64,000 nucleotides of DNA from NCBI RefSeq assembly GCF_001645125.1, contig NZ_LXKA01000132.1, positions 1 through 64,000 of the forward strand, given 5' to 3'. Source of the stretch: Paraburkholderia ginsengiterrae. Its GTDB lineage: Bacteria > Pseudomonadota > Gammaproteobacteria > Burkholderiales > Burkholderiaceae. The notes under the pieces are model-generated. The model searched no databases, was not told the DNA's origin, and was given only the letters and a program-made list of their open reading frames with translations. Positions 1 through 64,000 of the stretch are shown one piece after another; the first letter of the stretch is position 1, and each line of letters starts with the position of its first letter. The position numbers were made by a program, and so were the translations under genes.

Positions 1-113
1 ACGCAGAATCTCGATTTCCATGTACTCCTCGTAGCTGATCACGGGCCGCCCAAAATGAGCAACCCTACAACGAGGTGTATCAATTCCTAACTGCGTTGCT
101 GTATCAATTTACA
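1..113 (-). mobile_element. IS21-family element end with start of istA-like transposase (runs off the window)
   Basis: Read on the minus strand, a GTG start at 42 opens a frame beginning V-I-S-Y-E-E-Y-M-E-I-E-I-L-R, which resembles the N-terminus of IS21-family IstA transposases (helix-turn-helix region). Upstream of it two copies of AATTGATACA occur, the outer one at the apparent terminus TGTAAATTGATAC (113-101). IS21 elements carry multiple terminal repeats of this kind and end in TG/CA. The element abuts the IS1182 transposase fragment that follows, so it probably inserted into it. Only about 110 bp are in view, so the family call is moderate. Confidence 0.5.
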
Positions 114-390
114 ACTGCGCGCGACACTGACACTCACGCTCGAGCCGCCGGCTGGAGGGTATCCGGTTCAGGTAGCCGTAGATATAGATCTTGAGCATCA
201 CGCCTCGGTGATAGGAAGGGCGCCCCGTGATCGCCGGCGTGGTACCGTTGAATCCCAGATCCCCTAGGTCCAACTCGTCGACGAAGGCGTCTATGACCCT
301 GATCGGATTGTCCTGTCCAATGTAGTCATCCACGCATTCGGGAAGTAGTGCGACCTGCTTGCGGTCATCGCCTTCAACGAATCGCTTCAT
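114..390 (-). pseudogene. IS1182-family transposase, N-terminal fragment
   Basis: Starts with ATG at 390 (MKRFVEGDDRKQ...). It shows the conserved N-terminal block of IS1182-type transposases: LLPECVDDYI, NPIRVIDAFVDELDL, TGRPSYHRGVMLKIYIYGYLNR and the SSRRLERECQ box. About 90 residues are present of a protein that is normally about 450-480 aa. Homology stops after RRLERECQ, at the boundary with the IS21-like end near 113-120. The DDE catalytic part is absent, so this copy is dead. Confidence 0.75.
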
Positions 391-711
391 GAGTCACCCG
401 GTCTCAGTGCGTTGGTTCAGTTTAGGCGATCGATGGGTTTTCACACACTTATATGGACACCGCCCGGTTTGCCAGGTTGTTCTTGATGTGACGTCTCGAC
501 GAGGTATCGGCTGCAGTCTTATATGCGGCCTTTTGCAAGCCGAAGCCGCAGGCCCTAATGGAATTCGCCAAGAACGTCCTCATCTGGGCCGCGTGCTTCA
601 GGCACAAGAGTGTGTTCAGGTTTACGTTCTTGCGGTCCGACCTGTCTCGCCATCACATGGATTCAACCTTAGCAACCTACCGGTCCCCAAACGTTTCAAT
701 GCATGATACTG
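391..711. other. Intergenic remnant, nothing recognised
   Basis: This is probably the outer part of the IS1182 element plus flanking debris. A GGGTTTTCACACA stretch near 434-446 could be the element's inverted repeat. I see no convincing reading frame on either strand. Confidence 0.3.
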
Positions 712-1734
712 CTAATTCGGTCTTACACTGACGTGACTCGTTTCGTAAGTGCTCTGGTGGGCCAGTATTGCCCACGCAGTTCGCGCTATCTTGTTCGCCA
801 GAGCCACCGCCACTACGTTGCCAGGTCGCCGCTCCTGCATTCCCTTCTGCCAGGAAGTTGGCACCTTTGCGTGACACAGGACGGAGCGCGCCCCGTGAAT
901 CAGCAGTGTGCGCAGGTACGGATCCCCTCGCTTCGAGATCGAGCCTAGTCGAACCTTGCCGCCCGTACCGTTTTGCCGGGGAACAAGCCCGAGGAACGCA
1001 GCGAATTCACGGCCCGATTTGAATGTCTTCGCGTCTCCGATCGTTGCAACGAGAGCGGTGGCGGTGAGCCTGCCGATGCCCGGTACCTCGGAGATCGCAC
1101 GACACGCCGATTCCTGCTTCTGCCAAGCCCCAATACGCTTCTCGAGTTGATCGATATCGTCCTCAAACGCGTTGATACGTCGAAGCTGTTCCTGGAGATT
1201 GAGTACCATTGGTCGTGGCAGTGTGTCTTCCAGTTCTGCCATGCGGTCCCGGATCTCGGACATTCCTGCCAGACGTCCGGCTCGAAGGGTAACGCCGAAT
1301 TCGTACAGAAACCCACGGAGTTGATTGATCTGCATCGTCCGGAACTTAACTAGCAGCGAGCGCATTCGGTGCAGGCTAAGCATCGCTTGTTGATCCTCCG
1401 TCTTGGCTGCAACCGTACGCATTCCAGGTTGCTGCACGGCTGTCCATATTGCTTTGGCGTCCGCTGCGTCAGTCTTGTTCGTTTGCACGAACGGCCGAAT
1501 GAACTGGGCATGCAAGAGCACTACCTCGTGCCCAAGCGCCTGAATCTTACGTGCCCACCAATGAGCGCTTCCGCAGGCCTCAAGCGCCACTCGACCAGCA
1601 GGGCGCTGTGCGAGAAACGTGATCAGGTCGCCACGTCCGAACCGGCGATTGGTAACCTCACCGGTTTGTGCATCAACCCAGTACATCTGGAACACCCGCT
1701 TTGCAACATCCAGTCCATAGGTCGTAACATTCAT
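712..1734 (-). CDS. IS110-family transposase (DEDD recombinase), apparently full length
   Basis: 340 aa from ATG at 1734 (MNVTTYGLDVAK), preceded by an AGGAGCGGAGG purine tract. The N-terminal RuvC-like DEDD domain shows YGLDVAK (first D), ALEACGSAHWWAR (E) and NKTDAADAKAIW (D..D). The C-terminal transposase_20 part has the VPGIGRLTATALVATIGD helix-hairpin-helix and the SISKRGDPYLRTLLIHGARSV block containing the nucleophilic serine region. The length fits the family. The frame stays open upstream to 2070, but that extension lacks family similarity. IS110-family elements encode a bridge RNA in a non-coding end next to the gene; 1735-1870 or the stretch below 712 would be the place to look. A second, truncated relative lies at 18169. 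Confidence 0.9.
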   Translation of the reverse strand: MNVTTYGLDVAKRVFQMYWVDAQTGEVTNRRFGRGDLITFLAQRPAGRVALEACGSAHWWARKIQALGHEVVLLHAQFIRPFVQTNKTDAADAKAIWTAVQQPGMRTVAAKTEDQQAMLSLHRMRSLLVKFRTMQINQLRGFLYEFGVTLRAGRLAGMSEIRDRMAELEDTLPRPMVLNLQEQLRRINAFEDDIDQLEKRIGAWQKQESACRAISEVPGIGRLTATALVATIGDAKTFKSGREFAAFLGLVPRQNGTGGKVRLGSISKRGDPYLRTLLIHGARSVLCHAKVPTSWQKGMQERRPGNVVAVALANKIARTAWAILAHQSTYETSHVSVRPN

Positions 1735-1871
1735 TTGGGGCCTCCGCTCCTCAAGTGGTTGCGTCGCAACTCCACTTTGGCACATTGATGCCGTTCGGTT
1801 CTGGGGGGCCCTCAATGAGGCATGTCCCCGGAGGGAGGGCGGTGTCCATTCCATCTGGGTCGGACAGGAGC

Positions 1872-2065
1872 GCACGAAATAAAGCTTCGCGAAATATTTG
1901 GCATGCTCGGAAAGCCGCAGTGCGAGAAGGTCGAATTCGTGCGCTCGGACATGTGGCAGTCCTTTCTTGAAATGATTGCACATCATTGCCCGAACGCCTT
2001 CAACATTTTCGACCGCTTCCGCGTCTTGGCAAGAATGAACAAGGCCATCGACGAAGTTTGCCCGG
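1872..2065 (+). pseudogene. ISL3-family transposase, internal fragment
   Basis: The plus-strand frame reads KLREIFGMLGK, then FVRSDMWQSFLEMI, then FNIFDRFRVLARMNKAIDEV. This is the conserved DDE core of ISL3 (IS204/IS1001/IS1165) transposases, where the second catalytic Asp lies in the SDMW motif. Neither the N-terminal zinc-ribbon/HTH part nor the C-terminus is present. It is a roughly 65-residue relic between the IS110 gene and the SDR gene. Confidence 0.65.
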
Positions 2066-2181
2066 CGCATGGCTCCCGACGGCTATGATCCGGTTCTCAA
2101 AAATCCCGCTGGCGACCGACCCACGCTTTCCACTTTAAATCGCGGAACTATTGTCCGAACGAACGCGCTCACCTCAGCTGG

Positions 2182-2985
2182 TCAGGCGATAGTCCAGCCG
2201 CCGTCCTGCGTAATCACCTGGCCGGTGACATACGACGACGCATTCGAAGCAAGCCAGACCACTAAACCTCGTAGCTCATCCATTCGTCCACGGCGTCGCA
2301 TTGGTGTGCCTGCGACCACTACCTGCTCGAAGCGCTCCAGTTTTTCGTCACCTAAACCAAGCGAACGTTGTACTCCAGATCCACCATGCCAGCCTGGCGC
2401 AATGGCATTGCAACGGATATTCTCGGACGCATACTCGGCTGCGACTTGGCGCGTTAAGCCAAACAACCCTGCTTTCGCTGCAGCGTACGGCGCATTGACC
2501 ATCGCAAAACCAGGATGCAAACCAACAAGCCCAAGCATCGAACCGTTGTTGATGATCGATGCTCCATTGCTTTGCCGGAGAAGTGGAATGAAACTGCGAA
2601 TCATCAGAAATGCACCCGTAAGATTCACCGTTAGCACGCGCGCCCATTCATCGGGCAACACATCGTGCGTCATCCGGCCCGGGGTAACGATCCCAGCGTT
2701 ATTGAAAAGTATATCTACGTGATCTACGCGCTCCGAGATTCGCCGCGCAAGTGCCTCTACACTCTCGCTTTGCGAAATGTCCACCACCTCGCTCCAAGCG
2801 TCACACCCGACATCTGCAATTTCAGCGCAAACCCGAGCCGCTGCTTCGGCATCAATGTCCGCAAGAATTACCGTCGCACCGAACTCTGCCAACGTGCGTG
2901 CATGCATACGCCCCTGTACACCGCCTGCCCCAGTAATCAGGGCAACCCGCCCACTCAAGTCAAAGATATTTTCCGATTCATTCAT
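2182..2985 (-). CDS. SDR-family NAD(P)-dependent oxidoreductase
   Basis: 267 aa from ATG at 2985, chosen because GGGAGA lies 7 nt upstream; in-frame codons up to 3018 lack a ribosome site. Classical short-chain dehydrogenase: nucleotide-binding TGAGGVQG near residue 20, DIDAE after beta-2 (suggesting NAD preference), NNAG near 90, catalytic Ser in SIINNGSMLG, then YAAAKAG (Tyr-Lys), and a C-terminal Q-DGG tail. The gene follows an MFS transporter on the same strand across 127 bp, suggesting a small uptake-and-oxidation unit. The substrate cannot be deduced. Confidence 0.88.
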   Translation of the reverse strand: MNESENIFDLSGRVALITGAGGVQGRMHARTLAEFGATVILADIDAEAAARVCAEIADVGCDAWSEVVDISQSESVEALARRISERVDHVDILFNNAGIVTPGRMTHDVLPDEWARVLTVNLTGAFLMIRSFIPLLRQSNGASIINNGSMLGLVGLHPGFAMVNAPYAAAKAGLFGLTRQVAAEYASENIRCNAIAPGWHGGSGVQRSLGLGDEKLERFEQVVVAGTPMRRRGRMDELRGLVVWLASNASSYVTGQVITQDGGWTIA

Positions 2986-3112
2986 TTGAAATCTCCCGCA
3001 TTCCATTCTCAAAATCACATCCGCATAGCGCTGTCTATCTTCAACAATATTTGAAGATAGAATTCAAGCGCGCTTCCAACCCATAAATCGGTTGACGGTG
3101 AACTGAATCGGT

Positions 3113-4384
3113 TCACGTCCCCCTTTTCGGAGAAGATGGAAATCTGGGAAGCAGCGCACACGCAACGCACACCAACATCAATGCGACAGCTGCCCCACAC
3201 AAAGGCCACTGATAACTTCTATTGATATCGTAACCAAGCCCGAATGCAACTGGGCCTGCCGCAGTTCCGATCATGAATGACGCAAATACCCATCCATAAA
3301 TCTGGCCAAAGTTCTTCAGACCAAAGTAGCGGCCGATCAGATACCCAAGTAAATCCGATTCCGCACCAGCACCCATACCGAGAAGGGCCGCGCAATAATA
3401 CACAGCCGAGGAAGAAGGGAAAGCGAGTATCCCCAGACACCCCATGCAAGAGAGCAGGAAAATGCCGACAGCGGCACGCGGCGCGAACACCTTGTCGAAC
3501 AAATAGCCCGCTGCGACCCTGCCCAGCACCGCAAAAATTGCAAGAATGCTAGTCGCCAAAGACGCTGCGGGCAGTGTAATACCGCGATCCATCAGCATTG
3601 GAATCAGATGAATTTGCGCTCCATTGATTGAGATCGCCATGAGAAAAGCGGCGCCTAGAATTAGCCAGAGCGCCTTTGTGCGCAACGCCTCACTCAGAAG
3701 CATGCTTGGCAGAGCATCACTCTGTCCAACTGAATCGGCTCGCACGACCTGTTGCGCAGGTGCCTCTTTGAGGAGGAATAAGCCGATCGGGACGCCAAGA
3801 ATGATCGGGATCATACCCAACCCATAGTAGCCGGCCTCCCATCCGAAGCGTTGAACGAGAATTGCGGAAAATGGCGCAGAGATGGCCCCACCAATCCCAA
3901 TGCCAGCCATCGCAATACCCAGCGCAAGTCCACGGCGTTCGTCAAACCAACCCGAAAGAACACGTATATAGACAATCGTATTTGATCCGGCACCTAGAAT
4001 CCCGATAAGAAGAAAACCGACATAAAATCCTAACAGCCCGTGTGAATGAATCAGCGCCGGCAATGCCATGACCGTCAAGCCGTACGCGAGCGACGACAGT
4101 GTCAAAACCTGCCTAAGCCGTGTTCGGTCAATAAGACGACCGACCAGCGGAGTAGCGACTGCCAACGCGATTGCACAGATTAAAAGCGACACAGTTACCT
4201 GTTCGCGATTCCATCCCATGGCCTTGCCAAGCGCGCGAATAAATACCCCACTTGTCATCATCACGATTGGAGTACTGCAGATCGCTGTTCCTATCGTTGC
4301 AACTACTAACATCATCCAAGCACGCGTGCGAAATCCAGCTTCCGGACGGTCATTCGAGCGCAAACTTTCATACGTTTCATTCAT
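3113..4384 (-). CDS. MFS transporter, monocarboxylate/oxalate-formate type
   Basis: 423 aa, ATG at 4384 with GGAG 6 nt upstream. About 12 hydrophobic segments are visible, with the MFS loop-2/3 signature as VGRLIDRTRLRQV. The N-terminal half (SGVFIRALGKAMGWNREQVT..., GWFDERRGLALGIAMAGIGIGGA) resembles the monocarboxylate porter/OFA branch, which imports organic acids. It lies upstream of the SDR gene in the same direction, so the two may be co-transcribed. The substrate is unknown; an organic acid is an inference. Confidence 0.82.
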   Translation of the reverse strand: MNETYESLRSNDRPEAGFRTRAWMMLVVATIGTAICSTPIVMMTSGVFIRALGKAMGWNREQVTVSLLICAIALAVATPLVGRLIDRTRLRQVLTLSSLAYGLTVMALPALIHSHGLLGFYVGFLLIGILGAGSNTIVYIRVLSGWFDERRGLALGIAMAGIGIGGAISAPFSAILVQRFGWEAGYYGLGMIPIILGVPIGLFLLKEAPAQQVVRADSVGQSDALPSMLLSEALRTKALWLILGAAFLMAISINGAQIHLIPMLMDRGITLPAASLATSILAIFAVLGRVAAGYLFDKVFAPRAAVGIFLLSCMGCLGILAFPSSSAVYYCAALLGMGAGAESDLLGYLIGRYFGLKNFGQIYGWVFASFMIGTAAGPVAFGLGYDINRSYQWPLCGAAVALMLVCVACALLPRFPSSPKRGT

Positions 4385-4720
4385 CAGCGACTCCAGTATT
4401 TAGACATGAGAGCGATCCTGTGAATATCGCTCGCGCTCTCGTCGGGACATCAACTTACAAAAGTGATACGCGTGGCGAATCGACCTCTAGCAGGATTCTC
4501 CTGACTCAATTTCGAGGCTCCTCGAGTTCTACGTTCGCGTTCAATATGTGTTTATCGATAACGGCCGAGGTTATGTCTGCCAATTTAGGAGGACAACGGA
4601 TTTGTAGACCCTCCATGCATGAGTTTGATGCAGGGTACTGTGCGTGGTTTTGTTGAAGGTGGTGATGTGAGATCAGTGCAAGCGTCCGTGTCAACGCCGA
4701 CTGAAACCTGACCCAGACGC
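4385..4720. other. Intergenic region ahead of the intron remnant
   Basis: No coding sequence is recognised. The right part (about 4580-4720) contains short inverted sequences and may derive from the 5' ribozyme domains of the adjacent group II intron, but I cannot fold it convincingly. Confidence 0.25.
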
Positions 4721-5514
4721 AAGTTTGACCACCTTCTGAGACTGATTGCTGAGAGGGTTTGGCTGAGCGAAGCGGCTCGTATTACGCTGGCCTCCAGCAG
4801 GGCTCGCACGCCAGGCGTGGACGGTGTCAGCAAGCGCATGATGGAAGAGAATCTCCAGCATAAATTGACGCCGATACGCAACGAACTGTTGGCGGGCTCG
4901 TACAGTCCGCTACCGGCGCGCCGCGTGTATATCCCGAAACCCGAGCGCACGCCGAAGTAGTACGCGAAGCGTGTCGGGAATTCCTCGAAGGCAAGCTGAA
5001 GCTCACGCTGAATATGGAGAAGACCCATATCACGCATTTTAATGACGGTTTCGTCTTCCTCGGCCACGGCATCATTCGCAAGCGCGGACCACGCGGCAGC
5101 GTGCGACCAGTGACGACAATTCCGTGGGAGAAGTATCAGGGCTTTGCCGAGCAACTGGTCAGACAACTGTCAGGCAATTACAGCATGAACCGGATGGATA
5201 TGGTGGAAAGCCTGAATCGGCAACTGACGGGATGGACAACCCTCTACCAGTACACCGACCACGCGGCGACCCTGTTTAGCAAGCTGGACCGAACCGTCTT
5301 CTGGAAGCGGGGATATTGGCTTGTGCACAAGTACCGGCGTGGCTTCCGGTCGCTAATGCGCGATCATATCCGGGCCCCTGAACCAGGAAGGGCCACGACA
5401 TGGGTGCTGCAAGGCCGGAATAGTCGGGGTCGGTACGGTGAAGTGACGCTTCGACGCCTCGTCACCAGCCGCAAGGGTCGATTCACCTGGCGAACCCCCA
5501 TGGAAAATCCGTAA
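4721..5514 (+). pseudogene. Group II intron reverse transcriptase/maturase with the RT core deleted
   Basis: Two pieces of one maturase are visible. 4721-4960 encodes the N-terminal RT-0/RT-1 region (KFDHLLRLIAERVWLSEAAR, TPGVDGV, SYSPLPARRVYIPKP) and stops at TAG 4958-4960. A shifted frame from 4960 resumes with VREACREFLEGKLKLTLNMEK and continues through the thumb and GIIM maturase domain to 5514. The palm motifs, including the YADD active site, are missing between them, so a deletion of roughly 200 codons has removed the catalytic centre. It cannot be functional. The ribozyme 3' end follows directly. Confidence 0.8.
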
Positions 5515-5589
5515 ATATTGCGCGATGAGACACGCCGCACCATCGAGTCGGGCTACGCTGATGTTGCCTTTGCTATGGGCGACACCTCA

Positions 5590-5680
5590 CTGGAGAGCCG
5601 GATGCGCTGGGAGGTGCATGTCCGGTTCGGGGAGGAGAAACAGGGAAATAGTTCGACTACGCCCTGTTTCTTACTCCACT
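5590..5680 (+). ncRNA. Group II intron 3' end (domains V and VI)
   Basis: 5594-5630 matches the conserved domain V hairpin pattern: GAGCCG at one arm, a short purine-rich tip, and TCCGGTTCGG at the other. It is followed by a second hairpin (GAGAAACAGGG pairing with CCCTGTTTC at about 5636-5671) in the position of branch-point domain VI. The intron therefore ends around 5680, and the next bases are the 5' part of an IS6-type transposase frame, marking the 3' exon. Confidence 0.6.
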
Positions 5681-6117
5681 CAAGATCAGGGGACAGTGGA
5701 AGTATCTCTACCGCGCTGTGGACAAGGCCGGCAACACCATCGACTTTCTGTTGCGCACCTATCGCGACAAGCCTGCAGCACTCCGCTTCTGTGAGAAAGC
5801 GATTGGCCAGAACGGCGCCCCGCAGACAGTCAACATGGATAAGAGCGGTGCAAATCTGGCCGCCATCCAGGCGATCAACGCCGCACGCGAAACACCTATC
5901 CGCGTCCGTCAGGTCAAGTATCTGAACAACCGCATCGAGCAGGACCACCGGACCATCAAACGCCGAACCCGACCCGTGCTCGGCTTCAACGATTTTCGTT
6001 GTGCACATCATTCTGGGCGGCATTGAGGTGATGCATATGATCCGCAAGGGGCAAATGAAATGCGCCAAATGGACGGGAGCGTCCGCCGCACAGCAATTCT
6101 ATTCCCAAGCCTCCTAA
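5681..6117 (+). pseudogene. IS6-family (IS26-like) transposase, C-terminal part, frameshifted
   Basis: The frame reads LKIRGQWKYLYRAVDKAG, then NMDKSGANLAAIQAIN, then KYLNNRIEQDHRTIKRRTRP, the DDE half of IS6-family transposases including the DKSGAN and EQDHR catalytic blocks. The N-terminal HTH and first Asp region are missing, replaced by the group II intron end. Near 6000 the reading frame shifts: FRCA continues in another frame as IILGGIEVMHMIRKGQ and ends at TAA 6117. It is inactive. A diverged second IS6 fragment lies at 17935 in the same orientation. Confidence 0.75.
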
Positions 6118-6429
6118 ACAATCGCGCCCGGTACACTGCGCTCGCCCCTCCGTCCTCATCGCGACAGAGCCACGCGACGAGGTGCTGTATGCCCGACCTT
6201 CGAAACTTGATTTTGCCCCACGGGAGCGTGTGTCGAGCGGCGGACGATCTGGACGCATGCATCGGTGGCGGGCTGGCTGCGCTGGACGCACTGAATGCGG
6301 TACTCCGCCGTTCCGGGAAACCTGGCGACGAGAACGACGGCCGCTGGCGACGGACTTCGCCATACCGCCGTTCGACATGTCTTGGCCGATAGAGGCGAGG
6401 TACAGCACCGGGGCAGTGGTTTCAATCCT
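6118..6429. other. Intergenic region, nothing recognised
   Basis: GC-rich spacer between the IS6 remnant and the convergently oriented pheC-like gene. Open frames exist on both strands but none shows family motifs or a good ribosome site. Confidence 0.3.
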
Positions 6430-7200
6430 CTATTTGCCTAGCCACTTCGCGCTCAGTTGCGCATAGTCGCCGTTGGCCTTGCTCAGATGCAGCCACTGAT
6501 CGACGAAATTCCTGAACACGTCATCGCCATTCGGCAAAAGATAACCCATCTCCGCGTACTGCAGCGGCTTGTCGGGATTTACTGCGCACAGCTCGGGGTG
6601 AGCCTTGCTTTGCACGATCGCTTCTGCCGCCTCGGTGACGAAAACATCGGCCCTACCCTTGGTGAGCTCGTCGAATATCGTCAGATTGTCGCTGTGTATC
6701 GTCAGTTGGGCGTGGCTTAGTTTTGCTCTCGCGAATCGCTCGTTACTGCCACCGGGATTGGCAATTACTCGCACATTGGGCTGGTCAATGGCTGCTATCG
6801 TCTGGTACTTCGCGACGTCTTCGCAGCGTGTGATCGGCGTCTTGCCGTTGACCATATACGGTGCGCTGAAGTATGCCTGCTTCTGGCGTTCGAGCGAGAC
6901 CGAGATGCCGCCTGCTGCAATATCGCATTTACCGGCGACGAAATCGGGCAGCAGGTTTGCCCATGTCGTCTTGACGAGTTCCGGCCGAGCGTTGAGCGTA
7001 CCCGCAAGCGACCCCATCATATCGACATCCAGTCCTTCAAATTCCCCCGGTGCACGCTGGAAACTGAATGGCTTGTAGTCGCCTGGCGTACATACGCGTA
7101 GCACACCACTCTGTGTGACTCGCGCCAGCGTGGATGGCGAGGTTTGCGCGAAAGCGACGCAGGGCGCGAACAGCAACGTTAAGATGGCGATGAACTTCAT
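6430..7200 (-). CDS. pheC: Cyclohexadienyl dehydratase (PheC-like), periplasmic
   Basis: 256 aa from ATG at 7200 with AGGAG upstream; the longer frame to 7398 is not supported. A signal peptide (MKFIAILTLLFAPCVAFA) precedes a solute-binding-protein fold. The sequence follows Pseudomonas PheC: GVLRVCTPGDYKPFSF, SLERQKQAYFSAPYM, GKTPITRCED, INPGG-like ANPGGSNERFAR, HPELCAVNP and a WLH block near the C-terminus. PheC converts prephenate to phenylpyruvate and arogenate to phenylalanine in the periplasm. The neighbouring prephenate-dehydratase-like genes and aminotransferase fit an aromatic or cyclohexadienyl amino acid theme. The alternative is a binding protein for a related ligand. Confidence 0.78.
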   Translation of the reverse strand: MKFIAILTLLFAPCVAFAQTSPSTLARVTQSGVLRVCTPGDYKPFSFQRAPGEFEGLDVDMMGSLAGTLNARPELVKTTWANLLPDFVAGKCDIAAGGISVSLERQKQAYFSAPYMVNGKTPITRCEDVAKYQTIAAIDQPNVRVIANPGGSNERFARAKLSHAQLTIHSDNLTIFDELTKGRADVFVTEAAEAIVQSKAHPELCAVNPDKPLQYAEMGYLLPNGDDVFRNFVDQWLHLSKANGDYAQLSAKWLGK

Positions 7201-7681
7201 AAGGAGGCTCCTGAGCGGTGTGTGTTTTAAGTTGAACGTCGAGAGTAAGGTGACAACCAGATTTTGTAGAAGAAACAGCGCCATCAGGAAGCTAAAAGCC
7301 AGATTCAGTAGATACAGAAGTTTTGCATCGACTGCGACGAATTGAGCGTTGTGCTGCACTCCGGACAATTCCTCTTGGGTCATCGCACAGCCTGTCAACC
7401 CGCCGGCAATACATAAGGAAAATACTAGAGGGTCACGATCGGACGCTTACCGTTTTACTCCGGGAGACTTACTTTCGCGGCCCTTCCATAGTATCTAGAC
7501 GGCAGAACGAGATCGGGAAAGTGTCGAATTGAGTCGCAATAACGCGGCGATTCCGTCCCGGAGCCAGCGCGATCTGCGACAGTTTCGGTGATCCTCGAGG
7601 CGAAGCAGTTCCATCCAAAAACTTGGTTGATGCTCGCATTCACCCCACCGGAAGACCCGCGTCATTCTCAATTGCAGGTTA
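7201..7681. other. Intergenic region between pheC-like and prephenate-dehydratase-like genes
   Basis: 481 bp, AT-richer than its neighbours, and likely carries the pheC promoter on the minus strand. An in-frame upstream extension of pheC encodes a hydrophobic stretch (NLAFSFLMALFLLQN), but without a ribosome site. No other gene is recognised. Confidence 0.35.
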
Positions 7682-8524
7682 TCAGCACATCCTAGGATAA
7701 GAACCCAGCAATCGAATCTGGAGGTTGTCTTTCAGGAATTCCGCGACAGCACCAACCCGGGCATGCCCCTCGATCTCGAAAAGATAGCGATGAGTGTCAA
7801 GCGTCCTTTTGCTTGGTCTCTCATAGATGTTGAGGATTCGAAGTCGCGCCCACACCATGCTTTCAAGCAAAGCCGAGAAGTCTTTGTCGGAAACCTCTGC
7901 CAGCAACGATGTCTTGTCGACTCCTGTGGGTAAGGGCATCTCTCTCCCGAGAACCCACCACCGGGTGACGTTATGAGGACCAGCCTCGATGTCATCAGCA
8001 AGCGAAACGAGGCCATAAATCGAACCACCGATCTTTGGGCCCATTGACGCCATCTCGAGCGACTTGCTCTCCGACACACTTTGAGCGGCAGCACCACCTC
8101 CAAGTGCCGTCGTGCGGCGTACCGAGGGCATTTCCCTGTCCAACCACGGCTTGACTTCCTCAAGCGCTACGGGGTGTGCGACAACCTGTCTGATATCTTC
8201 AATCTTTGCGCCGGGGCAGGCCAGAAGACTATATCCGAGCATCTTGGGATACTCTGCCACCACAACGACAGACGGCAGATCAAGCACGGGATCAAGATAA
8301 GGAGTGGTTCCCACGACCGACGTCGTCACAGGTACGCAAGCCCGCTCAATGGTCCCATTCGCAAATGCTTCAAACAGCTTTGCGTTCTCAAGCGGAACGA
8401 GCCTTCTCGGCCCGAACAGGTCGAGACTAGCCTGATGTGTCCATGAGCCGGCTGGACCGAGATATCCAATGCTATCTCTCGTAATGCGCTCCTCGTCGCT
8501 CGCTGTCGAAGACCTGATATCCAT
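7682..8524 (-). CDS. Prephenate dehydratase-domain protein with C-terminal ACT domain
   Basis: 280 aa from ATG at 8524 (AGGGA 7 nt upstream); a TTG further up is less likely. The N-terminal PDT lobe has YLGPAGSWTHQAS (compare YLGPEGTFS) and CVPVTTSVVGTTP in place of the usual PIENS..G.V. A HNVTRWWVLG block corresponds to the catalytic Thr-Arg-Phe motif, with Trp for Phe. The C-terminus (TSLLAEVSDKDFSALLE, IYERPSKR) looks like an ACT domain in which ESRP is YERP and the Gly of the GALV loop is lost, so phenylalanine feedback may differ. It probably dehydrates prephenate or a relative; the unusual motifs leave room for another cyclohexadienyl substrate. Confidence 0.72.
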   Translation of the reverse strand: MDIRSSTASDEERITRDSIGYLGPAGSWTHQASLDLFGPRRLVPLENAKLFEAFANGTIERACVPVTTSVVGTTPYLDPVLDLPSVVVVAEYPKMLGYSLLACPGAKIEDIRQVVAHPVALEEVKPWLDREMPSVRRTTALGGGAAAQSVSESKSLEMASMGPKIGGSIYGLVSLADDIEAGPHNVTRWWVLGREMPLPTGVDKTSLLAEVSDKDFSALLESMVWARLRILNIYERPSKRTLDTHRYLFEIEGHARVGAVAEFLKDNLQIRLLGSYPRMC

Positions 8525-8819
8525 GTGTCGTTCCCTACGTCGGATGGCTGTCAAACCCCAGATTGCGAGGTTATGGATTTTTCAACGGCAGCGCGTCGCC
8601 TGGGATTCTTTGATCTCTGAGTCCGGGTATCCTCGACGCCCCGAAATCTTCGCTGGTGATCGTGAACGAAGGGCGAACCGGCAACGCTGCATCAAAAAGT
8701 AAGGTATCTCGAATTTAATATAGTGTCACGTTTTTACTCACATTCAATTCTCGTCTTCCTCCTTCTCCTAGTGTCCATCGTAGCGTTCGCGCTGCGTCGT
8801 ACCCCGCAGCCAGCTGAAG

Positions 8820-9296
8820 TCACAAATCCAGCCGAAGGCGCGGTCCTACTTCAACGAAACCCTCAGAGCGATAGAAGTTTAGTGATCGACTCCAACGCGG
8901 CTGGTGAGGAGCGCCAACGTCCATCCGCTTCCACCCCCGCGCACGCCCGAGCTCGGCAGCGCTCTTCACAAGCATCGCGGCCACACCCTGTGATCTGAAG
9001 TCGGGCATCACGTACAGCTCGGTTATCTGGCCAAAGATGCCGCCAGCGAATATGGCGACGGCTTCCGTGAGCATCAGAACACCTATGGCCCGACTCCCGT
9101 CGAGCGCCAGCAGTCCGAAGCTTCGCTCAGTTTCTGCCAATACATCGCTTATCGACTCGGAGCGGTACTGCGGCACCATCGCTCCGTCACGGAGTTCATT
9201 GAAGAGCGCCTTCACCAGATTGGCCACAATAGGCGCATCATCGGTGGTCACCCGGCGAACTGTCACAGTCTCCAAACTGCAATGGTCACTCGTCAT
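8820..9296 (-). CDS. GNAT-family N-acetyltransferase
   Basis: 158 aa, ATG at 9296 with a near-perfect AGGAGGT 6 nt upstream. GNAT fold: VTVRRVTTDDAP at beta-1, ITELYVMPDFRSQGVAAMLVKSA containing the acetyl-CoA pyrophosphate loop (R-S-Q-G-V-A), and a C-terminal NFYRSEGF segment. Such enzymes acetylate amino groups of small molecules or proteins. It is divergent from an XRE-cupin regulator across 98 bp, which may control it. Its place between prephenate-type enzymes and an aminotransferase suggests a non-standard amino acid substrate, by inference only. Confidence 0.85.
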   Translation of the reverse strand: MTSDHCSLETVTVRRVTTDDAPIVANLVKALFNELRDGAMVPQYRSESISDVLAETERSFGLLALDGSRAIGVLMLTEAVAIFAGGIFGQITELYVMPDFRSQGVAAMLVKSAAELGRARGWKRMDVGAPHQPRWSRSLNFYRSEGFVEVGPRLRLDL

Positions 9297-9394
9297 GATT
9301 TGACCTCCTTTTCTGAAAGACTACGGCTGACCGGCATCGCCGAATATAATGAGGTTCCAAGGTTGCTCTCCGGCCGGGTCAAGGTCGAACTTAA

Positions 9395-10045
9395 ATGCCA
9401 CGAACGCCTGCAAACTCAGCCCCTCAGAACGCTCCGGAAATCGAAACCGAAAAGCAGCGCGACCCTGATGTAGAAAAGGTCTCGAGGGCACTCGCTGCCC
9501 AGATCCACGCCTTCCGCACTTCGGCCGGCATCGCGTCGGGGACCTTGGCTAAAATGGCTGGCATCTCTCATTCGATGCTCTCGAGAATCGAGAAAGGAAC
9601 GGCCACCCCATCGATCGAGACGCTCACGCGAATCGCGAACGCATTAGGCAAGCCCGTGTCCCGATTCTTCGTCGACCAGAGCGAACGGCATGACTGCTCG
9701 TTCGTGCCAGCAGGCGGCGGCGTGACGGTCGACCGAGAGGGCTCGTCTTTTGGCCATATCTATACTTTGATTGGCCACGTTCTCTCGGGGAATTTGTCGG
9801 TTGAACCGTACATCGTGACACTCGACGAGAACTCGGAGCCATGGTCAACTCATCAAACTACCGGTCTGCAGTTCCTGCACGTTCTTGAAGGCAGGATGAA
9901 GTATCGCTACGCGAATCGCCTCTACGACGTGAAGCCTGGCGACAGCCTCCTGTTCGATCCAAATGCCGCCCACGGTCCGGAAGAAATCAACAGCGTCCCA
10001 GTCCGGTTTCTCGCTGTCTTTTTCAACATTAGGGAATACAGCTAG
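9395..10045 (+). CDS. XRE-family transcriptional regulator with C-terminal cupin domain
   Basis: 216 aa. The HTH_3 domain lies at about residues 35-90 (IHAFRTSAGIASGTLAKMAGISHSMLSRIEKGTATPS), followed by a cupin_2 beta-barrel (LQFLHVLEGRMKYRYANRLYDVKPGDSLLFDP..AHGP). Regulators of this architecture, such as PuuR, sense amino acids or polyamines and control adjacent transport and catabolic genes. It is divergent from the GNAT gene and convergent with the aminotransferase. It is the only regulator in this block, so it is the likely controller of the transporter and aminotransferase set. Confidence 0.88.
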   Translation: MPRTPANSAPQNAPEIETEKQRDPDVEKVSRALAAQIHAFRTSAGIASGTLAKMAGISHSMLSRIEKGTATPSIETLTRIANALGKPVSRFFVDQSERHDCSFVPAGGGVTVDREGSSFGHIYTLIGHVLSGNLSVEPYIVTLDENSEPWSTHQTTGLQFLHVLEGRMKYRYANRLYDVKPGDSLLFDPNAAHGPEEINSVPVRFLAVFFNIREYS

Positions 10046-10171
10046 TCAACAGCATTCGGCAAGCGGGTGGGCAACAATGCACTTGCACCCGGCAGAGAGG
10101 CGACATCGCAGCCGCCCGGCGGCCCATCCGCTTGTCGCATCGCTGCATTCAATCTGTAGCGCAGCGGGCAG

Positions 10172-11386
10172 TCATGTCAGAAACTGGGTTACCGCCTCAC
10201 TCAAGGCATCCATTGCTTCGGCCAGTACATCCAGCGGAATAATGAGCGAAGGCGTCAGGCGGAGAACGTCCGGCCCCGCCATCAACGTAAAAACTCCCGC
10301 CGCATAACCGCAGTCGACAAGCCTGGATGACTGGCCTCGATAACGTTCGCTCAGCTCGGCCCCGATCAGCATTCCGCGGCCTCGAACCTCCGAAAAAACC
10401 CCAGTCCTGGCAGCAATGTCTTCAAGTCGCTGCATGCAAAAGGCGTGACGCACCTTTACACCCTCCAACGTCTCTGGACGGCGCACAATTTCCATCACTT
10501 TTGCGGCCACAGCAGCGGCAAGCGGATTCCCACCGAAAGTGCTTCCGTGCGACCCCGCCGTGAAATATTCGGCGAGATCGGACCTTGTCAGCATTGCGCC
10601 GATCGGAAAGCCGTTGCCCAACGCCTTTGCGGTGGTAAGGATGTCCGGGATGACGTGATAGCCCATGTAGGCAAACAGATCGCCCGTCCTTCCTACCCCC
10701 GTCTGGACCTCGTCGAAGATCAGCAGTGCATCCACCTCATCACACCGCGTACGAAGAGCGTTCACAAACGCTTCAGTCGCTGGCCGGACACCGCTTTCTC
10801 CCTGAACCAGTTCGAAAATCACAGCACATGTCTTCTCGCTAATGCCGGCGAGCGCGGCCTCGCAGTCATTAAACGGGAGATGCTTGATGCTTGATGGCAG
10901 CGGAGCAAATGGCGTGCTGTATTTAGGCTGCCCGCCGACACCGACCGTGAAAAGCGTTCGTCCGTGAAAAGAGTTCTGAAACGCGACGATTTCTGTCTTC
11001 CCGGACGCTGCAGCTCCCTTGTCAAAGGCGACTTTGCGTGCGAGCTTCAACGCCGCCTCATTTGCTTCCGCGCCCGAATTGGCGAAGAACACTCTGCTGG
11101 CAAACGTCGACTCTGTCAGTTGACTCGCAAGTCGTAGAACAGGCTCATTGGTAAATACATTCCCAACGTGCCAGACAAGCTCGCTCTGCGCGCGAAGTTC
11201 TGCGATCAGTTCCGGATGAGCATGACCCAGTCCCGTAACAGCGACGCCTCCTGCGAGGTCGATATACAGCCTACCGTTCGTATCCCAGACATACGAACCC
11301 TCACCTATCTGCGGAATAAGATTCGCCGGTGAATATGTTGGGGCAATGAGCTCACCGAAATCGCTACGTTGCACTGCTGCCTGCAC
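10172..11386 (-). CDS. Class III PLP aminotransferase, acetylornithine/succinylornithine type
   Basis: 404 aa from GTG at 11386 (GGAG 7 nt upstream); an upstream TTG frame to 11428 lacks a ribosome site. Fold-type I motifs: ANSGAEANEAALKLAR, FHGRT, the LIFDEVQTGVGRTG block with cofactor Asp, the PLP lysine in ILTTAKALGNG, and STFGGNPLA. Closest in pattern to ArgD/AstC. It lies 70 bp after the ABC ATPase gene on the same strand, so it is probably in the transporter operon and acts on the imported amino acid rather than in housekeeping arginine synthesis. Confidence 0.87.
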   Translation of the reverse strand: MQAAVQRSDFGELIAPTYSPANLIPQIGEGSYVWDTNGRLYIDLAGGVAVTGLGHAHPELIAELRAQSELVWHVGNVFTNEPVLRLASQLTESTFASRVFFANSGAEANEAALKLARKVAFDKGAAASGKTEIVAFQNSFHGRTLFTVGVGGQPKYSTPFAPLPSSIKHLPFNDCEAALAGISEKTCAVIFELVQGESGVRPATEAFVNALRTRCDEVDALLIFDEVQTGVGRTGDLFAYMGYHVIPDILTTAKALGNGFPIGAMLTRSDLAEYFTAGSHGSTFGGNPLAAAVAAKVMEIVRRPETLEGVKVRHAFCMQRLEDIAARTGVFSEVRGRGMLIGAELSERYRGQSSRLVDCGYAAGVFTLMAGPDVLRLTPSLIIPLDVLAEAMDALSEAVTQFLT

Positions 11387-11456
11387 GATACTTCTCCAAT
11401 TTCCACGACCACTGCGCTTCGCACGCAATGGTCATGGGATTGAACACGAACTACGT

Positions 11457-12212
11457 CTACTGATGAATCATCTGGCTGAGGAAACGCTTGGCGCGCTCCG
11501 TTTTCGGTGCCGCAAAAAACTCGGCGGGTGTCGTGTCTTCGATGATCTCGCCTTGGTCAAGAAACAGAACCCGATCTGCAACAGCCTTCGCGAATCCCAT
11601 CTCGTGCGTCACGCAAAGCATCGTCATGCCATCTTCAGCAAGAAGCGTCAGCGTGTCGAGGACCTCGCGTACCATCTCGGGGTCCAAGGCCGACGTCGGT
11701 TCGTCCAGCAGCATAATCGTCGGGGACATACACAGCGCACGCGCGATCGCCACGCGTTGCTGCTGCCCCCCGGACAACTGTGATGGATACTTCGATGCAT
11801 GACCTGACACGCGAACCCGCTCCAGCACCTCCATCGCTCTTACTTCTGCTTCCTTGCGGCTCGCTCCACGGACCCGCATCGGAGCCAACGTACAGTTTTC
11901 GAGGACCGTCATGTGCGGGAACAGGTTGAAATGCTGAAATACCATGCCGACATCTGCCCTGACCGTTCGCACGTTTCTCACATCGTCGGTCAGCTTTATT
12001 CCGTCCACGATGATCTCCCCTCCATCGTGCTTCTCCAATCGGTTGACACAGCGGATTAGCGTTGATTTGCCTGACCCAGATGGACCACACAGCACAATCT
12101 TTTCGCCTTTGCGTACGTTGAGTGAAACAGACTTCAGGACATTAACGTCGCCGTAGTTCTTGCGCAGACCGTTGATAGTAATCACGTGTTCCGTGTTCAA
12201 TTCGGTAGCCAT
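11457..12212 (-). CDS. Polar amino-acid ABC transporter ATP-binding protein
   Basis: 251 aa, ATG at 12212. Walker [11 protein letters not shown]-loop [13 protein letters not shown], signature LSGGQQQR, Walker [13 protein letters not shown] and H-loop CVTHEMG are all present, in the GlnQ/HisP subfamily pattern. It energises uptake through the two permeases encoded upstream (12878-14344). The gap to the preceding small prephenate-dehydratase-like gene is 24 bp, consistent with one operon. Confidence 0.93.
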
Positions 12213-12236
12213 GACTAATCCTCTATTGCTAGCTTC

Positions 12237-12839
12237 TCAGTTAGCAGTTTGTTGCAGTTCACGTTGATACGCCCGGCCGGCCGGGCTGTCCTTCCAGGTC
12301 ACGACCTGCCCTTTCGAAAGCCGTTCGCGACCATACACAATCCAAGGGTCGTCGACGGTTCCAATCACCTCATCAAGACGGAAGCGCGAGGGGTTGTCCA
12401 ACGCGAGCGACGAGTATGTGAGACCGCTCTCGTACTTCCCTGAAAGAAGACCTTCGGCGACAGACGCCGTCGATGTCTCAGGGATCAATTGCAGATCTGT
12501 CGTATCAACATACTCGCGAGTCGCCGGCTGAAGGGCCAGTGACGTCGGACGTTCGACGTCGACGCGCGTAACGATTGCCATATCCTTGCTGCCTGATACA
12601 AACGCATCTACGACGAATAGATGCTTCCGATACCTTGCGACGATCTCCGTCGTTTCAGGATGAACTGCAACCTGAATCAGATAATCCGCGTCGCCGTTTA
12701 TCACTGCACGGGCGGCAGAATCAAAGTCAAGGACAAGCTGAATAGTCGCCTTGTCGTCAAGGCCATGAAATTTCAGATAACGGGTCGCGACAAACTCATG
12801 GTTACTGCCGCTCGGACCGAGGGTCATAAACCGAAGCAC
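12237..12839 (-). CDS. Small prephenate-dehydratase/BacA-like protein inside an ABC transporter operon
   Basis: 200 aa from GTG at 12839. The N-terminus MTLGPSGSNHEFVATRYL matches the LGPEGT..E.AA opening of prephenate dehydratase and BacA-type prephenate decarboxylases. ADYLIQVAVHPETTEIVARYRKHLFVVDAFVSGSKDMAIVTR parallels the BacA core. There is no ACT domain and no TRF motif is visible. It lies between the permease and ATPase genes of an amino-acid importer, an unusual place. It could act on a cyclohexadienyl compound taken up or made locally, or be a non-catalytic binding relative of the PDT fold. Family membership is moderately sure; activity is unknown. Confidence 0.6.
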   Translation of the reverse strand: MLRFMTLGPSGSNHEFVATRYLKFHGLDDKATIQLVLDFDSAARAVINGDADYLIQVAVHPETTEIVARYRKHLFVVDAFVSGSKDMAIVTRVDVERPTSLALQPATREYVDTTDLQLIPETSTASVAEGLLSGKYESGLTYSSLALDNPSRFRLDEVIGTVDDPWIVYGRERLSKGQVVTWKDSPAGRAYQRELQQTAN

Positions 12840-12877
12840 TTTTCAGGTTCTCCAACTTTCAATGTCTGACTAGTTGC

Positions 12878-13651
12878 TCAATGCGACGCCGTCTGGGCAT
12901 CGCTCGAATTCTGAGCCCTAGTAATAGAATCACCACCCCGCTTCTTTCCATTCTTCGCGGCGTCAATTTTCCCGGTCTTCCGACCGACGACGAACTCGAG
13001 GTACTTGAAGAACTGAGCGAGAACGAATGTCATCAACAAATAGACAAGACCCGCACCTACGAAAATCTCATACGGGGCGTACGTCTCGCTCACAAGCAGT
13101 TTTGACGTACCCGTAAGCTCCATGATTGTCACAGTGGACGCCAGGGAGGTTGCCTTGAGATTCAAGATTGTCTCGTTGGCATATGCAGGCAGCGCAATAC
13201 GCACGGCAATGGGTGCTTTAATCTTCGTGAGGATCGACGTGTTGCCAAGCCCAAGCGCTTGGGCTGCTTCGACGATCCCCTTCGGAACCGCGCTCAGTGC
13301 ACCCATCAGAATGCGGGCGGTATAAGCGCCCGAATTCATTCCGAGCGCGATGACAGCACACATAAACGGGTCGCGCAGGATTGGCCACAACATCGAGTGG
13401 CGAACAAAGGAAAATTGCCCAAAGCCATAGTACAAAAAGAACAGCTGGACCAATGCCGGCGTACCGCGGAACGCACCGATATAAAATTTGACGAAACCAT
13501 TCAGAACTTTGGAGTTGCTCAGACCAAGCAGCGTCATCGGGATACCGATAACTATCCCTGTGACGACAATAGACGCGAAAAGCTCCAGAGTTACAGGTAG
13601 CGAAGAGAGCAGCTGCGGGAGACTCGATAGAAGCAGTGAAAAATCAAACAT
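12878..13651 (-). CDS. Amino-acid ABC transporter permease (HisM/OccM-like)
   Basis: 257 aa, with about five membrane helices and the His/Glu/Gln/Arg/opine permease EAA loop visible as VEAAQALGLGNTSILTKIKAPIA. AFRGTPALVQLFFLYYG is the characteristic N-terminal segment of this family. A hydrophilic C-terminal tail rich in Lys, Asn and Asp (about 35 residues) extends beyond the usual end. It pairs with the permease gene that ends 3 bp upstream. Confidence 0.9.
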   Translation of the reverse strand: MFDFSLLLSSLPQLLSSLPVTLELFASIVVTGIVIGIPMTLLGLSNSKVLNGFVKFYIGAFRGTPALVQLFFLYYGFGQFSFVRHSMLWPILRDPFMCAVIALGMNSGAYTARILMGALSAVPKGIVEAAQALGLGNTSILTKIKAPIAVRIALPAYANETILNLKATSLASTVTIMELTGTSKLLVSETYAPYEIFVGAGLVYLLMTFVLAQFFKYLEFVVGRKTGKIDAAKNGKKRGGDSITRAQNSSDAQTASH

Positions 13652-13654
13652 GTC

Positions 13655-14344
13655 TCACCTTGCCAACGTTGTAGCAGTCTTTCGCCCTGCCATTCCAAAA
13701 GCATTCGTCATAGCGTAGCTCAGCACGAAGTAAAGGACGCCAGCCACGAGATAAAAGAAGAACGGTCGATTTGTTCCTTCTACTGCAAATCCGGTCCGTC
13801 GCATCAGGTCCTCCAGACCGACGATCGAAACAAGCGCAGTTTCTTTCAACAGGACGGTCAACTGATTTCCGAATGCGGGCAGCGCTAACCTCCAGGCTTG
13901 AGGCGCAACAACGTGCACAAACGTACCTGATGCCGAAAGCCCGAGCGCCGACGCCGCCTCAATCTGACCACGGGGCACCTCAAGGATGGCGCCACGAAAG
14001 ATTTCCGTTGCGTAAGCACCGAAAACCAGACCTAGAGATACCGCCCCAGCCGTAAAAGCGTTGATCTCGATGGGGCTGCCCAACACATGCGAGAGGGTAG
14101 AACTACCGCCGTAGTACACAAGGAAAATCACCAGCAAGTCCGGCACACCTCGTATCGACGTTGTGTAGGCCCCGGCAATGTGGCTGAGCACGCTTGATGG
14201 GGACAGCTTGGCGGCGGCCATCAGTACGCCGATAACCGAGCCGATCGCGGTGGCCGCCAATGCCACGAGCAAGGTAGTGGCGGCCCCGAGCATAATCAGA
14301 CCGCCATATCCGTTGAGAGTGAAACTAGACATGCTGGCATCCAC
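13655..14344 (-). CDS. Amino-acid ABC transporter permease (HisQ/OccQ-like)
   Basis: 229 aa from GTG at 14344, directly abutting the stop of the binding-protein gene; an ATG at 14332 is an alternative start. Family segments: TTSIRGVPDLLVIFLVYYGG, the EAA loop IEAASALGLSASGTFVHVVAPQA, and LLKETALVSIVGLEDL. Together with the following permease it forms the heterodimeric membrane channel of the importer. Confidence 0.9.
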   Translation of the reverse strand: MDASMSSFTLNGYGGLIMLGAATTLLVALAATAIGSVIGVLMAAAKLSPSSVLSHIAGAYTTSIRGVPDLLVIFLVYYGGSSTLSHVLGSPIEINAFTAGAVSLGLVFGAYATEIFRGAILEVPRGQIEAASALGLSASGTFVHVVAPQAWRLALPAFGNQLTVLLKETALVSIVGLEDLMRRTGFAVEGTNRPFFFYLVAGVLYFVLSYAMTNAFGMAGRKTATTLAR

Positions 14345-15142
14345 TTACATCAGGGGGAATGGGAAGTACTTCTTGCGAATCTGGTCGTAAGTACCGTTTT
14401 TAATGATGACCTCGAGTGCCGTGTTGAGGCGGTTGCACAACTCAGTGTCGTCAAGTCGAACGGCAATCGCGTTCCCATCGCCGAGCACGCCACCTTTCAG
14501 CTCCGGACCCACGAACATGAAGTCCTTTGATTCAGCGCGCTTGAAGAAGGCGGAATAAGCCGTCGCCTTGTTGCCGATGATTGCATCTACCCGACCGGCT
14601 ACGAGGTCAAGCTCCGGCTGTCGCGTGTCGTCATACAAGACCAGCGTTGACGATTTTTCATAGCCGTTTGCAGTAAGCCACTGATGCTGCGACGAACCCC
14701 GTTGGACACCAATGCGTTTGCCTTTCAGACCAGCTGGGGTGACGTCAGTGATCCCACTATCTTTCGCGACAATGAAGCTCGACGTGGTTTCCTTGTACTT
14801 GTTAGTAAAGAGCACCTGCTTACGACGAGCCGGAGTCGTAGACATCGAGGCGACGATCGCGTCGTACCGATTCGCCTGAAGCCCAGGAATGATGCCGTCC
14901 CATGCCTGCGCAATGATCTGACACTTGACCTTCATCTGCTCGCAAAGCGCATTTGCGATGTCCACATCGAAGCCTTGCAGGTTGCCGCTGGAGTCTTTAA
15001 AGCTCCACGGGGGATAGGTTCCTTCTGTCGCGACACGCAAGGTGTCGCTGGCTGAAAAGGCCGGTGCCGACATAAGAAGTGTCGCCACGGCGAGGCTGCA
15101 CCCGAGCAGCGTTTGGAGACGTTTAAACAGGCTGAAAGACAT
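14345..15142 (-). CDS. Periplasmic amino-acid-binding protein (HisJ/LAO family)
   Basis: 265 aa with a signal peptide ending near SAPAFSA. Mature start DTLRVATEGTYPPWSFKDSSG, GFDVDIANALCEQM (two-lobe family signature), then WDGIIPGLQANRYDAIVASMSTTPARRKQVLFT, as in lysine/arginine/ornithine/histidine-binding proteins. It delivers its ligand to the permease pair. First gene of the leftward operon; a sigma70-like promoter lies upstream at 15194-15222. Confidence 0.92.
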   Translation of the reverse strand: MSFSLFKRLQTLLGCSLAVATLLMSAPAFSASDTLRVATEGTYPPWSFKDSSGNLQGFDVDIANALCEQMKVKCQIIAQAWDGIIPGLQANRYDAIVASMSTTPARRKQVLFTNKYKETTSSFIVAKDSGITDVTPAGLKGKRIGVQRGSSQHQWLTANGYEKSSTLVLYDDTRQPELDLVAGRVDAIIGNKATAYSAFFKRAESKDFMFVGPELKGGVLGDGNAIAVRLDDTELCNRLNTALEVIIKNGTYDQIRKKYFPFPLM

Positions 15143-15193
15143 GGTTTTCGCTCTCTGACGTTTACGGCGCGGTTCATCCGGCGCCTGAGATCA

Positions 15194-15222
15194 AAGGTAG
15201 TCAACCGTTAATCTGATGTCAA
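15194..15222 (-). promoter_or_regulatory. Predicted sigma70 promoter of the amino-acid ABC operon
   Basis: On the minus strand TTGACA (15222-15217), a 17-bp spacer, then TACCTT (15199-15194). It lies about 50 bp before the binding-protein ATG at 15142. The -35 box is consensus; the -10 is weak. Confidence 0.5.
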
Positions 15223-15521
15223 TCTTTTAATTTGGTGCAACTTCATCGCTAAGGGTAAACAATGATCCTTGCCCGTACTTCTCGTCCGTCGAGGCCAATC
15301 GACGCGCGATATGGGTCAAAAACGAGCACTCCCGTTTTGCCGCACGCGCCCGGCACCTTTGCCTATGGCGGGGTCCAACGAGTTCCGTTTCATGCCGTCG
15401 GCGTCAGCCGCGAACCGGGCCACAGGCTTGATATGAGATCTCTCGGGACCGAGCTTCCATGTGTATTCCATTAAGCAGTTTATTACTTCATAATTACCTG
15501 CATTTGCATGTGATTAAATTG

Positions 15522-15550
15522 TTGACACAAAATTAACGTACTTGTACCTT
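15522..15550 (+). promoter_or_regulatory. Predicted sigma70 promoter of the porin gene
   Basis: TTGACA (15522-15527), 17-bp spacer, TACCTT (15545-15550). This is the same box pair as the divergent ABC promoter. It leaves an untranslated leader of about 200 nt before the porin ATG at 15758. Confidence 0.5.
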
Positions 15551-15757
15551 TGCCTCCGGCGGCTTCTGAAGACTTGAAACATTCGTTTGGCCATCCCAAG
15601 CGAATTAGTTACTGCTGCACCGCCGGATTGCGGCGACCCCGCTCCAAGAAAATTATTACGCGCAGTCTCGCCTATTAGTTGTACTAATCAATGCACTAAC
15701 TTCGATGCTGCTCCGTTTGAGTTCGCATCGAGTTCGACTGACTTCGACGAGAAGACC

Positions 15758-16882
15758 ATGAAAAAACGCGTTCTATCAACCTTAGCCCTTGGGTTTGCGT
15801 CGATGCATGCTCAAGCGCAAAGCTCGGTAACCTTGTACGGGATTATCGATAATTCGATCCAATATGCTCACAATTCGAGTGGGAAGAGCACTCAAATCAG
15901 TATGGTTTCGGGCCAATTGGCAGGCAGTCGCTGGGGGCTGCTGGGATCAGAAGATCTAGGCGGGGGACTGAAGGCTGTGTTCCGGCTGGAAAATGGATTT
16001 AACGTCAACACAGGCGCAGCTGGGCAAGGCGGCCGCCTGTTTGGACGGCAGGCCTACGTCGGGCTGGCAAGTGATAAGTATGGTACATTCACAGCCGGTC
16101 GGCAATATGACGCACTTCGCGATCTGGTGCTTCCGGTTCAGGGGAACAACTTCCTCGAGTACTTCACCGCGCCCGGCGACGTAGACAGTGGCGACGGGAC
16201 AATCCGGATGGATAACGTCGTTAAATGGACCAGCCCAACGCTTAGTGGCTTCAAGTTTGTCGCTACGTATTCATTTGGCGGGGTTGCAGGTTCGCCGGGT
16301 TCGGGACAGACATGGAGCGGAGGCGTGTCATACGCAAACGGTCCGCTGCAGGCTGCTGCTGGTTACCTGCACATCGACAACGGTGATGCCGCCACTTCCG
16401 CGCGCGGCACGACAACCTCGGGCAGTCTCTTCGGCTCGGTCGTAAATTCGGCGTATTCGTCGGCAAGATCGATAAACATTGTCCGGGCAGCGACCAACTA
16501 CTCGCTCGGACCCGTCACACTCGGCGGCTACTATAGCTTTTCTCAATACAATCCGGACGGTGCGTCCAAGTTCACCGGCAGCGAACACTACAACAACGGC
16601 TCGGTCTTCGTCCTCTGGAAGGTCAGCGTACCGGTTCAACTCGAACTGGGCTACGACTACATGAAGTCCGGTGGAAATTCGTCGGCGACGTACCATCAGG
16701 TCAACCTCGCTGCAGACTATCTGCTTAGCAAACGCACCGACCTCTATGCGATCACCGCATATGGCCACGCGTCTGGGTCGAACGGACTTGGCCCTGCGCA
16801 AGCAGTCATCGCGGATACGGTCGTTGGACCGGGCACATCGTCGCAAGAGATGGTTATTCTCGGTATCCGGCATCGTTTCTGA
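15758..16882 (+). CDS. Gram-negative porin (Burkholderia OmpC-type)
   Basis: 374 aa from ATG at 15758 (MKKRVLSTLALGFASMHAQA signal peptide); the frame is open further upstream but without a signal sequence. Mature SSVTLYGIIDNSIQYAHNSSG, GSRWGLLGSEDLGGGLKAVFRLENGF, LFGRQAYVGLASDKYGTFTAGRQYD and terminal GIRHRF are standard for 16-strand trimeric betaproteobacterial porins. It forms a general outer-membrane diffusion channel. Divergent from the ABC operon, so possibly induced with it. Confidence 0.94.
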   Translation: MKKRVLSTLALGFASMHAQAQSSVTLYGIIDNSIQYAHNSSGKSTQISMVSGQLAGSRWGLLGSEDLGGGLKAVFRLENGFNVNTGAAGQGGRLFGRQAYVGLASDKYGTFTAGRQYDALRDLVLPVQGNNFLEYFTAPGDVDSGDGTIRMDNVVKWTSPTLSGFKFVATYSFGGVAGSPGSGQTWSGGVSYANGPLQAAAGYLHIDNGDAATSARGTTTSGSLFGSVVNSAYSSARSINIVRAATNYSLGPVTLGGYYSFSQYNPDGASKFTGSEHYNNGSVFVLWKVSVPVQLELGYDYMKSGGNSSATYHQVNLAADYLLSKRTDLYAITAYGHASGSNGLGPAQAVIADTVVGPGTSSQEMVILGIRHRF

Positions 16883-16891
16883 TACATCGGT

Positions 16892-17061
16892 TTGGCGCGG
16901 CACGCAGACGGCCGCGTCGAACTCTCCAATATCAGATCTGATGACTGGAGCCGCAATGCGAATGGCCGCAACGCACCCTATGGCTCTCGTGCGAGCTTTG
17001 AAGTGTCGTCGCTTCCATCGACCTCGCTGCCCGGCACGTTTCCAGCTGTCAACTACATGTA
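16892..17061 (+). other. Short unassigned reading frame after the porin gene
   Basis: TTG-started frame in phase with the porin (ARHADGRVELSNIRSDDW to FPAVNYM, stop at 17059-17061), about 56 codons. It lacks a ribosome site and I recognise no family. It could be a gene fragment or chance. Confidence 0.2.
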
Positions 17062-17098
17062 GATGTCAACGTTCTGCGTTGGCCTGTAATAGCGGCAT

Positions 17099-17854
17099 TT
17101 GACAACGATAGTCTCTCAAGCAACTCTAGCGAAGGTCAGACGAATGCGTCAATGCAGCAGACCGGAATTGCGGGCGTCAGGCGACCAGTTAACGAAGCTT
17201 GCCGCACATCTTGAAGCCGTGCGCGAGGACGAACGAAAGCGCATTGCCATGGAGATTCATGACGAGCTTGGGCAACTGCTCACAGTTTTGAAAATTGATG
17301 TGTCGTTGCTAAAGAGACACCTGATGCCGGAGTCGGCGGCCGCGCATAAGGTCGACGAGATGGGAGAAATTGTCGAGAAGTCCATCCACATGCTCCGAAG
17401 CCTCGTCAATGAACTGCGACCCGCAGCATTGAATTACGGCCTGCTACCGGCACTTGAATGGCTAGCTGAGGATTTTGGCCCAAGATCCGGGATTGCCTGT
17501 CACTTCCTCTCTGTGGGACCGGAGCCATGTCTGTCTGACGCGCGTGCGACAGCGATCTTTCGTATTGCGCAGGAGTCGCTGACTAACGTGGCTCGCCATG
17601 CGTGCGCGTCGCACGTGAGAATAACGCTGACCAACTTGAATTCCGTGATACAACTCGTCGTGACGGATAACGGGCGTGGTTTCAATGTGGATACGACCCG
17701 TCGCGTGCATTCTTTTGGTTTATTGGGAATGGCCGAACGTGCCAGATTAATCGATGCGCAACTGCAAATCGAAAGCCGGCCTGGCAATGGAACCACAATT
17801 CGCGTGCGAGTCAAGGACAACGCAATCGCACAGTTGTGTGCTTCACACAACTGA
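17099..17854 (+). CDS. Sensor histidine kinase, N-terminally truncated (HisKA_3 + HATPase)
   Basis: Up to 251 aa from TTG 17099 (ATG 17144 is possible). The HisKA_3 dimerisation domain carries the phospho-acceptor box EIHDELGQLL, followed by a NarL-type HATPase with N-box ESLTNVARHA and G-box DNGRGFNVD, then GLLGMAERA. The preceding coiled-coil linker (LAAHLEAVREDERKR) is what normally follows a PAS or membrane sensor domain, but no such domain is encoded upstream. No response regulator is adjacent. It is either a soluble kinase core or the remnant of a larger kinase. The last codons form a perfect 10-bp inverted repeat (17831-17853). Confidence 0.7.
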   Translation: MTTIVSQATLAKVRRMRQCSRPELRASGDQLTKLAAHLEAVREDERKRIAMEIHDELGQLLTVLKIDVSLLKRHLMPESAAAHKVDEMGEIVEKSIHMLRSLVNELRPAALNYGLLPALEWLAEDFGPRSGIACHFLSVGPEPCLSDARATAIFRIAQESLTNVARHACASHVRITLTNLNSVIQLVVTDNGRGFNVDTTRRVHSFGLLGMAERARLIDAQLQIESRPGNGTTIRVRVKDNAIAQLCASHN

Positions 17855-17859
17855 AGAAT

Positions 17860-17881
17860 GAAGCGCCCCTAGCGGCGCTTC
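17860..17881 (+). terminator. Hairpin after the histidine kinase gene
   Basis: GAAGCGCC, a 6-nt loop, GGCGCTTC: a perfect 8-bp GC-rich stem a few bases after the kinase stop codon. No long T-run follows, so it is a weak intrinsic terminator at best. Confidence 0.4.
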
Positions 17882-17934
17882 GCCGTACCAATTCGCTCCT
17901 TGCATCCTCCGGGAAAACGGTTCGACATCTTTGA

Positions 17935-18060
17935 ATCGAGCAGGACCACCGTGCCATCAAGCATCGCACCCGGCCGATGCTCGGCTTCAAGAATTTTCGT
18001 TGTGCACGCATAATTCTGGGTAGTATCGAGATCAATGACATGAACGCCTCCCGTCCGTGA
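17935..18060 (+). pseudogene. IS6-family transposase, C-terminal fragment
   Basis: The frame IEQDHRAIKHRTRPMLGFKNFRCARIILGSIEI covers the last catalytic Glu region of an IS6-type transposase. It runs into unrelated sequence before the stop at 18058-18060. It differs from the fragment at 5681-6117 at many codons, so it is a different or old copy. Confidence 0.65.
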
Positions 18061-18168
18061 GCAATGGGTTTCAGCAATGAAGGTGGACCCTCACGGGCCG
18101 ACGGGCATCAGAGTGCCCGGGCTGGAGGATCATACAGGTCTTCGGAGGCAAAACCAGAGGTGTCCGAA

Positions 18169-18687
18169 ATGAACCTTACGCCAGTAGGAATCGATATTGC
18201 AAAGAGCGCCTTTCAGCTTCACCACGTGGACGCTGAAACAGGTGAAATCGTGAACAGGCCAATCAAGCGAGCCAACTTTCTCGAACACTTTGCGAACCGG
18301 GCGCCCTGCCTGATCGGGATGGAGGCGTGCGGCGATGCGCAGCACTGGGCACGGGAGCTAACAAAAATGGGGCATCAGGTGAAGCTGATGCCTGGAGAGT
18401 TCGCCAAGACGTTCAACATCCGCAACAAGAACGATGCGGCCGACGCCCGGGCAGTCTGGCTGGCCGTGCAGCAGCCCAGCAAGGCGGTAGCGATAAAGAC
18501 CGAAGCGCAGCAAACGCTGCTGGCGCTGCACCGGACGCGTCAGCAGCTCGTCAAGTTCCGTACGATGCAGATCAACAGCCTTCGCGGACTGTTGACCGAA
18601 TATGGCGAAGTGATGGGCCGGGGCCGGGATGCGCTCGACGACAAGGCAATACCCGCGGTGCTGGCCAGGATATCGGACCGCCTGTGA
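18169..18687 (+). pseudogene. IS110-family transposase, truncated
   Basis: Starts MNLTPVGIDIAKSAFQLHHVD with DEDD landmarks GIDIAK, GMEACGDAQHWAREL and NKNDAADARAVW, then KFRTMQINSLRGLL. After about 172 residues it stops within ISDRL, right where a tyrosine-recombinase fragment on the other strand begins. The C-terminal serine-containing domain is absent. It is related to, but not identical with, the intact gene at 712-1734. Confidence 0.78.
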
Positions 18688-19345
18688 GCTGCCACGCTCT
18701 CACACCTGGTACGCAGCTCGCAAGATCGACGGCAATGTAACCTCGGCATTGCAAAAAGCGCATGAACGCGCGAATGGCCGAGCACATATGCTTCGCGGAT
18801 TGCGGACTATGGTCTCTTGCATGACGTTCGACGAATGCCATGACGTCCGAACCAGTCAGGCTGGTGATTTGCGGATACCCAGACAGGCAATGCTCCCGCA
18901 GACACTGCCGAGCGAAAGGGGCATGGCGAACGGCAAACACGCGCGCCAACCCGCGCTCCTGGATCAGATATCGTTCAAAATCCTGCACAATCTGTTCGAG
19001 CTCGTCCAGTGCGAGAGATGGCTTGGCAGGCATTGCATCGATCTCTCGAAGCAGACCGAGCAGTCTGATCAATGCAGGACGATCACTGAGAAATCGACAT
19101 CGATATCGGCGACAGAACTCCTGATACTCGTCTATCGATTGCTCGTTGATGTCGTCAAGCTCAAGCCGTTTGCGTGCGAGCCAATGACTGAAGTCGCAAG
19201 CCACGCGAAGATCGCGCCATGCTCCTTGCCGACAATGTCCCTCTCGCAGCAGCCGTGCTGCGAACAGATCGATATGAACTCCCAACGACCCTTCGTGAAA
19301 CCGTTTCAGCATCTTGGGACTGTCGTAATACGCTTCGATGGTCAT
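18688..19345 (-). pseudogene. Tyrosine recombinase (phage-type integrase), N-terminal fragment
   Basis: ATG at 19345 with GGAG upstream. About 219 residues of SAM-like core-binding domain: HIDLFAARLLREGHC, ACDFSHWLARKR, ERGLARVFAVRHAPFARQCLREH, SAIRAFMRFLQCRGYIAVDLASCVPGVR. The catalytic domain (R..H-x-x-R..Y) is missing because homology ends at the junction with the IS110 fragment near 18688. Such integrases often come in multi-gene arrays. It is inactive. Confidence 0.75.
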
Positions 19346-19467
19346 GCCTACTCCTTCCCGCCAGAATGACAGGAGAGAGCCTCAGACTATGCCGAATGCG
19401 CAAACCGCATCGCATGACCAGGAGTGAATGATACAAACTGGTTCGGCATAGCGCAGGATTCGGTATG

Positions 19468-19607
19468 AATCGCCAAACTGAATGACCTTGATCCCGAGGC
19501 CTACCGGCGCTACGTCATCGCTCGCATCGCCGATGCATCCAGTCAATCGCGTCGACGAGCTTTTGCCATGGGTCGTCGCCGATCAGCTTCACCACGACGT
19601 CGCCTGA
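19468..19607 (+). pseudogene. IS66-family transposase (TnpC), C-terminal remnant with frameshift
   Basis: LNDLDPEAYRRYVIARIAD continues, after a one-base frame change near 19533, as HPVNRVDELLPWVVADQL and ends at TGA 19605-19607. This is the conserved C-terminal tail of IS66 TnpC. The catalytic part is gone. Confidence 0.65.
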
Positions 19608-19934
19608 ACTCAACCCACGGCGTTCAACTGTCCGATATCAACATGCTGTCAAGAACGGTCGTGGTCGGACGGTTACGCTCTCTGCGACTGAAGTTGGGAG
19701 ATGGCCTGCAAAAGCGAAGCCTCGCTACATACATCTATGAAAGCGCAGAGGAAGCAAATACGCATAGAAGCGAACAGCATCCGGCAACAGCGCGTTCGTT
19801 AATGGCTCACATGCGGGCCAAGGGTGCGGCCGGGCACACTACGCACTCGACAATCTGCCGTGCAAGATCGTCGCAGCCGAGTACCGGACCGCACGAATGT
19901 TTTCGCTATCCGTGAATTCGTGTTGGGAGTTTCT
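19608..19934. other. Intergenic region, nothing recognised
   Basis: 327 bp with only poor-quality short frames. A toxin gene of the RES type would be expected here downstream of the following antitoxin-like gene, but none is readable. Confidence 0.3.
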
Positions 19935-20348
19935 CTACGGCTGAGCACGCTCCAGATACGCTCGTACCATTAGCAGCCCGGCGAACCCGTACTCCCTGAT
20001 CGCTTCCACAGGTGTCATGCCATCAAAAGCGCGGTTGCGCAGCTTCATCCAGCCGTACGCCACGTCCCGGTTGTGCGGGAACAGAAGGCGAAGACGTGCG
20101 TGAATGCCGAGCAGATGACCGACGCGCTCGTACTGGTCCGGCGTCGTACCAATCCGCGCCCCCTCCCGGTAGCGGCCTAGGGCCGAGCGGTTTCCGGGCG
20201 CAAGGCCCAACAGAAGTGCCTGATCTTCACTGGACAGCTTCCAGTGGTCAAACAGCGCCATGACCATCCTGGCCAGACGGCTCTGGTGAGCCCCGGACGT
20301 GCTCTCAGGAATGGAAGCAGTTGGCATCGGCATCGTGCTGTGAGGCAC
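19935..20348 (-). CDS. Xre/MbcA/ParS-type antitoxin-like protein, orphan
   Basis: 137 aa from GTG 20348 (ATG 20333 is an alternative). The N-terminal helical part [18 protein letters not shown] is followed by the toxin-binding domain [47 protein letters not shown]. The NRAFDGMTP motif is typical of DUF2384 antitoxins, which neutralise RES-domain NAD-degrading toxins. The toxin is normally encoded immediately downstream, but here that stretch is non-coding, so this is a solitary antitoxin or regulator. Confidence 0.75.
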
Positions 20349-20600
20349 CTGACAGTACTATCACAAGCTCCACGGCTGCATCCTAAACGGTACTATTCTT
20401 GAGTCGCCTCGTCCAATCGTCGGAGGTCTGTAGATGAATGCGTTTATACCAGAGTTCGTGATGGCTTCACGACGAAGCCCCGACTCTTTTTCGCACCTAT
20501 ATTTGGTGTTGTGAAGGCAGTACGCCGGGAACTCGCTCGGCTGAACTAGGCTGCAGAGAACTTCACTTCGTGCGACCTGAGTCGATCACGGAGACAAGGG

Positions 20601-20795
20601 ATGCGGAGTAAGGTCACACAGACGAAACGCCCCCTCATCGTGCCCCTCTACAACACGCACGAGCATATAAGAATATCCCACGGCACGGTGATAAGATGCG
20701 CCTTGAACGCCGAGCAATTCGCGAGAGCGCTCCCTACGGCAATGGCATCGTGCAATGAGATATCGCCGGGACCCTCGCCCCTAGGTTCGGTATGA
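20601..20795 (+). CDS. Small hypothetical protein
   Basis: 64 aa, ATG at 20601 with GGAG 9 nt upstream. Contains HIRISHGTVIRCALNAEQFARAL, a pattern reminiscent of small conserved accessory proteins on phage and integrative elements. No function can be given. The surrounding 20349-20832 otherwise shows nothing. Confidence 0.35.
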   Translation: MRSKVTQTKRPLIVPLYNTHEHIRISHGTVIRCALNAEQFARALPTAMASCNEISPGPSPLGSV

Positions 20796-20832
20796 ATCCA
20801 GCGCTATCGTTTACCGAACTACGACTCCGTGC

Positions 20833-21264
20833 TCACCACCAAGCGTCCCGATCAGCCGCAAATTCTTGTCGCGCCGCTTCGAGCACCCGTGCCGGTTCGC
20901 TTGTGAAACACTCTGCCGGCAACAGACCGTCTAGAAGCGAGTGCGGCGAATATAACCAGAACGCTCGCCTCCATCCCCCGCGATCATCATCGTCGGGTAA
21001 GATTGAAAGCAGTTCGGCAACTTCCGGACGGAGCTTGCCGTGCTGATCAAACTGGAACACCGGGTAAACAAACCTGCGGTCTCGCTTGGACCAGACACCT
21101 AGCAGCCTCCCCTCAACGCGCGCTCGTGCCACATGTTCGCTTGGGTCTGCGTCTCGCGACACCCCGACAAGTTTCGCGACGCGATGGTCGTCCGGCCAAC
21201 CCTTTTCCAGAAGCTCATCGCGAAAGTTGATCGATGTCTGGAACGACTCGCAAAATGGGTTCAT
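20833..21264 (-). CDS. Antitoxin-like protein with Xre/MbcA/ParS-type C-terminus
   Basis: 143 aa from ATG 21264; GTG 21336 would add 24 residues without better support. The middle reads HVARARVEGRLLGVWSKRDRRFVYPVFQFDQHGKLRPEVAELLSIL, and the C-terminus has WRRAFWLYSPHSLLDGLLPAECF. That layout (HTH, strand-turn, SP-x-x-LLDG-x-x-P) resembles DUF2384-like antitoxins. No toxin gene adjoins it. The family call is moderate. Confidence 0.5.
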   Translation of the reverse strand: MNPFCESFQTSINFRDELLEKGWPDDHRVAKLVGVSRDADPSEHVARARVEGRLLGVWSKRDRRFVYPVFQFDQHGKLRPEVAELLSILPDDDDRGGWRRAFWLYSPHSLLDGLLPAECFTSEPARVLEAARQEFAADRDAWW

Positions 21265-21786
21265 CGATGAACTTCGCGCTCGACACAGATTTTGCTGTTC
21301 GCAACGGAACCCAAGTGATGCGAACAGCAAAATCACGGATCCCGGTGCCCTAGAATTCAGCAGTCTTTCAAAAAACTCATTCTAAACCCTGATGTATAGC
21401 GAGAGCCCTTAACCCTATAACTGTCGCGCGTAATACCACCCGTACGGATAACATAGCGGTGCGCTGCGAATTTGCCGGTTCAGACGCACCCAGCATCCTG
21501 CGGCAAATCTGTAATCGCGCGACGAATCAGTGCAGCGGAGACGATAATGTGCGCTCGACAGATTTCCGCATCAAGTACACGCTTTGACTGCACGAGCGCA
21601 GTGAACACATATTTTTACGCAGGTCTCACATTCGCACGCACTCAGCACACACCTTGTCGCTGGTGCTATCGCCCGTCGTATTCGACCATGCTATCGAAGG
21701 CATGTGGGACATATTGAAACACGGCGGTCGCGGTCAATCGTGTTTCGGGATATGTGCCCTACAATGGCATCATCTGCCAATTTTGA
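21265..21786. other. Intergenic region, nothing recognised
   Basis: About 520 bp without a supportable gene. It separates two antitoxin-like sequences and probably contains decayed mobile-element DNA. Confidence 0.3.
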
Positions 21787-22020
21787 ATAGACCGCTTCCG
21801 CAACGGAATTGAGATGCAACATGAAGGCTTCCGAATGACCGAACACAAGGTTCACGTGTGGATTGAAGCTCTCCGCGATGTCGCGCACATTGGCATCGCG
21901 GATGTGAAGGCAGGAAGAATACAGACCCTCGGTTCGCGCGAGCAACTGGACCAACACTTCAGTGCAATCGCGGAAGACGCGATTGAGTCTGTGCGTGACC
22001 AGCTCCGCCTCGAAGAATAA
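21787..22020 (+). pseudogene. ParD-family antitoxin remnant
   Basis: The frame reads RFRNGIEMQHEGFRMTE, then WIEALRDVAHIGIADVKAGRIQTLGS and IAEDAIE. This follows the ParD pattern GRY-N-A-S-E-V-x-R-E-G-L-R-x-x-E and ALREA..GIADLDAGR. The N-terminal strand and first helix are missing upstream of an in-frame stop at 21784-21786, although an ATG at 21814 could still start a 68-aa product. No ParE toxin follows. Confidence 0.5.
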
Positions 22021-22378
22021 GGATTTCGTGCATGGCCAATTGGTAAGCAGCGTCAAGCATAGAAGTCGATTCACTCCGGCTCAAATCGGAGCCACAAGAT
22101 CTGTCTCACCAGACAGGTGTTGACGAGTGATGGCATCCGGAAGCTATAGAGTGAATGAAACTCCTTGACAATCGTGTTACCGCGGGCGCTCGCAAACTAT
22201 GTACAACCACAGTACTATCATCGGAACCGTACCAAACATGACGCCTCAGAGAGTCACGTTGGCGTTGTCCGATGCGGTAGACTCCGAATGCGCTCCAAAA
22301 TGCTGCTCGACGAAACACAACAGCTCCCAAACGGGCCTCGACTTCCATCGCGTGTTACACCCGATCCGGCTTATCGAT
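22021..22378. other. Region downstream of tnsC; possible Tn7-like transposon end
   Basis: 358 bp with no gene. It contains a CTGTC-TCACCA-GACAG hairpin (about 22099-22115), a TGTTGACGAG sequence near 22117, and GAGTGAAT in both orientations (about 22070 and 22151). These might belong to a transposon end with TnsB sites, but I could not pair it with a matching right end. Confidence 0.3.
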
Positions 22379-23737
22379 CTAGCTGCGAATCGTTTTTCGG
22401 TTCAGAGCGCTCCTCGCCTGACCCATAGACTCCATTAATTCCCCCGCGTTCGCCCGCTCCCGTCGCGGACGTTTTCCCTGTCGCTCTTCAGACATCTTAA
22501 CGCCGCTGCTAGCACGGATCTCATCGAGTTCCTTTTTTTCCGATGTAGTCAACGCCGCTTCCAGTATCCCACGAGAATTGCCCTGCTCCTGCCGTCTGAT
22601 CCCACCTTGACCCTGCTTCACATGATCCAATTGCAAGTCAAATGGGCATCGAAGATCGTCGGGAAGTGAGTCGCTCGCAGGAGGATGACTTAGGAGTTGC
22701 TCTACGTCTCGACGATGTTCACTGTACATAACCGAGCCATAGGCATCTTTGATCAAAGATATATCTACTGCTTTCAGCTTGCGCTGTCGCATCAAGCGGT
22801 AGCCGACACAGAACAGATCCACCAGCATGCGCCTGACTCCGAAGGTATAGCCGTGAAGTTGCCCAGCATCTTTCGTAGCATCAATCTCCAGCCAACTTCC
22901 TGCGACGCGTTTACACTCGTCAATGAAGTTACGCCAGTCATCGGTGTCGGCCAATTCGGGAAGCATCACGATCGGATCGCACAACAAGCGATCCCGTTCT
23001 TGTTGCCAGCGTTTCTTCAGCAGATGGATGAGGTTGTAATTGCTGACATACACAAATGGAAGGTCCAAATACAGCAATGAAATAAGTGTATTTGTTACCT
23101 TGGTGTTCGCACTCGCCCCAAAGCTGATGAACTGGCATTCATCAGCAGCCATCAGTGCCGTACCGTCTCTGAAGGCACGCCACCTTGCCTGATCTTTGAG
23201 ATCCGAAACATCTATCCGCCCACGCGGCAAGTCAGTCCCGTATGCAAGTTCACGAAGCGTCTTGAGAAGACTCGGTTGGCGTCGGAAATTGTGGGTCCAG
23301 TACGGATCAAGGAGAATCGGTTTGTGCCCGCTACCAATATCGACATAAGTCTCGCTAGCCAGCAACCGTCCCAACGCCTTAATCAATTCAGACTTGCCAA
23401 TGCCACCAAGCCCCGTCAGACAGATGGCTCGGGCATCCAGTCGTCTTGGGATTTTCGTCTTGTCGTAAATCGCCTCAGTGAATGATCTGCCATCCTGGTA
23501 CCGATCAATGCAAAAACCGATTGCTCGCTCAAGGAGTCCGCGAAGGATGATGTAATCCTGTTGGGTCGGCTCATATATCTTCTTCAGTGCCGTGCAAATA
23601 CGATCCTCAGCTGCGAGCGGCGCCAAACTGTCCAGATTGTGTAGTGCCGGCGGTCTACATCGTACCTTGTTCTTGATCACCTCCTCATCCAGCAATTGAA
23701 CAAATCTTTCGACCCACGGGTTTTGAGTGACTCTCAT
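22379..23737 (-). CDS. tnsC: Tn7-like transposition regulator ATPase TnsC
   Basis: 452 aa; ATG at 23737 overlaps the tnsB stop by 4 nt (ATGA). AAA+ ATPase: Walker A GLGGIGKSE at residues 109-117, Walker B ALMAADE ending at D199-E200, and NYNLIHLL in the sensor region. The N-terminus has YEPTQQDYIILRGLLERAI as in TnsC/TniB proteins. It links target selection by TniQ/TnsD to the TnsAB transposase. A Lys/Arg/Glu-rich C-terminal tail of about 90 residues probably contacts TnsA/B or DNA. Confidence 0.88.
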   Translation of the reverse strand: MRVTQNPWVERFVQLLDEEVIKNKVRCRPPALHNLDSLAPLAAEDRICTALKKIYEPTQQDYIILRGLLERAIGFCIDRYQDGRSFTEAIYDKTKIPRRLDARAICLTGLGGIGKSELIKALGRLLASETYVDIGSGHKPILLDPYWTHNFRRQPSLLKTLRELAYGTDLPRGRIDVSDLKDQARWRAFRDGTALMAADECQFISFGASANTKVTNTLISLLYLDLPFVYVSNYNLIHLLKKRWQQERDRLLCDPIVMLPELADTDDWRNFIDECKRVAGSWLEIDATKDAGQLHGYTFGVRRMLVDLFCVGYRLMRQRKLKAVDISLIKDAYGSVMYSEHRRDVEQLLSHPPASDSLPDDLRCPFDLQLDHVKQGQGGIRRQEQGNSRGILEAALTTSEKKELDEIRASSGVKMSEERQGKRPRRERANAGELMESMGQARSALNRKTIRS

Positions 23738-25770
23738 GTCGCGTTTGCTGGCGATGCCACTTTCACAAAGGCAGCTTGAGCCGCCTTTGACTTTCTACAA
23801 CCGGTTTTTGGCCTTCCTGCCTTCCTACTTCCAGCATCCCATGCCATGCCGGTCGACTCTTCAAATCTGGTTTCTATCTCAGACTTAACCGCCTGTTGAT
23901 GCTCCCGAAGCTCAGCTTTCAGGATTGACTTCTGCGCCGCTCGCTGCTCCAACTCATGGATTGTCACGGAGAGCTGGCTTTCGTCGTCGCGAATGGGCAG
24001 CACAGCAGCAACCTCAATGATTCGACCATCAATTTCAATCCATGCATACCGCACGCACAGGTCAAGTACATAACCCGTCCATTCCAGACGTTGCCCTCTC
24101 GCCACCCGATCTATAACACCTGTGGCACGCAATTCTGAAGAGTCAAACCTCTGCCCATGAAGATAGACACCATCACTCTCCACCGTGAAGGGCACCTTAG
24201 TGAGAAATCTCCTAACAGCATCCTGGAACGAGATCGCTAACGCATCGGTTCTCCCTTTCCTGTCAAGATAAGCCCATATTCCCGCGGGGGTGGGCATGGT
24301 TTCCGCATCAATCATCTCCGGTGTTAGCTTATGTGAAACGTCGCTGGAGTGGTTTCTCTCGATAAGGCGATAAATCTCCCGAACCGCCATCTGCACCGGA
24401 TTGAGATCACTTTTAACATAGGTTGGCTGCCCTTCAATCGTCACAGACCTTGGGTTCGCAGTTTCGACGGTGGCCTTTGATCGTCCCGAATGGGACGGGG
24501 GTAACTCGCGAAACGGAATCAGATCTCCGCATTGCTCGCGTAGGTCAGCCTTTGATCCGGGCCCTCGGTCGGCGACCCAGAACGGTGAAAGACCGACGCT
24601 CTCCCACTCGCCGGCGTTCAGGTGAATGCCAAATAGTCTGGCGAATTCCACTTTGGGAACTGCTGCACAAAATTGCGCCATCCGATATGCATCGCTACGC
24701 TCCTTTGTGAGTGAAAAGCCGATCCCAACTGAGTACGACGATCCAACATCAATAGTCCGTACTACACAAAGTGGTGGGAGTATCTCCCCACCGACCGGGC
24801 TACTCGGATAGTCGCTGGTATAATAGCCATCGCTCTCAACCCGTTCCATCAGATTGGCCACAGCTGATGAGAATCTTCCTGCCGATGCGGACGAGCGATT
24901 GCGCACGCGATCGTCCCCATACAACGCACGTCGGACCTCCTCTGGGGTGAAATAATCCAGTATGTGATAACGATATTGTCCATACGTGGGAAACGGTCGG
25001 GAATCTGGATGATAGAAGCGTTTTCGGCCTTTCTCATCGGTCAGCACCTTGCAGCCAAAATCGGCAACCATAGCCTTGCTATAAATTCTTAGAAGCGGCT
25101 TGCCGAGACCACGATGTCGAACGTAGGAGTTAACGATGTTTTCCTTCATCTTCTTGTCAACCCGGTAGCCGCCTGCGGCACCGCGCTTTATAGAACGACG
25201 GCCATATTTCGGGCCGTACGCACGCTCGGGGCTGGCCCGATCCCAGTGGCCGATTTTTTCAAAGTAATCGGGGCACAAAGCAAAGACATTCCGTCCGAAA
25301 AGCAGGTAACTGAAAAACCACGTTCTCAGCCGCGTCTCGTTCTTCCCAAATGCTCTTGCACACCGGTTGATCTCAAGTGTCGGATTCTCAGCCGACAGGA
25401 TTTCCGCTTCCCGCGCAAGCAGAGGTTCAATGTGTTCGAGCCGTTTCTCAGCTCGCCCCTTTAACGTCAGTTCCCTGCCGAGGCGAACCAGATCAGCTTT
25501 CCAGATCTTCTCCTCGCTCATGTTGCTTAGCCAGGGAGGGAGGGTTTGCTGCTCCTCTATAACAGTCAATTTGTTAGCATCAAGGCCACTCTCGAATTCG
25601 GACCTTTGCATTCCTATCAGAATGCTGTTTGGACGAGCCCTTGGTTTTAGTATGAAACGAACGAGCCATACCTTCGAGTGAGCAGCGTCACTTTTGAGAA
25701 AATAGTAGGTAGCATCTTTATCGAGTCCCCCGAATCCGTTAGCTGCGGCAATTTGAGTTCCGATCATCAT
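23734..25770 (-). CDS. tnsB: Tn7-like DDE transposase TnsB
   Basis: 678 aa from ATG 25770, which overlaps the tnsA stop (ATGA) and has GAGGTG upstream; an earlier GTG at 25821 is less likely. rve-type integrase core with D314 (ESDGYYTSD), D401 (WVADRGPG) and E436 (ATVETANP). The spacings of 87 and 35 residues match Tn7 TnsB (D273, D361, E396: 88 and 35). The C-terminus is a Mu-type beta barrel and a basic tail (AGRPKTGCRKSKAA). It binds transposon ends and makes the 3' joining cuts. All catalytic residues are intact. Confidence 0.9.
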   Translation of the reverse strand: MMIGTQIAAANGFGGLDKDATYYFLKSDAAHSKVWLVRFILKPRARPNSILIGMQRSEFESGLDANKLTVIEEQQTLPPWLSNMSEEKIWKADLVRLGRELTLKGRAEKRLEHIEPLLAREAEILSAENPTLEINRCARAFGKNETRLRTWFFSYLLFGRNVFALCPDYFEKIGHWDRASPERAYGPKYGRRSIKRGAAGGYRVDKKMKENIVNSYVRHRGLGKPLLRIYSKAMVADFGCKVLTDEKGRKRFYHPDSRPFPTYGQYRYHILDYFTPEEVRRALYGDDRVRNRSSASAGRFSSAVANLMERVESDGYYTSDYPSSPVGGEILPPLCVVRTIDVGSSYSVGIGFSLTKERSDAYRMAQFCAAVPKVEFARLFGIHLNAGEWESVGLSPFWVADRGPGSKADLREQCGDLIPFRELPPSHSGRSKATVETANPRSVTIEGQPTYVKSDLNPVQMAVREIYRLIERNHSSDVSHKLTPEMIDAETMPTPAGIWAYLDRKGRTDALAISFQDAVRRFLTKVPFTVESDGVYLHGQRFDSSELRATGVIDRVARGQRLEWTGYVLDLCVRYAWIEIDGRIIEVAAVLPIRDDESQLSVTIHELEQRAAQKSILKAELREHQQAVKSEIETRFEESTGMAWDAGSRKAGRPKTGCRKSKAAQAAFVKVASPANAT

Positions 25771-26783
25771 GATGATGCCCACCTCGCAAACCAGTGGGCG
25801 TATCGCCCAAGAACGTCGCACGTTTCAATTTTCAGAGGTCGGTCAAACAGGACTGGCCGGAAAAGATCAACACGGAGCTTGCGTTTCCAGATCGCCTGGT
25901 GAAGCACGACCTTGCAATCCTCAAGCGTGCAGTCAAGCACGGCACACAGTGATCTCGCGCACTCCAGAACCGATATCTTTGAACCGATAATCTCGCCGTA
26001 CCTTTGAATCAGAATTTCCTGCGATCCGGCGTCCAGTTTCGTTGTCCTGTTGAGGTATGTGTACGACACCTGCAAATTCGCCGCGACGTCCGTGTCAATA
26101 TCCGCCTCTGTCACGCGAATGGTGGGAATTCCGACATCCTGATAGTAGACATTCTCTATTTCATGGCGGTGCTGAGATCTCGCCTCTTCACGTGCCTGTC
26201 CGGCAAGCGTTTGCTTCAACCCCAGTCCTCGCCGGAATCCGTTCGCATCCTTTTTCACGGTCCAATTCACGCAGTAAGGAGAATTATCTGGCCCCTTTAA
26301 AAACAGAAGGAGATCGCCCACATAAGGCATCGGCGCCCGTCGCATCTCTGATCCACCGCTCGGGTCCCGGATCGTTACCCTCGGATGCGAGGAAAAGCAC
26401 CCCAGCCGAACTGCGACATCAACGGTGCCTCGGAACCATGGCAGCCCGCTCACTCCAGGGTAGCCATAAAGCGGATGCGGCCAAGGGTCGGTTGAGAGGA
26501 CCAGTTGCTCCTGGATCGAGAATAGCCAGGGGTTGTACAAAGCCAGCAGCGCAGCCTTTCGTTCCGGCACGGAAAGAAGATGAATATCGCGTCCAAGGAA
26601 GGCAGCATACACAAGCGACGGTCGCGACCTTCGAGGCGCTTCTTTTGGATTTGCACGAATTCCCGGTTCGTATTCCGTAGTCCAGCCCCGAGGTTGGCGC
26701 GATAGCAGGCGATAGAAGAGTCGCTCGCTTCGGTCACATGACGTGCGGGCCTGTTGCGACGCCAATTCCGACATGCTCGACAT
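25767..26783 (-). CDS. tnsA: Tn7-like heteromeric transposase endonuclease TnsA
   Basis: 338 aa, ATG at 26783 with GGGAG 6 nt upstream. Start of a tightly overlapping tnsA-tnsB-tnsC operon. N-terminal PD-(D/E)xK-like fold: candidate E74 (VPERKAALLALYNPW), D157 (YVGDLLLF) and K177 (NWTVKK), placed like E63/D114/Q130-x-K132 of Tn7 TnsA. The residue two before the lysine is Thr175 instead of Glu/Gln. The C-terminal half is helical and should bind TnsC. TnsA cuts the 5' strands so that transposition is cut-and-paste. Confidence 0.82.
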   Translation of the reverse strand: MSSMSELASQQARTSCDRSERLFYRLLSRQPRGWTTEYEPGIRANPKEAPRRSRPSLVYAAFLGRDIHLLSVPERKAALLALYNPWLFSIQEQLVLSTDPWPHPLYGYPGVSGLPWFRGTVDVAVRLGCFSSHPRVTIRDPSGGSEMRRAPMPYVGDLLLFLKGPDNSPYCVNWTVKKDANGFRRGLGLKQTLAGQAREEARSQHRHEIENVYYQDVGIPTIRVTEADIDTDVAANLQVSYTYLNRTTKLDAGSQEILIQRYGEIIGSKISVLECARSLCAVLDCTLEDCKVVLHQAIWKRKLRVDLFRPVLFDRPLKIETCDVLGRYAHWFARWASS

Positions 26784-27110
26784 CGAATTCTCCCAAGATA
26801 ACCATCAGTTAGTTATCCAGACCCAAGCGCCGCGCTCCTAAAGCGTTCGCTCGAGGCCTAAACAGCGAATTGGGGGGAATTCACGCCAACGATACGGAAT
26901 AGTGCGCCGTTGGAAGTGCTTGACAGCACTGCCATACCGTTGCAAGATGGACTCGTCAGGCAGCAAACCGACAGGCACACCTCAAAAGGCCAGCTATCTT
27001 TTCCACGAGATAGCTGGCCTTGTGCTTTTCGCACCCCACTTTCCCACGTGCCGATCTACGGCATAGACATCCTCCTTTCATCCGGACACTTTTCCATAAG
27101 CGCCTTCACG
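26784..27110. promoter_or_regulatory. tnsA upstream region with palindrome and strong hairpin
   Basis: Between the gp16-like gene and tnsA. It holds the tnsABC promoter region on the minus strand, a palindrome AGTGCT-TGAC-AGCACT (26915-26930), a plus-strand TTGACA (26920-26925) with CAAGAT 17 bp on, and a 14-bp perfect hairpin (26986-27021, listed separately). No protein gene. Confidence 0.45.
26986..27021 (-). terminator. 14-bp perfect hairpin terminator
   Basis: Arms AAGGCCAGCTATCT (26986-26999) and AGATAGCTGGCCTT (27008-27021) with an 8-nt loop. On the minus strand a TTTT tract follows, so it terminates the gp16-like transcript before tnsA. On the plus strand it could end a short RNA starting near 26955. 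Confidence 0.65.
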
Positions 27111-27377
27111 TTAGCGCTCTCCGCTTAGTCTCGTATTTTCAGGAGCCGCCTGGCTATCCATGAGCGAGCATTCGACGGACGGTTTGATACCAAGGGCCAC
27201 GGAGATACGATGTGCCTCGCCCCTTCGACCACGCGTTCGCCCTCCAAGCACCGCATAGACGTCTTCGCGCCGAAATCCATGAGCTGCCGCCCATTCGCTC
27301 ACTGATAGCCCCTGCGCCTCGAAGGCAGCCAGGACCTCCTCTCTTGTCCGGGTATGTTTGGTCATTTTCGGTCGCAT
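27111..27377 (-). CDS. Small DNA-binding protein, BcepMu gp16-like
   Basis: 88 aa, ATG 27377 (ATG 27365 is also possible). Helix-turn-helix pattern EEVLAAFEAQGLSVSEWAAAHGFRREDVYAVLGGRTRGRRGEAHRISVALGIKP. The W-A-x-x-H-G-F and V-x-GR-x-x-x-RG-x-AH-x-I-A-x-ALG-L-K features are those of the phage BcepMu gp16 family of presumed transcriptional regulators. It sits between the divergent tnsABC and tniQ units, next to two palindromes, so it probably represses one or both. Confidence 0.75.
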   Translation of the reverse strand: MRPKMTKHTRTREEVLAAFEAQGLSVSEWAAAHGFRREDVYAVLGGRTRGRRGEAHRISVALGIKPSVECSLMDSQAAPENTRLSGER

Positions 27378-27702
27378 CGTAAAGTCTTGGAGCGCATTCG
27401 TTCGGGTTCCATCGGAACGCTGTGGATTCGATCGAATTCAGGCTAGCACAGTTTCCCTTTAATATAAAGTTTTCCAGTCCTTAACATTAACGCGTACATC
27501 GTGAGTATTGAAAATAGAACATCACATGTACGAATATCTCCTGATGAATTTTTGAGATTTTTCCATTTGCCTACGACCAGAATGAATACCACGTGACTTT
27601 CTGGATATTCTCGCAGCGATGTACTATGTTGGAGAAGGAGCAGTCAGGAATTCATGAAGCAGTATCGGGAGTTCTCCGCCAACCCACCCTCAAGCCACCG
27701 CA
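27378..27702. promoter_or_regulatory. Divergent promoter region of gp16-like gene and tniQ1
   Basis: AT-rich, 325 bp. It contains two operator-like palindromes, GTTCC-ATC-GGAAC (27406-27418) and TTCGATCGAA (27427-27436), 21 bp apart centre to centre, and a CTTTAATATAAAG box near 27460. No gene. Confidence 0.45.
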
Positions 27703-28794
27703 ATGCACGATATCTCGCCGCGTCAGGGTTCGTTTAATTTTGAATCGGATTTACCCATTACCTCGTGGCTACCAGATGAAACGCTCTTCAGTGTTGCAGG
27801 TCGACATCACATCCTGTCCGGGAATTACCATGCGTCACAAACGTTTCTCCAGTTGTTCGGACATCCAAGATTCAGATCCCACCACGATCTCCCGTCTCGC
27901 ATTGATGTATTCGTTGAAAATACTCGAGGTGTATTTGGCAACGCGCGACAGGTGATTCTTGGGCATACGCTACTTCCTTTCTATCTACCTTTGAAGTCAC
28001 CGGAACATCTGGACGTGGCGCTAAGCGCTATGCGCGGAAATCGAGTCGGGGCATTGAAGTACCAGTTGGGAATGTTGGCAAATCACTTCGAAGCACATCA
28101 TCCACTAAGGGCATGCACGACATGTATGGACGAAGACGTCAACGGCTTTCATGTGGCCTACTGGCATCGCACACATCAATACCCCCTAGTCTGGGTCTGT
28201 CCGCGACACGGAACCGTTCTCCTTGAATCAACTGCCAGACAACCAGGACCTCACCACTATGACTGGCATCTCCCGCAAAGAAGTTTGCTTAAGCCTCCGG
28301 TCACCTCCTCGTCCGCTCTGATGACGAGTGATCGTGGCTTACTTGCACGACTCACTTTCGCCGCTATCGGACTGGCAGAGCTCGCAACAACTGTATGCCT
28401 TGACCGGCAACGAATGACACAGATTTATAGGAAAAGGCTCTCTGATCTTGGGCTGAAAGATGCGTTCGGCAAACTTGATTTAGGGAGATGCGCCGCCTCA
28501 ATCCTTGATATGGCAGCTCCGCTTCGAGAAATATACGAATTGGTTCCGCTCCCCTCTTCAGCGGATACGGCACGCGCATACGTTTCCCGGCTTTGCTGGT
28601 TGCCCGCCGGCAACTTGCATCCGATCCTGCATCTGTTCGCAATCGTCTGGCTGTTCGAAACGTGGCAGAAATTCTTTGCCGCATACTGGCTTGAAACTTC
28701 CAAAGTCAATCAATCGGATCTAGAGTCGTCTAGCGTATCCGGAGACAAGAAACTTCAAAATATAAGGAAGGCTTATCACGAAGAATTTGACTGA
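27703..28794 (+). CDS. tniQ: TniQ/TnsD-family target-selection protein 1
   Basis: 363 aa, ATG 27703 with no obvious ribosome site. N-terminal TniQ domain: PDETLFSVAGRHHILSG near residue 24, HPLRACTTCMDEDVNGFHVAYWHRTHQYPLVW in pieces, with zinc ligands C138, C141, C166 and H169. TniQ/TnsD proteins recognise the attachment site and recruit TnsC. This one ends soon after the TniQ domain, without a clear C-terminal HTH. A second, longer TniQ follows 308 bp downstream. Confidence 0.85.
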   Translation: MHDISPRQGSFNFESDLPITSWLPDETLFSVAGRHHILSGNYHASQTFLQLFGHPRFRSHHDLPSRIDVFVENTRGVFGNARQVILGHTLLPFYLPLKSPEHLDVALSAMRGNRVGALKYQLGMLANHFEAHHPLRACTTCMDEDVNGFHVAYWHRTHQYPLVWVCPRHGTVLLESTARQPGPHHYDWHLPQRSLLKPPVTSSSALMTSDRGLLARLTFAAIGLAELATTVCLDRQRMTQIYRKRLSDLGLKDAFGKLDLGRCAASILDMAAPLREIYELVPLPSSADTARAYVSRLCWLPAGNLHPILHLFAIVWLFETWQKFFAAYWLETSKVNQSDLESSSVSGDKKLQNIRKAYHEEFD

Positions 28795-29102
28795 ACGGCA
28801 CTAGAAAGTAACTGGAACCGAGTTTTCGAACAGGTTAGTTGGAAATGCGATCTTCCGATCTTACAAAATCATATTCACTGTGTCCGACCCGGTAGTGCAT
28901 GCCAAGCATCGCGGCTGGGTTTCTGTAGATGTCGACGTCAAGTTGACGCGCTCTGCGAAATCGGAAACCATTTACAAGACGGCTCTTTTGATTCGCCATA
29001 TAGATGTCAAATCAAATTTTCGTCATCAAGTGGTTTTTTCTACCAAAGACGTCCTACCCGTACGAAATTCAATCCTGCCTTCATGAATCAAGAGGATCTG
29101 AT
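28795..29102. other. Spacer between the two tniQ genes
   Basis: 308 bp, no gene seen. The tniQ2 frame is open up to 29004 but the ribosome site supports 29103. Confidence 0.4.
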
Positions 29103-30365
29103 ATGGTTATTGCACTCCCTCTTCCGGACGAATTCATTCGCGGCCACTACGGTCGACTCCGCCAGTTGAATAAGTTTAGAACTACACAACGCTGTGCATC
29201 ACTGCGCTTCCTTAGCAAAATCGAAGTGAAAGGGGAAAATCGCCAGCTTCCTCATCAATTGGTCGCGTCCGCAATTGGGATGGATACTTCGACATATTTG
29301 CGGCGTCATTCACTCATCCCGTTTCTACAACTTGCAGCACCGGATGAATTGTCAACTAGTGATTTTGAGACGCCTGGAGCAAAGAAAGGAATAGCCACCT
29401 GTCTAGCGAGACCGAATGCCTATTTCTGCATCGATTGCATACAATTTGACCGTGAAACGCAACACTTCTCTTACTGGCGGCGAGAGCATCAATTGCCAGG
29501 GGTTGATGTGTGCCAAGAGCACCGCCAGCCCCTTATGTGGATCGGCGATGCACGAGCATTTGAATATCCTCCCGAAGCCTGGCAATTCTCGGCCCAGCCA
29601 GTCTCACCCGACCTCGCCAGCCTCCACTCTCTGCCCATTATCGGCCGCTATTTATCAGTTGCAAAGAGGTTCCTCACGGGGGGACAGCGGGTGTGGCGCC
29701 ACTCCGCCGCCGTTCATCACCGAATGCATGCGGCTCGCCACGACCTTAGGGTGGGGCTAAGAGGCAATCGGCCAAATCTTTCCTCATTTGTGGCACGGAA
29801 TTTTCCGAACTTGTGGCTCGAAGAGCACTTCCCTTCGCTACTAAACATGGGAAATGATAAATCGTGCGCGGCAATCGATGCTGCTTGCCGATCGGCTCAG
29901 CACACCGCCGGTATGGTGCACGCGATGATACTTGCAGCCACCTCGGATTGTTCGACCGCTACGCTGGACGAGTTTTTTTCGCCGGTAAGTCAAAGCTTCC
30001 TCGAGTCTCTACGACATGTCCAACGTGAAAATCGAAGTTCACAACAACGAAAGAAACGCGCACATAACGAGAATCGAAAACGTGCGCGCATCGCCGCCGA
30101 CAGGCACGCTCTTTTAGCGCCGTACCTTGAGCACCGAGGCGTTTATTCTGAAATAGCGAAAGCTTTTGGAGTAAGCGTGATGGCTGTTTCAAAGAGATTT
30201 CGCAGGGTCGAGCTGCCGTCCCTTGCCAGGAAACCTCCGCAGATACAGAATGAAATCCTTGTCGGCTTAAAGAATGAGCTTGCCCGCGAAACGCACTGTG
30301 CAACAACCCACGACGGAATGCATTCTTCGTTGGATCGCAGCGCCCCGGCTGAGCCCACACCATAA
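29103..30365 (+). CDS. tniQ: TniQ/TnsD-family target-selection protein 2 with C-terminal HTH
   Basis: 420 aa from ATG 29103 (AGAGGA 7 nt upstream). Zinc-finger ligands C109, C112, C137 and H140 have exactly the spacing of the first TniQ (3, 25, 3). It contains YFCIDC and YWRREHQLPGVDVCQEH. The longer C-terminal half ends in a helix-turn-helix, YSEIAKAFGVSVMAVSKRF, after a basic stretch, as expected of a TnsD-like sequence-specific DNA binder. The two proteins may serve different targets or act as a pair. Confidence 0.85.
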   Translation: MVIALPLPDEFIRGHYGRLRQLNKFRTTQRCASLRFLSKIEVKGENRQLPHQLVASAIGMDTSTYLRRHSLIPFLQLAAPDELSTSDFETPGAKKGIATCLARPNAYFCIDCIQFDRETQHFSYWRREHQLPGVDVCQEHRQPLMWIGDARAFEYPPEAWQFSAQPVSPDLASLHSLPIIGRYLSVAKRFLTGGQRVWRHSAAVHHRMHAARHDLRVGLRGNRPNLSSFVARNFPNLWLEEHFPSLLNMGNDKSCAAIDAACRSAQHTAGMVHAMILAATSDCSTATLDEFFSPVSQSFLESLRHVQRENRSSQQRKKRAHNENRKRARIAADRHALLAPYLEHRGVYSEIAKAFGVSVMAVSKRFRRVELPSLARKPPQIQNEILVGLKNELARETHCATTHDGMHSSLDRSAPAEPTP

Positions 30366-30745
30366 ACACTTTTCGGTTCCGGCAGCCCAACACTGATTTC
30401 TATATGAGGCAAGAGCGCAACGCGCAACCTTGTGAACAATCGCATCTGAGCAATCGTGCGAAAACTGTGGAAATCCGGCTTGAACACCTAGAAATGCCTA
30501 GCTGGCAAACCGTGCAATTGCCCTGAACCTCGCTGCATTAAGAAGGTGTTAGTGCACTATGCCGGGAGGTGCGACCGACAAGTCATGTCGCTGCTACCGG
30601 CCAACAGCCCTTCAATGGAAATGTCCTCGTCGATGGCTTCCCAGTGCAGGCCATAGCGGCAAATATCGCACGCGGCTCGCTGCTCTGGTGTGGCGTGCAA
30701 CAAGCGAGGGAACTAGGCCAGCGGCACCCCGAGTGTGCGACCATC
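30366..30745. other. Region right of tniQ2; possible transposon right end and interrupted reading frame
   Basis: No gene is recognised. The plus-strand frame from 30569 (HVAATGQQPFNG... RELGQRHPECATI) is interrupted by the IS66-like end at 30746. A TGTTGGGC-type end (reverse complement near 30391) could be the Tn7-like terminus but has no visible partner. Confidence 0.25.
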
Positions 30746-31168
30746 GTAAGCGCGAATTTAAGCGCACCTAGAATTCCGGGCTGAATGGGCGCAGGCTTGC
30801 GTCCGCAACCGATGACAGAGAACGAAGTTGATTTCTCTCCGCTGCGGGTGACAGGTGTGACCGCGGCCGGCAAGCGGCGTTTTGATCCGGAGGGTAAGCG
30901 CAAGCTGATCGAGGCCTGTATGCAGCCGGGCGCGTCAATTGCCGGACTTGCGCTAAAGGCCGGCGTCAACGCGAACCAGCTGCATAAATGGATTCAGCTG
31001 TGCGAGCGCGCGAACGCTGCCGCGGTGACGGTAGCCGGAAAGCCGGCGCCATCGGCATTCGTGCCGGTCGTGACGCTGAGCAACGCGATGCCCGTGCCGC
31101 AACGGGAGTGCGCGCCCACGCCCGGATCACCGAAGAGAAACGAATCGGTAAGCTCAAGCCATTGCTAG
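30746..31168 (+). mobile_element. IS66-family element fragment (left end and tnpA)
   Basis: GTAAGCGCGAATTTAAGCGC at 30746 looks like an IS66 terminal inverted repeat. ATG 30812 opens an accessory TnpA (118 aa): FSPLRVTGVTAAGKRRFDPE, GKRKLIEACMQPGASIAGLALKAG, VNANQLHKWI (HTH), AFVPVV. The C-terminus diverges after about residue 105, and tnpB and tnpC are missing. Truncated and immobile on its own. Confidence 0.72.
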
Positions 31169-31416
31169 CTTGCCAGGAATGGACGACGTTTTGAAAATGC
31201 GGTCATAGAAGATGTAGCGAGAGTCAAAATCTGAGATTTTTAGCCCATCAAGACAAAGCTCTGCGGATTGCGGGACGCATCAGATGAGATTTGGGGAAGC
31301 ATCGCGTGAGATTTTCTGCCGTGCAGCTGAACCCGCATGATGAAGGGGTATGCTCCTAGCGAAGTTCTCTTATCGCCATCCGCCAATCGGTTTGCGGCGC
31401 AATTTCATCCAGGAAA

Positions 31417-31605
31417 TCATCGAGCCGTCCTCATCTCATCAAGGTCGCCTTCCCAATGGACCTTGCCGCGGAGCAAGCGAATTTGCTCTTGCTGCTTGAG
31501 TCGGATAATCATCTTCAAGCCTAGTTCCACCACTTCTCGCTCGGTCTTGATGCCGGTCGCGGCAAGTGCGTCGGCCATCAATTTGTCGTCGATTTCGATG
31601 CGCAT
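31417..31605 (-). CDS. VapB-type antitoxin, orphan
   Basis: 62 aa from ATG 31605. MRIEIDDKLMADALAATGIKTEREVVELGLKMIIRLKQQEQIRLLRGKVHWEGDL, read in pieces, matches the VapB (type II antitoxin) ribbon-helix-helix plus toxin-binding tail; the LRGK..W-GDL ending is characteristic. A vapC PIN-domain gene should overlap its stop, but the downstream frame encodes only 16 unrelated codons. Confidence 0.72.
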   Translation of the reverse strand: MRIEIDDKLMADALAATGIKTEREVVELGLKMIIRLKQQEQIRLLRGKVHWEGDLDEMRTAR

Positions 31606-32401
31606 GAAGCACCTGGCTGGCAACGTGTATGAATCGAATTATGCGCGTTGCGCTGGCGAGCACATTACGCGGCTGTCGTGTTACGACTAACCACTTGGCG
31701 CGGAAATTCGACGGCACTCCCCATAACGATTCCGAATCATCGCCGAGCCTGGTTCAGCACCTAGGTCAATTTCGAGTACGTCTCCAACTTGCCATCACTG
31801 AGCCGTCAATTCGTTCCAGATCTCATCGAGGAGCTGCAGAATGTCATCTCCGCCCCATCAGCGGAGTCTTGAATCTCAATGATCCAACGCTTTGGGGAAG
31901 CCACTGCACGTCCCCACATAGTTTGCGCGATTGGGGGCGACGGGAGTCGATGTTATACGGCAATCGCACCCCAAAAATGTCGTGACGCCGGCGAGGTCGG
32001 CTCGGCGTGCAACTGCATGCTACACCGTGTTCGTCGTGCGCCGGCGAAGCTTCGGCCGAAATATTCAGGAATCGTACGAGCACCATGAACGATGGAAAAT
32101 TGTCGAGGATGGGCTGATCTCGCCTCCGGGCGAGGCTCAGAATTCGGAGCGCCCCGGGGCGCTCCCAGCCCCGCTCGTAATCCCAGTGTGGAGCCCTGAG
32201 AATGTTGTTTTGGAGTTTAGACTGATTCCAGCGCGGTGCCCTCACGCCTGGATTTCACCAAATCGGAAGGATGCTGCGATGGATGTAGCGTGGGGAAAAT
32301 CGCCTGACGGTGCCCATGCTGTTCAACGACGGCGACGCATCAGTCTATTCTGGGTTCGTCCCGCGCGGACGCTAGGACCTATTTAAGGGGGCATTCGCAC
32401 T
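31606..32401. other. 796-bp region without a supportable gene
   Basis: Several open frames exist on both strands but show no motifs or ribosome sites. A decayed plus-strand frame (FVPDLIEELQNVISA, ending near 31874) is the only protein-like patch. Confidence 0.3.
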
Positions 32402-33043
32402 ATGAGCTCCGGACCAGCTGTAGCTGGAATCGATATTGGCGGCGGCCGGAAGGGAAATCATCTGGTTATCCTGCGCGGCACCCAGATTGTGTGCAACCTC
32501 CGCAAGGAGGCGCCGGAGTCCATGCTCGAACAGTGCCTCAAATTTGAGGTAGCCGCAGTAGGAACTGATGCACCCTGTCGGTGGCGGATTGGCGAGGCCG
32601 GAAGGCAAGCTGAGAGCGCGCTTGCGCGGCAACGAATCTTTTCGTTTGCCACCCCGACTCGTGAACTGGCCATGGCGAGCAAATGCGGATTCTATGGATG
32701 GATGTTCAACGGCGAGCGGGTATATGACACGTTCAGCCCACACTTTCCTGTTTTCAGGAACGGTGGAGAAATTGGGGGCCGGCTGTGCTTTGAGACGTTT
32801 CCCCACGCAATTACTTGTGCATTCTTTGGGAAGGAAGTCGCATCTGCGAAGATAAAGGGAACTCAGCGCCGGGAAATCCTCCAACGTGAGGGGGTTGAAG
32901 CAACGTCACTGCGGTCTATCGACGACGTTGATGCAGCGCTGTGTGCGTTGACGGCAAATTATCTACTTGACGGCAAAGTCGATGCGTACGGCGATGAGCC
33001 AGGGGGATTCATCGTGGTCCCACGCTTCCTGCGGTCAAGATAG
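32402..33043 (+). CDS. DUF429-domain protein (predicted RNase H-like nuclease)
   Basis: 213 aa, ATG 32402. Begins AVAGIDIGGGRKGNHLVIL with an Asp on the first strand of an RNase H-like fold, AAVGTDAPCRW, FATPTRELA, CFETFPHA and IDDVDAALCALTANYL near the C-terminus with a candidate catalytic Asp pair. DUF429 proteins are predicted nucleases of unknown role. No obvious operon partner. Confidence 0.7.
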   Translation: MSSGPAVAGIDIGGGRKGNHLVILRGTQIVCNLRKEAPESMLEQCLKFEVAAVGTDAPCRWRIGEAGRQAESALARQRIFSFATPTRELAMASKCGFYGWMFNGERVYDTFSPHFPVFRNGGEIGGRLCFETFPHAITCAFFGKEVASAKIKGTQRREILQREGVEATSLRSIDDVDAALCALTANYLLDGKVDAYGDEPGGFIVVPRFLRSR

Positions 33044-33194
33044 AAGAAGTCAAGCCAGACCTTTCTCGCGATTGTATTGGCGCGCCTGATGCGGAAGAGC
33101 CGCCAAGTGTCGCGTGAGTAAGAAGGGCACAAATTTTGAGTTCGTGCAGAAGCGACCGCAGTTCAATCACGGCAATCACGTTCCAGGAGAACTC

Positions 33195-33473
33195 GTGCAT
33201 CTGAAACGATATCTGGCATTGCTGCTGTCACTGACAGCTTTAGGCTCAACAGGAGCATGGGCGAGAGATATTCAATGTGCGACCACGCGACAACCGGCTG
33301 AGCGCGTCATATGCGACCACGCCGTTCTGGACAATGAGTACGACGATATCGCCGCGCAGCAACAGGCTCTGCTGAGCAGTGGAAAGCTCTCACCGCAACA
33401 ACTCGCCCAGTGGAGGCAATCGCGGAACGCCTGCACCGACGTCCACTGCATAGACATCGTATTCGCTCGGTGA
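33195..33473 (+). CDS. Small secreted protein, LprI-like
   Basis: 92 aa from GTG 33195 (AGGAGA 5 nt upstream). Signal peptide LKRYLALLLSLTALGSTGAWA. The mature part has IQCATTRQPAERVICDHAVLDNEYDDIAAQQQAL, then RQSRNACTDVHCI, with four cysteines in the arrangement of periplasmic lysozyme-inhibitor LprI-type domains. Probably periplasmic with two disulfides. Confidence 0.65.
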   Translation: MHLKRYLALLLSLTALGSTGAWARDIQCATTRQPAERVICDHAVLDNEYDDIAAQQQALLSSGKLSPQQLAQWRQSRNACTDVHCIDIVFAR

Positions 33474-33479
33474 AAGGCG

Positions 33480-33869
33480 ATGGCCAGGTCTGTCGAAACC
33501 ACGTCTCGCGTCGCAGGGGCTCCGGCTATGGCCTCGGGTACAGCAATGACCCCTGTCGGACCTACTTCGGAAGCAATCGTTCTTCCCGAATCCCACGCCT
33601 TGGCGACATCGGAAGCATCTCTTGTGCGTCAAGGGAGCGCCGCCGGCGTGGCGCTTCCGCAGCCTGTGGAGACGCACGCCACTTCGTCTACGGTCGCTTC
33701 CGCTGCTTCCAGCGCGAGTGAATCTCCTAGCGCGACCGGATTGAGCACCGGCCCGATGACGGCCTTGCTTGCCGCGGTTGGATTCGGCGTTCTCTTCCAA
33801 CGCCGAAGGAGAAACGGTGGAAGCACCGGGGAACCACCAAGTAATGTTCGCGGAAAGGACAAGCCTTGA
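33480..33869 (+). CDS. Hypothetical Ala/Ser/Thr-rich protein with C-terminal membrane anchor
   Basis: 129 aa, ATG 33480, starting 6 bp after the LprI-like gene. Low-complexity Ala/Ser/Thr region, then one hydrophobic helix (MTALLAAVGFGVLFQ) followed by RRRR. That tail resembles protein-sorting signals. A conflicting frame exists on the other strand, so confidence is limited. Confidence 0.4.
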   Translation: MARSVETTSRVAGAPAMASGTAMTPVGPTSEAIVLPESHALATSEASLVRQGSAAGVALPQPVETHATSSTVASAASSASESPSATGLSTGPMTALLAAVGFGVLFQRRRRNGGSTGEPPSNVRGKDKP

Positions 33870-34005
33870 GCGAGTCACATTGAAGGGCATGGAGCGCAGC
33901 GACACAGTGTTGAGATTTTCAGTGACACACCGCTCCAGTCAATGCACTAGCCTTCTCCCACTCGGCCGTGGCATATTGCGGCCACAATCATATGGAGGTC
34001 ACCCG

Positions 34006-34962
34006 ATGGCAACGACTTTGGAAGCAATCCAAACGAAGATGGATAAACTGAAGGCCCAAGCGGATGCGTTGATTGCAAAGCAATCGTCGGGCGTCATCGA
34101 AAAGATTCGCGAGATGATGGCGAAACACGGCTTAACCACCGCCGACATTGACGTGCACGCTGGCGGCAAGCGGAGCGGGAAGAAGGTTGGCGCAAAGACC
34201 GTCGTCAAGGCAAGTGCTGCTGCGGTGAAGTACCGCGACCCAAAGAGTGGCGCGACTTGGTCGGGGCACGGTCGTGCGCCGAGCTGGATTGCAGCCGCAA
34301 AGAACCGAGACAGATTCCTGGTTGACGGAAGTACGGCAACCGCGAAGGCCGCTCCTACGAGTAAAGCGAAGGCTGCTGGCAACTATGTCCGCGGGCCGCA
34401 GCCGGCGAAGTATCAGCACCCCAAAACGGGAGCGACGTGGAGTGGACGTGGGCGCGCGCCAGCGTGGCTTGTCGAAGCCAAGGACCGGAATAAGTTTTTG
34501 ATTGCAAGTGGCGCTGAAGCGACTGTTGCGACGCCCGCGGGTGCCGTGAAGAAGGCGAAGACTGCGATGAAGAAGGCCTCGAAGGCAGTTGGTGCGACTT
34601 CTACCAAGGGTCAGCCGAAAGGTCCGCAGCCGGCTAAGTATCGCGACCCGAAGTCCGGCGCGACTTGGAGCGGACGCGGTCCGGCTCCGGCGTGGCTGTC
34701 TGGTGCGAAAGACCGCAGCAAGTTTCTGATTGATGGCACCGGCGCGGCGGCCGATGTGAGTGCTTCGACCAAGACGAAGCCTTCGGCCAAAAAGGCAGTG
34801 ACCAAGAAAGCCGTCGTCAAGAAGGTCGCGGTGAAGAAAGTGGTTGCCGAGAAGGCCGTGAGCGCGAAGGCGCCGGCGAAAAAGACGCCGCGCCAGAGCA
34901 TGGCCGTGCCCGCTCCGGTGGCCGCAGTCGAGTCTGGCGCCGAATTGACAACTCAAATGTAG
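34006..34962 (+). CDS. H-NS family nucleoid protein with three DNA-binding modules and Lys-rich tail
   Basis: 318 aa from ATG 34006 with GGAGGT 7 nt upstream. An N-terminal coiled coil (EAIQTKMDKLKAQADALIAK) gives oligomerisation. Then three copies of the H-NS C-terminal DNA-binding motif: YRDPKSGATWSGHGRAPSW (about residue 75), YQHPKTGATWSGRGRAPAW (about 129) and YRDPKSGATWSGRGPAPAW (about 206), separated by Ala/Lys linkers. A histone-H1-like tail (KKAVTKKAVVKKVAVKK) follows. Bv3F-type H-NS proteins normally carry one such module in about 100-130 aa. It may bridge or silence horizontally acquired DNA. Confidence 0.88.
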   Translation: MATTLEAIQTKMDKLKAQADALIAKQSSGVIEKIREMMAKHGLTTADIDVHAGGKRSGKKVGAKTVVKASAAAVKYRDPKSGATWSGHGRAPSWIAAAKNRDRFLVDGSTATAKAAPTSKAKAAGNYVRGPQPAKYQHPKTGATWSGRGRAPAWLVEAKDRNKFLIASGAEATVATPAGAVKKAKTAMKKASKAVGATSTKGQPKGPQPAKYRDPKSGATWSGRGPAPAWLSGAKDRSKFLIDGTGAAADVSASTKTKPSAKKAVTKKAVVKKVAVKKVVAEKAVSAKAPAKKTPRQSMAVPAPVAAVESGAELTTQM

Positions 34963-34968
34963 TTGTGA

Positions 34969-35010
34969 GGTACCCGGTGGACCAGCGATTTTCTGGTTCC
35001 ACCGGGTACC
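34969..35010. terminator. Long hairpin between convergent genes
   Basis: GGTACCCGGTGGA (34969-34981) pairs perfectly with TCCACCGGGTACC (34998-35010). The inner CCAG/CTGG extends the stem. It lies just after the H-NS stop and before the end of the minus-strand gene at 35027, so it probably terminates both. Confidence 0.7.
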
Positions 35011-35026
35011 CCAAGCCGACGACGTT

Positions 35027-35275
35027 TTATTGCGCCTGTGCTGCCTGACGTCGCGCGGCCTGCTGTTGAGCTTCCTGTTGAGCGTGTTGCTTCGCAAGGT
35101 GCCTGCCGACCATGCAGCCACCGACCGCGCCAACGACAGCGTGATGCCCCGCGTAATGCCCAGCGACCCCGCCTACCAACGCGCCCTTGAGGCAGCCTGC
35201 GGCGTTTGCCGTGCCTGCCGTTGCAAAGGCCAGCGTCGTTGCAATCAAGGCGATTCTTATTGGGCTAGCTTTCAT
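35027..35275 (-). CDS. Small secreted glycine-zipper-like protein
   Basis: 82 aa from ATG 35275. Signal peptide MKASPIRIALIATTLAFATAG(TANA), then a glycine-rich hydrophobic region (GALVGGVAGHYAGHHAVVGAVGGCMVG), and a Gln/Ala-rich charged tail. Typical of small envelope glycine-zipper proteins; function unknown. Confidence 0.65.
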   Translation of the reverse strand: MKASPIRIALIATTLAFATAGTANAAGCLKGALVGGVAGHYAGHHAVVGAVGGCMVGRHLAKQHAQQEAQQQAARRQAAQAQ

Positions 35276-35328
35276 TCGAAGGCACTCTGGGGTTGGATTT
35301 TTCGGATGTGGCGCTTTCCGGCGTCGTT

Positions 35329-35664
35329 TCAATACCCGCGCCAATCACGATGCTCGCGCCACTGGTGTTCACGCCATTCCTGCCGGCGCCATTCACGTTC
35401 ACGCCACTCGCGACGTTCGCGCCATTCGCGGGCCTGCCAGTCGTCGTCACCGCCGTACGCGACGGCGACTGGCGGCGGAGCGTATACGGCGGGAGGCGGC
35501 GGAGCATAGACCACAGGGGGCGGCGGTGCGTATACTGGCTCTGTCGGCGCATAGACTCCGACCGGGATACCGATGCCTACGCCAATGTCGACGTGCGCCG
35601 ACGCGGCGGTGGACGCTGCCAACGCGGCAAGACCGAATGCAACTCCAACGATTTTGGTATTCAT
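35329..35664 (-). CDS. Hypothetical secreted Pro- and Arg/Trp-rich protein
   Basis: 111 aa from ATG 35664. Signal peptide (KIVGVAFGLAALAASTAASA), a VYAPPPP repeat region, and a C-terminal block of repeated WRERREWRER-type units. Such proteins are frequent in Burkholderiaceae and uncharacterised. Lies 53 bp before the glycine-zipper gene on the same strand. Confidence 0.65.
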   Translation of the reverse strand: MNTKIVGVAFGLAALAASTAASAHVDIGVGIGIPVGVYAPTEPVYAPPPPVVYAPPPPAVYAPPPVAVAYGGDDDWQAREWRERREWREREWRRQEWREHQWREHRDWRGY

Positions 35665-35979
35665 TTTCCCTACTCCCCGCACATTCGAGTGCGATGTCAG
35701 TGACTACGGTTCGGAGTGTAGGAGGGGGTGTGGGACACATGTGAAACGGTGGTGCGAGATTGGTAACACGGCATTACGTCCCGAAGTTTCGTCGCACACA
35801 GGCGACATTTTTGACTGCAGGGCCCGACAGCAGGCTGGCCTGTTGTCTTAGCCTGCAAGCAAAGGAATCAGTCGGAAGCTGAAGTCCGCGACAGTCCGTT
35901 GGGCTTCGCGCGTGCAGGCGCCAAATCGCTTCGCTAGTCAAGGACCCACCAGTTGGTCCGTGCCGCGTAACCGGTAAGC

Positions 35980-36106
35980 CGTCGCGAAGAACCCCGCGAC
36001 AAAGACGGCAGTAGCGAAGAAGGCACCGGCAAAGAAATTGGTTGGCGCCGCAAAGGTGCGCGCAACGACGAACGTCGCGACCGCGCCGCAAGCCGCCGCT
36101 GCTTAA
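35980..36106 (+). pseudogene. Remnant of a histone H1-like Lys/Ala-rich C-terminus
   Basis: The plus-strand frame reads AVAKNPATKTAVAKKAPAKKLVGAAKV to QAAAA and stops at TAA 36104-36106. The AKKAPAKK pattern matches the tail of H1-like or H-NS-associated proteins. The upstream part is broken by stops. An 11-bp inverted repeat (36105-36115 with 36153-36163) directly follows, as a terminator would. Confidence 0.35.
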
Positions 36107-36418
36107 TCGACCGTGTAGGGGAGCACACAACGCTCGCTTCTTGCTGGGTCTCCACGGTCGATTGGCGTGATTTACCGCGAACGGGTCCGCAATGCGTCCA
36201 GACGGGCGGCGCATTTTGCGTGCAAACCACCACGCTTGTAGGCGTGTGCCGTCTTTGCGCTGTCGGGGATGACATCGCCGGAAAGCGCGTTTCCGACATG
36301 TACCCTGGCATCGTACTGAAACACTGACCTACGAAACAAGCGTTTGCTCGCCTGGGCAGTTTCGGCTGCTGAGCCCCCTTTGCTTCACTAGCAACCGCAG
36401 GGGCACGTCGGCATCTGG
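36107..36418. other. Intergenic region downstream of hamB
   Basis: About 310 bp with one inverted repeat, AATCGACCGTG/CACGGTCGATT (arms 36105-36115 and 36153-36163). No gene is recognised. Confidence 0.3.
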
Positions 36419-38518
36419 CTATTGGTTAGGCACCTTAAGCTCTAGCGCTGAAATAATCCAGTCGCGTTCAAACGGAGTGAGTTCAGCAGAACCCGACATT
36501 GCGAGTTCAGCAAGCCGGTCTGTAAGCGCTGCCTTACTCTCTCCGCCGTGGAATCGCTCCGATATCTGAATGGGAATCCCTTCCTCATCAAGGTTTTTCA
36601 GTTCTTCCGCAAGAAACCACCGACTCAATGCCTGTACAAAAAGACTGTAGTTCGCGTGAAATCCTGCTGATTTTACGAAAGCCTCGACGAGCGAAAACCA
36701 TTGGGGCAAACCGTATTCGCATGCGCGGAGGAAGCGAAAAACATTGTCGTAGCTCTCCGCAGACCCTGTGTATTTCGCATCGTATAAATTCAAGAAGGTC
36801 TTCATCCCTTTGGCTTTCCGCAATTCACTGACGAAATACGTCAGCGATTTCGCCGTATAAGCCCCGAATTCACTGGCTGGGCGAACGGCGCTGATCACCT
36901 CGACAACAGCTTGAATCTCCGGGTAGCGGGGCACGCCAGTCCATACCAAGGCGGCGCCGCTATCGAGGGCGCTCTGCACCTTCGTCTTCAGTCGTTGCGC
37001 TACCTCAAGGCCCAGCGAGGCTGCAAGACGCAAATCGGGCCAGTCCAGAGCAAGGGAGTGGCGTACGGCTGCAATTCGGTTATCGGCAGTGGGCTGAGTG
37101 AGAGGTTCATCCAGTTGCACGACGTAATCTAGAGGGGCATCCTCTTCGTCAGCAAATAACGTTGGAGACACCTCCATGTCTTCGTGCACCGGTGCTTCGT
37201 TAAACAAGAAGACCTTCCCAACATGGTGTTGGCCTAGACGTCCAGCACGACCTCTTATGTTCGAGTACGTAAAGAAATCATACGGTGCTTTGTTGATTTT
37301 CTTGTCGTAAATCAGGACCGTCTTCGCGGCGGTGTTGACGCCCTCAATGAGAGTTGAGGTACAGAACAAAACCGGCAACGTACCTTCGTTGAACAGCCGG
37401 ACCATTTGCGACGCAATCGCTCGGGGTAGCCGGCCATGATGAACGCCGAAGCCGAAGCGCACCGTTTGGATGAGCGACCAGTTGGCCCCAACGTTATCCG
37501 AAAGCCACTTCGCAAAAGCGTCAGCGTAGTCCGAGACCGCCATCCCCTCGGCGGCTTTTCCCGCAATCTTGTTTGCACGGTCTGGTGACGAGACGAACAC
37601 CAGCGCTGGCCAATTGCCATCTTCGCCAATTTCCTCGAGCAATCGCTCCTCTTTGCCGTCAATTTGGCGGAGGTCGTAGGTATCCACCGCAACCGTCGAG
37701 AATTTGGTCCTCAAGAACTCAAATTTCCATTTTGCCCCCTCCGCGAACCGCACGTTGTCAATGTTCGGGCCGAGAAAGAAGAACTGTCGAGAGCATTTCA
37801 AAAGCTTGTACACGGCCGCATTCAGTGTGATGCACCGGTCGTCCCTGCGACTCGGGTCGAGTTTGTAGAACTCGTCTACGACGGTAAGGTCTAACTTGCC
37901 GAGGTCAGTCCGATGAATCAAACGCTCTTGAGTCCCCAGAAAGATTGTCGGCGCATCGCCAGATGCCTCTTCGGAAGGATGCATGACGACGGTAAAGCGA
38001 CTGTCGAATCTACTACGTAAGCGCCGACGAAACTCATCGAGCAACGCGATAGTGGGCAGTACGATCGCGACGCGGGTGTATCGCCCGGAAGCGAGGAGTG
38101 CGTCAATTAGTAGGCTTTTCCCGAAGCTCGTGGGCGCACTCAGGATTAAATTCCGACCTGCGAGCAGTTCATTCAACGCATCAACCTGTTCGCGGTGGAG
38201 AGTGATGCCGTCAAGCTCTGGCACTGTCACTGACTCCGCCAGCAAGAGGTCAGGCTCCGACGCCACCGCCTTGTCGATGTAGTTCCACAACCCTGTTGCT
38301 CTAGCGAGCGCACTGAACGGCTCCCGGTACGATGCCAGTTCCTGTCGGTCCTCGATGAGCTTCGCGAGCCTTGGAACAATGTCCAGAGTGCTCGCGTCGT
38401 CGCTTTCTTCGCGTTGAATTGCGCTAGCCGCACCTCGCAGAATTTCGAAAACTACACCTTTCAAATCGCTGCCGCGGAGCGAAGAAATCTGATTCCATTG
38501 TTCGCCCGAGATTTGCAT
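36419..38518 (-). CDS. hamB: Hachiman defence helicase HamB
   Basis: 699 aa, ATG 38518, 2 nt after the hamA stop. Superfamily 2 (Ski2-like) helicase: Walker A SAPTSFGKS (residues 127-135), DEFY box at D215-E216, LIEGVNTAAKT, and motif VI SNIRGRAGRLG. The long C-terminal helical part is family-typical. In Hachiman anti-phage systems HamB senses or unwinds damaged or invading DNA and controls the HamA nuclease. All helicase motifs look intact. Confidence 0.88.
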   Translation of the reverse strand: MQISGEQWNQISSLRGSDLKGVVFEILRGAASAIQREESDDASTLDIVPRLAKLIEDRQELASYREPFSALARATGLWNYIDKAVASEPDLLLAESVTVPELDGITLHREQVDALNELLAGRNLILSAPTSFGKSLLIDALLASGRYTRVAIVLPTIALLDEFRRRLRSRFDSRFTVVMHPSEEASGDAPTIFLGTQERLIHRTDLGKLDLTVVDEFYKLDPSRRDDRCITLNAAVYKLLKCSRQFFFLGPNIDNVRFAEGAKWKFEFLRTKFSTVAVDTYDLRQIDGKEERLLEEIGEDGNWPALVFVSSPDRANKIAGKAAEGMAVSDYADAFAKWLSDNVGANWSLIQTVRFGFGVHHGRLPRAIASQMVRLFNEGTLPVLFCTSTLIEGVNTAAKTVLIYDKKINKAPYDFFTYSNIRGRAGRLGQHHVGKVFLFNEAPVHEDMEVSPTLFADEEDAPLDYVVQLDEPLTQPTADNRIAAVRHSLALDWPDLRLAASLGLEVAQRLKTKVQSALDSGAALVWTGVPRYPEIQAVVEVISAVRPASEFGAYTAKSLTYFVSELRKAKGMKTFLNLYDAKYTGSAESYDNVFRFLRACEYGLPQWFSLVEAFVKSAGFHANYSLFVQALSRWFLAEELKNLDEEGIPIQISERFHGGESKAALTDRLAELAMSGSAELTPFERDWIISALELKVPNQ

Positions 38519-38520
38519 GA

Positions 38521-39381
38521 CTAATCCTCGATGTTCAAGGCTTTGAGTCGTTTGTCGAACGCCTTCGCGACTTTGTCCTTCGACTCCAACGGAACATAGA
38601 TGAGATGCATCTTGATTTTGCTGGGTAAGCCGGATTGGTCTATCTTGTCGCGCAATTCTGCCAACTCAGAATACACCCTTTCGATATATTCGGCAGTATG
38701 GCTTTTGTGTGTTTTCACTGCATCGCTATCGCATGCGATACAAACAGGAAACACCGCGTTCTGAAATAGCGCATCAATTGAGGTCTGGCTAGCCAACAAC
38801 CTCCGAATCTTCTCGGCGTGTGGGAGCGTCTGTGAAACTTGTGGACCCAGTATGAATTTCTCTCGCTTTAAGAATCCCGCGTCAATGTGCTCCTTCACTG
38901 ACTTGATTGCAGCCGAAATGGCCGCGACACCGCTCTTGTAGAACTTTGATTCACCGAGCCAGATTTCAAACGTGGAGTCGTTAACGTATCTGATGTGCGC
39001 CATGTCGAACGACTTGACGACATCGTTTGAGGCCGTCTTGTAGAAGACACGTGGGGCAAGTGGAATCGTCTTGAAGTAGTCGCGGCAAATTGCATGCAGC
39101 GTAATTTCACCGAGCTCCCCGCGTTTGTTGTACTCCTTTGTGGAGTACACACGAGCGGCAGCTTCTTTTAGCCGAACATAGATGTTGCCATGATTGACGT
39201 TCAGCTCTTCCTCTTTCAGAGCGTAGTCGGGTAGCCATTCGATGATGTGCTCGGCGAGCGCTGAGCATCGCCATTGACTTATCTCAAAGCCCGCGCAGTA
39301 GCTGTCGTGCTGCCATGGCGAGTCTTCAGAGTTCAACTGAAGAAGGAGTCGCGCGGGAACGCTGTCGTAGACGTTCACCAT
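38521..39381 (-). CDS. hamA: Hachiman defence effector HamA (DUF1837)
   Basis: 286 aa, ATG 39381. DUF1837 nuclease: KRGELGEITLHAICRDYF (E92), KSFDMAHIRYV (D126) and WLGESKFYKSG (E144-x-K146) make a PD-(D/E)xK-type site. HamA holds HamB in an inactive complex and degrades DNA when released. Size and order (hamA then hamB) are standard for Hachiman. First gene of the two-gene operon. Confidence 0.88.
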   Translation of the reverse strand: MVNVYDSVPARLLLQLNSEDSPWQHDSYCAGFEISQWRCSALAEHIIEWLPDYALKEEELNVNHGNIYVRLKEAAARVYSTKEYNKRGELGEITLHAICRDYFKTIPLAPRVFYKTASNDVVKSFDMAHIRYVNDSTFEIWLGESKFYKSGVAAISAAIKSVKEHIDAGFLKREKFILGPQVSQTLPHAEKIRRLLASQTSIDALFQNAVFPVCIACDSDAVKTHKSHTAEYIERVYSELAELRDKIDQSGLPSKIKMHLIYVPLESKDKVAKAFDKRLKALNIED

Positions 39382-39906
39382 GCGGTGGTTTCGGCCGCAT
39401 TAAGTGCGCTAGGGCTCGCCCCCAATTTCGCCTGATTCTCGGTGGAAAGAAAAGCGACGGCGCGGTATTTTAGATGTTTCATTCTCCCCTCTGCTGCTCG
39501 AATGAGACAGGGCAGCTCTTGTTCGGCGCCAAGTCCTATGCGTCGCTGATTTTGGGTCGTAATGCGCTAAAGATCAACAGGTTGCCGGTATCTTTTCGAC
39601 AACACCTGTAGAACTGCTTGCGGCAGCGGAAATGCAGCAGCGCCGAATTGGTAAATCAATGCCCGTTGCATCGATTGCGTCCGGTGAGGGCAGATGCGCG
39701 ATGCCGCCAATCGCTGCGCTAGCTTCTCAAATGACCGAACCGGAGGGAACAAATGGAAACCCGTCGAACAGCTGGCAACAAAAACCGTCGCAGGACTTTC
39801 CGGCTCAGGCGGCGGAACGATTGAAGTAGGAGCTGACGCGCTCGGATTGCGGCGAGATGCCACCATCGCCGAACTACGCTGCTGTGCCCGTCAGCCAAGA
39901 CACGGG
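39382..39906. other. Intergenic region, nothing recognised
   Basis: 525 bp between hamA and the coiled-coil gene's end. It should carry the hamAB promoter on the minus strand. No gene. Confidence 0.35.
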
Positions 39907-40593
39907 CTATTTCACCCGAATCGGTATCCGATATCCACCGTTGAATGGTGCGGTTTCATCCACGCGGATGCACGGCACAGAGCGCCCGTCGTCGAACCGG
40001 CACGATGTGATGTCGAGGCGTCCGCCCCTACTATCAAGGTATGCGACCCGCTGTTCAAGTTCCGTCTTCTGCTGTTCGAGGTCCGTCTTCTGCTGTTCGA
40101 GGTCCGTCTTCTGCTGTTCGAGGTCCGTCTTCTGCTGTTCGAGGTCCGTCTTCTGCTGTTCGAGGTCCGTCTTCTGCTGTTTGAGGTCCGTCTTCTGCTG
40201 CTCAAGGCGGTGTACAGACCACGCGGTCACCCCGTACCACAAAGCCATCGCGGCTAGACTCGCCAATAGTGCGGGGGCACAAATGCGTAGTATCGAGAAC
40301 GTAGCCGCACGCTCAAGCGCTTTCGTTGCCTTATCGGCTGCGAGATTCGCCGACTCGACGCGCGAAGTGAGCGTCGTTGCTGCAGCATCGATGGTTGTGG
40401 CCAGCTGGCTGTTAACATCGGCGACAATTGCTTTGGGCATGGACCGACTCTGCTGCTCTATGGCCGTAGTCAAGGAGTTCATCGCTTTTACAGCATCGGC
40501 CGTCAACTTCTGGTCACGGATTGCCGCCTCTAGCAATGTTCCCAGCGCGTCATATGCGTATTTCATACCGCCGACTTCACCATTCATGTTCAT
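39907..40593 (-). CDS. Membrane-anchored coiled-coil protein with 21-bp/7-aa tandem repeats
   Basis: 228 aa, ATG 40593, overlapping the upstream gene's end by 17 nt. The N-terminal helical domain (about 100 aa, AADKATKALERAATF) is followed by one membrane helix (LRICAPALLASLAAMALWYGVTAW), then eight near-identical heptads LEQQKTD forming a coiled coil, and a C-terminal domain with two cysteines (CRFDDGRSVPCIRVDE) that binds or folds outside the repeat. No family recognised. Translationally coupled to the PD-(D/E)xK-like gene in a defence island, so possibly a membrane sensor or effector. Confidence 0.7.
   Translation of the reverse strand: MNMNGEVGGMKYAYDALGTLLEAAIRDQKLTADAVKAMNSLTTAIEQQSRSMPKAIVADVNSQLATTIDAAATTLTSRVESANLAADKATKALERAATFSILRICAPALLASLAAMALWYGVTAWSVHRLEQQKTDLKQQKTDLEQQKTDLEQQKTDLEQQKTDLEQQKTDLEQQKTELEQRVAYLDSRGGRLDITSCRFDDGRSVPCIRVDETAPFNGGYRIPIRVK
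40064..40206 (-). repeat. 21-bp in-frame tandem repeat
   Basis: About seven tandem copies of CTTCTGCTGTTCGAGGTCCGT (plus-strand reading, period 21 bp), nearly identical at the DNA level. They encode the LEQQKTD heptads. Copy number is likely to vary by slippage. Confidence 0.9.
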
Positions 40594-41302
40594 AATCGTG
40601 GTCTATGCTTTTTTTTAAAGACAGTTGGCGGCTTCTTACCGCGTGCTCACGCTTTAACTCCATAGCTTGCTGTTGCACTCTCTCGAAGTACGCCTCGCGA
40701 ACCAAACTATGGTCCAAGAGCAGGTCTCTTATGTCCGGAACGAGCACGTAGCGGAGTCCGTGCTCTTGACTGAGATTTATGAGCAGTCCGCCAGATGCCC
40801 CCTGGAGGCCACCGTGCGAAACCGATACCAGCGCCAGATAGGCCTCATATGAGGCGCGCGTGGCTTCGTCAATCACTTTCGATACAGCATCCTTGGCGAC
40901 TGACGACGTGAAGCGCTCTATTGTCGTGGCGGGAACCGTCTCGTCCACGAAGTCGATATACGGCACCACTGTGGAAACAAAGGCACCTTCGGCTTCCGAT
41001 GTCTCGATGTACCAATGGATCTCGCGAGAAATGGCTAGCATGTGCTTGTCTGTGCCCAAAGCGCGGGATAGGACTTCACGCTTTGTTTCTTCTTTGATTG
41101 AGTCGTTTTTCTTGCGTTTGAACTCAATCAGTCGCGTTACACCTGTGTTTGCAACCATCACGTCACCCAGACGTTCGTCCAGCGGCGTCTGCTGCATTAA
41201 GTTCACGCACATTGGCCGGACTGACCCTTGGCTTTCCTGCCCAACGGTAAGCCCGAGGCTGTACAGGAAATTTCCTATAACGATGTTCTCGTACGGTTCC
41301 AT
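40577..41302 (-). CDS. Hypothetical protein with PD-(D/E)xK-like motif
   Basis: 241 aa, ATG 41302. Residues 42-64 read DERLGDVMVANTG, VTRLIEFKRKK: D47 followed by E60-x-K62 on the next strand, a nuclease-type PD-(D/E)xK signature. The C-terminal half is helical and charged. It overlaps the coiled-coil gene by 17 nt. No named family is recognised. Between Hachiman and a reverse transcriptase, it probably belongs to a defence or mobile module. Confidence 0.6.
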   Translation of the reverse strand: MEPYENIVIGNFLYSLGLTVGQESQGSVRPMCVNLMQQTPLDERLGDVMVANTGVTRLIEFKRKKNDSIKEETKREVLSRALGTDKHMLAISREIHWYIETSEAEGAFVSTVVPYIDFVDETVPATTIERFTSSVAKDAVSKVIDEATRASYEAYLALVSVSHGGLQGASGGLLINLSQEHGLRYVLVPDIRDLLLDHSLVREAYFERVQQQAMELKREHAVRSRQLSLKKSIDHDYEHEW

Positions 41303-41647
41303 GTTCCTTTTTTAGCGCTCTCGAAGCAGTGTGAAGAGTTCAGCGTGCGCAAGACCTGCGCGTTGAAACACGCGTGCAGATGTGTTCCGCCGAATTGCTG
41401 GCTAAATGAGTAAACGGCTGGAACTGGGATATTCTTTAGACAAATCGAGTCCCTCTCGTGAACCAAGGGCACGTTACGCGCATCGCGACTCCTAACACAG
41501 CGCCTAGCGCCAGCATCGAGGTTGTTTGACAACGTCGTTAGACGGCGTCACAAGCGTGTATGACGCGGGCGGTAGATAGCTTTCGTGAGCTCGCGCCGGC
41601 TGTCTGCTCGCACGGTGTCGATGAAAAGCGTGGGCAGCAAACCGGTC
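41303..41647. other. Spacer between reverse transcriptase and PD-(D/E)xK-like gene
   Basis: 345 bp, no gene. Long enough to hold a separate promoter, so the two units may be independent. Confidence 0.35.
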
Positions 41648-42952
41648 CTAAGTCCTTCGGGTTCCGGCCCGCGAAGCCACTAATTTCGCAAATAACATAT
41701 CGAAGTTCGTGTCGTCCAGCAGACTCATTCCCATTAGACGCTGACGGTCCGCTGCGCTGAGCAAACTCGTCTTTGCTCGCCATAAACGCCGGAAATCGCC
41801 CACTTTCTCCGCAACATCTGCATCCAGCTGTCGGAAGATGCGGTGGTCCGTACAGAAAGAGAACGCTGCACCCCAGGCGCGGACCGTGTTGGAAACGCGC
41901 CAGAGCGTGCTGAGCAGCGTCGGGTCGGAGGCTAACGTCATCGGCTCCGACGTGCCGGTCTTCAGATGTCGCTGACTCGTGAGCGCTTTGTTGCAGAGAG
42001 CGTCCACCTTTGCTAGCAACGAGCCGCGGGCACGCTTCCCCGGCGAGATGGCCTCTGGAGATATGTCGCAGCCAAGAAAAGAGAATCCCTTCTTGGTTTC
42101 CCCCGCCGCAGCCTTTGCCGAGGCTGCAGGACTACCCTTTGTCGGCGGGTCGTAAGCATCAAGCCCAAATCGCTTGAGTTCATGTTTGAGCTGCTTCAAA
42201 CCTTTCAACGCACGACTCCGATTGGGCGCAAAAATTATCAGGTCGTCGATGTAGCGTACCGACATCATGCCGCCCGTATTTAGCTGCTCGTCTATGTCGT
42301 GGAGAAGCAAGTTGCACAGAAGCGGCGACAGACAAGAACCTTGTGCGACGCCGCGAGACGCCAGCGGAAAAATATCCTTGTGCTCGCGCAGCTCGGCAAG
42401 GTTATCGAGTTCAACATTGACTGCCCGCGTCAGCAGCGCGTCGAACTCCGGCTCGTCCGTGTGCTTCGTGACGATTGCCAGCAGGTCCTCTTTTGGAGCT
42501 TGCGTAAAAAAATCCTTGATGTCGGTTCTGACGTAGTACTGGTATCGAATGGTGCCTTCGTAGGTTTGGGCAATAGCCTTCGCGACCCCGCCGTCCTTTA
42601 CGCCACCGTGATTCCACGCCTTTTTCTGGATACTCTGAACGAAAGGCAAGTTAGTCAGCACATCAAGAATCGCTCGCTGTACGACACGGGACGCAATCGG
42701 CGCAATCACAATGGGCCGCCTAGCCGTCTTGCCGGGCTTCCGGGCGGCGACGCCGCGAGCCGGCGGAAACTCGAAGGTCCCGGCTACCAGTTGTTTGCGA
42801 AGGTCGCTGATATTCTGCTCGAGCCGCAGCTGAAATTGCTTCGCTTCGTCCCGGGTGCTTTCGGAAGTGGAAATCAGGGCGTTGGCGAGCACTAAACGCG
42901 CTGCTTTGCGGAGGTTCGGTTTGCGGCAAACCTTCCTGTACAGGATACCCAT
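41648..42952 (-). CDS. Reverse transcriptase, unknown-group/defence type (YIDD)
   Basis: 434 aa, ATG 42952. RT domain with RRPIVIAPIASRVVQRAILDVL, motif A VRTDIKDFF (D144), motif B QGSCLSP (204-210), catalytic SVRYIDD (Y234-D237) and motif D/E region KKGFSFLGCDIS. It lacks the maturase/HNH domains of group II introns and the VTG and NAxxH signatures of retrons. QGxxxSP excludes the diversity-generating class. The C-terminal 140 residues are helical. It is preceded by a duplicated structured sequence at 43018-43479 and sits beside Hachiman, so a defence RT that uses an upstream RNA template is the best guess. Confidence 0.8.
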   Translation of the reverse strand: MGILYRKVCRKPNLRKAARLVLANALISTSESTRDEAKQFQLRLEQNISDLRKQLVAGTFEFPPARGVAARKPGKTARRPIVIAPIASRVVQRAILDVLTNLPFVQSIQKKAWNHGGVKDGGVAKAIAQTYEGTIRYQYYVRTDIKDFFTQAPKEDLLAIVTKHTDEPEFDALLTRAVNVELDNLAELREHKDIFPLASRGVAQGSCLSPLLCNLLLHDIDEQLNTGGMMSVRYIDDLIIFAPNRSRALKGLKQLKHELKRFGLDAYDPPTKGSPAASAKAAAGETKKGFSFLGCDISPEAISPGKRARGSLLAKVDALCNKALTSQRHLKTGTSEPMTLASDPTLLSTLWRVSNTVRAWGAAFSFCTDHRIFRQLDADVAEKVGDFRRLWRAKTSLLSAADRQRLMGMSLLDDTNFDMLFAKLVASRAGTRRT

Positions 42953-43017
42953 TCTTTTTGCTTCTTATGTTGGGTACGGGGCCGCATTGGTAAGCTTGCC
43001 CCAAGCCCGAGGAGTCA

Positions 43018-43133
43018 GTTTCCTGCGGGCGCGCCGATGCTATGGCTGACCCGTCCGGCGAGACATTGCTGCACGCCGGGCGCTCCGTGCGAATTTGCGG
43101 TTCCGGAGGCCGGACCGCTCAGCACGAGGCACA
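43018..43133 (-). repeat. 116-bp structured direct repeat, copy 1
   Basis: Differs from copy 2 (43364-43479) at one base only (43117 G versus 43463 A). Contains several potential stems on the minus strand: GGTCCGG/CCGGAACC, CCGGCG/CGCCGG and GCACG/CGTGC. It lies 66 bp upstream of the reverse transcriptase start. Confidence 0.85.
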
Positions 43134-43363
43134 AGAACAAAGCGCAAGCGGACACGCCGCCGCCGACGCGCCAACCGCTGGCACGTTTTTGCTTTCGGCC
43201 TGAAACGTCACCTTTGCCTCCAATTCTAGGGTTTTTGCCCGAGCTGGCAAGCGCCGCGAAGCGTCAAGGCCGCCCAAGCCTGAAAATAAAGTCTACCGAC
43301 CGTCCAATGCGACCGCAAAACGGCTGAAGCTACGGTGTTCCGGCTGACTGCGAGGCTTGGGCT

Positions 43364-43479
43364 GTTTCCTGCGGGCGCGCCGATGCTATGGCTGACCCGT
43401 CCGGCGAGACATTGCTGCACGCCGGGCGCTCCGTGCGAATTTGCGGTTCCGGAGGCCGGACCACTCAGCACGAGGCACA
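43364..43479 (-). repeat. 116-bp structured direct repeat, copy 2
   Basis: Offset from copy 1 by exactly 346 bp. The flanks just outside the two copies are partly inverted to each other (CCCAAGCC..GTCAG near 43000 and CTGAC..GGCTTGGG near 43345). A candidate non-coding RNA or a duplicated element end upstream of the RT gene. Confidence 0.85.
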
Positions 43480-43618
43480 GAAGAACTGCCGTATTGATAC
43501 CAGAATTTGATTGCGCGTACAACGACGGCCCAGAACAGCAGCAGCCGGGTACAGCATGTGCCCCATCAAGCCAACCACTGCAGTCGTTTAGCGAGTTCGC
43601 ATAGAAGGCATCGCTGTC

Positions 43619-43921
43619 ATGGCTATGGAAACATTCAATACTAACGAGGATGAATTCGGCCGAAAGTTGGCGCTCACTGACATCGAGGCAGCAGCACGAG
43701 ACCTGCAGATTTCTGACGCCAGTATCGTGCGCTTGCGCCGAGCGATGGACCGGGTTGGTTGCGCGCAAAGGCTACTGGAAACAGTGAAAGTCGGAAGCGA
43801 CGGCGCGAGCGACGAAGAGACAGCGCTGCGGGTGCGAGCTGCCGTGGAGTTGCAGGCAAAGGGGTGGCCGGGGGACTATCCGGCCGGGGCGGTGGAGTGG
43901 CAGTTGGTGAAGCAACGGTGA
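43619..43921 (+). CDS. Hypothetical protein
   Basis: 100 aa, ATG 43619, no clear ribosome site. Charged, helical: LALTDIEAAARDLQISDASIVRLRRAMDRVG may be a helix-turn-helix-like segment. A competing frame on the minus strand overlaps. No family recognised. Confidence 0.4.
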   Translation: MAMETFNTNEDEFGRKLALTDIEAAARDLQISDASIVRLRRAMDRVGCAQRLLETVKVGSDGASDEETALRVRAAVELQAKGWPGDYPAGAVEWQLVKQR

Positions 43922-44497
43922 TAAAGCTTCGTAGAAAATGCAAATTTAGGTGAAGTCGAGCCCGGTGGACTCACTCACTTCTCGGACAGTCTGGTACCAA
44001 AATGGACGGCACCATCGGCGGGTAACTTGAAGTGAAAAAACCCGCATTCTCTGCTGGGTGTTCTAGAAGCCGTTCCGCCTTACTTGACAAGGCTTTCCGG
44101 GAAGGGGAACCCCCTCCCCAGAACGCTTTCCACCCCCACTTGCGAAACCTTTCTATTTGAGACTCACACACACCGGCGCCGATCTTCCTATCCGCCCCCA
44201 CCGTCACCAACTCCGCCAGAATCCGGCATTTCTCAACGTTGCTCCGTCCCTTTCGGGTATGTCAGGCAGAGAAGCGGGTGACTGACTTCATTGTCTCGGA
44301 TCAACGTCTCAAGAAGGAAAAGTTGACTTTACAGACTGTCAGATCCTCCCGACCGTCTATATTTTTCTCCGACCGACTATATTTCTTCCGATCACTGGGG
44401 AATAGATAGATGGACCGCCCATCGATATTTACTTGACATCTAAACTATATAAACCTAAATTATCCCCAACGGCAGTGTAGGTATTTGGGGAACAAAC
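43922..44497. promoter_or_regulatory. Regulatory region upstream of the 2-aminobenzoate operon
   Basis: 576 bp, AT-rich towards the operon. It holds two 20-bp-period direct repeats CCGACCG(T/A)CTATATTT (CCGACCG at 44349 and 44369) and a promoter TTGACA (44433-44438), 17 bp, TAAATT (44456-44461) about 37 bp before the first ATG. The repeats, just upstream of the promoter, are candidate sites for the operon's MarR regulator or an activator. No gene. Confidence 0.55.
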
Positions 44498-46870
44498 ATG
44501 CGCATCGTCTGTATTGGTGGCGGCCCTGCGGGGTTGTACTTTGGCCTGTTGATGAAGCGCCGGAACCCGGCCTACGACGTCACGGTCGTCGAGCGCAACC
44601 GCCCTTACGACACCTTCGGCTGGGGCGTCGTGTTCTCCGACCAGACGCTCGGCAATCTGCGCACGGCAGACGCGCCCAGCGCCGAGTCGATCCTCGACGC
44701 CTTCAACCACTGGGACGACATCGAGATCAATTTCCGCGGCCGGCAAGTCCGCTCGTCGGGCCACGGCTTTTGCGGCATCGGCCGCAAACGTCTGCTGAAT
44801 ATCCTGCAAGCGCGCTGCGAGGAGCTCGGCGTCAAACTGGTTTTCGAAACCCAGGTCACGGACGACAGCGTCTACGAAGCCGATCTGATCATCGCGTGCG
44901 ACGGCGCCAACAGCGCGATCCGTCAAAAGTACGCGGCCACCTATCAGCCCGCCGTCGACATGCGCGATTGCCGCTTTGTCTGGCTCGGCACCAAAAAGCT
45001 GTTCGACGCCTTCACCTTCGCTTTCGAAGAAACCGAATTCGGCTGGTTCCAGGCACACGCTTATCGTTTCGACGATCAGACGTCCACGTTCATCGTCGAA
45101 ACACCGGAGCGCGTGTGGCGCGCCGCCGGCCTCGACGAAATGAGCAAGGAAGACAGCATAGCCTTCTGCGAAAAACTGTTCGCAAAGTATCTGGACGGCA
45201 ATCCATTGATGTCGAACGCCGCGCATCTGCGCGGGTCGTCGCAGTGGATTCGCTTTCCGCGTGTCGTCAATGAGGAATGGGTGCATTGGCGCCACAACGC
45301 CGACGGCACGCAAACGCCGATCGTTCTGATGGGCGACGCCGCCCATACCGCCCACTTCTCGATTGGCTCGGGCACCAAGCTCGCGCTCGAAGATTCGATC
45401 GAACTCGCCAACAGCATGGCCGCACATCCCGGCGACCTGGCCGCCGCGTTGCAGCATTACACCCAGGTGCGCAGCATCGACGTATTGCGTATTCAGAACG
45501 CCGCGCGCAATTCGACGGAATGGTTCGAGCATGTCGACCGCTACACGTCGTTCGAGCCGGAACAGTTCGCGTATTCGCTGCTCACGCGCTCGCAGCGCAT
45601 CTCGCACGAAAACCTGCGCGAGCGCGACGCGCGCTACCTGTCCGGTTTCGAAGACTGGCTCGCGCAACGTTCAGGTGTAACCCGCGCGCCGGATAAGCAT
45701 TCCGTGCCGCCCATGTTTACTCCCTTCACACTGCGCGGCGTCACGCTGAAAAACCGCGTGGTGGTCTCGCCGATGGCGCAATACTCGGCCGTCGACGGCA
45801 TCGCGGGCGACTATCACCTGATGCATCTCGGCGCCCGCGCAATGGGCGGCGCCGGGCTGGTCATGACGGAAATGACGTGCGTCTCGCCCGAGGCCCGCAT
45901 CACGCCCGCGTGTCCTGGCATGTACGCCCCTGAGCATCTCACCGCGTGGAAGCGCATCGTCGATCTCGTGCATCGTCAGTCGGATGCGAAGATCGGCATT
46001 CAGCTCGGGCATTCCGGCGCGAAAGGGTCCACGCGCGTCGCATGGGAAGGCATCGATCAGCCGCTCGACGAAGGCAACTGGCCGCTGGTCTCGGCGTCGC
46101 CGCAACAGTATTTGCGCGGTATCAGCCAGCATTCACGCGAAGCGACCCATGACGAACTGCGCGAAATCGAAGCGCAATTCGTGCGCGCGGTGGAAATGTC
46201 CGCCGAGGCCGGTTTCGACTGGCTTGAATTGCACTGCGCGCACGGCTACTTTCTCTCGAGCTTCCTGTCGCCGTTGACCAATCATCGTACGGACGAATAC
46301 GGCGGCGCGCTCGAAAACCGTCTGCGTTATCCGCTGCAGGTGTTCAACGCCATCCGCGCGGTCTGGCCGCAAGACAAGCCGATTTCCGTGCGCATTTCCG
46401 CGAACGATTGGGTCGAAGGCGGCACGACGCCGGATGATGCCGTCAAGATCGCGCAAGCTTTCAAGGCAGCGGGCGCCGACATGATCGACGTGTCGTCGGG
46501 TCAGGTCAGCAAGGAAGAAAAGCCGGTGTTCGGGCGGATGTTCCAGACACCGTTCGCGGACCGCGTGCGCAACGAAGCCGGCATCGCGACCATCGCGGTC
46601 GGTGCGATCTCGGAAGCGGATCACGTCAACAGCATCATCGCGGCGGGCCGCGCGGACCTGTGCGCGATTGCGCGGCCGCATCTGGCGAATCCGGCGTGGA
46701 CCTTGAACGAAGCGGCCAAGATCGGCTATTTCGATGTGAATTGGCCCAAGCCCTACACCGCCGCAAAGTCTCAACTCGAGCGCAACCTGGAACGCGAGCG
46801 CGCCCAAGCCGCCGCGAACGCAGGCCTGTCGCCGCAAGAACGCGCGCAACGCGCTGAGGGAACCTCGTGA
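44498..46870 (+). CDS. abmA: 2-aminobenzoyl-CoA monooxygenase/reductase (fused FAD hydroxylase and OYE-type reductase)
   Basis: 790 aa. Residues 1 to about 400 form an FAD aromatic hydroxylase: [13 protein letters not shown] dinucleotide site, [38 protein letters not shown]. From about residue 406 ([21 protein letters not shown]) an old-yellow-enzyme FMN domain follows with [41 protein letters not shown] and the terminal FMN phosphate site. This domain order is that of Azoarcus evansii 2-aminobenzoyl-CoA monooxygenase/reductase, which hydroxylates and dearomatises the ring. NCBI-style annotation often calls it salicylyl-CoA 5-hydroxylase. Neighbouring ligase and beta-oxidation-like genes support the anthranilate role. 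Confidence 0.85.
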
Positions 46871-47640
46871 ATACGCACAACTCGACACTCGCGGGACAGC
46901 ACGCGGTGGTCACCGGCGGCGGCAGCGGCATCCGCGCGGCGGTCGCGGAGGCGCTTCTGCGTGCCGGCGCACGCGTTACGCTGATGGGCCGCAATGCGGA
47001 GCGGCTCGACGCGCAGCGGGAAAAATGCCGTTCTCTCGGCGACGTGGCCTGCATCGCCGTCGACGTCACGCAGGAAAGCGCCGTCGCGAATGCGTTCAGC
47101 CAGGCCGGTGCGGTCGACATCCTCATCAACAACGCGGGCCAGGCGCAAGCCGCGCCGTTCACGCATACCGACATGGCGCTCTGGCAGCGCATGCTGGACG
47201 TGAACCTCACCGGCGTGTTTCTCGGCACGCGCGCGGTATTGCCCGGCATGCTCCAACGCGGCCACGGCCGCATCGTCAATGTGGCGAGCACGGCAGGCCA
47301 GATCGGCTATGCGTACGTCGCCGCTTACTGCGCGGCGAAACACGGCGTGATCGGTCTGACCCGTTCTCTCGCCCTGGAAGTCGCGACGAAAGGCGTGACG
47401 GTCAACGCCGTGTGCCCCGGCTACACGGAAACGGAACTGCTGCACGCATCGCTTGAACAGATCACCAGCAAGACCTCGCGTACCGAACAGCAGGCGCGCG
47501 AAACTTTGCTTCGCTCGAATCCGCAACATCGCTTCGTGAGTCCGGAGCAAGTCGCCAACGCAGTGCTCTGGCTCTGCCAACCCGGCTCGGACGCGATCAC
47601 GGGGCAATCCATTTCCATCTCTGGTGGAGAAGTGATGTGA
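46867..47640 (+). CDS. SDR-family dehydrogenase of the 2-aminobenzoyl-CoA pathway
   Basis: 257 aa, GTG 46867 overlapping the previous stop (GTGA). Classical [11 protein letters not shown] at residues 16-23, NNAG, Ser in VASTAGQIG, then YCAAKHG with the catalytic Tyr-Lys, and the SISGG tail. It presumably oxidises a 3-hydroxyacyl-CoA-like ring intermediate. Oddity: the last Gly of the TGxxxGxG cofactor loop is Arg23 (CGC instead of GGC), which could weaken NAD binding. Confidence 0.85.
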
Positions 47641-48197
47641 CCAAGACCTTGAACATCAAGAAGCCCGCGGCGGCGGCTGACACGAAGCCGGCGCGCAAGG
47701 GCGTCGCCAAACCCGCGGAGAACGTCGTGGACCTCGAAATGAGCACCGGCGCGGATAGTCATATGGGCTTGCGTCTGTGGCTGCGCATGCTGACCACGAC
47801 CAACCTCGTGCAAGCCGAACTGCGCAAGCGCCTGCGCAACGAATTCGACACTACGTTGCCGCGTTTCGATCTGATGGCGCAGCTGGAGCGCTACCCGGAA
47901 GGTCTGAAGATGACCGAGTTGTCGCGCCGCATGATGGTGACGGGCGGCAACGTCACCGGCATTACGGATCAGCTCGAAAAAGAAGGATTGGTGTCACGCG
48001 ACAACGATCCGAACGATCGCCGTTCGATCAGCGTGTGCCTGACGCCTGCCGGGCGCAAGGCGTTCGACAAGATGGCGATCGCGCACGAGCAATGGGTGGT
48101 CGAGATGTTCGGTGGATTGAGTCTCGATGAGAAATCGCGCACCCATCAGCGGCTCGGCAAGCTCAAGCAGCACCTGCTCGACAGTTTGAAAGACTGA
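47637..48197 (+). CDS. MarR-family transcriptional regulator
   Basis: 186 aa, GTG 47637, 4-nt overlap with the SDR gene. About 40 residues of Lys/Ala-rich N-terminal extension precede the winged-helix domain: [46 protein letters not shown], and the wing [16 protein letters not shown]. MarR regulators of aromatic-acid-CoA operons usually repress until a CoA thioester binds, so it probably controls this operon. Confidence 0.9.
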
Positions 48198-48208
48198 GGA
48201 CACAAAAC

Positions 48209-49060
48209 ATGACACGATCCAACGCCGACGCGCTGCTGGCCGGCAACCGCCTGACGCTCGCCAATTACGAAGCGCGGCACTTCGGCTGGTCGGTCGCCGA
48301 CAAGGTCGCGACGATCACGCTGAACCGCCCCGAGCGCAAAAACCCGCTGACCTTCGAATCGTACGCGGAGTTGCGCGATCTGTTCCGGCAGTTGACCTAT
48401 GCCACCGACGTCAAAGCCGTCGTGATCCACGGCGCTGGCGAAAACTTCTGTTCCGGCGGCGACGTGCACGACATCATCGCGCCGCTGATCGATCTGCCCA
48501 TGCCGGAACTGCTGATGTTCACGCGCATGACCGGCGATCTCGTCAAAGCCATGCGCCATTGCCCGCAGCCGATCATCGCAGCCGTCGACGGCGTGTGCGC
48601 CGGAGCCGGCGCGATTCTCGCCATGTCCTCCGACATGCGCCTCGCCACGGCGCGCAGCAAGCTCGCGTTCCTGTTCTCGCGTGTCGGCCTGGCAGGCTGC
48701 GATATGGGCGCGTGCGCGATCCTGCCGCGCATCATCGGCCAGGGGCGCGCCGCCGAGTTGCTCTTCACCGGGCGTTCGGCAAGCGGTGACGAAGGCTACG
48801 CATGGGGTTTCTATAACCGCTTGTGCGAACCCTCCGCGCTGCTCGAAGACGCGCAAAAGCTCGCCGCCGATCTCGTCGCCGGTCCGACGTTCGCGCACGG
48901 CATCACCAAGAAGATGCTGCATCAGGAATGGAGCATGAGCATCGACGAAGCGATCGAATCCGAAGCGCAAGCTCAGGCGATCTGCATGAGCACACGCGAC
49001 TTCGAACGCGCGTACAACGCGTTTGCCGCGAAGTCGCGTCCGGTGTTCGAGGGAGACTGA
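48209..49060 (+). CDS. Enoyl-CoA hydratase/isomerase family protein
   Basis: 283 aa, ATG 48209. Crotonase fold: [24 protein letters not shown], oxyanion-hole [15 protein letters not shown], and [39 protein letters not shown]. Likely hydrates or opens the alicyclic CoA intermediate after ring reduction. 11 bp after the MarR gene and 1 bp before the dehydrogenase start. Confidence 0.9.
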
Positions 49061-49061
49061 G

Positions 49062-50270
49062 GTGAGCGCCAATTCCCAACTGGATTTGCATAGCGCGCTG
49101 GCCTGGCCGTTTTTTGAGCCGCGTCATCGTGAACTGGCCGCTGGTATCGAAGCCTGGTGCCAGGCGAACCTCTCGCACGAAGACCATCAAGACGTCGACG
49201 CAACCTGCAAGCATCTGGTGCGCGAACTCGGCGCCGCAGGCTGGCTGAAATACGGCGTGGGCGGCGAGGCATACGGCGGCCACGGCGACACCATCGACAC
49301 GCGCGCCGTCTGCCTGCTGCGCGAAACGCTGGCCAAGCACTCAGGCCTCGCGGACTTCGCGCTGGCGATGCAAGGACTGGGCTCGGGCGCGATCTCTCTC
49401 GCCGGCACGCATGAGCAAAAGACGCGCTATCTGCCGCGCGTGGCGAACGGCACGGCCCTCGCCGCGTTCGCACTGTCGGAGCCGGATGCGGGATCGGACG
49501 TAGCCGCCATGGCGCTTACCGCCCGCGAAGACGGCGACGCCTACGTGCTCGACGGCGACAAGACGTGGATCTCCAACGGCGGCATCGCCGATTTCTACGT
49601 GGTGTTCGCTCGAACCGGCGAAGCGCCTGGTGCACGCGGCATCAGCGCCTTCATCGTCGACGCCAACACGCCGGGACTCGAGATCGCGGAGCGCATCGAC
49701 GTGATCGCGCCGCATCCGCTCGCGCGCCTGCATTTTGCGGGCGCACGCGTGCCGCGCAGCCAGATGCTCGGCGCACCCGGCGAGGGATTCAAGATCGCCA
49801 TGCGCACGCTGGATATTTTCCGCACGTCGGTGGCCGCCGCGTCGCTCGGTTTCGCGCGTCACGCAATGGCCGAGGGTCTCTCGCGCGCCGCATCGCGCAA
49901 GATGTTCGGGCAGACGCTCGGCGATTTTCAGCTGACGCAGGCCAAACTCGCACAGATGGCATTGACCATCGACAGTAGCGCCCTGCTGGTCTATCGCGCC
50001 GCCTGGTTGCGCGATCAGGGCGAAAGCGTGACACGTGAAGCCGCCATGGCGAAGTGGCACGCGAGCGAAGGCGCGCAACAGGTGATCGACGCCGCGGTGC
50101 AACTGTATGGCGGGATGGGCGTGCAAAGCGGTACGGCCGTCGAAATGCTGTACCGCGAAATTCGCGCCCTGCGCATTTACGAAGGCGCGACCGAGGTGCA
50201 GCAATTGATCGTCGGGCGCGATTTGCTGAAGGCACATGCTGCCGCATCGGCTGAAGGCAGCGCCAAATGA
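49062..50270 (+). CDS. Acyl-CoA dehydrogenase family protein
   Basis: 402 aa from GTG 49062 (GGGAG 7 nt upstream); the open frame to 49023 overlaps the hydratase and is unsupported. FAD-binding [35 protein letters not shown], and [20 protein letters not shown]-terminal [42 protein letters not shown] is the signature-2 region; the Glu of the YEGATEVQ motif is present. Oxidises an acyl-CoA intermediate of the pathway. Confidence 0.9.
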
Positions 50271-50710
50271 ACGCGACCTTCGAACGGCCAGTGCGGATCC
50301 GCTTCTCGCACTGCGATCCGGCCGGCATCGTGTACTTCCCGCAATATCTGGTGATGACCAACGCGCTGGTCGAAGACTGGTTCAACGAAGGCCTGAACGT
50401 CGACTACGCGCACATGATTGGGCAACGCCGCATCGGGTTGCCGATCGTCAAACTCGACTGTGACTTTTCGCGGCCGAGCCAGATGGGCGAAACGATTACG
50501 CTGACGCTCAACGTGACAGCGATCGGGCGGCGTTCGATCAGCATCGAGATTGTCGGCCATTGCAACGGCGAGACCCGTTTCCGCTCGAAACAGGTGCTCG
50601 TGACGATCTCGATTGAAAGCGGAACCTCCATCGATATTCCCGCCGACATCGCAAGCGCGCTCGCGATGTACGCCCCACAGCCCGACATCATTGAGGCACA
50701 ACGCTCATGA
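50267..50710 (+). CDS. 4-hydroxybenzoyl-CoA-type thioesterase (hot-dog fold)
   Basis: 147 aa, ATGA overlap with the dehydrogenase. 4HBT family: [32 protein letters not shown] contains the catalytic Asp of the HCDPAG motif. Probably hydrolyses dead-end CoA esters to recycle CoA during 2-aminobenzoate breakdown. Confidence 0.88.
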
Positions 50711-51102
50711 AAACAGCTCTTCTTCCCGCCGGCTGGGTCAAGCCGCGTGGCTATGCGAACGGTGTCGCGGCGACCGGTACGCAGGTGTTCATTGCCGGCC
50801 AGATCGGCTGGGACGAGCAGGCGCGTTTCCAGACCACCGACTTCGCCGAACAGGCCGTCCAGGCACTCAAGAACATCGTCGCCGTGCTGCACGAAGCTGG
50901 CGGCAAGCCCGAGCATCTGGTGCGGATGACGTGGTATGTCACCGACAAACGCGAATACCTGGCTTCGTTGAAGGATATCGGTCGCGCGTTTCGCGAGTTG
51001 ATCGGCGACTACGACATCGCGATGAGCGCGGTGCAGGTCGTCGCGCTGATGGAAGACGAAGCGAAGGTCGAAATCGAGGCGACCGCCGTCGTCCCGCAGT
51101 AA
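50707..51102 (+). CDS. Rid-family protein without the canonical arginine
   Basis: 131 aa, ATGA overlap with the thioesterase. YjgF/YER057c/UK114 fold: [40 protein letters not shown], then [10 protein letters not shown] and [10 protein letters not shown]. The imine-deaminase Arg105 of RidA is Met106 here, so this belongs to a Rid subgroup that is not a standard 2-iminobutanoate deaminase. In this pathway it may deaminate an enamine or imine intermediate by another mechanism. Confidence 0.85.
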
Positions 51103-51175
51103 GTCAGCCGAAGAAAGCAACCCGCACACAAAGCCAACCGAAGCGCAATCAGCCGGCACAAAACTCCGGGAGACC

Positions 51176-52819
51176 ATGATGGAACCGTCAGCCCACGTCG
51201 ATACCTTCGCGCGCGACAATCTTCCGCCGCAGGATCAATGGCCCGTCTTTCTGCTCGATAACCCCGACGTTGCCTACCCGGCGCGGATGAACTGCGCGAC
51301 GGAGCTGCTCGACCGAACCATCGAAGCGGGCCATCGCGATCATCCAGCGATCTGGTCCGATGTGGACGGCACGCCGCGTGCCACCACTTACGGCGAACTG
51401 CTGGCGCTCGTGAATCGCAGCGCGCACGTGCTGGTCGACGAAATGGGACTGCAGCCCGGCAACCGAGTGCTGCTGCGCGGACCCAACACGCTGCAGATGG
51501 CCGTCACCGCCCTCGCCGCGTTGAAGGCCGGGCTCGTCGTGGTGCCGACCATGCCGCTGCTGCGCGCCAAGGAACTGAAGCAGATCATCCAGAAGGCGCA
51601 GGTTAGCGCGGCGTTATGCGACGCGCGCCTCGCCGAAGAACTGGCGCGCTGCACCGATCCGCAAGACGAGTTCCACTGCGCGGGTCTGAAGCAAACGCGC
51701 TTCTTCCACGACGACGCGGCGGATTCACTCGATACGCTCGCCATCAACAAACCCGGTCATTTCACCGCCTGCGACACTGCCGCCGACGACGTCTGCCTGA
51801 TCGCCTTCACCGGCGGCACGACCGGCGCGCCGAAAGGCTGCATGCATTTCCATCGCGACGTCGTAGCCATGTGCGATCTGTTCCCGCGTCATGTGCTCAA
51901 ACCCACGTCGAGCGATATTTTCTGCGGCACGCCGCCGCTCGCGTTCACATTCGGGCTGGGCGGCCTATTGTGTTTTCCGCTGCGGGTGGGCGCGTCCACG
52001 GTGCTGATCGAGAAGCTCACGCCGGAGACGTTGCTGCAGACCGTAGAGCGTTTTCATGCGACCGTTATGTTCACCGCGCCGACGTTCTACCGGCAAATGG
52101 CGCCCCTCGTTGCGCACCACGACGTTTCGAGCCTGAAGAAAACAGTGTCGGCCGGTGAAGCGTTGCCGGATTCCACGCGCCGCCTCTGGCACGACGCGAC
52201 CGGCATCGACATGATCGACGGCATTGGCGGCACCGAGCTGATTCACATTTTCGTGGCCGCACAAGGCGATGAGATTCGCCCGCACGCAATTGGCCGCGCG
52301 GTGCCAGGTTATATCGTGCAAGCCGTGGATGACGACATGCAGCCGGTCCCGCCCGGCACGATCGGCAAGCTCGCGGTGCGCGGCCCGACCGGCTGCCGCT
52401 ATCTCGCCGACGACCGGCAAAAGAAGTTCGTGCGCGACGGCTGGAATCTGCCGGGCGACTCCGTCTATCTCGACGAGGACGGCTACGTGTTCTATCAGGC
52501 GCGCGCCGACGACATGATCGTTTCCGCCGGCTACAACATCTCCGGACCCGAAGTGGAGAGCGTGCTGCTGCAGCACGAAGCGGTGTCCGAATGCGGCGTG
52601 ATCGGCGTGCCGGATGAAACCCGCGGGCAGATCGTCAAGGCGTTCGTGGTGGTCAATGCCGGTTTCAAACGGGACGACAACCTGGTCGCGCAACTGCAGG
52701 ACTACGTGAAGAACAGTGTCGCGCCGTACAAATATCCGCGCGTGATCGTTTTCGTCGATGCCCTGCCGCGAACCGAAACCGGCAAGCTCAAACGCTTCGA
52801 GTTGCGCAACCTGGCTTAG
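51176..52819 (+). CDS. abmG: 2-aminobenzoate-CoA ligase (benzoate-CoA ligase family)
   Basis: 547 aa, ATG 51176 (second ATG 51179). ANL superfamily: P-loop FTGGTTGAPKGCMH (from about residue 210), DGIGGTELIHIF, RGPTGCRYL, DDMIVSAGYNISGPEVES and the terminal PRTETGKLKRFE with catalytic Lys. N-terminal DQWPVFLLDNPDVAYPARMNCATELLD is typical of the 2-aminobenzoate/benzoate ligase branch. Activates anthranilate for the fused monooxygenase at the start of the operon. 73 bp after the Rid gene. Confidence 0.85.
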   Translation: MMEPSAHVDTFARDNLPPQDQWPVFLLDNPDVAYPARMNCATELLDRTIEAGHRDHPAIWSDVDGTPRATTYGELLALVNRSAHVLVDEMGLQPGNRVLLRGPNTLQMAVTALAALKAGLVVVPTMPLLRAKELKQIIQKAQVSAALCDARLAEELARCTDPQDEFHCAGLKQTRFFHDDAADSLDTLAINKPGHFTACDTAADDVCLIAFTGGTTGAPKGCMHFHRDVVAMCDLFPRHVLKPTSSDIFCGTPPLAFTFGLGGLLCFPLRVGASTVLIEKLTPETLLQTVERFHATVMFTAPTFYRQMAPLVAHHDVSSLKKTVSAGEALPDSTRRLWHDATGIDMIDGIGGTELIHIFVAAQGDEIRPHAIGRAVPGYIVQAVDDDMQPVPPGTIGKLAVRGPTGCRYLADDRQKKFVRDGWNLPGDSVYLDEDGYVFYQARADDMIVSAGYNISGPEVESVLLQHEAVSECGVIGVPDETRGQIVKAFVVVNAGFKRDDNLVAQLQDYVKNSVAPYKYPRVIVFVDALPRTETGKLKRFELRNLA

Positions 52820-52881
52820 AGTCCCGCCTCGGCACAACAACCTTATGATGTGACACTTCACTGGCCACCGTCCCTCGACCC

Positions 52882-53559
52882 ATGCTGACTGTCCATCATC
52901 TGAACAATTCCCGCTCGCAGCGCGTGTTGTGGCTGCTCGAAGAACTCGGTGTGCCGTACGAGATCAAGCGTTACCAGCGCGATCCGAAAACGATGCTGGC
53001 GCCGCCCGAACTCCGCGCAGTGCATCCGCTCGGCAAGTCGCCCGTCATTACCGATGACGGCCAGACTATCGCCGAGTCGGGGGCCATCATCGAGTATCTG
53101 ATCGACAAATACGGACAGGGCCGGTTTGCTCCGGCGCCAGGCACGCCTGAGCGGCTGCGCTACACCTACTGGCTGCACTATGCGGAAGGCTCGGCCATGC
53201 CACCGCTGCTGCTCAAACTGGTGGCGCTGCGCATTGCCGGCGCGCCCATGCCGTTCTTCGCCAAACCGATCGCGCGCAAAATCGCGGGTACGCTGCAATC
53301 GAGTTTTATCGACCCGCAGCTGAAATTGCATCTCGGCTATATCGACAAGGAACTGAGCGCGACCGGCTGGTTCGTCGGCAACGACTTTACCGCCGCCGAC
53401 GTGCAAATGAGCTTCCCGCTCGAAGCCGCCACCGCGCGCGGCGGCATGGAAGGCCAGATTCCCGCCATCACCGCCTTTCTGAAGCGCATTCACGCGCGGC
53501 CGGCTTATCAGCGTGCGCTGGAGCGCGGCGGCAAGTACGAGATCATCGGCGAACATTGA
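52882..53559 (+). CDS. Glutathione S-transferase
   Basis: 225 aa, ATG 52882. Thioredoxin-like N-terminal domain: MLTVHHLNNSRSQRVLWLLEEL (Ser catalytic region), HPLGKSPVITDDGQTIAESGAIIEYL (cis-Pro and glutathione-binding ESGAI). Helical C-terminus with GWFVGNDFTAADVQMSFPLEA. Follows the ligase gene but need not be in its operon. Confidence 0.9.
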   Translation: MLTVHHLNNSRSQRVLWLLEELGVPYEIKRYQRDPKTMLAPPELRAVHPLGKSPVITDDGQTIAESGAIIEYLIDKYGQGRFAPAPGTPERLRYTYWLHYAEGSAMPPLLLKLVALRIAGAPMPFFAKPIARKIAGTLQSSFIDPQLKLHLGYIDKELSATGWFVGNDFTAADVQMSFPLEAATARGGMEGQIPAITAFLKRIHARPAYQRALERGGKYEIIGEH

Positions 53560-53749
53560 CGCGCGCCCGCCCAGGATCTCGTAGTTGTGACCCAAAAGTC
53601 GCGGGTGCTAGACTCGATATTCCATTGCCATCAACGCGCTGCCGACCTTCACGTCGCGCCGGGCGGCTGCACGTGCGGCATCCGCTTGATCACGCTTGAG
53701 AGCGATTGAACCCGGTCGAATCGGGTCAATCGCGGCAAAGGAGTCCCGC

Positions 53750-55243
53750 ATGACCCATTCCATTCACGGCAAGCAACGCTGGCTGGCGCTGATCGTGCTA
53801 TGCCTCGGTGTGCTCATGATCGTGCTCGATACCACGATCGTGAACGTGGCGCTGCCGTCTATCGCTGCGGATCTCGGCTTTAGCGAGACGTCGCTGGTCT
53901 GGGTGGTCAACGCGTACATGCTCACGTTCGGCGGCTGCCTGCTGCTCGGCGGCCGGCTCGGCGACCTGTACGGGCACCGCAAGTTGTTTCTCTTCGGTAT
54001 CACCCTGTTCACACTGGCATCGCTTGCGTGCGGCATGGCGAACACGCAAATCCTGCTGATCTGCGCGCGCGCCGTGCAAGGGTTGGGAGGGGCCATTGTT
54101 TCCGCGGTGTCGCTGTCGCTCATCATGAATCTGTTCACCGAACCCGGCGAGCGTGCGAAAGCCATGGGTGTGTATGGGTTTGTGTGCGCGGGCGGCGGCA
54201 GCATCGGCGTGTTGCTCGGCGGCCTGCTGACCAATCTGCTTAGCTGGCATTGGATCTTTCTCGTCAATCTGCCTATTGGCATTGCCGTGTACGCACTCTG
54301 CGTCGCGTTGTTGCCTTCCGCGCGCGGTCATGCGCATGGCGAGCGGCTCGATGTGGCGGGTGCGGTATCCGTCACCGCCTCGCTGATGTTGGCCGTCTAT
54401 GCGGTGGTGAACGGCAACGAAGCGGGCTGGACCTCCGTGCAAACGCTTGGCCTGATTTTCGCGGCTCTGGTGCTGTTGGCCGCGTTCCTGATGATCGAAT
54501 CGCGCGTGCAGCATCCGTTGATGCCGCTCGGCTTGTTCCGCTTGCGCAATGTTGCGACGGCGAACGTAGTCGGCGTGCTGTGGGCGGCGGCCATGTTCGC
54601 GTGGTTCTTTATCTCCGCGCTGTATCTGCAGCGTGTGCTCGGCTACCGGCCGTTGCAGGTCGGGCTTGCGTTCCTGCCCGCCAATCTGATCATGGGGTTC
54701 TTTTCTCTGGGTCTGTCGGCGCGCGTGGTGATGCGCTTTGGCCTGCGTGTTCCGCTCGCTGCTGGGCTGCTGTTCGCGGCGTGTGGGCTCGCGTTGTTCG
54801 CGCGTGCTCCGGTGGGCGGCAGCTTTGTCGTCGACGTGATGCCAGGGATGATTCTGCTGGGCTTCGGTGCAGGTATTGCGTTCAATCCCCTGCTGCTGGC
54901 TGCCATGAGCGATGTCGATCCGAGCGATTCGGGACTCGCGTCGGGTATCGTCAATACGTCGTTCATGATGGGAGGCGCGCTTGGGCTTGCCGTGCTGGCG
55001 AGTCTGGCTGCCGCGCGTACTGAGGCGATGCAGGCGTCTGGGAATGCCCTGGTGGCGCTCAATAGCGGGTATCACGTCGCGTTTCTGTTTGGGGCGGTTT
55101 TCGCGGCGGCTGCGGGTGTGCTGGGTGGGTTGTTGTTGCGACCGGGGCAACCGGGTGGTGCGGGTGAGCAAGCTCATGGCGAGGCTGTGGCGGCGGAGCG
55201 TTCTCGCGCTCCCGGTGGTGGGGCTGCGACGGAGAATTATTGA
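53750..55243 (+). CDS. MFS transporter, DHA2 (EmrB/QacA) family
   Basis: 497 aa from ATG 53750 with AAGGAG 7 nt upstream. Fourteen predicted membrane helices. LDTTIVNVALPSIAADLGFSETSLVWVVNAYMLTFG is the DHA2 motif D1 region, GGRLGDLYGHRK the motif A, and GGAIVSAVSLSLI motif C-like. Proton-driven drug or toxic-metabolite exporter. The AraC-type regulator gene downstream has a small-molecule domain that may control it. Confidence 0.92.
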   Translation: MTHSIHGKQRWLALIVLCLGVLMIVLDTTIVNVALPSIAADLGFSETSLVWVVNAYMLTFGGCLLLGGRLGDLYGHRKLFLFGITLFTLASLACGMANTQILLICARAVQGLGGAIVSAVSLSLIMNLFTEPGERAKAMGVYGFVCAGGGSIGVLLGGLLTNLLSWHWIFLVNLPIGIAVYALCVALLPSARGHAHGERLDVAGAVSVTASLMLAVYAVVNGNEAGWTSVQTLGLIFAALVLLAAFLMIESRVQHPLMPLGLFRLRNVATANVVGVLWAAAMFAWFFISALYLQRVLGYRPLQVGLAFLPANLIMGFFSLGLSARVVMRFGLRVPLAAGLLFAACGLALFARAPVGGSFVVDVMPGMILLGFGAGIAFNPLLLAAMSDVDPSDSGLASGIVNTSFMMGGALGLAVLASLAAARTEAMQASGNALVALNSGYHVAFLFGAVFAAAAGVLGGLLLRPGQPGGAGEQAHGEAVAAERSRAPGGGAATENY

Positions 55244-55369
55244 GCGAGAGACGGCGGAGGGTTCGCCGCGTACGGTTGCTTGGCGAGCGTACTTGCAAAA
55301 CCGCAAGCACGATCAAATGCAGCGGATCGCCACTGGCTATGCTGGTTCCATGCTGACATGAGAGCCGAT

Positions 55370-56203
55370 ATGAACCCGGTTGGAAAAGCCCTCTGGTTTA
55401 TCGAAAGCCACTTTGCCGGCGAGCTGACGCTCGACGACATCGCCAACGGCGGATGCGTGTCGCGCTTTCACCTGGCGCGTGCGTTTGAAGCCGCCACCGG
55501 ATTTTCGGTCATGCGCTATGTTCGCGCGCGACGGTTGAGCGAAGCCGCACGACACCTTGCGGGCGGCGCACCTGACATTCTGGCGGTCGCCCTCGACGCT
55601 GGTTACGGCTCTCATGAGGCATTCACGCGCGCGTTTCGCGAGCAGTTCGGCGTGACGCCCGAAGCGCTGCGCGCGCGTGGTCATCTCGACAACCTTGCCA
55701 TCGTGGAGCCAATCAGAATGAACGACACCCCTCTCATCCATCTTGAACCGCCTCGTTTTGAGGACGGCAAGCCGTTTCTTGTCGCGGGACTCAGCGAGCG
55801 CTATACGAGCGAAACTTCCGCCGCGATTCCCTCGCAATGGCAGCGCTTTGGGCCTTACTTCGGCAATGTGCCGGGTCAGGTCGGCAATCTGGCGTATGGC
55901 ATTTGCTATAACGCCGACGACGCCGGCAATGTCGACTATATGTGCGGTGTCGAGGTTAGCGACTTTTCTGCTTTGCCTGCTGAGTTGAGCCGGTTGCGGA
56001 TTTCTCCGCAGCGGTATGCGGTGTTTAGCCATCGCGAGCATGTGTCGACGGTGCGGCACACGTGGAATGCGATCTGGAATCAATGGTTGCCGACGTCGGG
56101 CCATGCTCCCGCAGACGCGCCGAATTTCGAGCGGTATGACGAGAAGTTTGATCCTGTTAGCGGGATGGGTGGGCTTGAGATCTGGTTGCCGCTGAAGGGG
56201 TGA
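55370..56203 (+). CDS. AraC-family regulator with GyrI-like effector domain
   Basis: 277 aa from ATG 55370 (ATG 55358 is also possible). The two AraC HTHs lie at the N-terminus (FIESHFAGELTLDDIANGGCVSRFHLARAFEAATGFSVMRYV, then ILAVALDAGYGSHEAFTRAFREQFG). A GyrI-like/BmrR C-terminal domain follows (GLEIWLPL end, YMCGVEVSDF). This is the Rob/SbmC arrangement for sensing hydrophobic compounds. Downstream of a DHA2 exporter in the same direction, so it probably regulates efflux. Confidence 0.9.
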   Translation: MNPVGKALWFIESHFAGELTLDDIANGGCVSRFHLARAFEAATGFSVMRYVRARRLSEAARHLAGGAPDILAVALDAGYGSHEAFTRAFREQFGVTPEALRARGHLDNLAIVEPIRMNDTPLIHLEPPRFEDGKPFLVAGLSERYTSETSAAIPSQWQRFGPYFGNVPGQVGNLAYGICYNADDAGNVDYMCGVEVSDFSALPAELSRLRISPQRYAVFSHREHVSTVRHTWNAIWNQWLPTSGHAPADAPNFERYDEKFDPVSGMGGLEIWLPLKG

Positions 56204-56366
56204 TTTGGGTGTCCCGCCAGTTCGCCAGCTCCTTCCCTCGGCGGCGCACGTAGATCGCGCGTCGCCGGGGAATGTCTATTAAGTTCCGAGCCATATTATT
56301 TAATGCTATGTGAGGCCGCGAGGGGTTTGGGCGCTCGTCCTTGCCACTCGCCCTTGTGCTGGTTAC

Positions 56367-56831
56367 TTAGTGCGGCGCGGTGGCCGATTGTTGCGCGGTG
56401 TCGAGTACCAACGCGGCGGTACTTTCCGATTGCGGGCTTTTGCGCTGGGGAGCGTTTGCGGTGGCTTCTGATGCTTTCGCTCGCTGCGATGCCTCCGCCA
56501 GCAGGGTCGCCGCATGGCGTGCCGTGATGCGGCTTTGCGATACCCCCTTCGCATCGAGTGCGATAACCTGGTATAGCTCACGATCGCATTCGAGGTCCCG
56601 CTGATACTGTTCCATCGTGTCCACCAGCAATTCAAGAAGTGTCTGTCGACGCCGTCTTTCGTCGCTTGTTATGGGAGGATTCCTACATATTGAGGACGCA
56701 AATGTGATCAAAGTATCCAGTTGCCCCACCTGCCGGTCGCATAAATCGAATGCCGACAGGGCAAGCTTTTCGTACTGAAGCGCGTCGACTGGCGGACGTG
56801 ATGCAGGCTGGTTTTTGATGGACTTGCTCAT
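56367..56831 (-). CDS. Hypothetical protein
   Basis: 154 aa from ATG 56831 (GGGAG upstream); the longer frame to 56999 is unsupported. Mostly helical: ALQYEKLALSAFDLCDRQVGQLDTLITFASSIC, then RRRRQTLLELLVDTMEQYQRDLECDRELYQVI and an Ala/Ser-rich tail. Resembles uncharacterised Burkholderia accessory proteins; no function known. A 97-aa frame upstream (57121-56828) is a possible overlapping leader. Confidence 0.55.
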   Translation of the reverse strand: MSKSIKNQPASRPPVDALQYEKLALSAFDLCDRQVGQLDTLITFASSICRNPPITSDERRRRQTLLELLVDTMEQYQRDLECDRELYQVIALDAKGVSQSRITARHAATLLAEASQRAKASEATANAPQRKSPQSESTAALVLDTAQQSATAPH

Positions 56832-57121
56832 GGTGCGATCTCCCTGTTGCTTACATGGATCGCCCGACACTCGCTTGGGAAGGGGGTGAGCGGGCACGAA
56901 GTAGGGTTGACAGACCGGTGTTCTAACGAGCCGGCGAGCCTTGCGGCTCCCCCACCACGGCCCGCCCATTGGAATATAGACGTGCAGAGGTAGACGCACA
57001 CCCGCCTGGGCGGGTGTGCGGTTAGAACAATCAGGCTGTCAAACCTGGTCGCTGGATGTTCCCCGACGACCCGGTAATTATAAATCAGGCGAACCCGGTT
57101 GCCTTCAACCGTATAGGTCAA
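56828..57121 (-). CDS. Possible small leader or hypothetical protein
   Basis: 97 aa, starting MTYTVEGNRVRLIYNYRVVG and ending VSNREIAP, overlapping the next gene start by 4 nt (ATGA-like). The overlap suggests translational coupling, but composition is unusual and the family is unknown. Confidence 0.3.
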   Translation of the reverse strand: MTYTVEGNRVRLIYNYRVVGEHPATRFDSLIVLTAHPPRRVCVYLCTSIFQWAGRGGGAARLAGSLEHRSVNPTSCPLTPFPSECRAIHVSNREIAP

Positions 57122-57381
57122 AAATGTTTGATTTGGCCGAACGGATAAGGGGGATTAGGACGAGGACCGGGGTTGACCCGTTCCAGCGGATAGTCTCCCT
57201 GCAATTGCGATATCCGCTTGCGAGGCACAACGGCCATCGAGCTTTCCGCATAACGGACGTTCGATCTATCATCGCAGTCACATTCGAACTTCACGCCTCC
57301 GATGAACCCGACAAGCCCTTCCTTGCAGCCTTCCGCTCTGCGCGCCACCATGGGTTATTTTCTCTCGGTAGCCGCGGCTAT

Positions 57382-58293
57382 TCACACGCGTTGAATGTCG
57401 GAAACTCTCGCTACCCGGTTCGGCGTGAACCAGCCGTTCGTTTTTTGCAGGAGCCAGTACATCAACGCGAAGGGCAGCATGCCTTTCAGCGCGACGAGGA
57501 ACATCCAGTCGAACGTCGTTACCGCTGCCGAGGACTGCGCATGTGGTACCCCGGTGAAGAACAGCAATTCCAACGCCACACAGATATTCAGCATCGAGTG
57601 CGCGCCGACCGCTAGTTCCAACCGTTGATCGCGAAGGCTCAAGGCCGAGAACCAAAACGAGGAAGCGAATAGCAGCGCTTTCATGTGAAAACTATATTGT
57701 GTGTGGTAGGCAGCAAACGCAAGGGCAACAATTGCCACGATGACGAAGCGGATGCGTACGTATTGCCGAAGCGTCTGCGTCAACCATCCACGGAAGAACA
57801 GTTCTTCTGCAAACGCGAGGAACGGAATGGCGAGGATCGCAGAAGCCGCGGCGAAAATCTCCCCACCATTGGGCACTCGAAATTGCCCAAAGGGATTCAT
57901 CCACTCGTCATATCGCATCGACGCGTACAGCGTCATGGCAATGATTGCGAGTACGTTGACGGGCAGAAATAGCGCCGCGCCGAACAGACAGCGCCGAACA
58001 CTGAACGTCAAGTCGGCAGAAATCAGCGAACGGAAAGGACGTCGCAACGCCGTCTTGCATGCGATCCAAAAACCAACCACGCAAAGGGGACTACCCAATC
58101 CGGTAATCAAGCCCGCCGCCGAAGCAGCGTTGAAATGATCGATGTAAGCCGACCATCCCGCAAAAAGCAGCACGCCAAACGTACTTACAATGTTGACACA
58201 TACGAGAATCAGGATCGTCAATGCAGTAGCCCGCCAATCGGTCCGGCCCAACTTGGCAAAATCGATGAACGAATAATCAGTTTTTGATTCCAT
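57382..58293 (-). CDS. CPBP-family intramembrane metalloprotease
   Basis: 303 aa, ATG 58293. About eight membrane helices. CPBP motifs: AFAEELFFRGWLTQTL (EExxxR with two Glu), FAAYHTQYS (first His) and VGAHSMLNICVA (second His with Asn). These are intramembrane proteases of the Abi/Rce1 type; substrates unknown. A copy of its C-terminal end is fused to the GST remnant immediately upstream. Confidence 0.87.
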   Translation of the reverse strand: MESKTDYSFIDFAKLGRTDWRATALTILILVCVNIVSTFGVLLFAGWSAYIDHFNAASAAGLITGLGSPLCVVGFWIACKTALRRPFRSLISADLTFSVRRCLFGAALFLPVNVLAIIAMTLYASMRYDEWMNPFGQFRVPNGGEIFAAASAILAIPFLAFAEELFFRGWLTQTLRQYVRIRFVIVAIVALAFAAYHTQYSFHMKALLFASSFWFSALSLRDQRLELAVGAHSMLNICVALELLFFTGVPHAQSSAAVTTFDWMFLVALKGMLPFALMYWLLQKTNGWFTPNRVARVSDIQRV

Positions 58294-58307
58294 TAGCGAA
58301 TCTCTTC

Positions 58308-58919
58308 TTAAGCAGCGTTTGCATAATCTGCCAGACGTTCATCAGTGGGCGTGAACCAGCCGTTCGTTTTTTGCGAAAAAAGATAAATCAACACGAAGGG
58401 CAGCACGTCTTTTATCACCACGAACACGAACGCGTCGATTATCAGGGAAGGGTGAGCGATAAGGCGGGCTAACTCAGACAAACATACAGCGGCACGCGGC
58501 GACGCGGCGGCGATCTTCTGCCCATTTGCTAGCCGGCCTTCGCGAGCTGATACCACGCGCTCAACGTATATGCCCCAAACAAGCGTTTGGTATGCATAGG
58601 CGTCCAGTATTCGAATGATCTGATTTACCTTGGCGCGAGCTTTCGGATCTGTTGGCTGCAGCATGCATCTGGGGAAAGCGTCGTCAATGTAGCGAACAAT
58701 CGCGCCTGTCTCGTAACGATGGAAATCGCCATGCTCGAAAGTCGGAATTCGGCCAAATGGGTGACGAGTCAGACGCTCATGCGGAACGCCTGTGTCCGCG
58801 AATACATCAACCTCGACCAACCCATATTTGACCTGTTTCTCTGCCAGCGCAAGCCGCACGATGCGCACATAGACGCTCCATGCCGCTCCGTAAAGGGTCA
58901 CCGCTTCGTCTGTTGCCAC
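58308..58919 (-). pseudogene. Chimera: glutathione S-transferase fused to CPBP C-terminal tail
   Basis: 203 aa from GTG 58919 (frame open to 58985). Residues 1 to about 155 are a GST: VTLYGAAWSVYVRIVRLALAEKQVKYGLVEVDVF, HPFGRIPTFEHGDFHRYETGAIVRYID, ILDAYAYQTLVWGIYVERV. The GST stops within CLSELARLIAH, and the remaining 45 residues (VIKDVLPFVLIYLFSQKTNGWFTP) resemble the end of the neighbouring CPBP protease. A 27-bp identical stretch (57422-57448 and 58348-58374) marks the duplication. Probably non-functional as a GST because helix alpha-6 onwards is lost. Confidence 0.65.
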
Positions 58920-59336
58920 AGAATTTATCCCCTGCGCGCATGGGAGACGCGGATAGTGTAGTTTAACGAAGCCTCCGACCTCCAATTCGGCTCGGCTAAT
59001 CGGCAGCAGACAGGCAAATCGTCAGCGATCCTTGTGTCAGGGTTGGGTGTCCCTTCCTGGCCGACAATGGCCTGCGCGAGCGCTGGCTGGCAGCCTGAGC
59101 CCGAGCGTCAGACCAATGCTCAGATGAAAGCGGCGCGACTCACCACTTTTTTTAGCGCCATCTATTGTCCTATTGCAGCAACGATTCGTTGTCGGCGGAT
59201 GACTTTTTCGCGGCGCGGTAAAAAAACACAATGCTTCCACCTGCGCAATATTGCGCGCCTGAGACCCGAAGCCGCCATGACCAATATCCTGCAACTCTTG
59301 CGCGACATTGTGCGCCCAAGACCCGAAAAAACCGCA

Positions 59337-59936
59337 GTGACCACGATCCTGCAAATCAATTCCGCAGCCCGCTCGCAAGGCGCCCAGTCGACGCTGCTCG
59401 CCAACGAATTGACCGACAAGCTGCGCCGATCGAAGCCCAACGCGAAGGTTGTCACGCGCAACCTCCAGGCCGAGCCGCTGCCGCACCTCGACGACGCCGT
59501 GCTCGGCGCGTTCTTCACGCCGGCCGAGCAGCGCACGTCGGAACAGCAGGCCATCGCAGCACGCAGCGAAGCCCTGATCGCAGAACTGCAGGCCGCGGAC
59601 GTTATCGTGATCGGCGCACCGATGTACAACTTCGGTGTCTCGTCGCAACTCAAGACCTACTTCGACTGGATCGCGCGTGCGGGCGTCACCTTCCAGTACA
59701 CCGAGAACGGCCCCGAAGGCCTCGTGAAGGGCAAGAAGGTGTTCGTGGTCTCGGCGCGCGGCGGCATGTATCAAGGCACCCCGAATGACACTCAGACGCC
59801 GTACCTGAGGTCGTTCCTCGGCTTCCTCGGCATGACCGACGTGAGCTTCATCTACGCCGAAGGCCTGAACATGGGCCCGGATGCAGTGAGCACCGCGCTC
59901 GCGAGCGCACGCGAGGTGATCGCCGCCGCCGCGTAA
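59337..59936 (+). CDS. azoR: FMN-dependent NADH azoreductase
   Basis: 199 aa from GTG 59337, which gives the family start [20 protein letters not shown] and length. ATG 59277 in frame would add 20 residues that look like a duplicated copy of the start (see findings). Flavodoxin-like fold: NSAARS phosphate loop, [46 protein letters not shown]. Reduces quinones and azo dyes with NADH. Confidence 0.9.
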
Positions 59937-59990
59937 GTCCACTTCGGCGCTCCGCACCAGGCGCCACAATCCCCATGCAGCAAGTCCCGC

Positions 59991-60020
59991 CCCCCGGTTG
60001 GCCGCACACGACACCGGGGG
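59991..60020 (+). terminator. Terminator-like hairpin after azoR
   Basis: CCCCCGGT (59991-59998) pairs with ACCGGGGG (60013-60020) around a 14-nt loop, 55 bp after the stop. It has no strong T-run. Confidence 0.4.
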
Positions 60021-60318
60021 CCTGGCGTTTGTGTGCAGCAAAAGCCTACTGAGGCCTCGCCTCACGTCGACACTACGCTCGCCTTGAGCACCAGTCGATG
60101 TTGAAGGTCCTGGACTCGCGCTCGCACCCAACGGGCGCGGATCTCGGTCAATGTGATCAGCCGGTTCGGCAACGTGATCAAAGAGACCGGTGATTGTGAA
60201 CGCCGATCCGGTAGCTCCACGAGAGACAGTTGCCGACCCTAACCGGACGGACACGGTTTCCGAAAGCAGCCACTTATGGCTTGAATTTCCTTGATGAATT
60301 GCTTCCGGCTCCGCACTT
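60021..60318. other. Intergenic region
   Basis: About 300 bp after the azoR hairpin, before the end of the next minus-strand gene. No gene or clear element. Confidence 0.3.
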
Positions 60319-60864
60319 CTACATCGGATTCCACTCTTCGTCTTCCAAGGTTCGGCTAGCCGAACCATATGAAATCAGGCCATCCGCTCGCACAGTAAGA
60401 ACGTTGCCCGAATCCCGTTCATAGAGAAGCCATTGCTCATCTGACGGATCATCGCCATACGGCCACGTTTTCAACTCACCGTCCAAGTCGAAAGCGAACA
60501 CCCATGAACCGGGCGTCGTGTCCCGCACGACAGACAGTATCTTTTGGCCGTCGAGTCGCTGCGTTGCAAACGTAATATCGTCGGCCGGTGATTCGCTGTG
60601 GGCGACCTCTTTGCCGCTCAGCACAATCGACCAATTGCAGCAATAGATCCACAAGTGCCAGCTACCAGTCACCGTCACCTGTCTGCGGCCATGAAGTTCC
60701 CGGACCTGTTCGGACGCATCGGGCGAAGCGAGTCGCGGCTCCCTTATCCGAAGCGCGGGCTGTCCAAACTCCAGCGTAAGAAAGCTCCCCCACCCCTTCT
60801 TCACAGACCAGGCGGGATGTCCGTATACCGGAGACCAGATTCGATTGAAGTCCGCGAGATCCAA
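60319..60864 (-). CDS. Hypothetical protein, solitary immunity-like fold possible
   Basis: 181 aa, TTG 60864 with GGGG 6 nt upstream. Soluble, Trp-rich beta/alpha protein (GSWHLWIYCCNWSIVLSG, GSWVFAFDLDGELKTWPYGDDPSDEQWLLYE). The size and composition resemble immunity proteins of polymorphic toxin systems, but no toxin gene adjoins, so this is only a suggestion. Confidence 0.55.
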   Translation of the reverse strand: MDLADFNRIWSPVYGHPAWSVKKGWGSFLTLEFGQPALRIREPRLASPDASEQVRELHGRRQVTVTGSWHLWIYCCNWSIVLSGKEVAHSESPADDITFATQRLDGQKILSVVRDTTPGSWVFAFDLDGELKTWPYGDDPSDEQWLLYERDSGNVLTVRADGLISYGSASRTLEDEEWNPM

Positions 60865-61681
60865 TTCTTACCCCTTTTTGTCACCCGGATCGATCCGTCG
60901 GCTTCACCGTAGAGCAGGTCCGACGGCTCAGAGGCAAAGAGCCGTTTTCATTTTCTTTTCGAGCTTGCAACTGTTGGTCGAAGCGACGATTGTCGATGAT
61001 CTTGACACATGTGACGAATGACGGAAAGTGGCCGACCTCGGAAATTCGACGCTCGCAGATGAGCGGCCGTCACTGCGCTAGCCGTCAACTTCCGACGTCG
61101 ACCCTTCTCTGCCGCTCGACGCTCGGCCGTCTCAATGTCTCTTACCAAAGCTCAAACGCCCGTCGAATGACCACGCGCCGACGATTACGAACTGCTGCAC
61201 TTGGCCGTCTATCGTCGCAGACTACCGTGTTCCGTTAAATACTGATGCAGCGCGCAAAGCGGTCGTATAAAGACTTGCTTCGAACGTCACGACCTTTGAC
61301 GATGTAGATCACAAACTAGGCTGCGTTCGTCGATCTCGACTTCCATCCGACTAGCCAAGGTCTCGGCAGCGCACCCCGCGCTCACTGCCTGTTAGTCCTC
61401 GCTGCACTTTGACGACCCTCCGCTCCCAAACCACCCAGAAGGCAGCATCCCGGCCAGAACGACCAACACCGCGTTCAAGACCTTCTGGATCGCATTGCCG
61501 AATCCAGCCCCCGGCCCACGCCACGAAACAGCGGACACGCAAGTGTCGATGTGGCCCAGGCATCCGGCTCGCAAAGAGCTGAATTGCGGGGTGAGTCCTG
61601 TGTTTTTCGAAGCTTCGCTTCGCCGGGTAGAGGCCTAAGCTTTGGTTCAACGTTCTGCACCGAAACAACGAGAAAACAGCG
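60865..61681. other. 817-bp intergenic region
   Basis: No supportable gene. Short frames on the minus strand (to 61689) lack motifs. The last 100 bp should include the promoter of the lytic transglycosylase gene. Confidence 0.35.
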
Positions 61682-63652
61682 ATGTCCACACGACTTCACC
61701 GGGTGTGTCGCACGGTCGGCCTTGCCCTTGCCGCCGTGACATTGGTCATGCCTGGCACGGTGCTAGCCAGACATCCCACCCCGCTCACCTCGTTATCCGC
61801 CGACGATCAAATTTTCATCAAGTTGCATGACGCTGCCCGCGACAACGATCCCGCGCGTGCCGCGCAACTGGCGAGCCTGATCCCGAATTATCCGGCGCCG
61901 GCTTATCTCAGCTATTTCCAGATCAAGCCGCGTCTGTTCAACGGCGCGGGGCATGCGAATCTCGACGCGCCGGACGCACCGGTGCTGTCGTTTCTGCAAC
62001 GCTATGACGGACAGGCGATTGCCGACCGTCTACGCAACGACTACCTGCGCGTGCTGGGGGCGCGCCACGACTGGCACGATTTCGATTTGCAATATTCACA
62101 GTTCGTCCTGGACGACGACACGCAGGTGAAGTGCTATGCGCTCGAGTCGCGCGCCGCGCGGGGTGAGAACGTGGCCGACGCGGCGCGCGCGCTGCTCGTC
62201 GAGCCGAAGTGGTACGGCGACGGCTGCGTCGATCTGATCACCGCGCTCGACCGTAACCAGCAGTTCACTTCGGAGGATGTCTGGCAGCAGATTCGCCAGG
62301 CCTACGAACAGGGTGCGACGACGACGGGCGGCAGACTGGTCGATGCGCTGGGCGCGGCGCGCCCGGATCCGCTGCTCCTCGATCAGGCGACGAACCAGCC
62401 GCGTCTGCTGCTCTCGAAAGGCGTCCAGATGGATGCGGCGTCCCATCAACTCGCGCTGCTCGCCATCACACAGTTGGCGGTCGGCGATCCGGAGGCCGCC
62501 CAGGCCACCTTCACCGTAATCGCACCGTCGCTCACCCTGGCAGAACGGGCTATCGGTTGGGGCACAATAGCCTATCAGGCGGTGATCAGGCAGCTACCGG
62601 GCGCGGTGAACTGGTACCGGCTGTCGGCGAACGCGCCCCTGTCGAGTCAGGCCTACGAGTGGCGCACGCGCAGCGCGCTGCTGACCGGGGATTGGACAAT
62701 GGTGCGCTGGTCGATCGAGCAGATGCCGGCCGCGCTGCGCGCACAGCCAGCATGGGTCTACTGGTACGCGCGCGCCTTGAAGCAGAGCGGCGAGGTGGCG
62801 GCAGCCGACCAGGAATTCGGAAAGATCGCGGGAACCTACACCTTCTATGGCCAGTTGGCCTCCGAAGCGCTCGGGCAGCAGATCGTAATTCCGCCACAGA
62901 CAAAAGTGACCGACGAGGAAGTTGAGAGGGCCGGCCAGACACCGGGCTTCGAGCTGGCAAAACGTTTTTATGCGCTGCACCTGCGCACGGAAGGCAACCG
63001 TGAGTGGAACTGGCAGCTGCGCGGCATGACTGACCGACAACTGCTCGCAGTCGCCGAGTACGCGCGTCGCATCGAGCTTTATGACCGGGCTGTGAGCACT
63101 GCCGACAGGACGCAAACGGAACATGATTTTTCGCTGCGCTACCTGGCGCCATTCCGCACGATTGTCGAGCGCGATACGCGGTCCACCGGGTTCGACGTCG
63201 GGTGGGCGTATGGCCTCATTCGCCAGGAGTCGCGCTTCATAATCAATGCGCGCTCGGAGGTTGGCGCGGGCGGCCTGATGCAGGTGATGCCGAACACCGC
63301 TGAGATGGTCGCGAGGAAGATCGGGCTCGGTACGATCTCGCGGGCTAAGATGAACGACATTGACACGAACATCCTGCTTGGCACGTACTATCTATCGATG
63401 ATTTACAACCAGCTTGACCGTTCTGCTGTGCTCGCGACCGCCGGCTACAACGCCGGCCCTGGGCGCCCGCGTAAGTGGCAGGCCAACCTGCCGCGACCGG
63501 TGGAAGGCGCGATTTTCGCGGAGACAATTCCGTTTAACGAAACCCGCGACTACGTCAAGAATGTATTGTCGAACACGGTTTACTACGCGGCGCTGTTTGA
63601 TGGCCACCCGCAATCGCTGACGGAGCGGCTTGGCCAAATCGAGCCCCGATGA
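61682..63652 (+). CDS. Soluble lytic murein transglycosylase (Slt70 family)
   Basis: 656 aa, ATG 61682. Signal peptide (ALAAVTLVMPGTVLA), then a long alpha-superhelical U-domain. Near residue 505 the SLT catalytic domain starts: FDVGWAYGLIRQESRF with catalytic Glu, SEVGAGGLMQVMPNTAEMVA and AGYNAGPGRPRKW, ending with VKNVLSNTVYYAALF. Cleaves peptidoglycan to 1,6-anhydro products in the periplasm. Family-typical length; a housekeeping gene. Confidence 0.92.
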   Translation: MSTRLHRVCRTVGLALAAVTLVMPGTVLARHPTPLTSLSADDQIFIKLHDAARDNDPARAAQLASLIPNYPAPAYLSYFQIKPRLFNGAGHANLDAPDAPVLSFLQRYDGQAIADRLRNDYLRVLGARHDWHDFDLQYSQFVLDDDTQVKCYALESRAARGENVADAARALLVEPKWYGDGCVDLITALDRNQQFTSEDVWQQIRQAYEQGATTTGGRLVDALGAARPDPLLLDQATNQPRLLLSKGVQMDAASHQLALLAITQLAVGDPEAAQATFTVIAPSLTLAERAIGWGTIAYQAVIRQLPGAVNWYRLSANAPLSSQAYEWRTRSALLTGDWTMVRWSIEQMPAALRAQPAWVYWYARALKQSGEVAAADQEFGKIAGTYTFYGQLASEALGQQIVIPPQTKVTDEEVERAGQTPGFELAKRFYALHLRTEGNREWNWQLRGMTDRQLLAVAEYARRIELYDRAVSTADRTQTEHDFSLRYLAPFRTIVERDTRSTGFDVGWAYGLIRQESRFIINARSEVGAGGLMQVMPNTAEMVARKIGLGTISRAKMNDIDTNILLGTYYLSMIYNQLDRSAVLATAGYNAGPGRPRKWQANLPRPVEGAIFAETIPFNETRDYVKNVLSNTVYYAALFDGHPQSLTERLGQIEPR

Positions 63653-64000
63653 TATCGCCCGCAACGCTGATCCACGGACCGCTCGGGTGCAGTAAGTGCG
63701 GCTACATACGCGCCACTGTATAACGATCCTTCTATCTCTGGATGACCTCTCGACACGGAACCGAGAAGGTGAAGCTGAATTTCTCCAGCCGCGATTTAGC
63801 GACACGGCACACATACTGAAATCATGCATGTATGTCATGTCAACGTTCGTCGCCCGAAAGCTGACATGTACCGTGAGGCGAACGACTTTTACCCGAAACC
63901 CGTGTCGATGCCAAAGTCCGTCGACGCTTCAGACATTCAGCAGGACGAGCGAGCATTGCGCGATCCAGCTCATATGCGTGTCCGAGGTCACTGCGAAAGA
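63653..64000. other. Terminal 348 bp, nothing recognised
   Basis: No gene or element seen before the window ends. Confidence 0.3.

Follow-up and report, generated by a model that had tools for sequence, protein, structure and literature searches.

A G2L4-type reverse transcriptase of Paraburkholderia ginsengiterrae and its repeat-flanked leader, a possible cis-encoded template

Introduction

G2L4 (group II intron-like 4) reverse transcriptases (RTs) have been described as DNA-repair RTs with a role in double-strand break repair, and they perform microhomology-mediated end joining in vitro (PMC12337344). Their structures have been solved (PDB 9d5x/9d4s; Park et al. 2025, PMC12337344), the same paper mentions 130 G2L4 RTs sharing 50% identity or more, and YIDD is given as a distinctive feature of the group in the part of PMC4244168 that was available. 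The main text of the G2L4 literature searched yielded no repeat-flanked leader, cognate RNA, or conserved locus architecture. The structures and the repair role are already known; against that literature, the repeat-flanked leader architecture reported herein appears to be new.

The window is the whole stretch of P. ginsengiterrae DNA analyzed (64,000 nucleotides). Two other RT types are relevant to it. Retron RTs are marked by the motifs VTG and NAxxH. Diversity-generating retroelements (DGRs) have a repeat pair, TR and VR, whose copies differ at adenines; one copy forms the end of a reading frame close to the RT.

Results

Class of the RT

41648..42952, minus strand: G2L4-type reverse transcriptase (YIDD), 434 aa

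A sequence-only reading of the window had concluded that no standard class fits this RT. That conclusion was wrong: the RT matched the crystallized G2L4 RT over its full length (residues 2–414, E 2.9e-64), and the next-best family was GsI-IIC (E 7.8e-16). A phylogeny placed the window RT and 18 other G2L4-type RTs in one clade (support 100/99), separate from group II and RT-Cas1 RTs; the outgroup comprised eight rows, few and partly long-branched. By these sequence relationships, the RT at 41648–42952 is a G2L4 RT. The motifs D144, QGSCLSP (204), and YIDD (in RT5, position 234) are intact in the 434-aa ORF, as had been read. The invariant columns G117 in RT2a, F149/F150, and P213 are kept, and the RT0-loop serines S24 and S28–S30 of G2L4 are N, S, T, and S. 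The RT3a plug keeps R190, with D182E, I200L, R191E, and I202S, and is two residues shorter.

The hallmarks of other classes that had been noted as missing were indeed missing. VTG and NAxxH were absent from the RT, its score for retron_St85 was 42.7 of 235 bits, and no retron RNA family was among the RNA-family matches in the window or in 42900–43700. The group_II_RT_mat score (122.6 of 300 bits) was under the cut-off, and RVT_1 was the sole domain in a Pfam scan, with no En domain. The sole match to Intron_gpII across the window was at 5593–5679, with none in 42900–43700 up to E 1. Known RNA families gave two matches in 42900–43700, both under their gathering scores. The best unknown-group (UG) cross-match in PADLOC was DRT10/UG17 (113 bits), for which the crystal-like G2L4 RT scored 122 bits.

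A repeat-flanked leader conserved with the RT

43364..43479, minus strand: R1, distal repeat copy, 116 nt
43134..43363, minus strand: core, lying between R1 and R2; it aligns with its counterparts in other G2L4 lineages (13 loci aligned)
43018..43133, minus strand: R2, proximal repeat copy, 116 nt
42953..43017, minus strand: leader, from the R2 end (stop codon 43015–43017) to the RT start codon
42977..43004, minus strand: leader hairpin GGGGC...GCCCC

The 116-bp unit reported on the 5' side of the RT was found twice at 43018–43133 and 43364–43479, as a direct repeat with 115/116 identical positions and a start-to-start spacing of 346 nt. Identity stops at the TGA stop codon (43015–43017). The sole difference is C versus T on the RT strand, and this one difference per 116 nt bears out the reported lack of the DGR hallmark. 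No third copy was detected in its own genome, in which the next match was 29 nt; with two copies only, a dispersed genomic repeat was rejected.

The layout repeat-core-repeat-RT was present in 16 of 22 G2L4-type loci, a count that leaves out the 24–25% RTs L096 and L097 and the RT fragment L014/L056 (without an RT start). These loci belong to Paraburkholderia, Pseudomonas, two MAGs, another gammaproteobacterium, and viral contigs. The direct repeat is near-perfect (115–138 nt) and flanks a homologous core; it is shorter or gapped in L093 and L058. The repeat spacing is 346 nt in the window and 321–485 nt at the other loci. The duplication has been kept at the same place in eight divergent lineages. 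Each main branch of the RT tree includes loci with this layout, and single-repeat loci are nested. Among three RTs outside the G2L4 clade, L097 had an upstream direct repeat (77 nt, spacing 203), and L096 and L129 had none. A repeat score of at least 39 was found in 8 of 374 control segments from the same contigs, taken upstream of other ATG-started ORFs, many of them mechanical ORFs. Seven of the eight had spacings of 21–179 nt; the eighth (L067) had a spacing of 371 nt, similar to G2L4 loci, and holds partial relatives of the 116-nt unit.

Four of the 22 loci (L054, L055, L062, and L115) had one repeat, no core, and an intact RT, and assembly collapse is possible at these loci. The L115 RT is very close to the crystallized, active G2L4 enzyme (741 bits versus 221 for the window RT). 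Its RT is intact in the absence of a core, so retention of the RT does not depend on the core, and this locus may explain why the arrangement was overlooked. The full core was found in 4 of 145 genomes, all with the RT and both repeats, and pieces of 27–37 nt only in five further genomes. It was not found elsewhere in the genomes of L054 and L055.

Within a locus, the copies differed at 0–2 of 115–138 nt (11/11 loci counted); further loci gave 0/116 (L057), 0/133 (L095), and 3/135 (L064). Between lineages the repeats have diverged (59% identity for PA/L059); i.e., the two copies appear to be copied in concert. Homologous recombination alone can homogenize two close repeats. Within clades, the repeat was 94–100% identical versus 68–91% for the RT gene (9 pairs). 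The single repeat of L054 and L055 was 95–96% identical to that of the window over 106 positions, the repeat being cut 10 nt off register. With the repeat at 94–100% and a core alignable in 13 loci, relatives have kept the region upstream of the RT together with the RT; the sequence-only reading had named the opposite outcome as its refutation.

Promoter-like sites, hairpin, and folding

43494..43522, minus strand: P1, weak promoter-like TTGTAC-17-TATCAA directly before R1
43279..43305, minus strand: conserved core block GGACGGT..TTATTTTCAGG
43223..43250, minus strand: Pcore, sigma-70-like TTGCCA-16-TAGAAT
43217..43221, minus strand: GGAGG, possible ribosome-binding site (from sequence)
43179..43192, minus strand: conserved motif GCAAAAACGTGCCA, then a possible small hairpin (by eye)

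Pcore was the only sigma-70-like site found in 42950–43700 (0.2 expected), and a counterpart with a 15–16-nt spacer lies at the matching place in 14/16 loci. The best P1 site ends 2–15 nt ahead of R1 in 16/16 loci and beat shuffles (p<0.05) in only 1/16. The motif GCAAAAACGTGCCA is altered in L058 and absent in L095.

The leader of the window (42953..43017) was 98.5% identical to that of L010, and 80.6 and 72.6% identical to those of L054 and L055, respectively (62 positions, cut 10 nt off register). Some other lineages have a similar leader stem made of different base pairs: beside GGG.CCC, the stem after R2 has C-G, A-U, or U-A depending on the lineage, and the L059 group and L095 lack a pair at this position. 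The hairpin register was chosen by script and eye, and the comparison is not a formal covariance test; a MAFFT leader alignment misplaced the 3' arm and was left out of the counts. On the RT strand, both repeat copies folded more stably than shuffles (z -2.74 and -2.29); on the opposite strand, they were hardly more stable (z -1.08 and -0.01). Covariation inside the unit was absent among 10 sequences (term +0.5; double change in 1/37 pairs), and the unit alone was rejected as a covarying RNA. The unit is not in itself the whole candidate RNA: it forms one end repeat of a larger R1-core-R2-hairpin cassette.

These sites bear on a somewhat unlikely alternative, in which the duplication is a regulatory phase switch. 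Recombination would keep R1 and R2 identical and delete the core with Pcore, leaving the RT under P1, and the RT would only repair DNA. In a variant, the deletion occurs by single-strand annealing at a break, which the G2L4 RT could promote; G2L4 RTs perform microhomology-mediated end joining in vitro (PMC12337344). Loci resembling the R1xR2 product (upstream-R-leader-RT without a core) exist in L054, L055, L062, and L115, and Pcore is a better promoter match than P1. However, the switch alone leaves unexplained the 95–96% identity of the L054/L055 repeat to that of the window, the conserved core and hairpin, and the RT-less solo copies with a common 3' edge.

Reading frames in the leader

43226..43363, minus strand: ext, extension of the R1 frame into the core, with 45 open codons
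43015..43185, minus strand: frame of RA, hydrophobic stretch, R2, and stop, signal-peptide-like by eye

The small R2 frame has a homologue in the hypothetical protein WP_124169534 of P. aeruginosa. In 11/15 loci, the end of the downstream repeat coincides with the stop codon of this frame (offset 0–1 nt). The repeat falls 11 nt short of the stop in L064, 14 nt in L095, and 51 nt in L093 (or 29 nt with the second repeat block included), and exceeds it by 5 nt in L094. This coincidence, together with the near-perfect identity of the copies, would suit a DGR-like arrangement, in which R1 is the template, R2 encodes the C-terminus of a small protein that is secreted or lies in the membrane, and the RT rewrites R2 without mutagenesis. 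The DGR repeat-length range covers the length of the G2L4 leader repeat. However, the differences are not adenine-directed (1/116 in the window), and the repeat of L054/L055 has no frame context, yet is as close to that of the window as noted above. We regard this arrangement as very unlikely.

The R frame has no stop in R1 and is open into the core for 45–127 codons (15 loci). We considered whether the leader stores a circularly permuted gene made by reverse transcription, for which DRT2 has set a precedent in the part of PMC11100668 available. The C-terminal part (ext) would lie upstream and the N-terminal part (N) with its promoter downstream, R being shared; circular or concatemeric cDNA would join N-R-ext into an ORF of approximately 90–140 codons that is absent from the linear genome, and its product would act against phage or the cell. 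Ext is the longest of the three frames in 6/7 lineages; since lineages share descent, these counts are not independent trials. The joined frame spans 91–140 codons in 10 of 13 loci joined (6 lineages). It is stop-free over the tested span in L064; the window has a stop after ext. No valid joined frame was obtained in L094, in which the repeat block passes the stop and the overrun is an artefact, or in L060, in which the contig is cut; L058 is unanchored with a gapped repeat. In six-frame comparisons of distant lineages (28 pairs tried), 14 pairs gave matches; the best match fell in the N-R or R-ext frame in seven, including all three over 30 bits. However, the other seven pairs and L093 do not favor the frame, and an antisense frame was nearly as good in window/L057 (33.9 versus 38.9 bits).

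Differences in ext at codon positions 1, 2, and 3 were 15, 23, 19 (PA/L059), 17, 21, 22 (PA/L061), 19, 19, 24 (window/L057), 62, 124, 71 (five Pseudomonas loci), and 6, 0, 6 (four Paraburkholderia loci). There was no clear third-position excess and no clear codon-level selection in ext. A weak excess was found in N of the five Pseudomonas loci (17, 21, 35) and in R of PA/L059 (16, 13, 25). In the window, no ATG, GTG, or TTG precedes the RA codons in frame; GTG and TTG occur only further in, and the start nearest to GGAGG (GTG) is in another frame. None of the seven leader frame pieces had a Pfam match. A frameshift at an A-run from the ribosome-binding-site-coupled frame into the N-R frame was rejected: there are only five As and no real slippery heptamer. 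Overall, the permuted gene appears unlikely.

The promoter-like site, possible ribosome-binding site, and hairpin are also typical of an ordinary 5' leader, namely, a conserved regulatory region with a small upstream ORF, an incidental old duplication, and no template role; the weak third-position excess in N and R speaks for it as well. The duplication at the same place in eight divergent lineages, with copies near-identical within loci and diverged between lineages, argues against this leader, and we consider it highly improbable.

Solo copies and mobile DNA

Solo repeat copies were found at no fewer than seven loci in six RT-less Burkholderiaceae genomes. The best six candidates per genome were scored; therefore, further weak copies could be missed. 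Four of the seven loci listed have a common 3' edge immediately beyond R2 (query 227–235), with 5' edges at 72, 98, 108, and 108; the other three end at 208, 173, and 221. The shared 3' edge and varied 5' edges of the four are arranged as would be those of 5'-truncated reverse transcripts. One site is insertion-like, with 334 nt between its flanks versus 82–187 in eight relatives.

Two core patterns searched against 2.9 million viral contigs matched solely the contig with the G2L4 locus L094; the Pseudomonas form of the GGACGGT..TTATTTTCAGG block occurred in this viral contig only. The window leader had no match in plasmids or phages. The P. aeruginosa leader matched only its own record in plasmids and nothing in phages, and the P. 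aeruginosa small ORF matched only its own record in plasmids.

Neighborhood

38521-39381: HamA (Hachiman)
36419-38518: HamB (Hachiman)

The RT had been described as defense-type and as sitting beside Hachiman. HamA and HamB are real and lie 2.3 kb away, with two ORFs of more than 200 aa between. No DNA match to Hachiman was found at six same-genus RT loci (16–20 kb each), and Hachiman was rejected as a conserved partner. At the nearest locus, that of P. sartisoli, similarity to the window extends no further than 39758. No neighbor gene is shared by Paraburkholderia and distant loci besides the leader's own frames (ORFs of at least 60 aa, within 5 kb of the RT, 15 loci). The PA, L058, L059, and L094 loci carry a recombinase-like gene downstream.

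Discussion

In eight divergent lineages, the leader has flanking repeats and a homologous core, which suggests that a dedicated nucleic-acid partner evolved together with the RT. The reading that we favor is that the G2L4 RT possesses its own cis-encoded template or guide RNA, namely, the repeat-flanked leader; we consider this a real possibility, somewhat short of probable. It is based on the RT class, shared layout, leader conservation, repeat identity, and solo copies. A transcript would run from about R1, with a putative start at P1, through the core, R2, and hairpin into the RT message. The RT would bind the leader, with the hairpin that follows R2 as the most likely site, and cDNA synthesis may start at the 3' edge of R2 and copy towards R1. 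Since the RNA ends are direct repeats, the cDNA at R1 could re-anneal to R2 and continue, and this strand transfer would yield a circular or head-to-tail cDNA, with a period of 346 nt in the window and 321–485 nt at other loci. Such recopying would keep R1 and R2 identical.

The layout, concerted repeats, higher within-clade identity of the repeat than of the RT gene, aligned core, varied hairpin pairs, solo 3' edges, and specificity among viral contigs favor the template. The weak P1, core-less loci, three of seven solo edges off, the stem position unpaired in some lineages, repeats without covariation, homogenization by recombination alone as an alternative, and the L097 repeat are against it. 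Furthermore, G2L4 RT is reported to favor annealed primers of 2–5 nt and to disfavor those of 10 nt or more (PMC12337344); strand transfer through 116 nt fits badly with this preference. If true, the template would give the G2L4 family an unsuspected job beside repair.

A broader idea, which we hold to be doubtful, is that G2L4 RTs, besides being repair enzymes, drive a widespread system. In it, terminal repeats would enclose a circularly permuted gene that is assembled only by reverse transcription with strand transfer across the repeats. If so, a short protein that is hydrophobic near its N-terminus would be the product, the known strand-annealing activity of the RT would be the assembly step, and rare chromosomal capture of cDNA would leave solo repeats in RT-less genomes.

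DGRs similarly have a repeat pair of approximately 120 nt with one copy ending a reading frame near the RT; in contrast, the copies at G2L4 loci are essentially identical and lack adenine mutagenesis. DRT10/UG17, the best UG cross-match of the window RT, also has an upstream ncRNA. However, its template is a 9-nt loop segment, with no long repeats described in the part of PMC12632851 available, whereas the G2L4 leader has long repeats; SLATT, the partner gene of DRT10, was not among six window proteins scanned. DRT2, as far as the available part of PMC11100668 describes it, shares a non-coding region 5' of the RT, and the shared principle would be repetitive cDNA by template jumping. However, its RT is of another group, and it jumps at 3-nt ACA motifs rather than repeats of approximately 116–138 nt. 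Its ORF is stop-less and its neo transcript is antisense to the ncRNA, whereas the G2L4 joined frame is closed by a stop in every joined lineage except L064 and runs in the same sense as the RT transcript. The published G2L4 RTs (PMC12337344) share with the window RT full-length homology, YIDD, GG in RT2a, FF in RT3, S28/S30 in the RT0 loop, R190, and the lack of a further Pfam domain, and its C-terminus reaches at least as far. The window clade differs from them by E at R191 and S at I202 in an RT3a plug shorter by two residues, and by N at S24, A at T306, and S at R309.

Identity of the reverse transcriptase

The sequence-only reading described a reverse transcriptase (RT) gene preceded by two copies of a 116-bp unit, and we recovered all three at the same positions, with a core between the copies:

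41648-42952, minus strand: G2L4-type RT, 434 aa
43018-43133: R2, copy of the 116-nt direct repeat proximal to the RT
43134-43363: core
43364-43479: R1, distal copy of the repeat

The accompanying statement that no standard class fits this RT did not hold. In a phmmer search of the PDB, the solved G2L4 RT was a full-length match (E 2.9e-64), and the next family was GsI-IIC (7.8e-16). A maximum-likelihood tree of 27 RTs united the 19 G2L4-type sequences in a single clade (100/99), apart from the other 8 rows (group II, RT-Cas1, and three others), which form a small outgroup with long branches. The window RT also carries YIDD, called distinctive of G2L4 in PMC4244168. Among the residues discussed in PMC12337344 (solved-enzyme numbering), it retains G117, F149/F150, P213, R190, K313, S28, and S30, and shows the changes S24->N, S29->T, D182->E, R191->E, I200->L, I202->S, T306->A, and R309->S. 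Its plug is two residues shorter than that of the solved enzyme. R191E and I202S fall in the plug region (encoded within 41648-42952), and E at R191 is natural in the window clade. PMC12337344 reports that the laboratory change R190E/R191E raises G2L4 activity. Self-inhibition may be weaker in the window RT than in the solved enzyme.

Distribution and surroundings

At E 1e-30, the RT was present in 7/145 genomes of the genus, including the window's own and one fragment, and in 5/399 family genomes, all five from the window's genus. At E 1e-60 (alignment A5), it was found in 2/185 genomes at the class level, one being the window's own, and in 8/398 genomes from the genus to which Pseudomonas sp. 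K18 belongs. A pattern scan of GTDB species genomes from alignment A2, which detects exact matches to two short peptides only, yielded 12 loci. Paraburkholderia madseniana (G055) has an RT remnant (L014 9330-10088, also L056) covering residues 205-434 with one in-frame stop. The Pseudomonas aeruginosa locus (PA; L015, NZ_CP131792.1) is on an 847-kb record called a plasmid. Its G2L4 region is part of a stretch of approximately 8 kb that also contains an integrase and an inovirus-type gene and is flanked by the chromosomal-looking genes nadA, dapA, bamC, and purC. A recombinase-like gene in the opposite orientation lies downstream of the RT in this locus (11414-11995) and in three further Pseudomonas-type loci, L058, L059, and L094; only the first is annotated as a recombinase.

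The Hachiman genes HamA and HamB reported near the RT are real. Two ORFs (39907-40593 and 40577-41302) separate Hachiman from the RT, and one of them carries consecutive 7-residue LEQQKTD repeats. Both fall within a stretch 96% common to P. sartisoli, whereas Hachiman is outside what the two have in common. At Rfam gathering scores, the whole window gave only two matches: a group II intron domain (RF00029) at 5593-5679, far from the G2L4 RT, and a phage-type C4 antisense RNA (RF01695) at 56882-56973.

A repeat-flanked leader upstream of the RT

Conservation of the 5' sequence with the RT was borne out: the unit was directly 5' of the RT in 6/6 intact-RT Paraburkholderia loci, in two copies in four and one copy in two. 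Relative to P. eburnea (L054), identity was 96.2% for the unit (106 positions compared) and 69.0% for the RT gene. The corresponding values were 94.0% and 76.9% for the Pseudomonas loci L059/L061, and 100% and 78.3% for PA/L094. Among G2L4-type RTs having a start, 16/22 loci had a direct-repeat pair around a core upstream of the RT.

Table. Identity between the paired repeats
Paraburkholderia: window 115/116; P. sartisoli 116/116; G121 114/116; G106 115/115
P. aeruginosa plasmid record: 132/132
IMG/VR contigs: L094 137/138; L095 133/133
L059 134/134; L061 133/133; L111 132/134; L112 134/134; L113 133/133
MAGs: L057 116/116; L064 132/135
L093: 59/59 plus 22/22
L058: 41/42 plus shorter pieces

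These 16 loci represent 8 divergent lineages (Paraburkholderia; PA and L094; the L059 group; L058; L057; L064; L093; L095), which share descent and are not 8 origins. The six loci without a pair are L054, L055, L062, and L115, each with one copy and lacking a core; L063, with an assembly gap within the repeat; and L060, whose contig starts 425 nt before the RT start, within the core. Since single-repeat loci are nested in the RT tree, the double form looks ancestral and the single form collapsed, although collapse during assembly may also account for the latter.

Among 374 control upstream segments, one pair of comparable spacing was found, in L067 (G251, another genus), and it holds partial copies of the Paraburkholderia repeat. 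These diverged units (9208-9265 and 9579-9636) are 371 nt apart inside a larger direct repeat, and no RT was recognised near them. The pair may represent an R1-core-R2 cassette that has decayed. Three RTs fall outside the G2L4 clade, and two of them, L096 and L129, had no upstream direct repeat. The third, the distant L097 RT (24% identical), has a 77-nt upstream repeat pair with a spacing of 203 nt.

Cores from 13 loci (220-383 nt) were alignable and share three conserved pieces: GGACGGT..TTATTTTCAGG; a sigma-70-like site with a 15-16-nt spacer; and GCAAAAACGTGCCA, which has four As in L058 and is absent in L095. The sigma-70-like site precedes GCAAAAACGTGCCA by 19-46 nt in 14/16 loci and, with weights set by hand, beats base-shuffled sequence (p<0.05) in 9/16. 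A possible small hairpin was seen by eye 3' of GCAAAAACGTGCCA. In the cores of the Pseudomonas loci L059, L060, and L111-L113, a tandem duplication of approximately 106 nt doubles the CAAAAACGTGCC motif. The full core occurred in 4/145 genomes of the genus, exactly those with the RT and both repeats, and pieces of 27-37 nt in five further genomes. Across the whole of IMG/VR, two Pseudomonas-form core patterns matched only the L094 contig.

A -10-like hexamer ends 2-15 nt upstream of R1 in 16/16 loci and is significant by shuffles in only one. At the other edge, a small frame reaches its stop codon where R2-R1 identity breaks off (offset 0-1 nt) in 11/15 loci, L058 being unreadable. The identity ends earlier by 11 nt (L064), 14 nt (L095), and 51 nt (L093), and extends 5 nt beyond the stop in L094. 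In the hairpin 3' of this stop, the pair inside GGG.CCC is C-G in Paraburkholderia, PA, L094, and L093, A-U in L058, U-A in L057 and L064, and U-G in L115; L095 and the L059 group have no pair at this position.

Coding potential of the small frame

The small frame comprises an N-terminal piece before R2 (N) and the repeat (R); ext denotes the continuation of the R1 frame into the core. By eye, the N-terminus includes a hydrophobic segment in every lineage with a readable frame, and the P. aeruginosa frame is annotated as a 64-aa hypothetical protein. The window frame has no in-frame ATG, GTG, or TTG upstream of the RA codons; GTG and TTG codons occur only further in. R1 read in the R2 frame is open for 45-127 codons in 15 loci, and this frame is the longest of three in 6/7 lineages (exception, L093). 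When distant lineages were compared in six frames, 14 pairs gave a match, and for 7 of them the best one fell in the N-R or R-ext frame, including 3/3 matches above 30 bits; 14/28 pairs had no match, and in window/L057 an antisense frame was nearly as good.

Differences at codon positions 1, 2, and 3 revealed no clear third-position excess in ext: 15,23,19 (PA/L059), 17,21,22 (PA/L061), 19,19,24 (window/L057), 6,0,6 (four Paraburkholderia), and 62,124,71 (five Pseudomonas, including badly aligned stretches). Bias was at most weak in N (five Pseudomonas 17,21,35; PA/L059 7,8,8; Paraburkholderia 6,3,3) and R (PA/L059 16,13,25; five Pseudomonas 16,8,16; window/L057 14,17,19; Paraburkholderia 0,0,6). 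Because these tests give evidence for and against, an "assembled gene" is a bold reading and not the best one.

Solo units and a possible mechanism

Solo units occurred in RT-less genomes, in 4/145 Paraburkholderia and in 2 further genomes of two other genera among 399, in apparently intergenic stretches. A tblastn search of four 2-3-kb stretches around them found no RT. Against the window leader, the 3' edges of four solo loci fall at query 235, 229, 227, and 233, just beyond the stop codon (224-226), and those of three more decayed loci at 208, 173, and 221; the seven 5' edges fall at 72, 108, 98, 108, 77, 99, and 163. At one site, 334 nt separate conserved flanks in genome G017 versus 82-187 in 8 relatives; therefore, a unit was likely gained there. 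In RT-bearing genomes of the genus, every scored copy sits at the RT locus, and the L059 repeat was not seen away from it in six Pseudomonas genomes searched.

The best single account, which we hold tentatively and at somewhat less than even confidence, is that the RT copies its own terminally repeated leader. Recopying would keep R1 and R2 identical within a locus while repeats differ between lineages, the leader hairpin would be the binding or start site of the RT, and solo units would derive from captured 5'-truncated cDNA. The main weaknesses of this account are that collapsed loci have intact RTs and that the G2L4 RT is reported in PMC12337344 to favour annealed primers of very short length. 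Its strongest rival, which we consider unlikely, is a recombination switch between R1 and R2.

Comparison with known systems

A search of the main texts of PMC12337344 and PMC13015716 for repeats, ncRNA, upstream sequence, or an operon turned up no description of the locus architecture. Our comparisons draw on PMC11100668 for DRT2 and PMC12632851 for DRT10, the latter equating UG17 with DRT10. UG17 was the top PADLOC group for the window RT (113 bits). A crystal-like G2L4 RT matches UG17 just as well (122 bits), and, thus, the match is no mark of UG17 membership.
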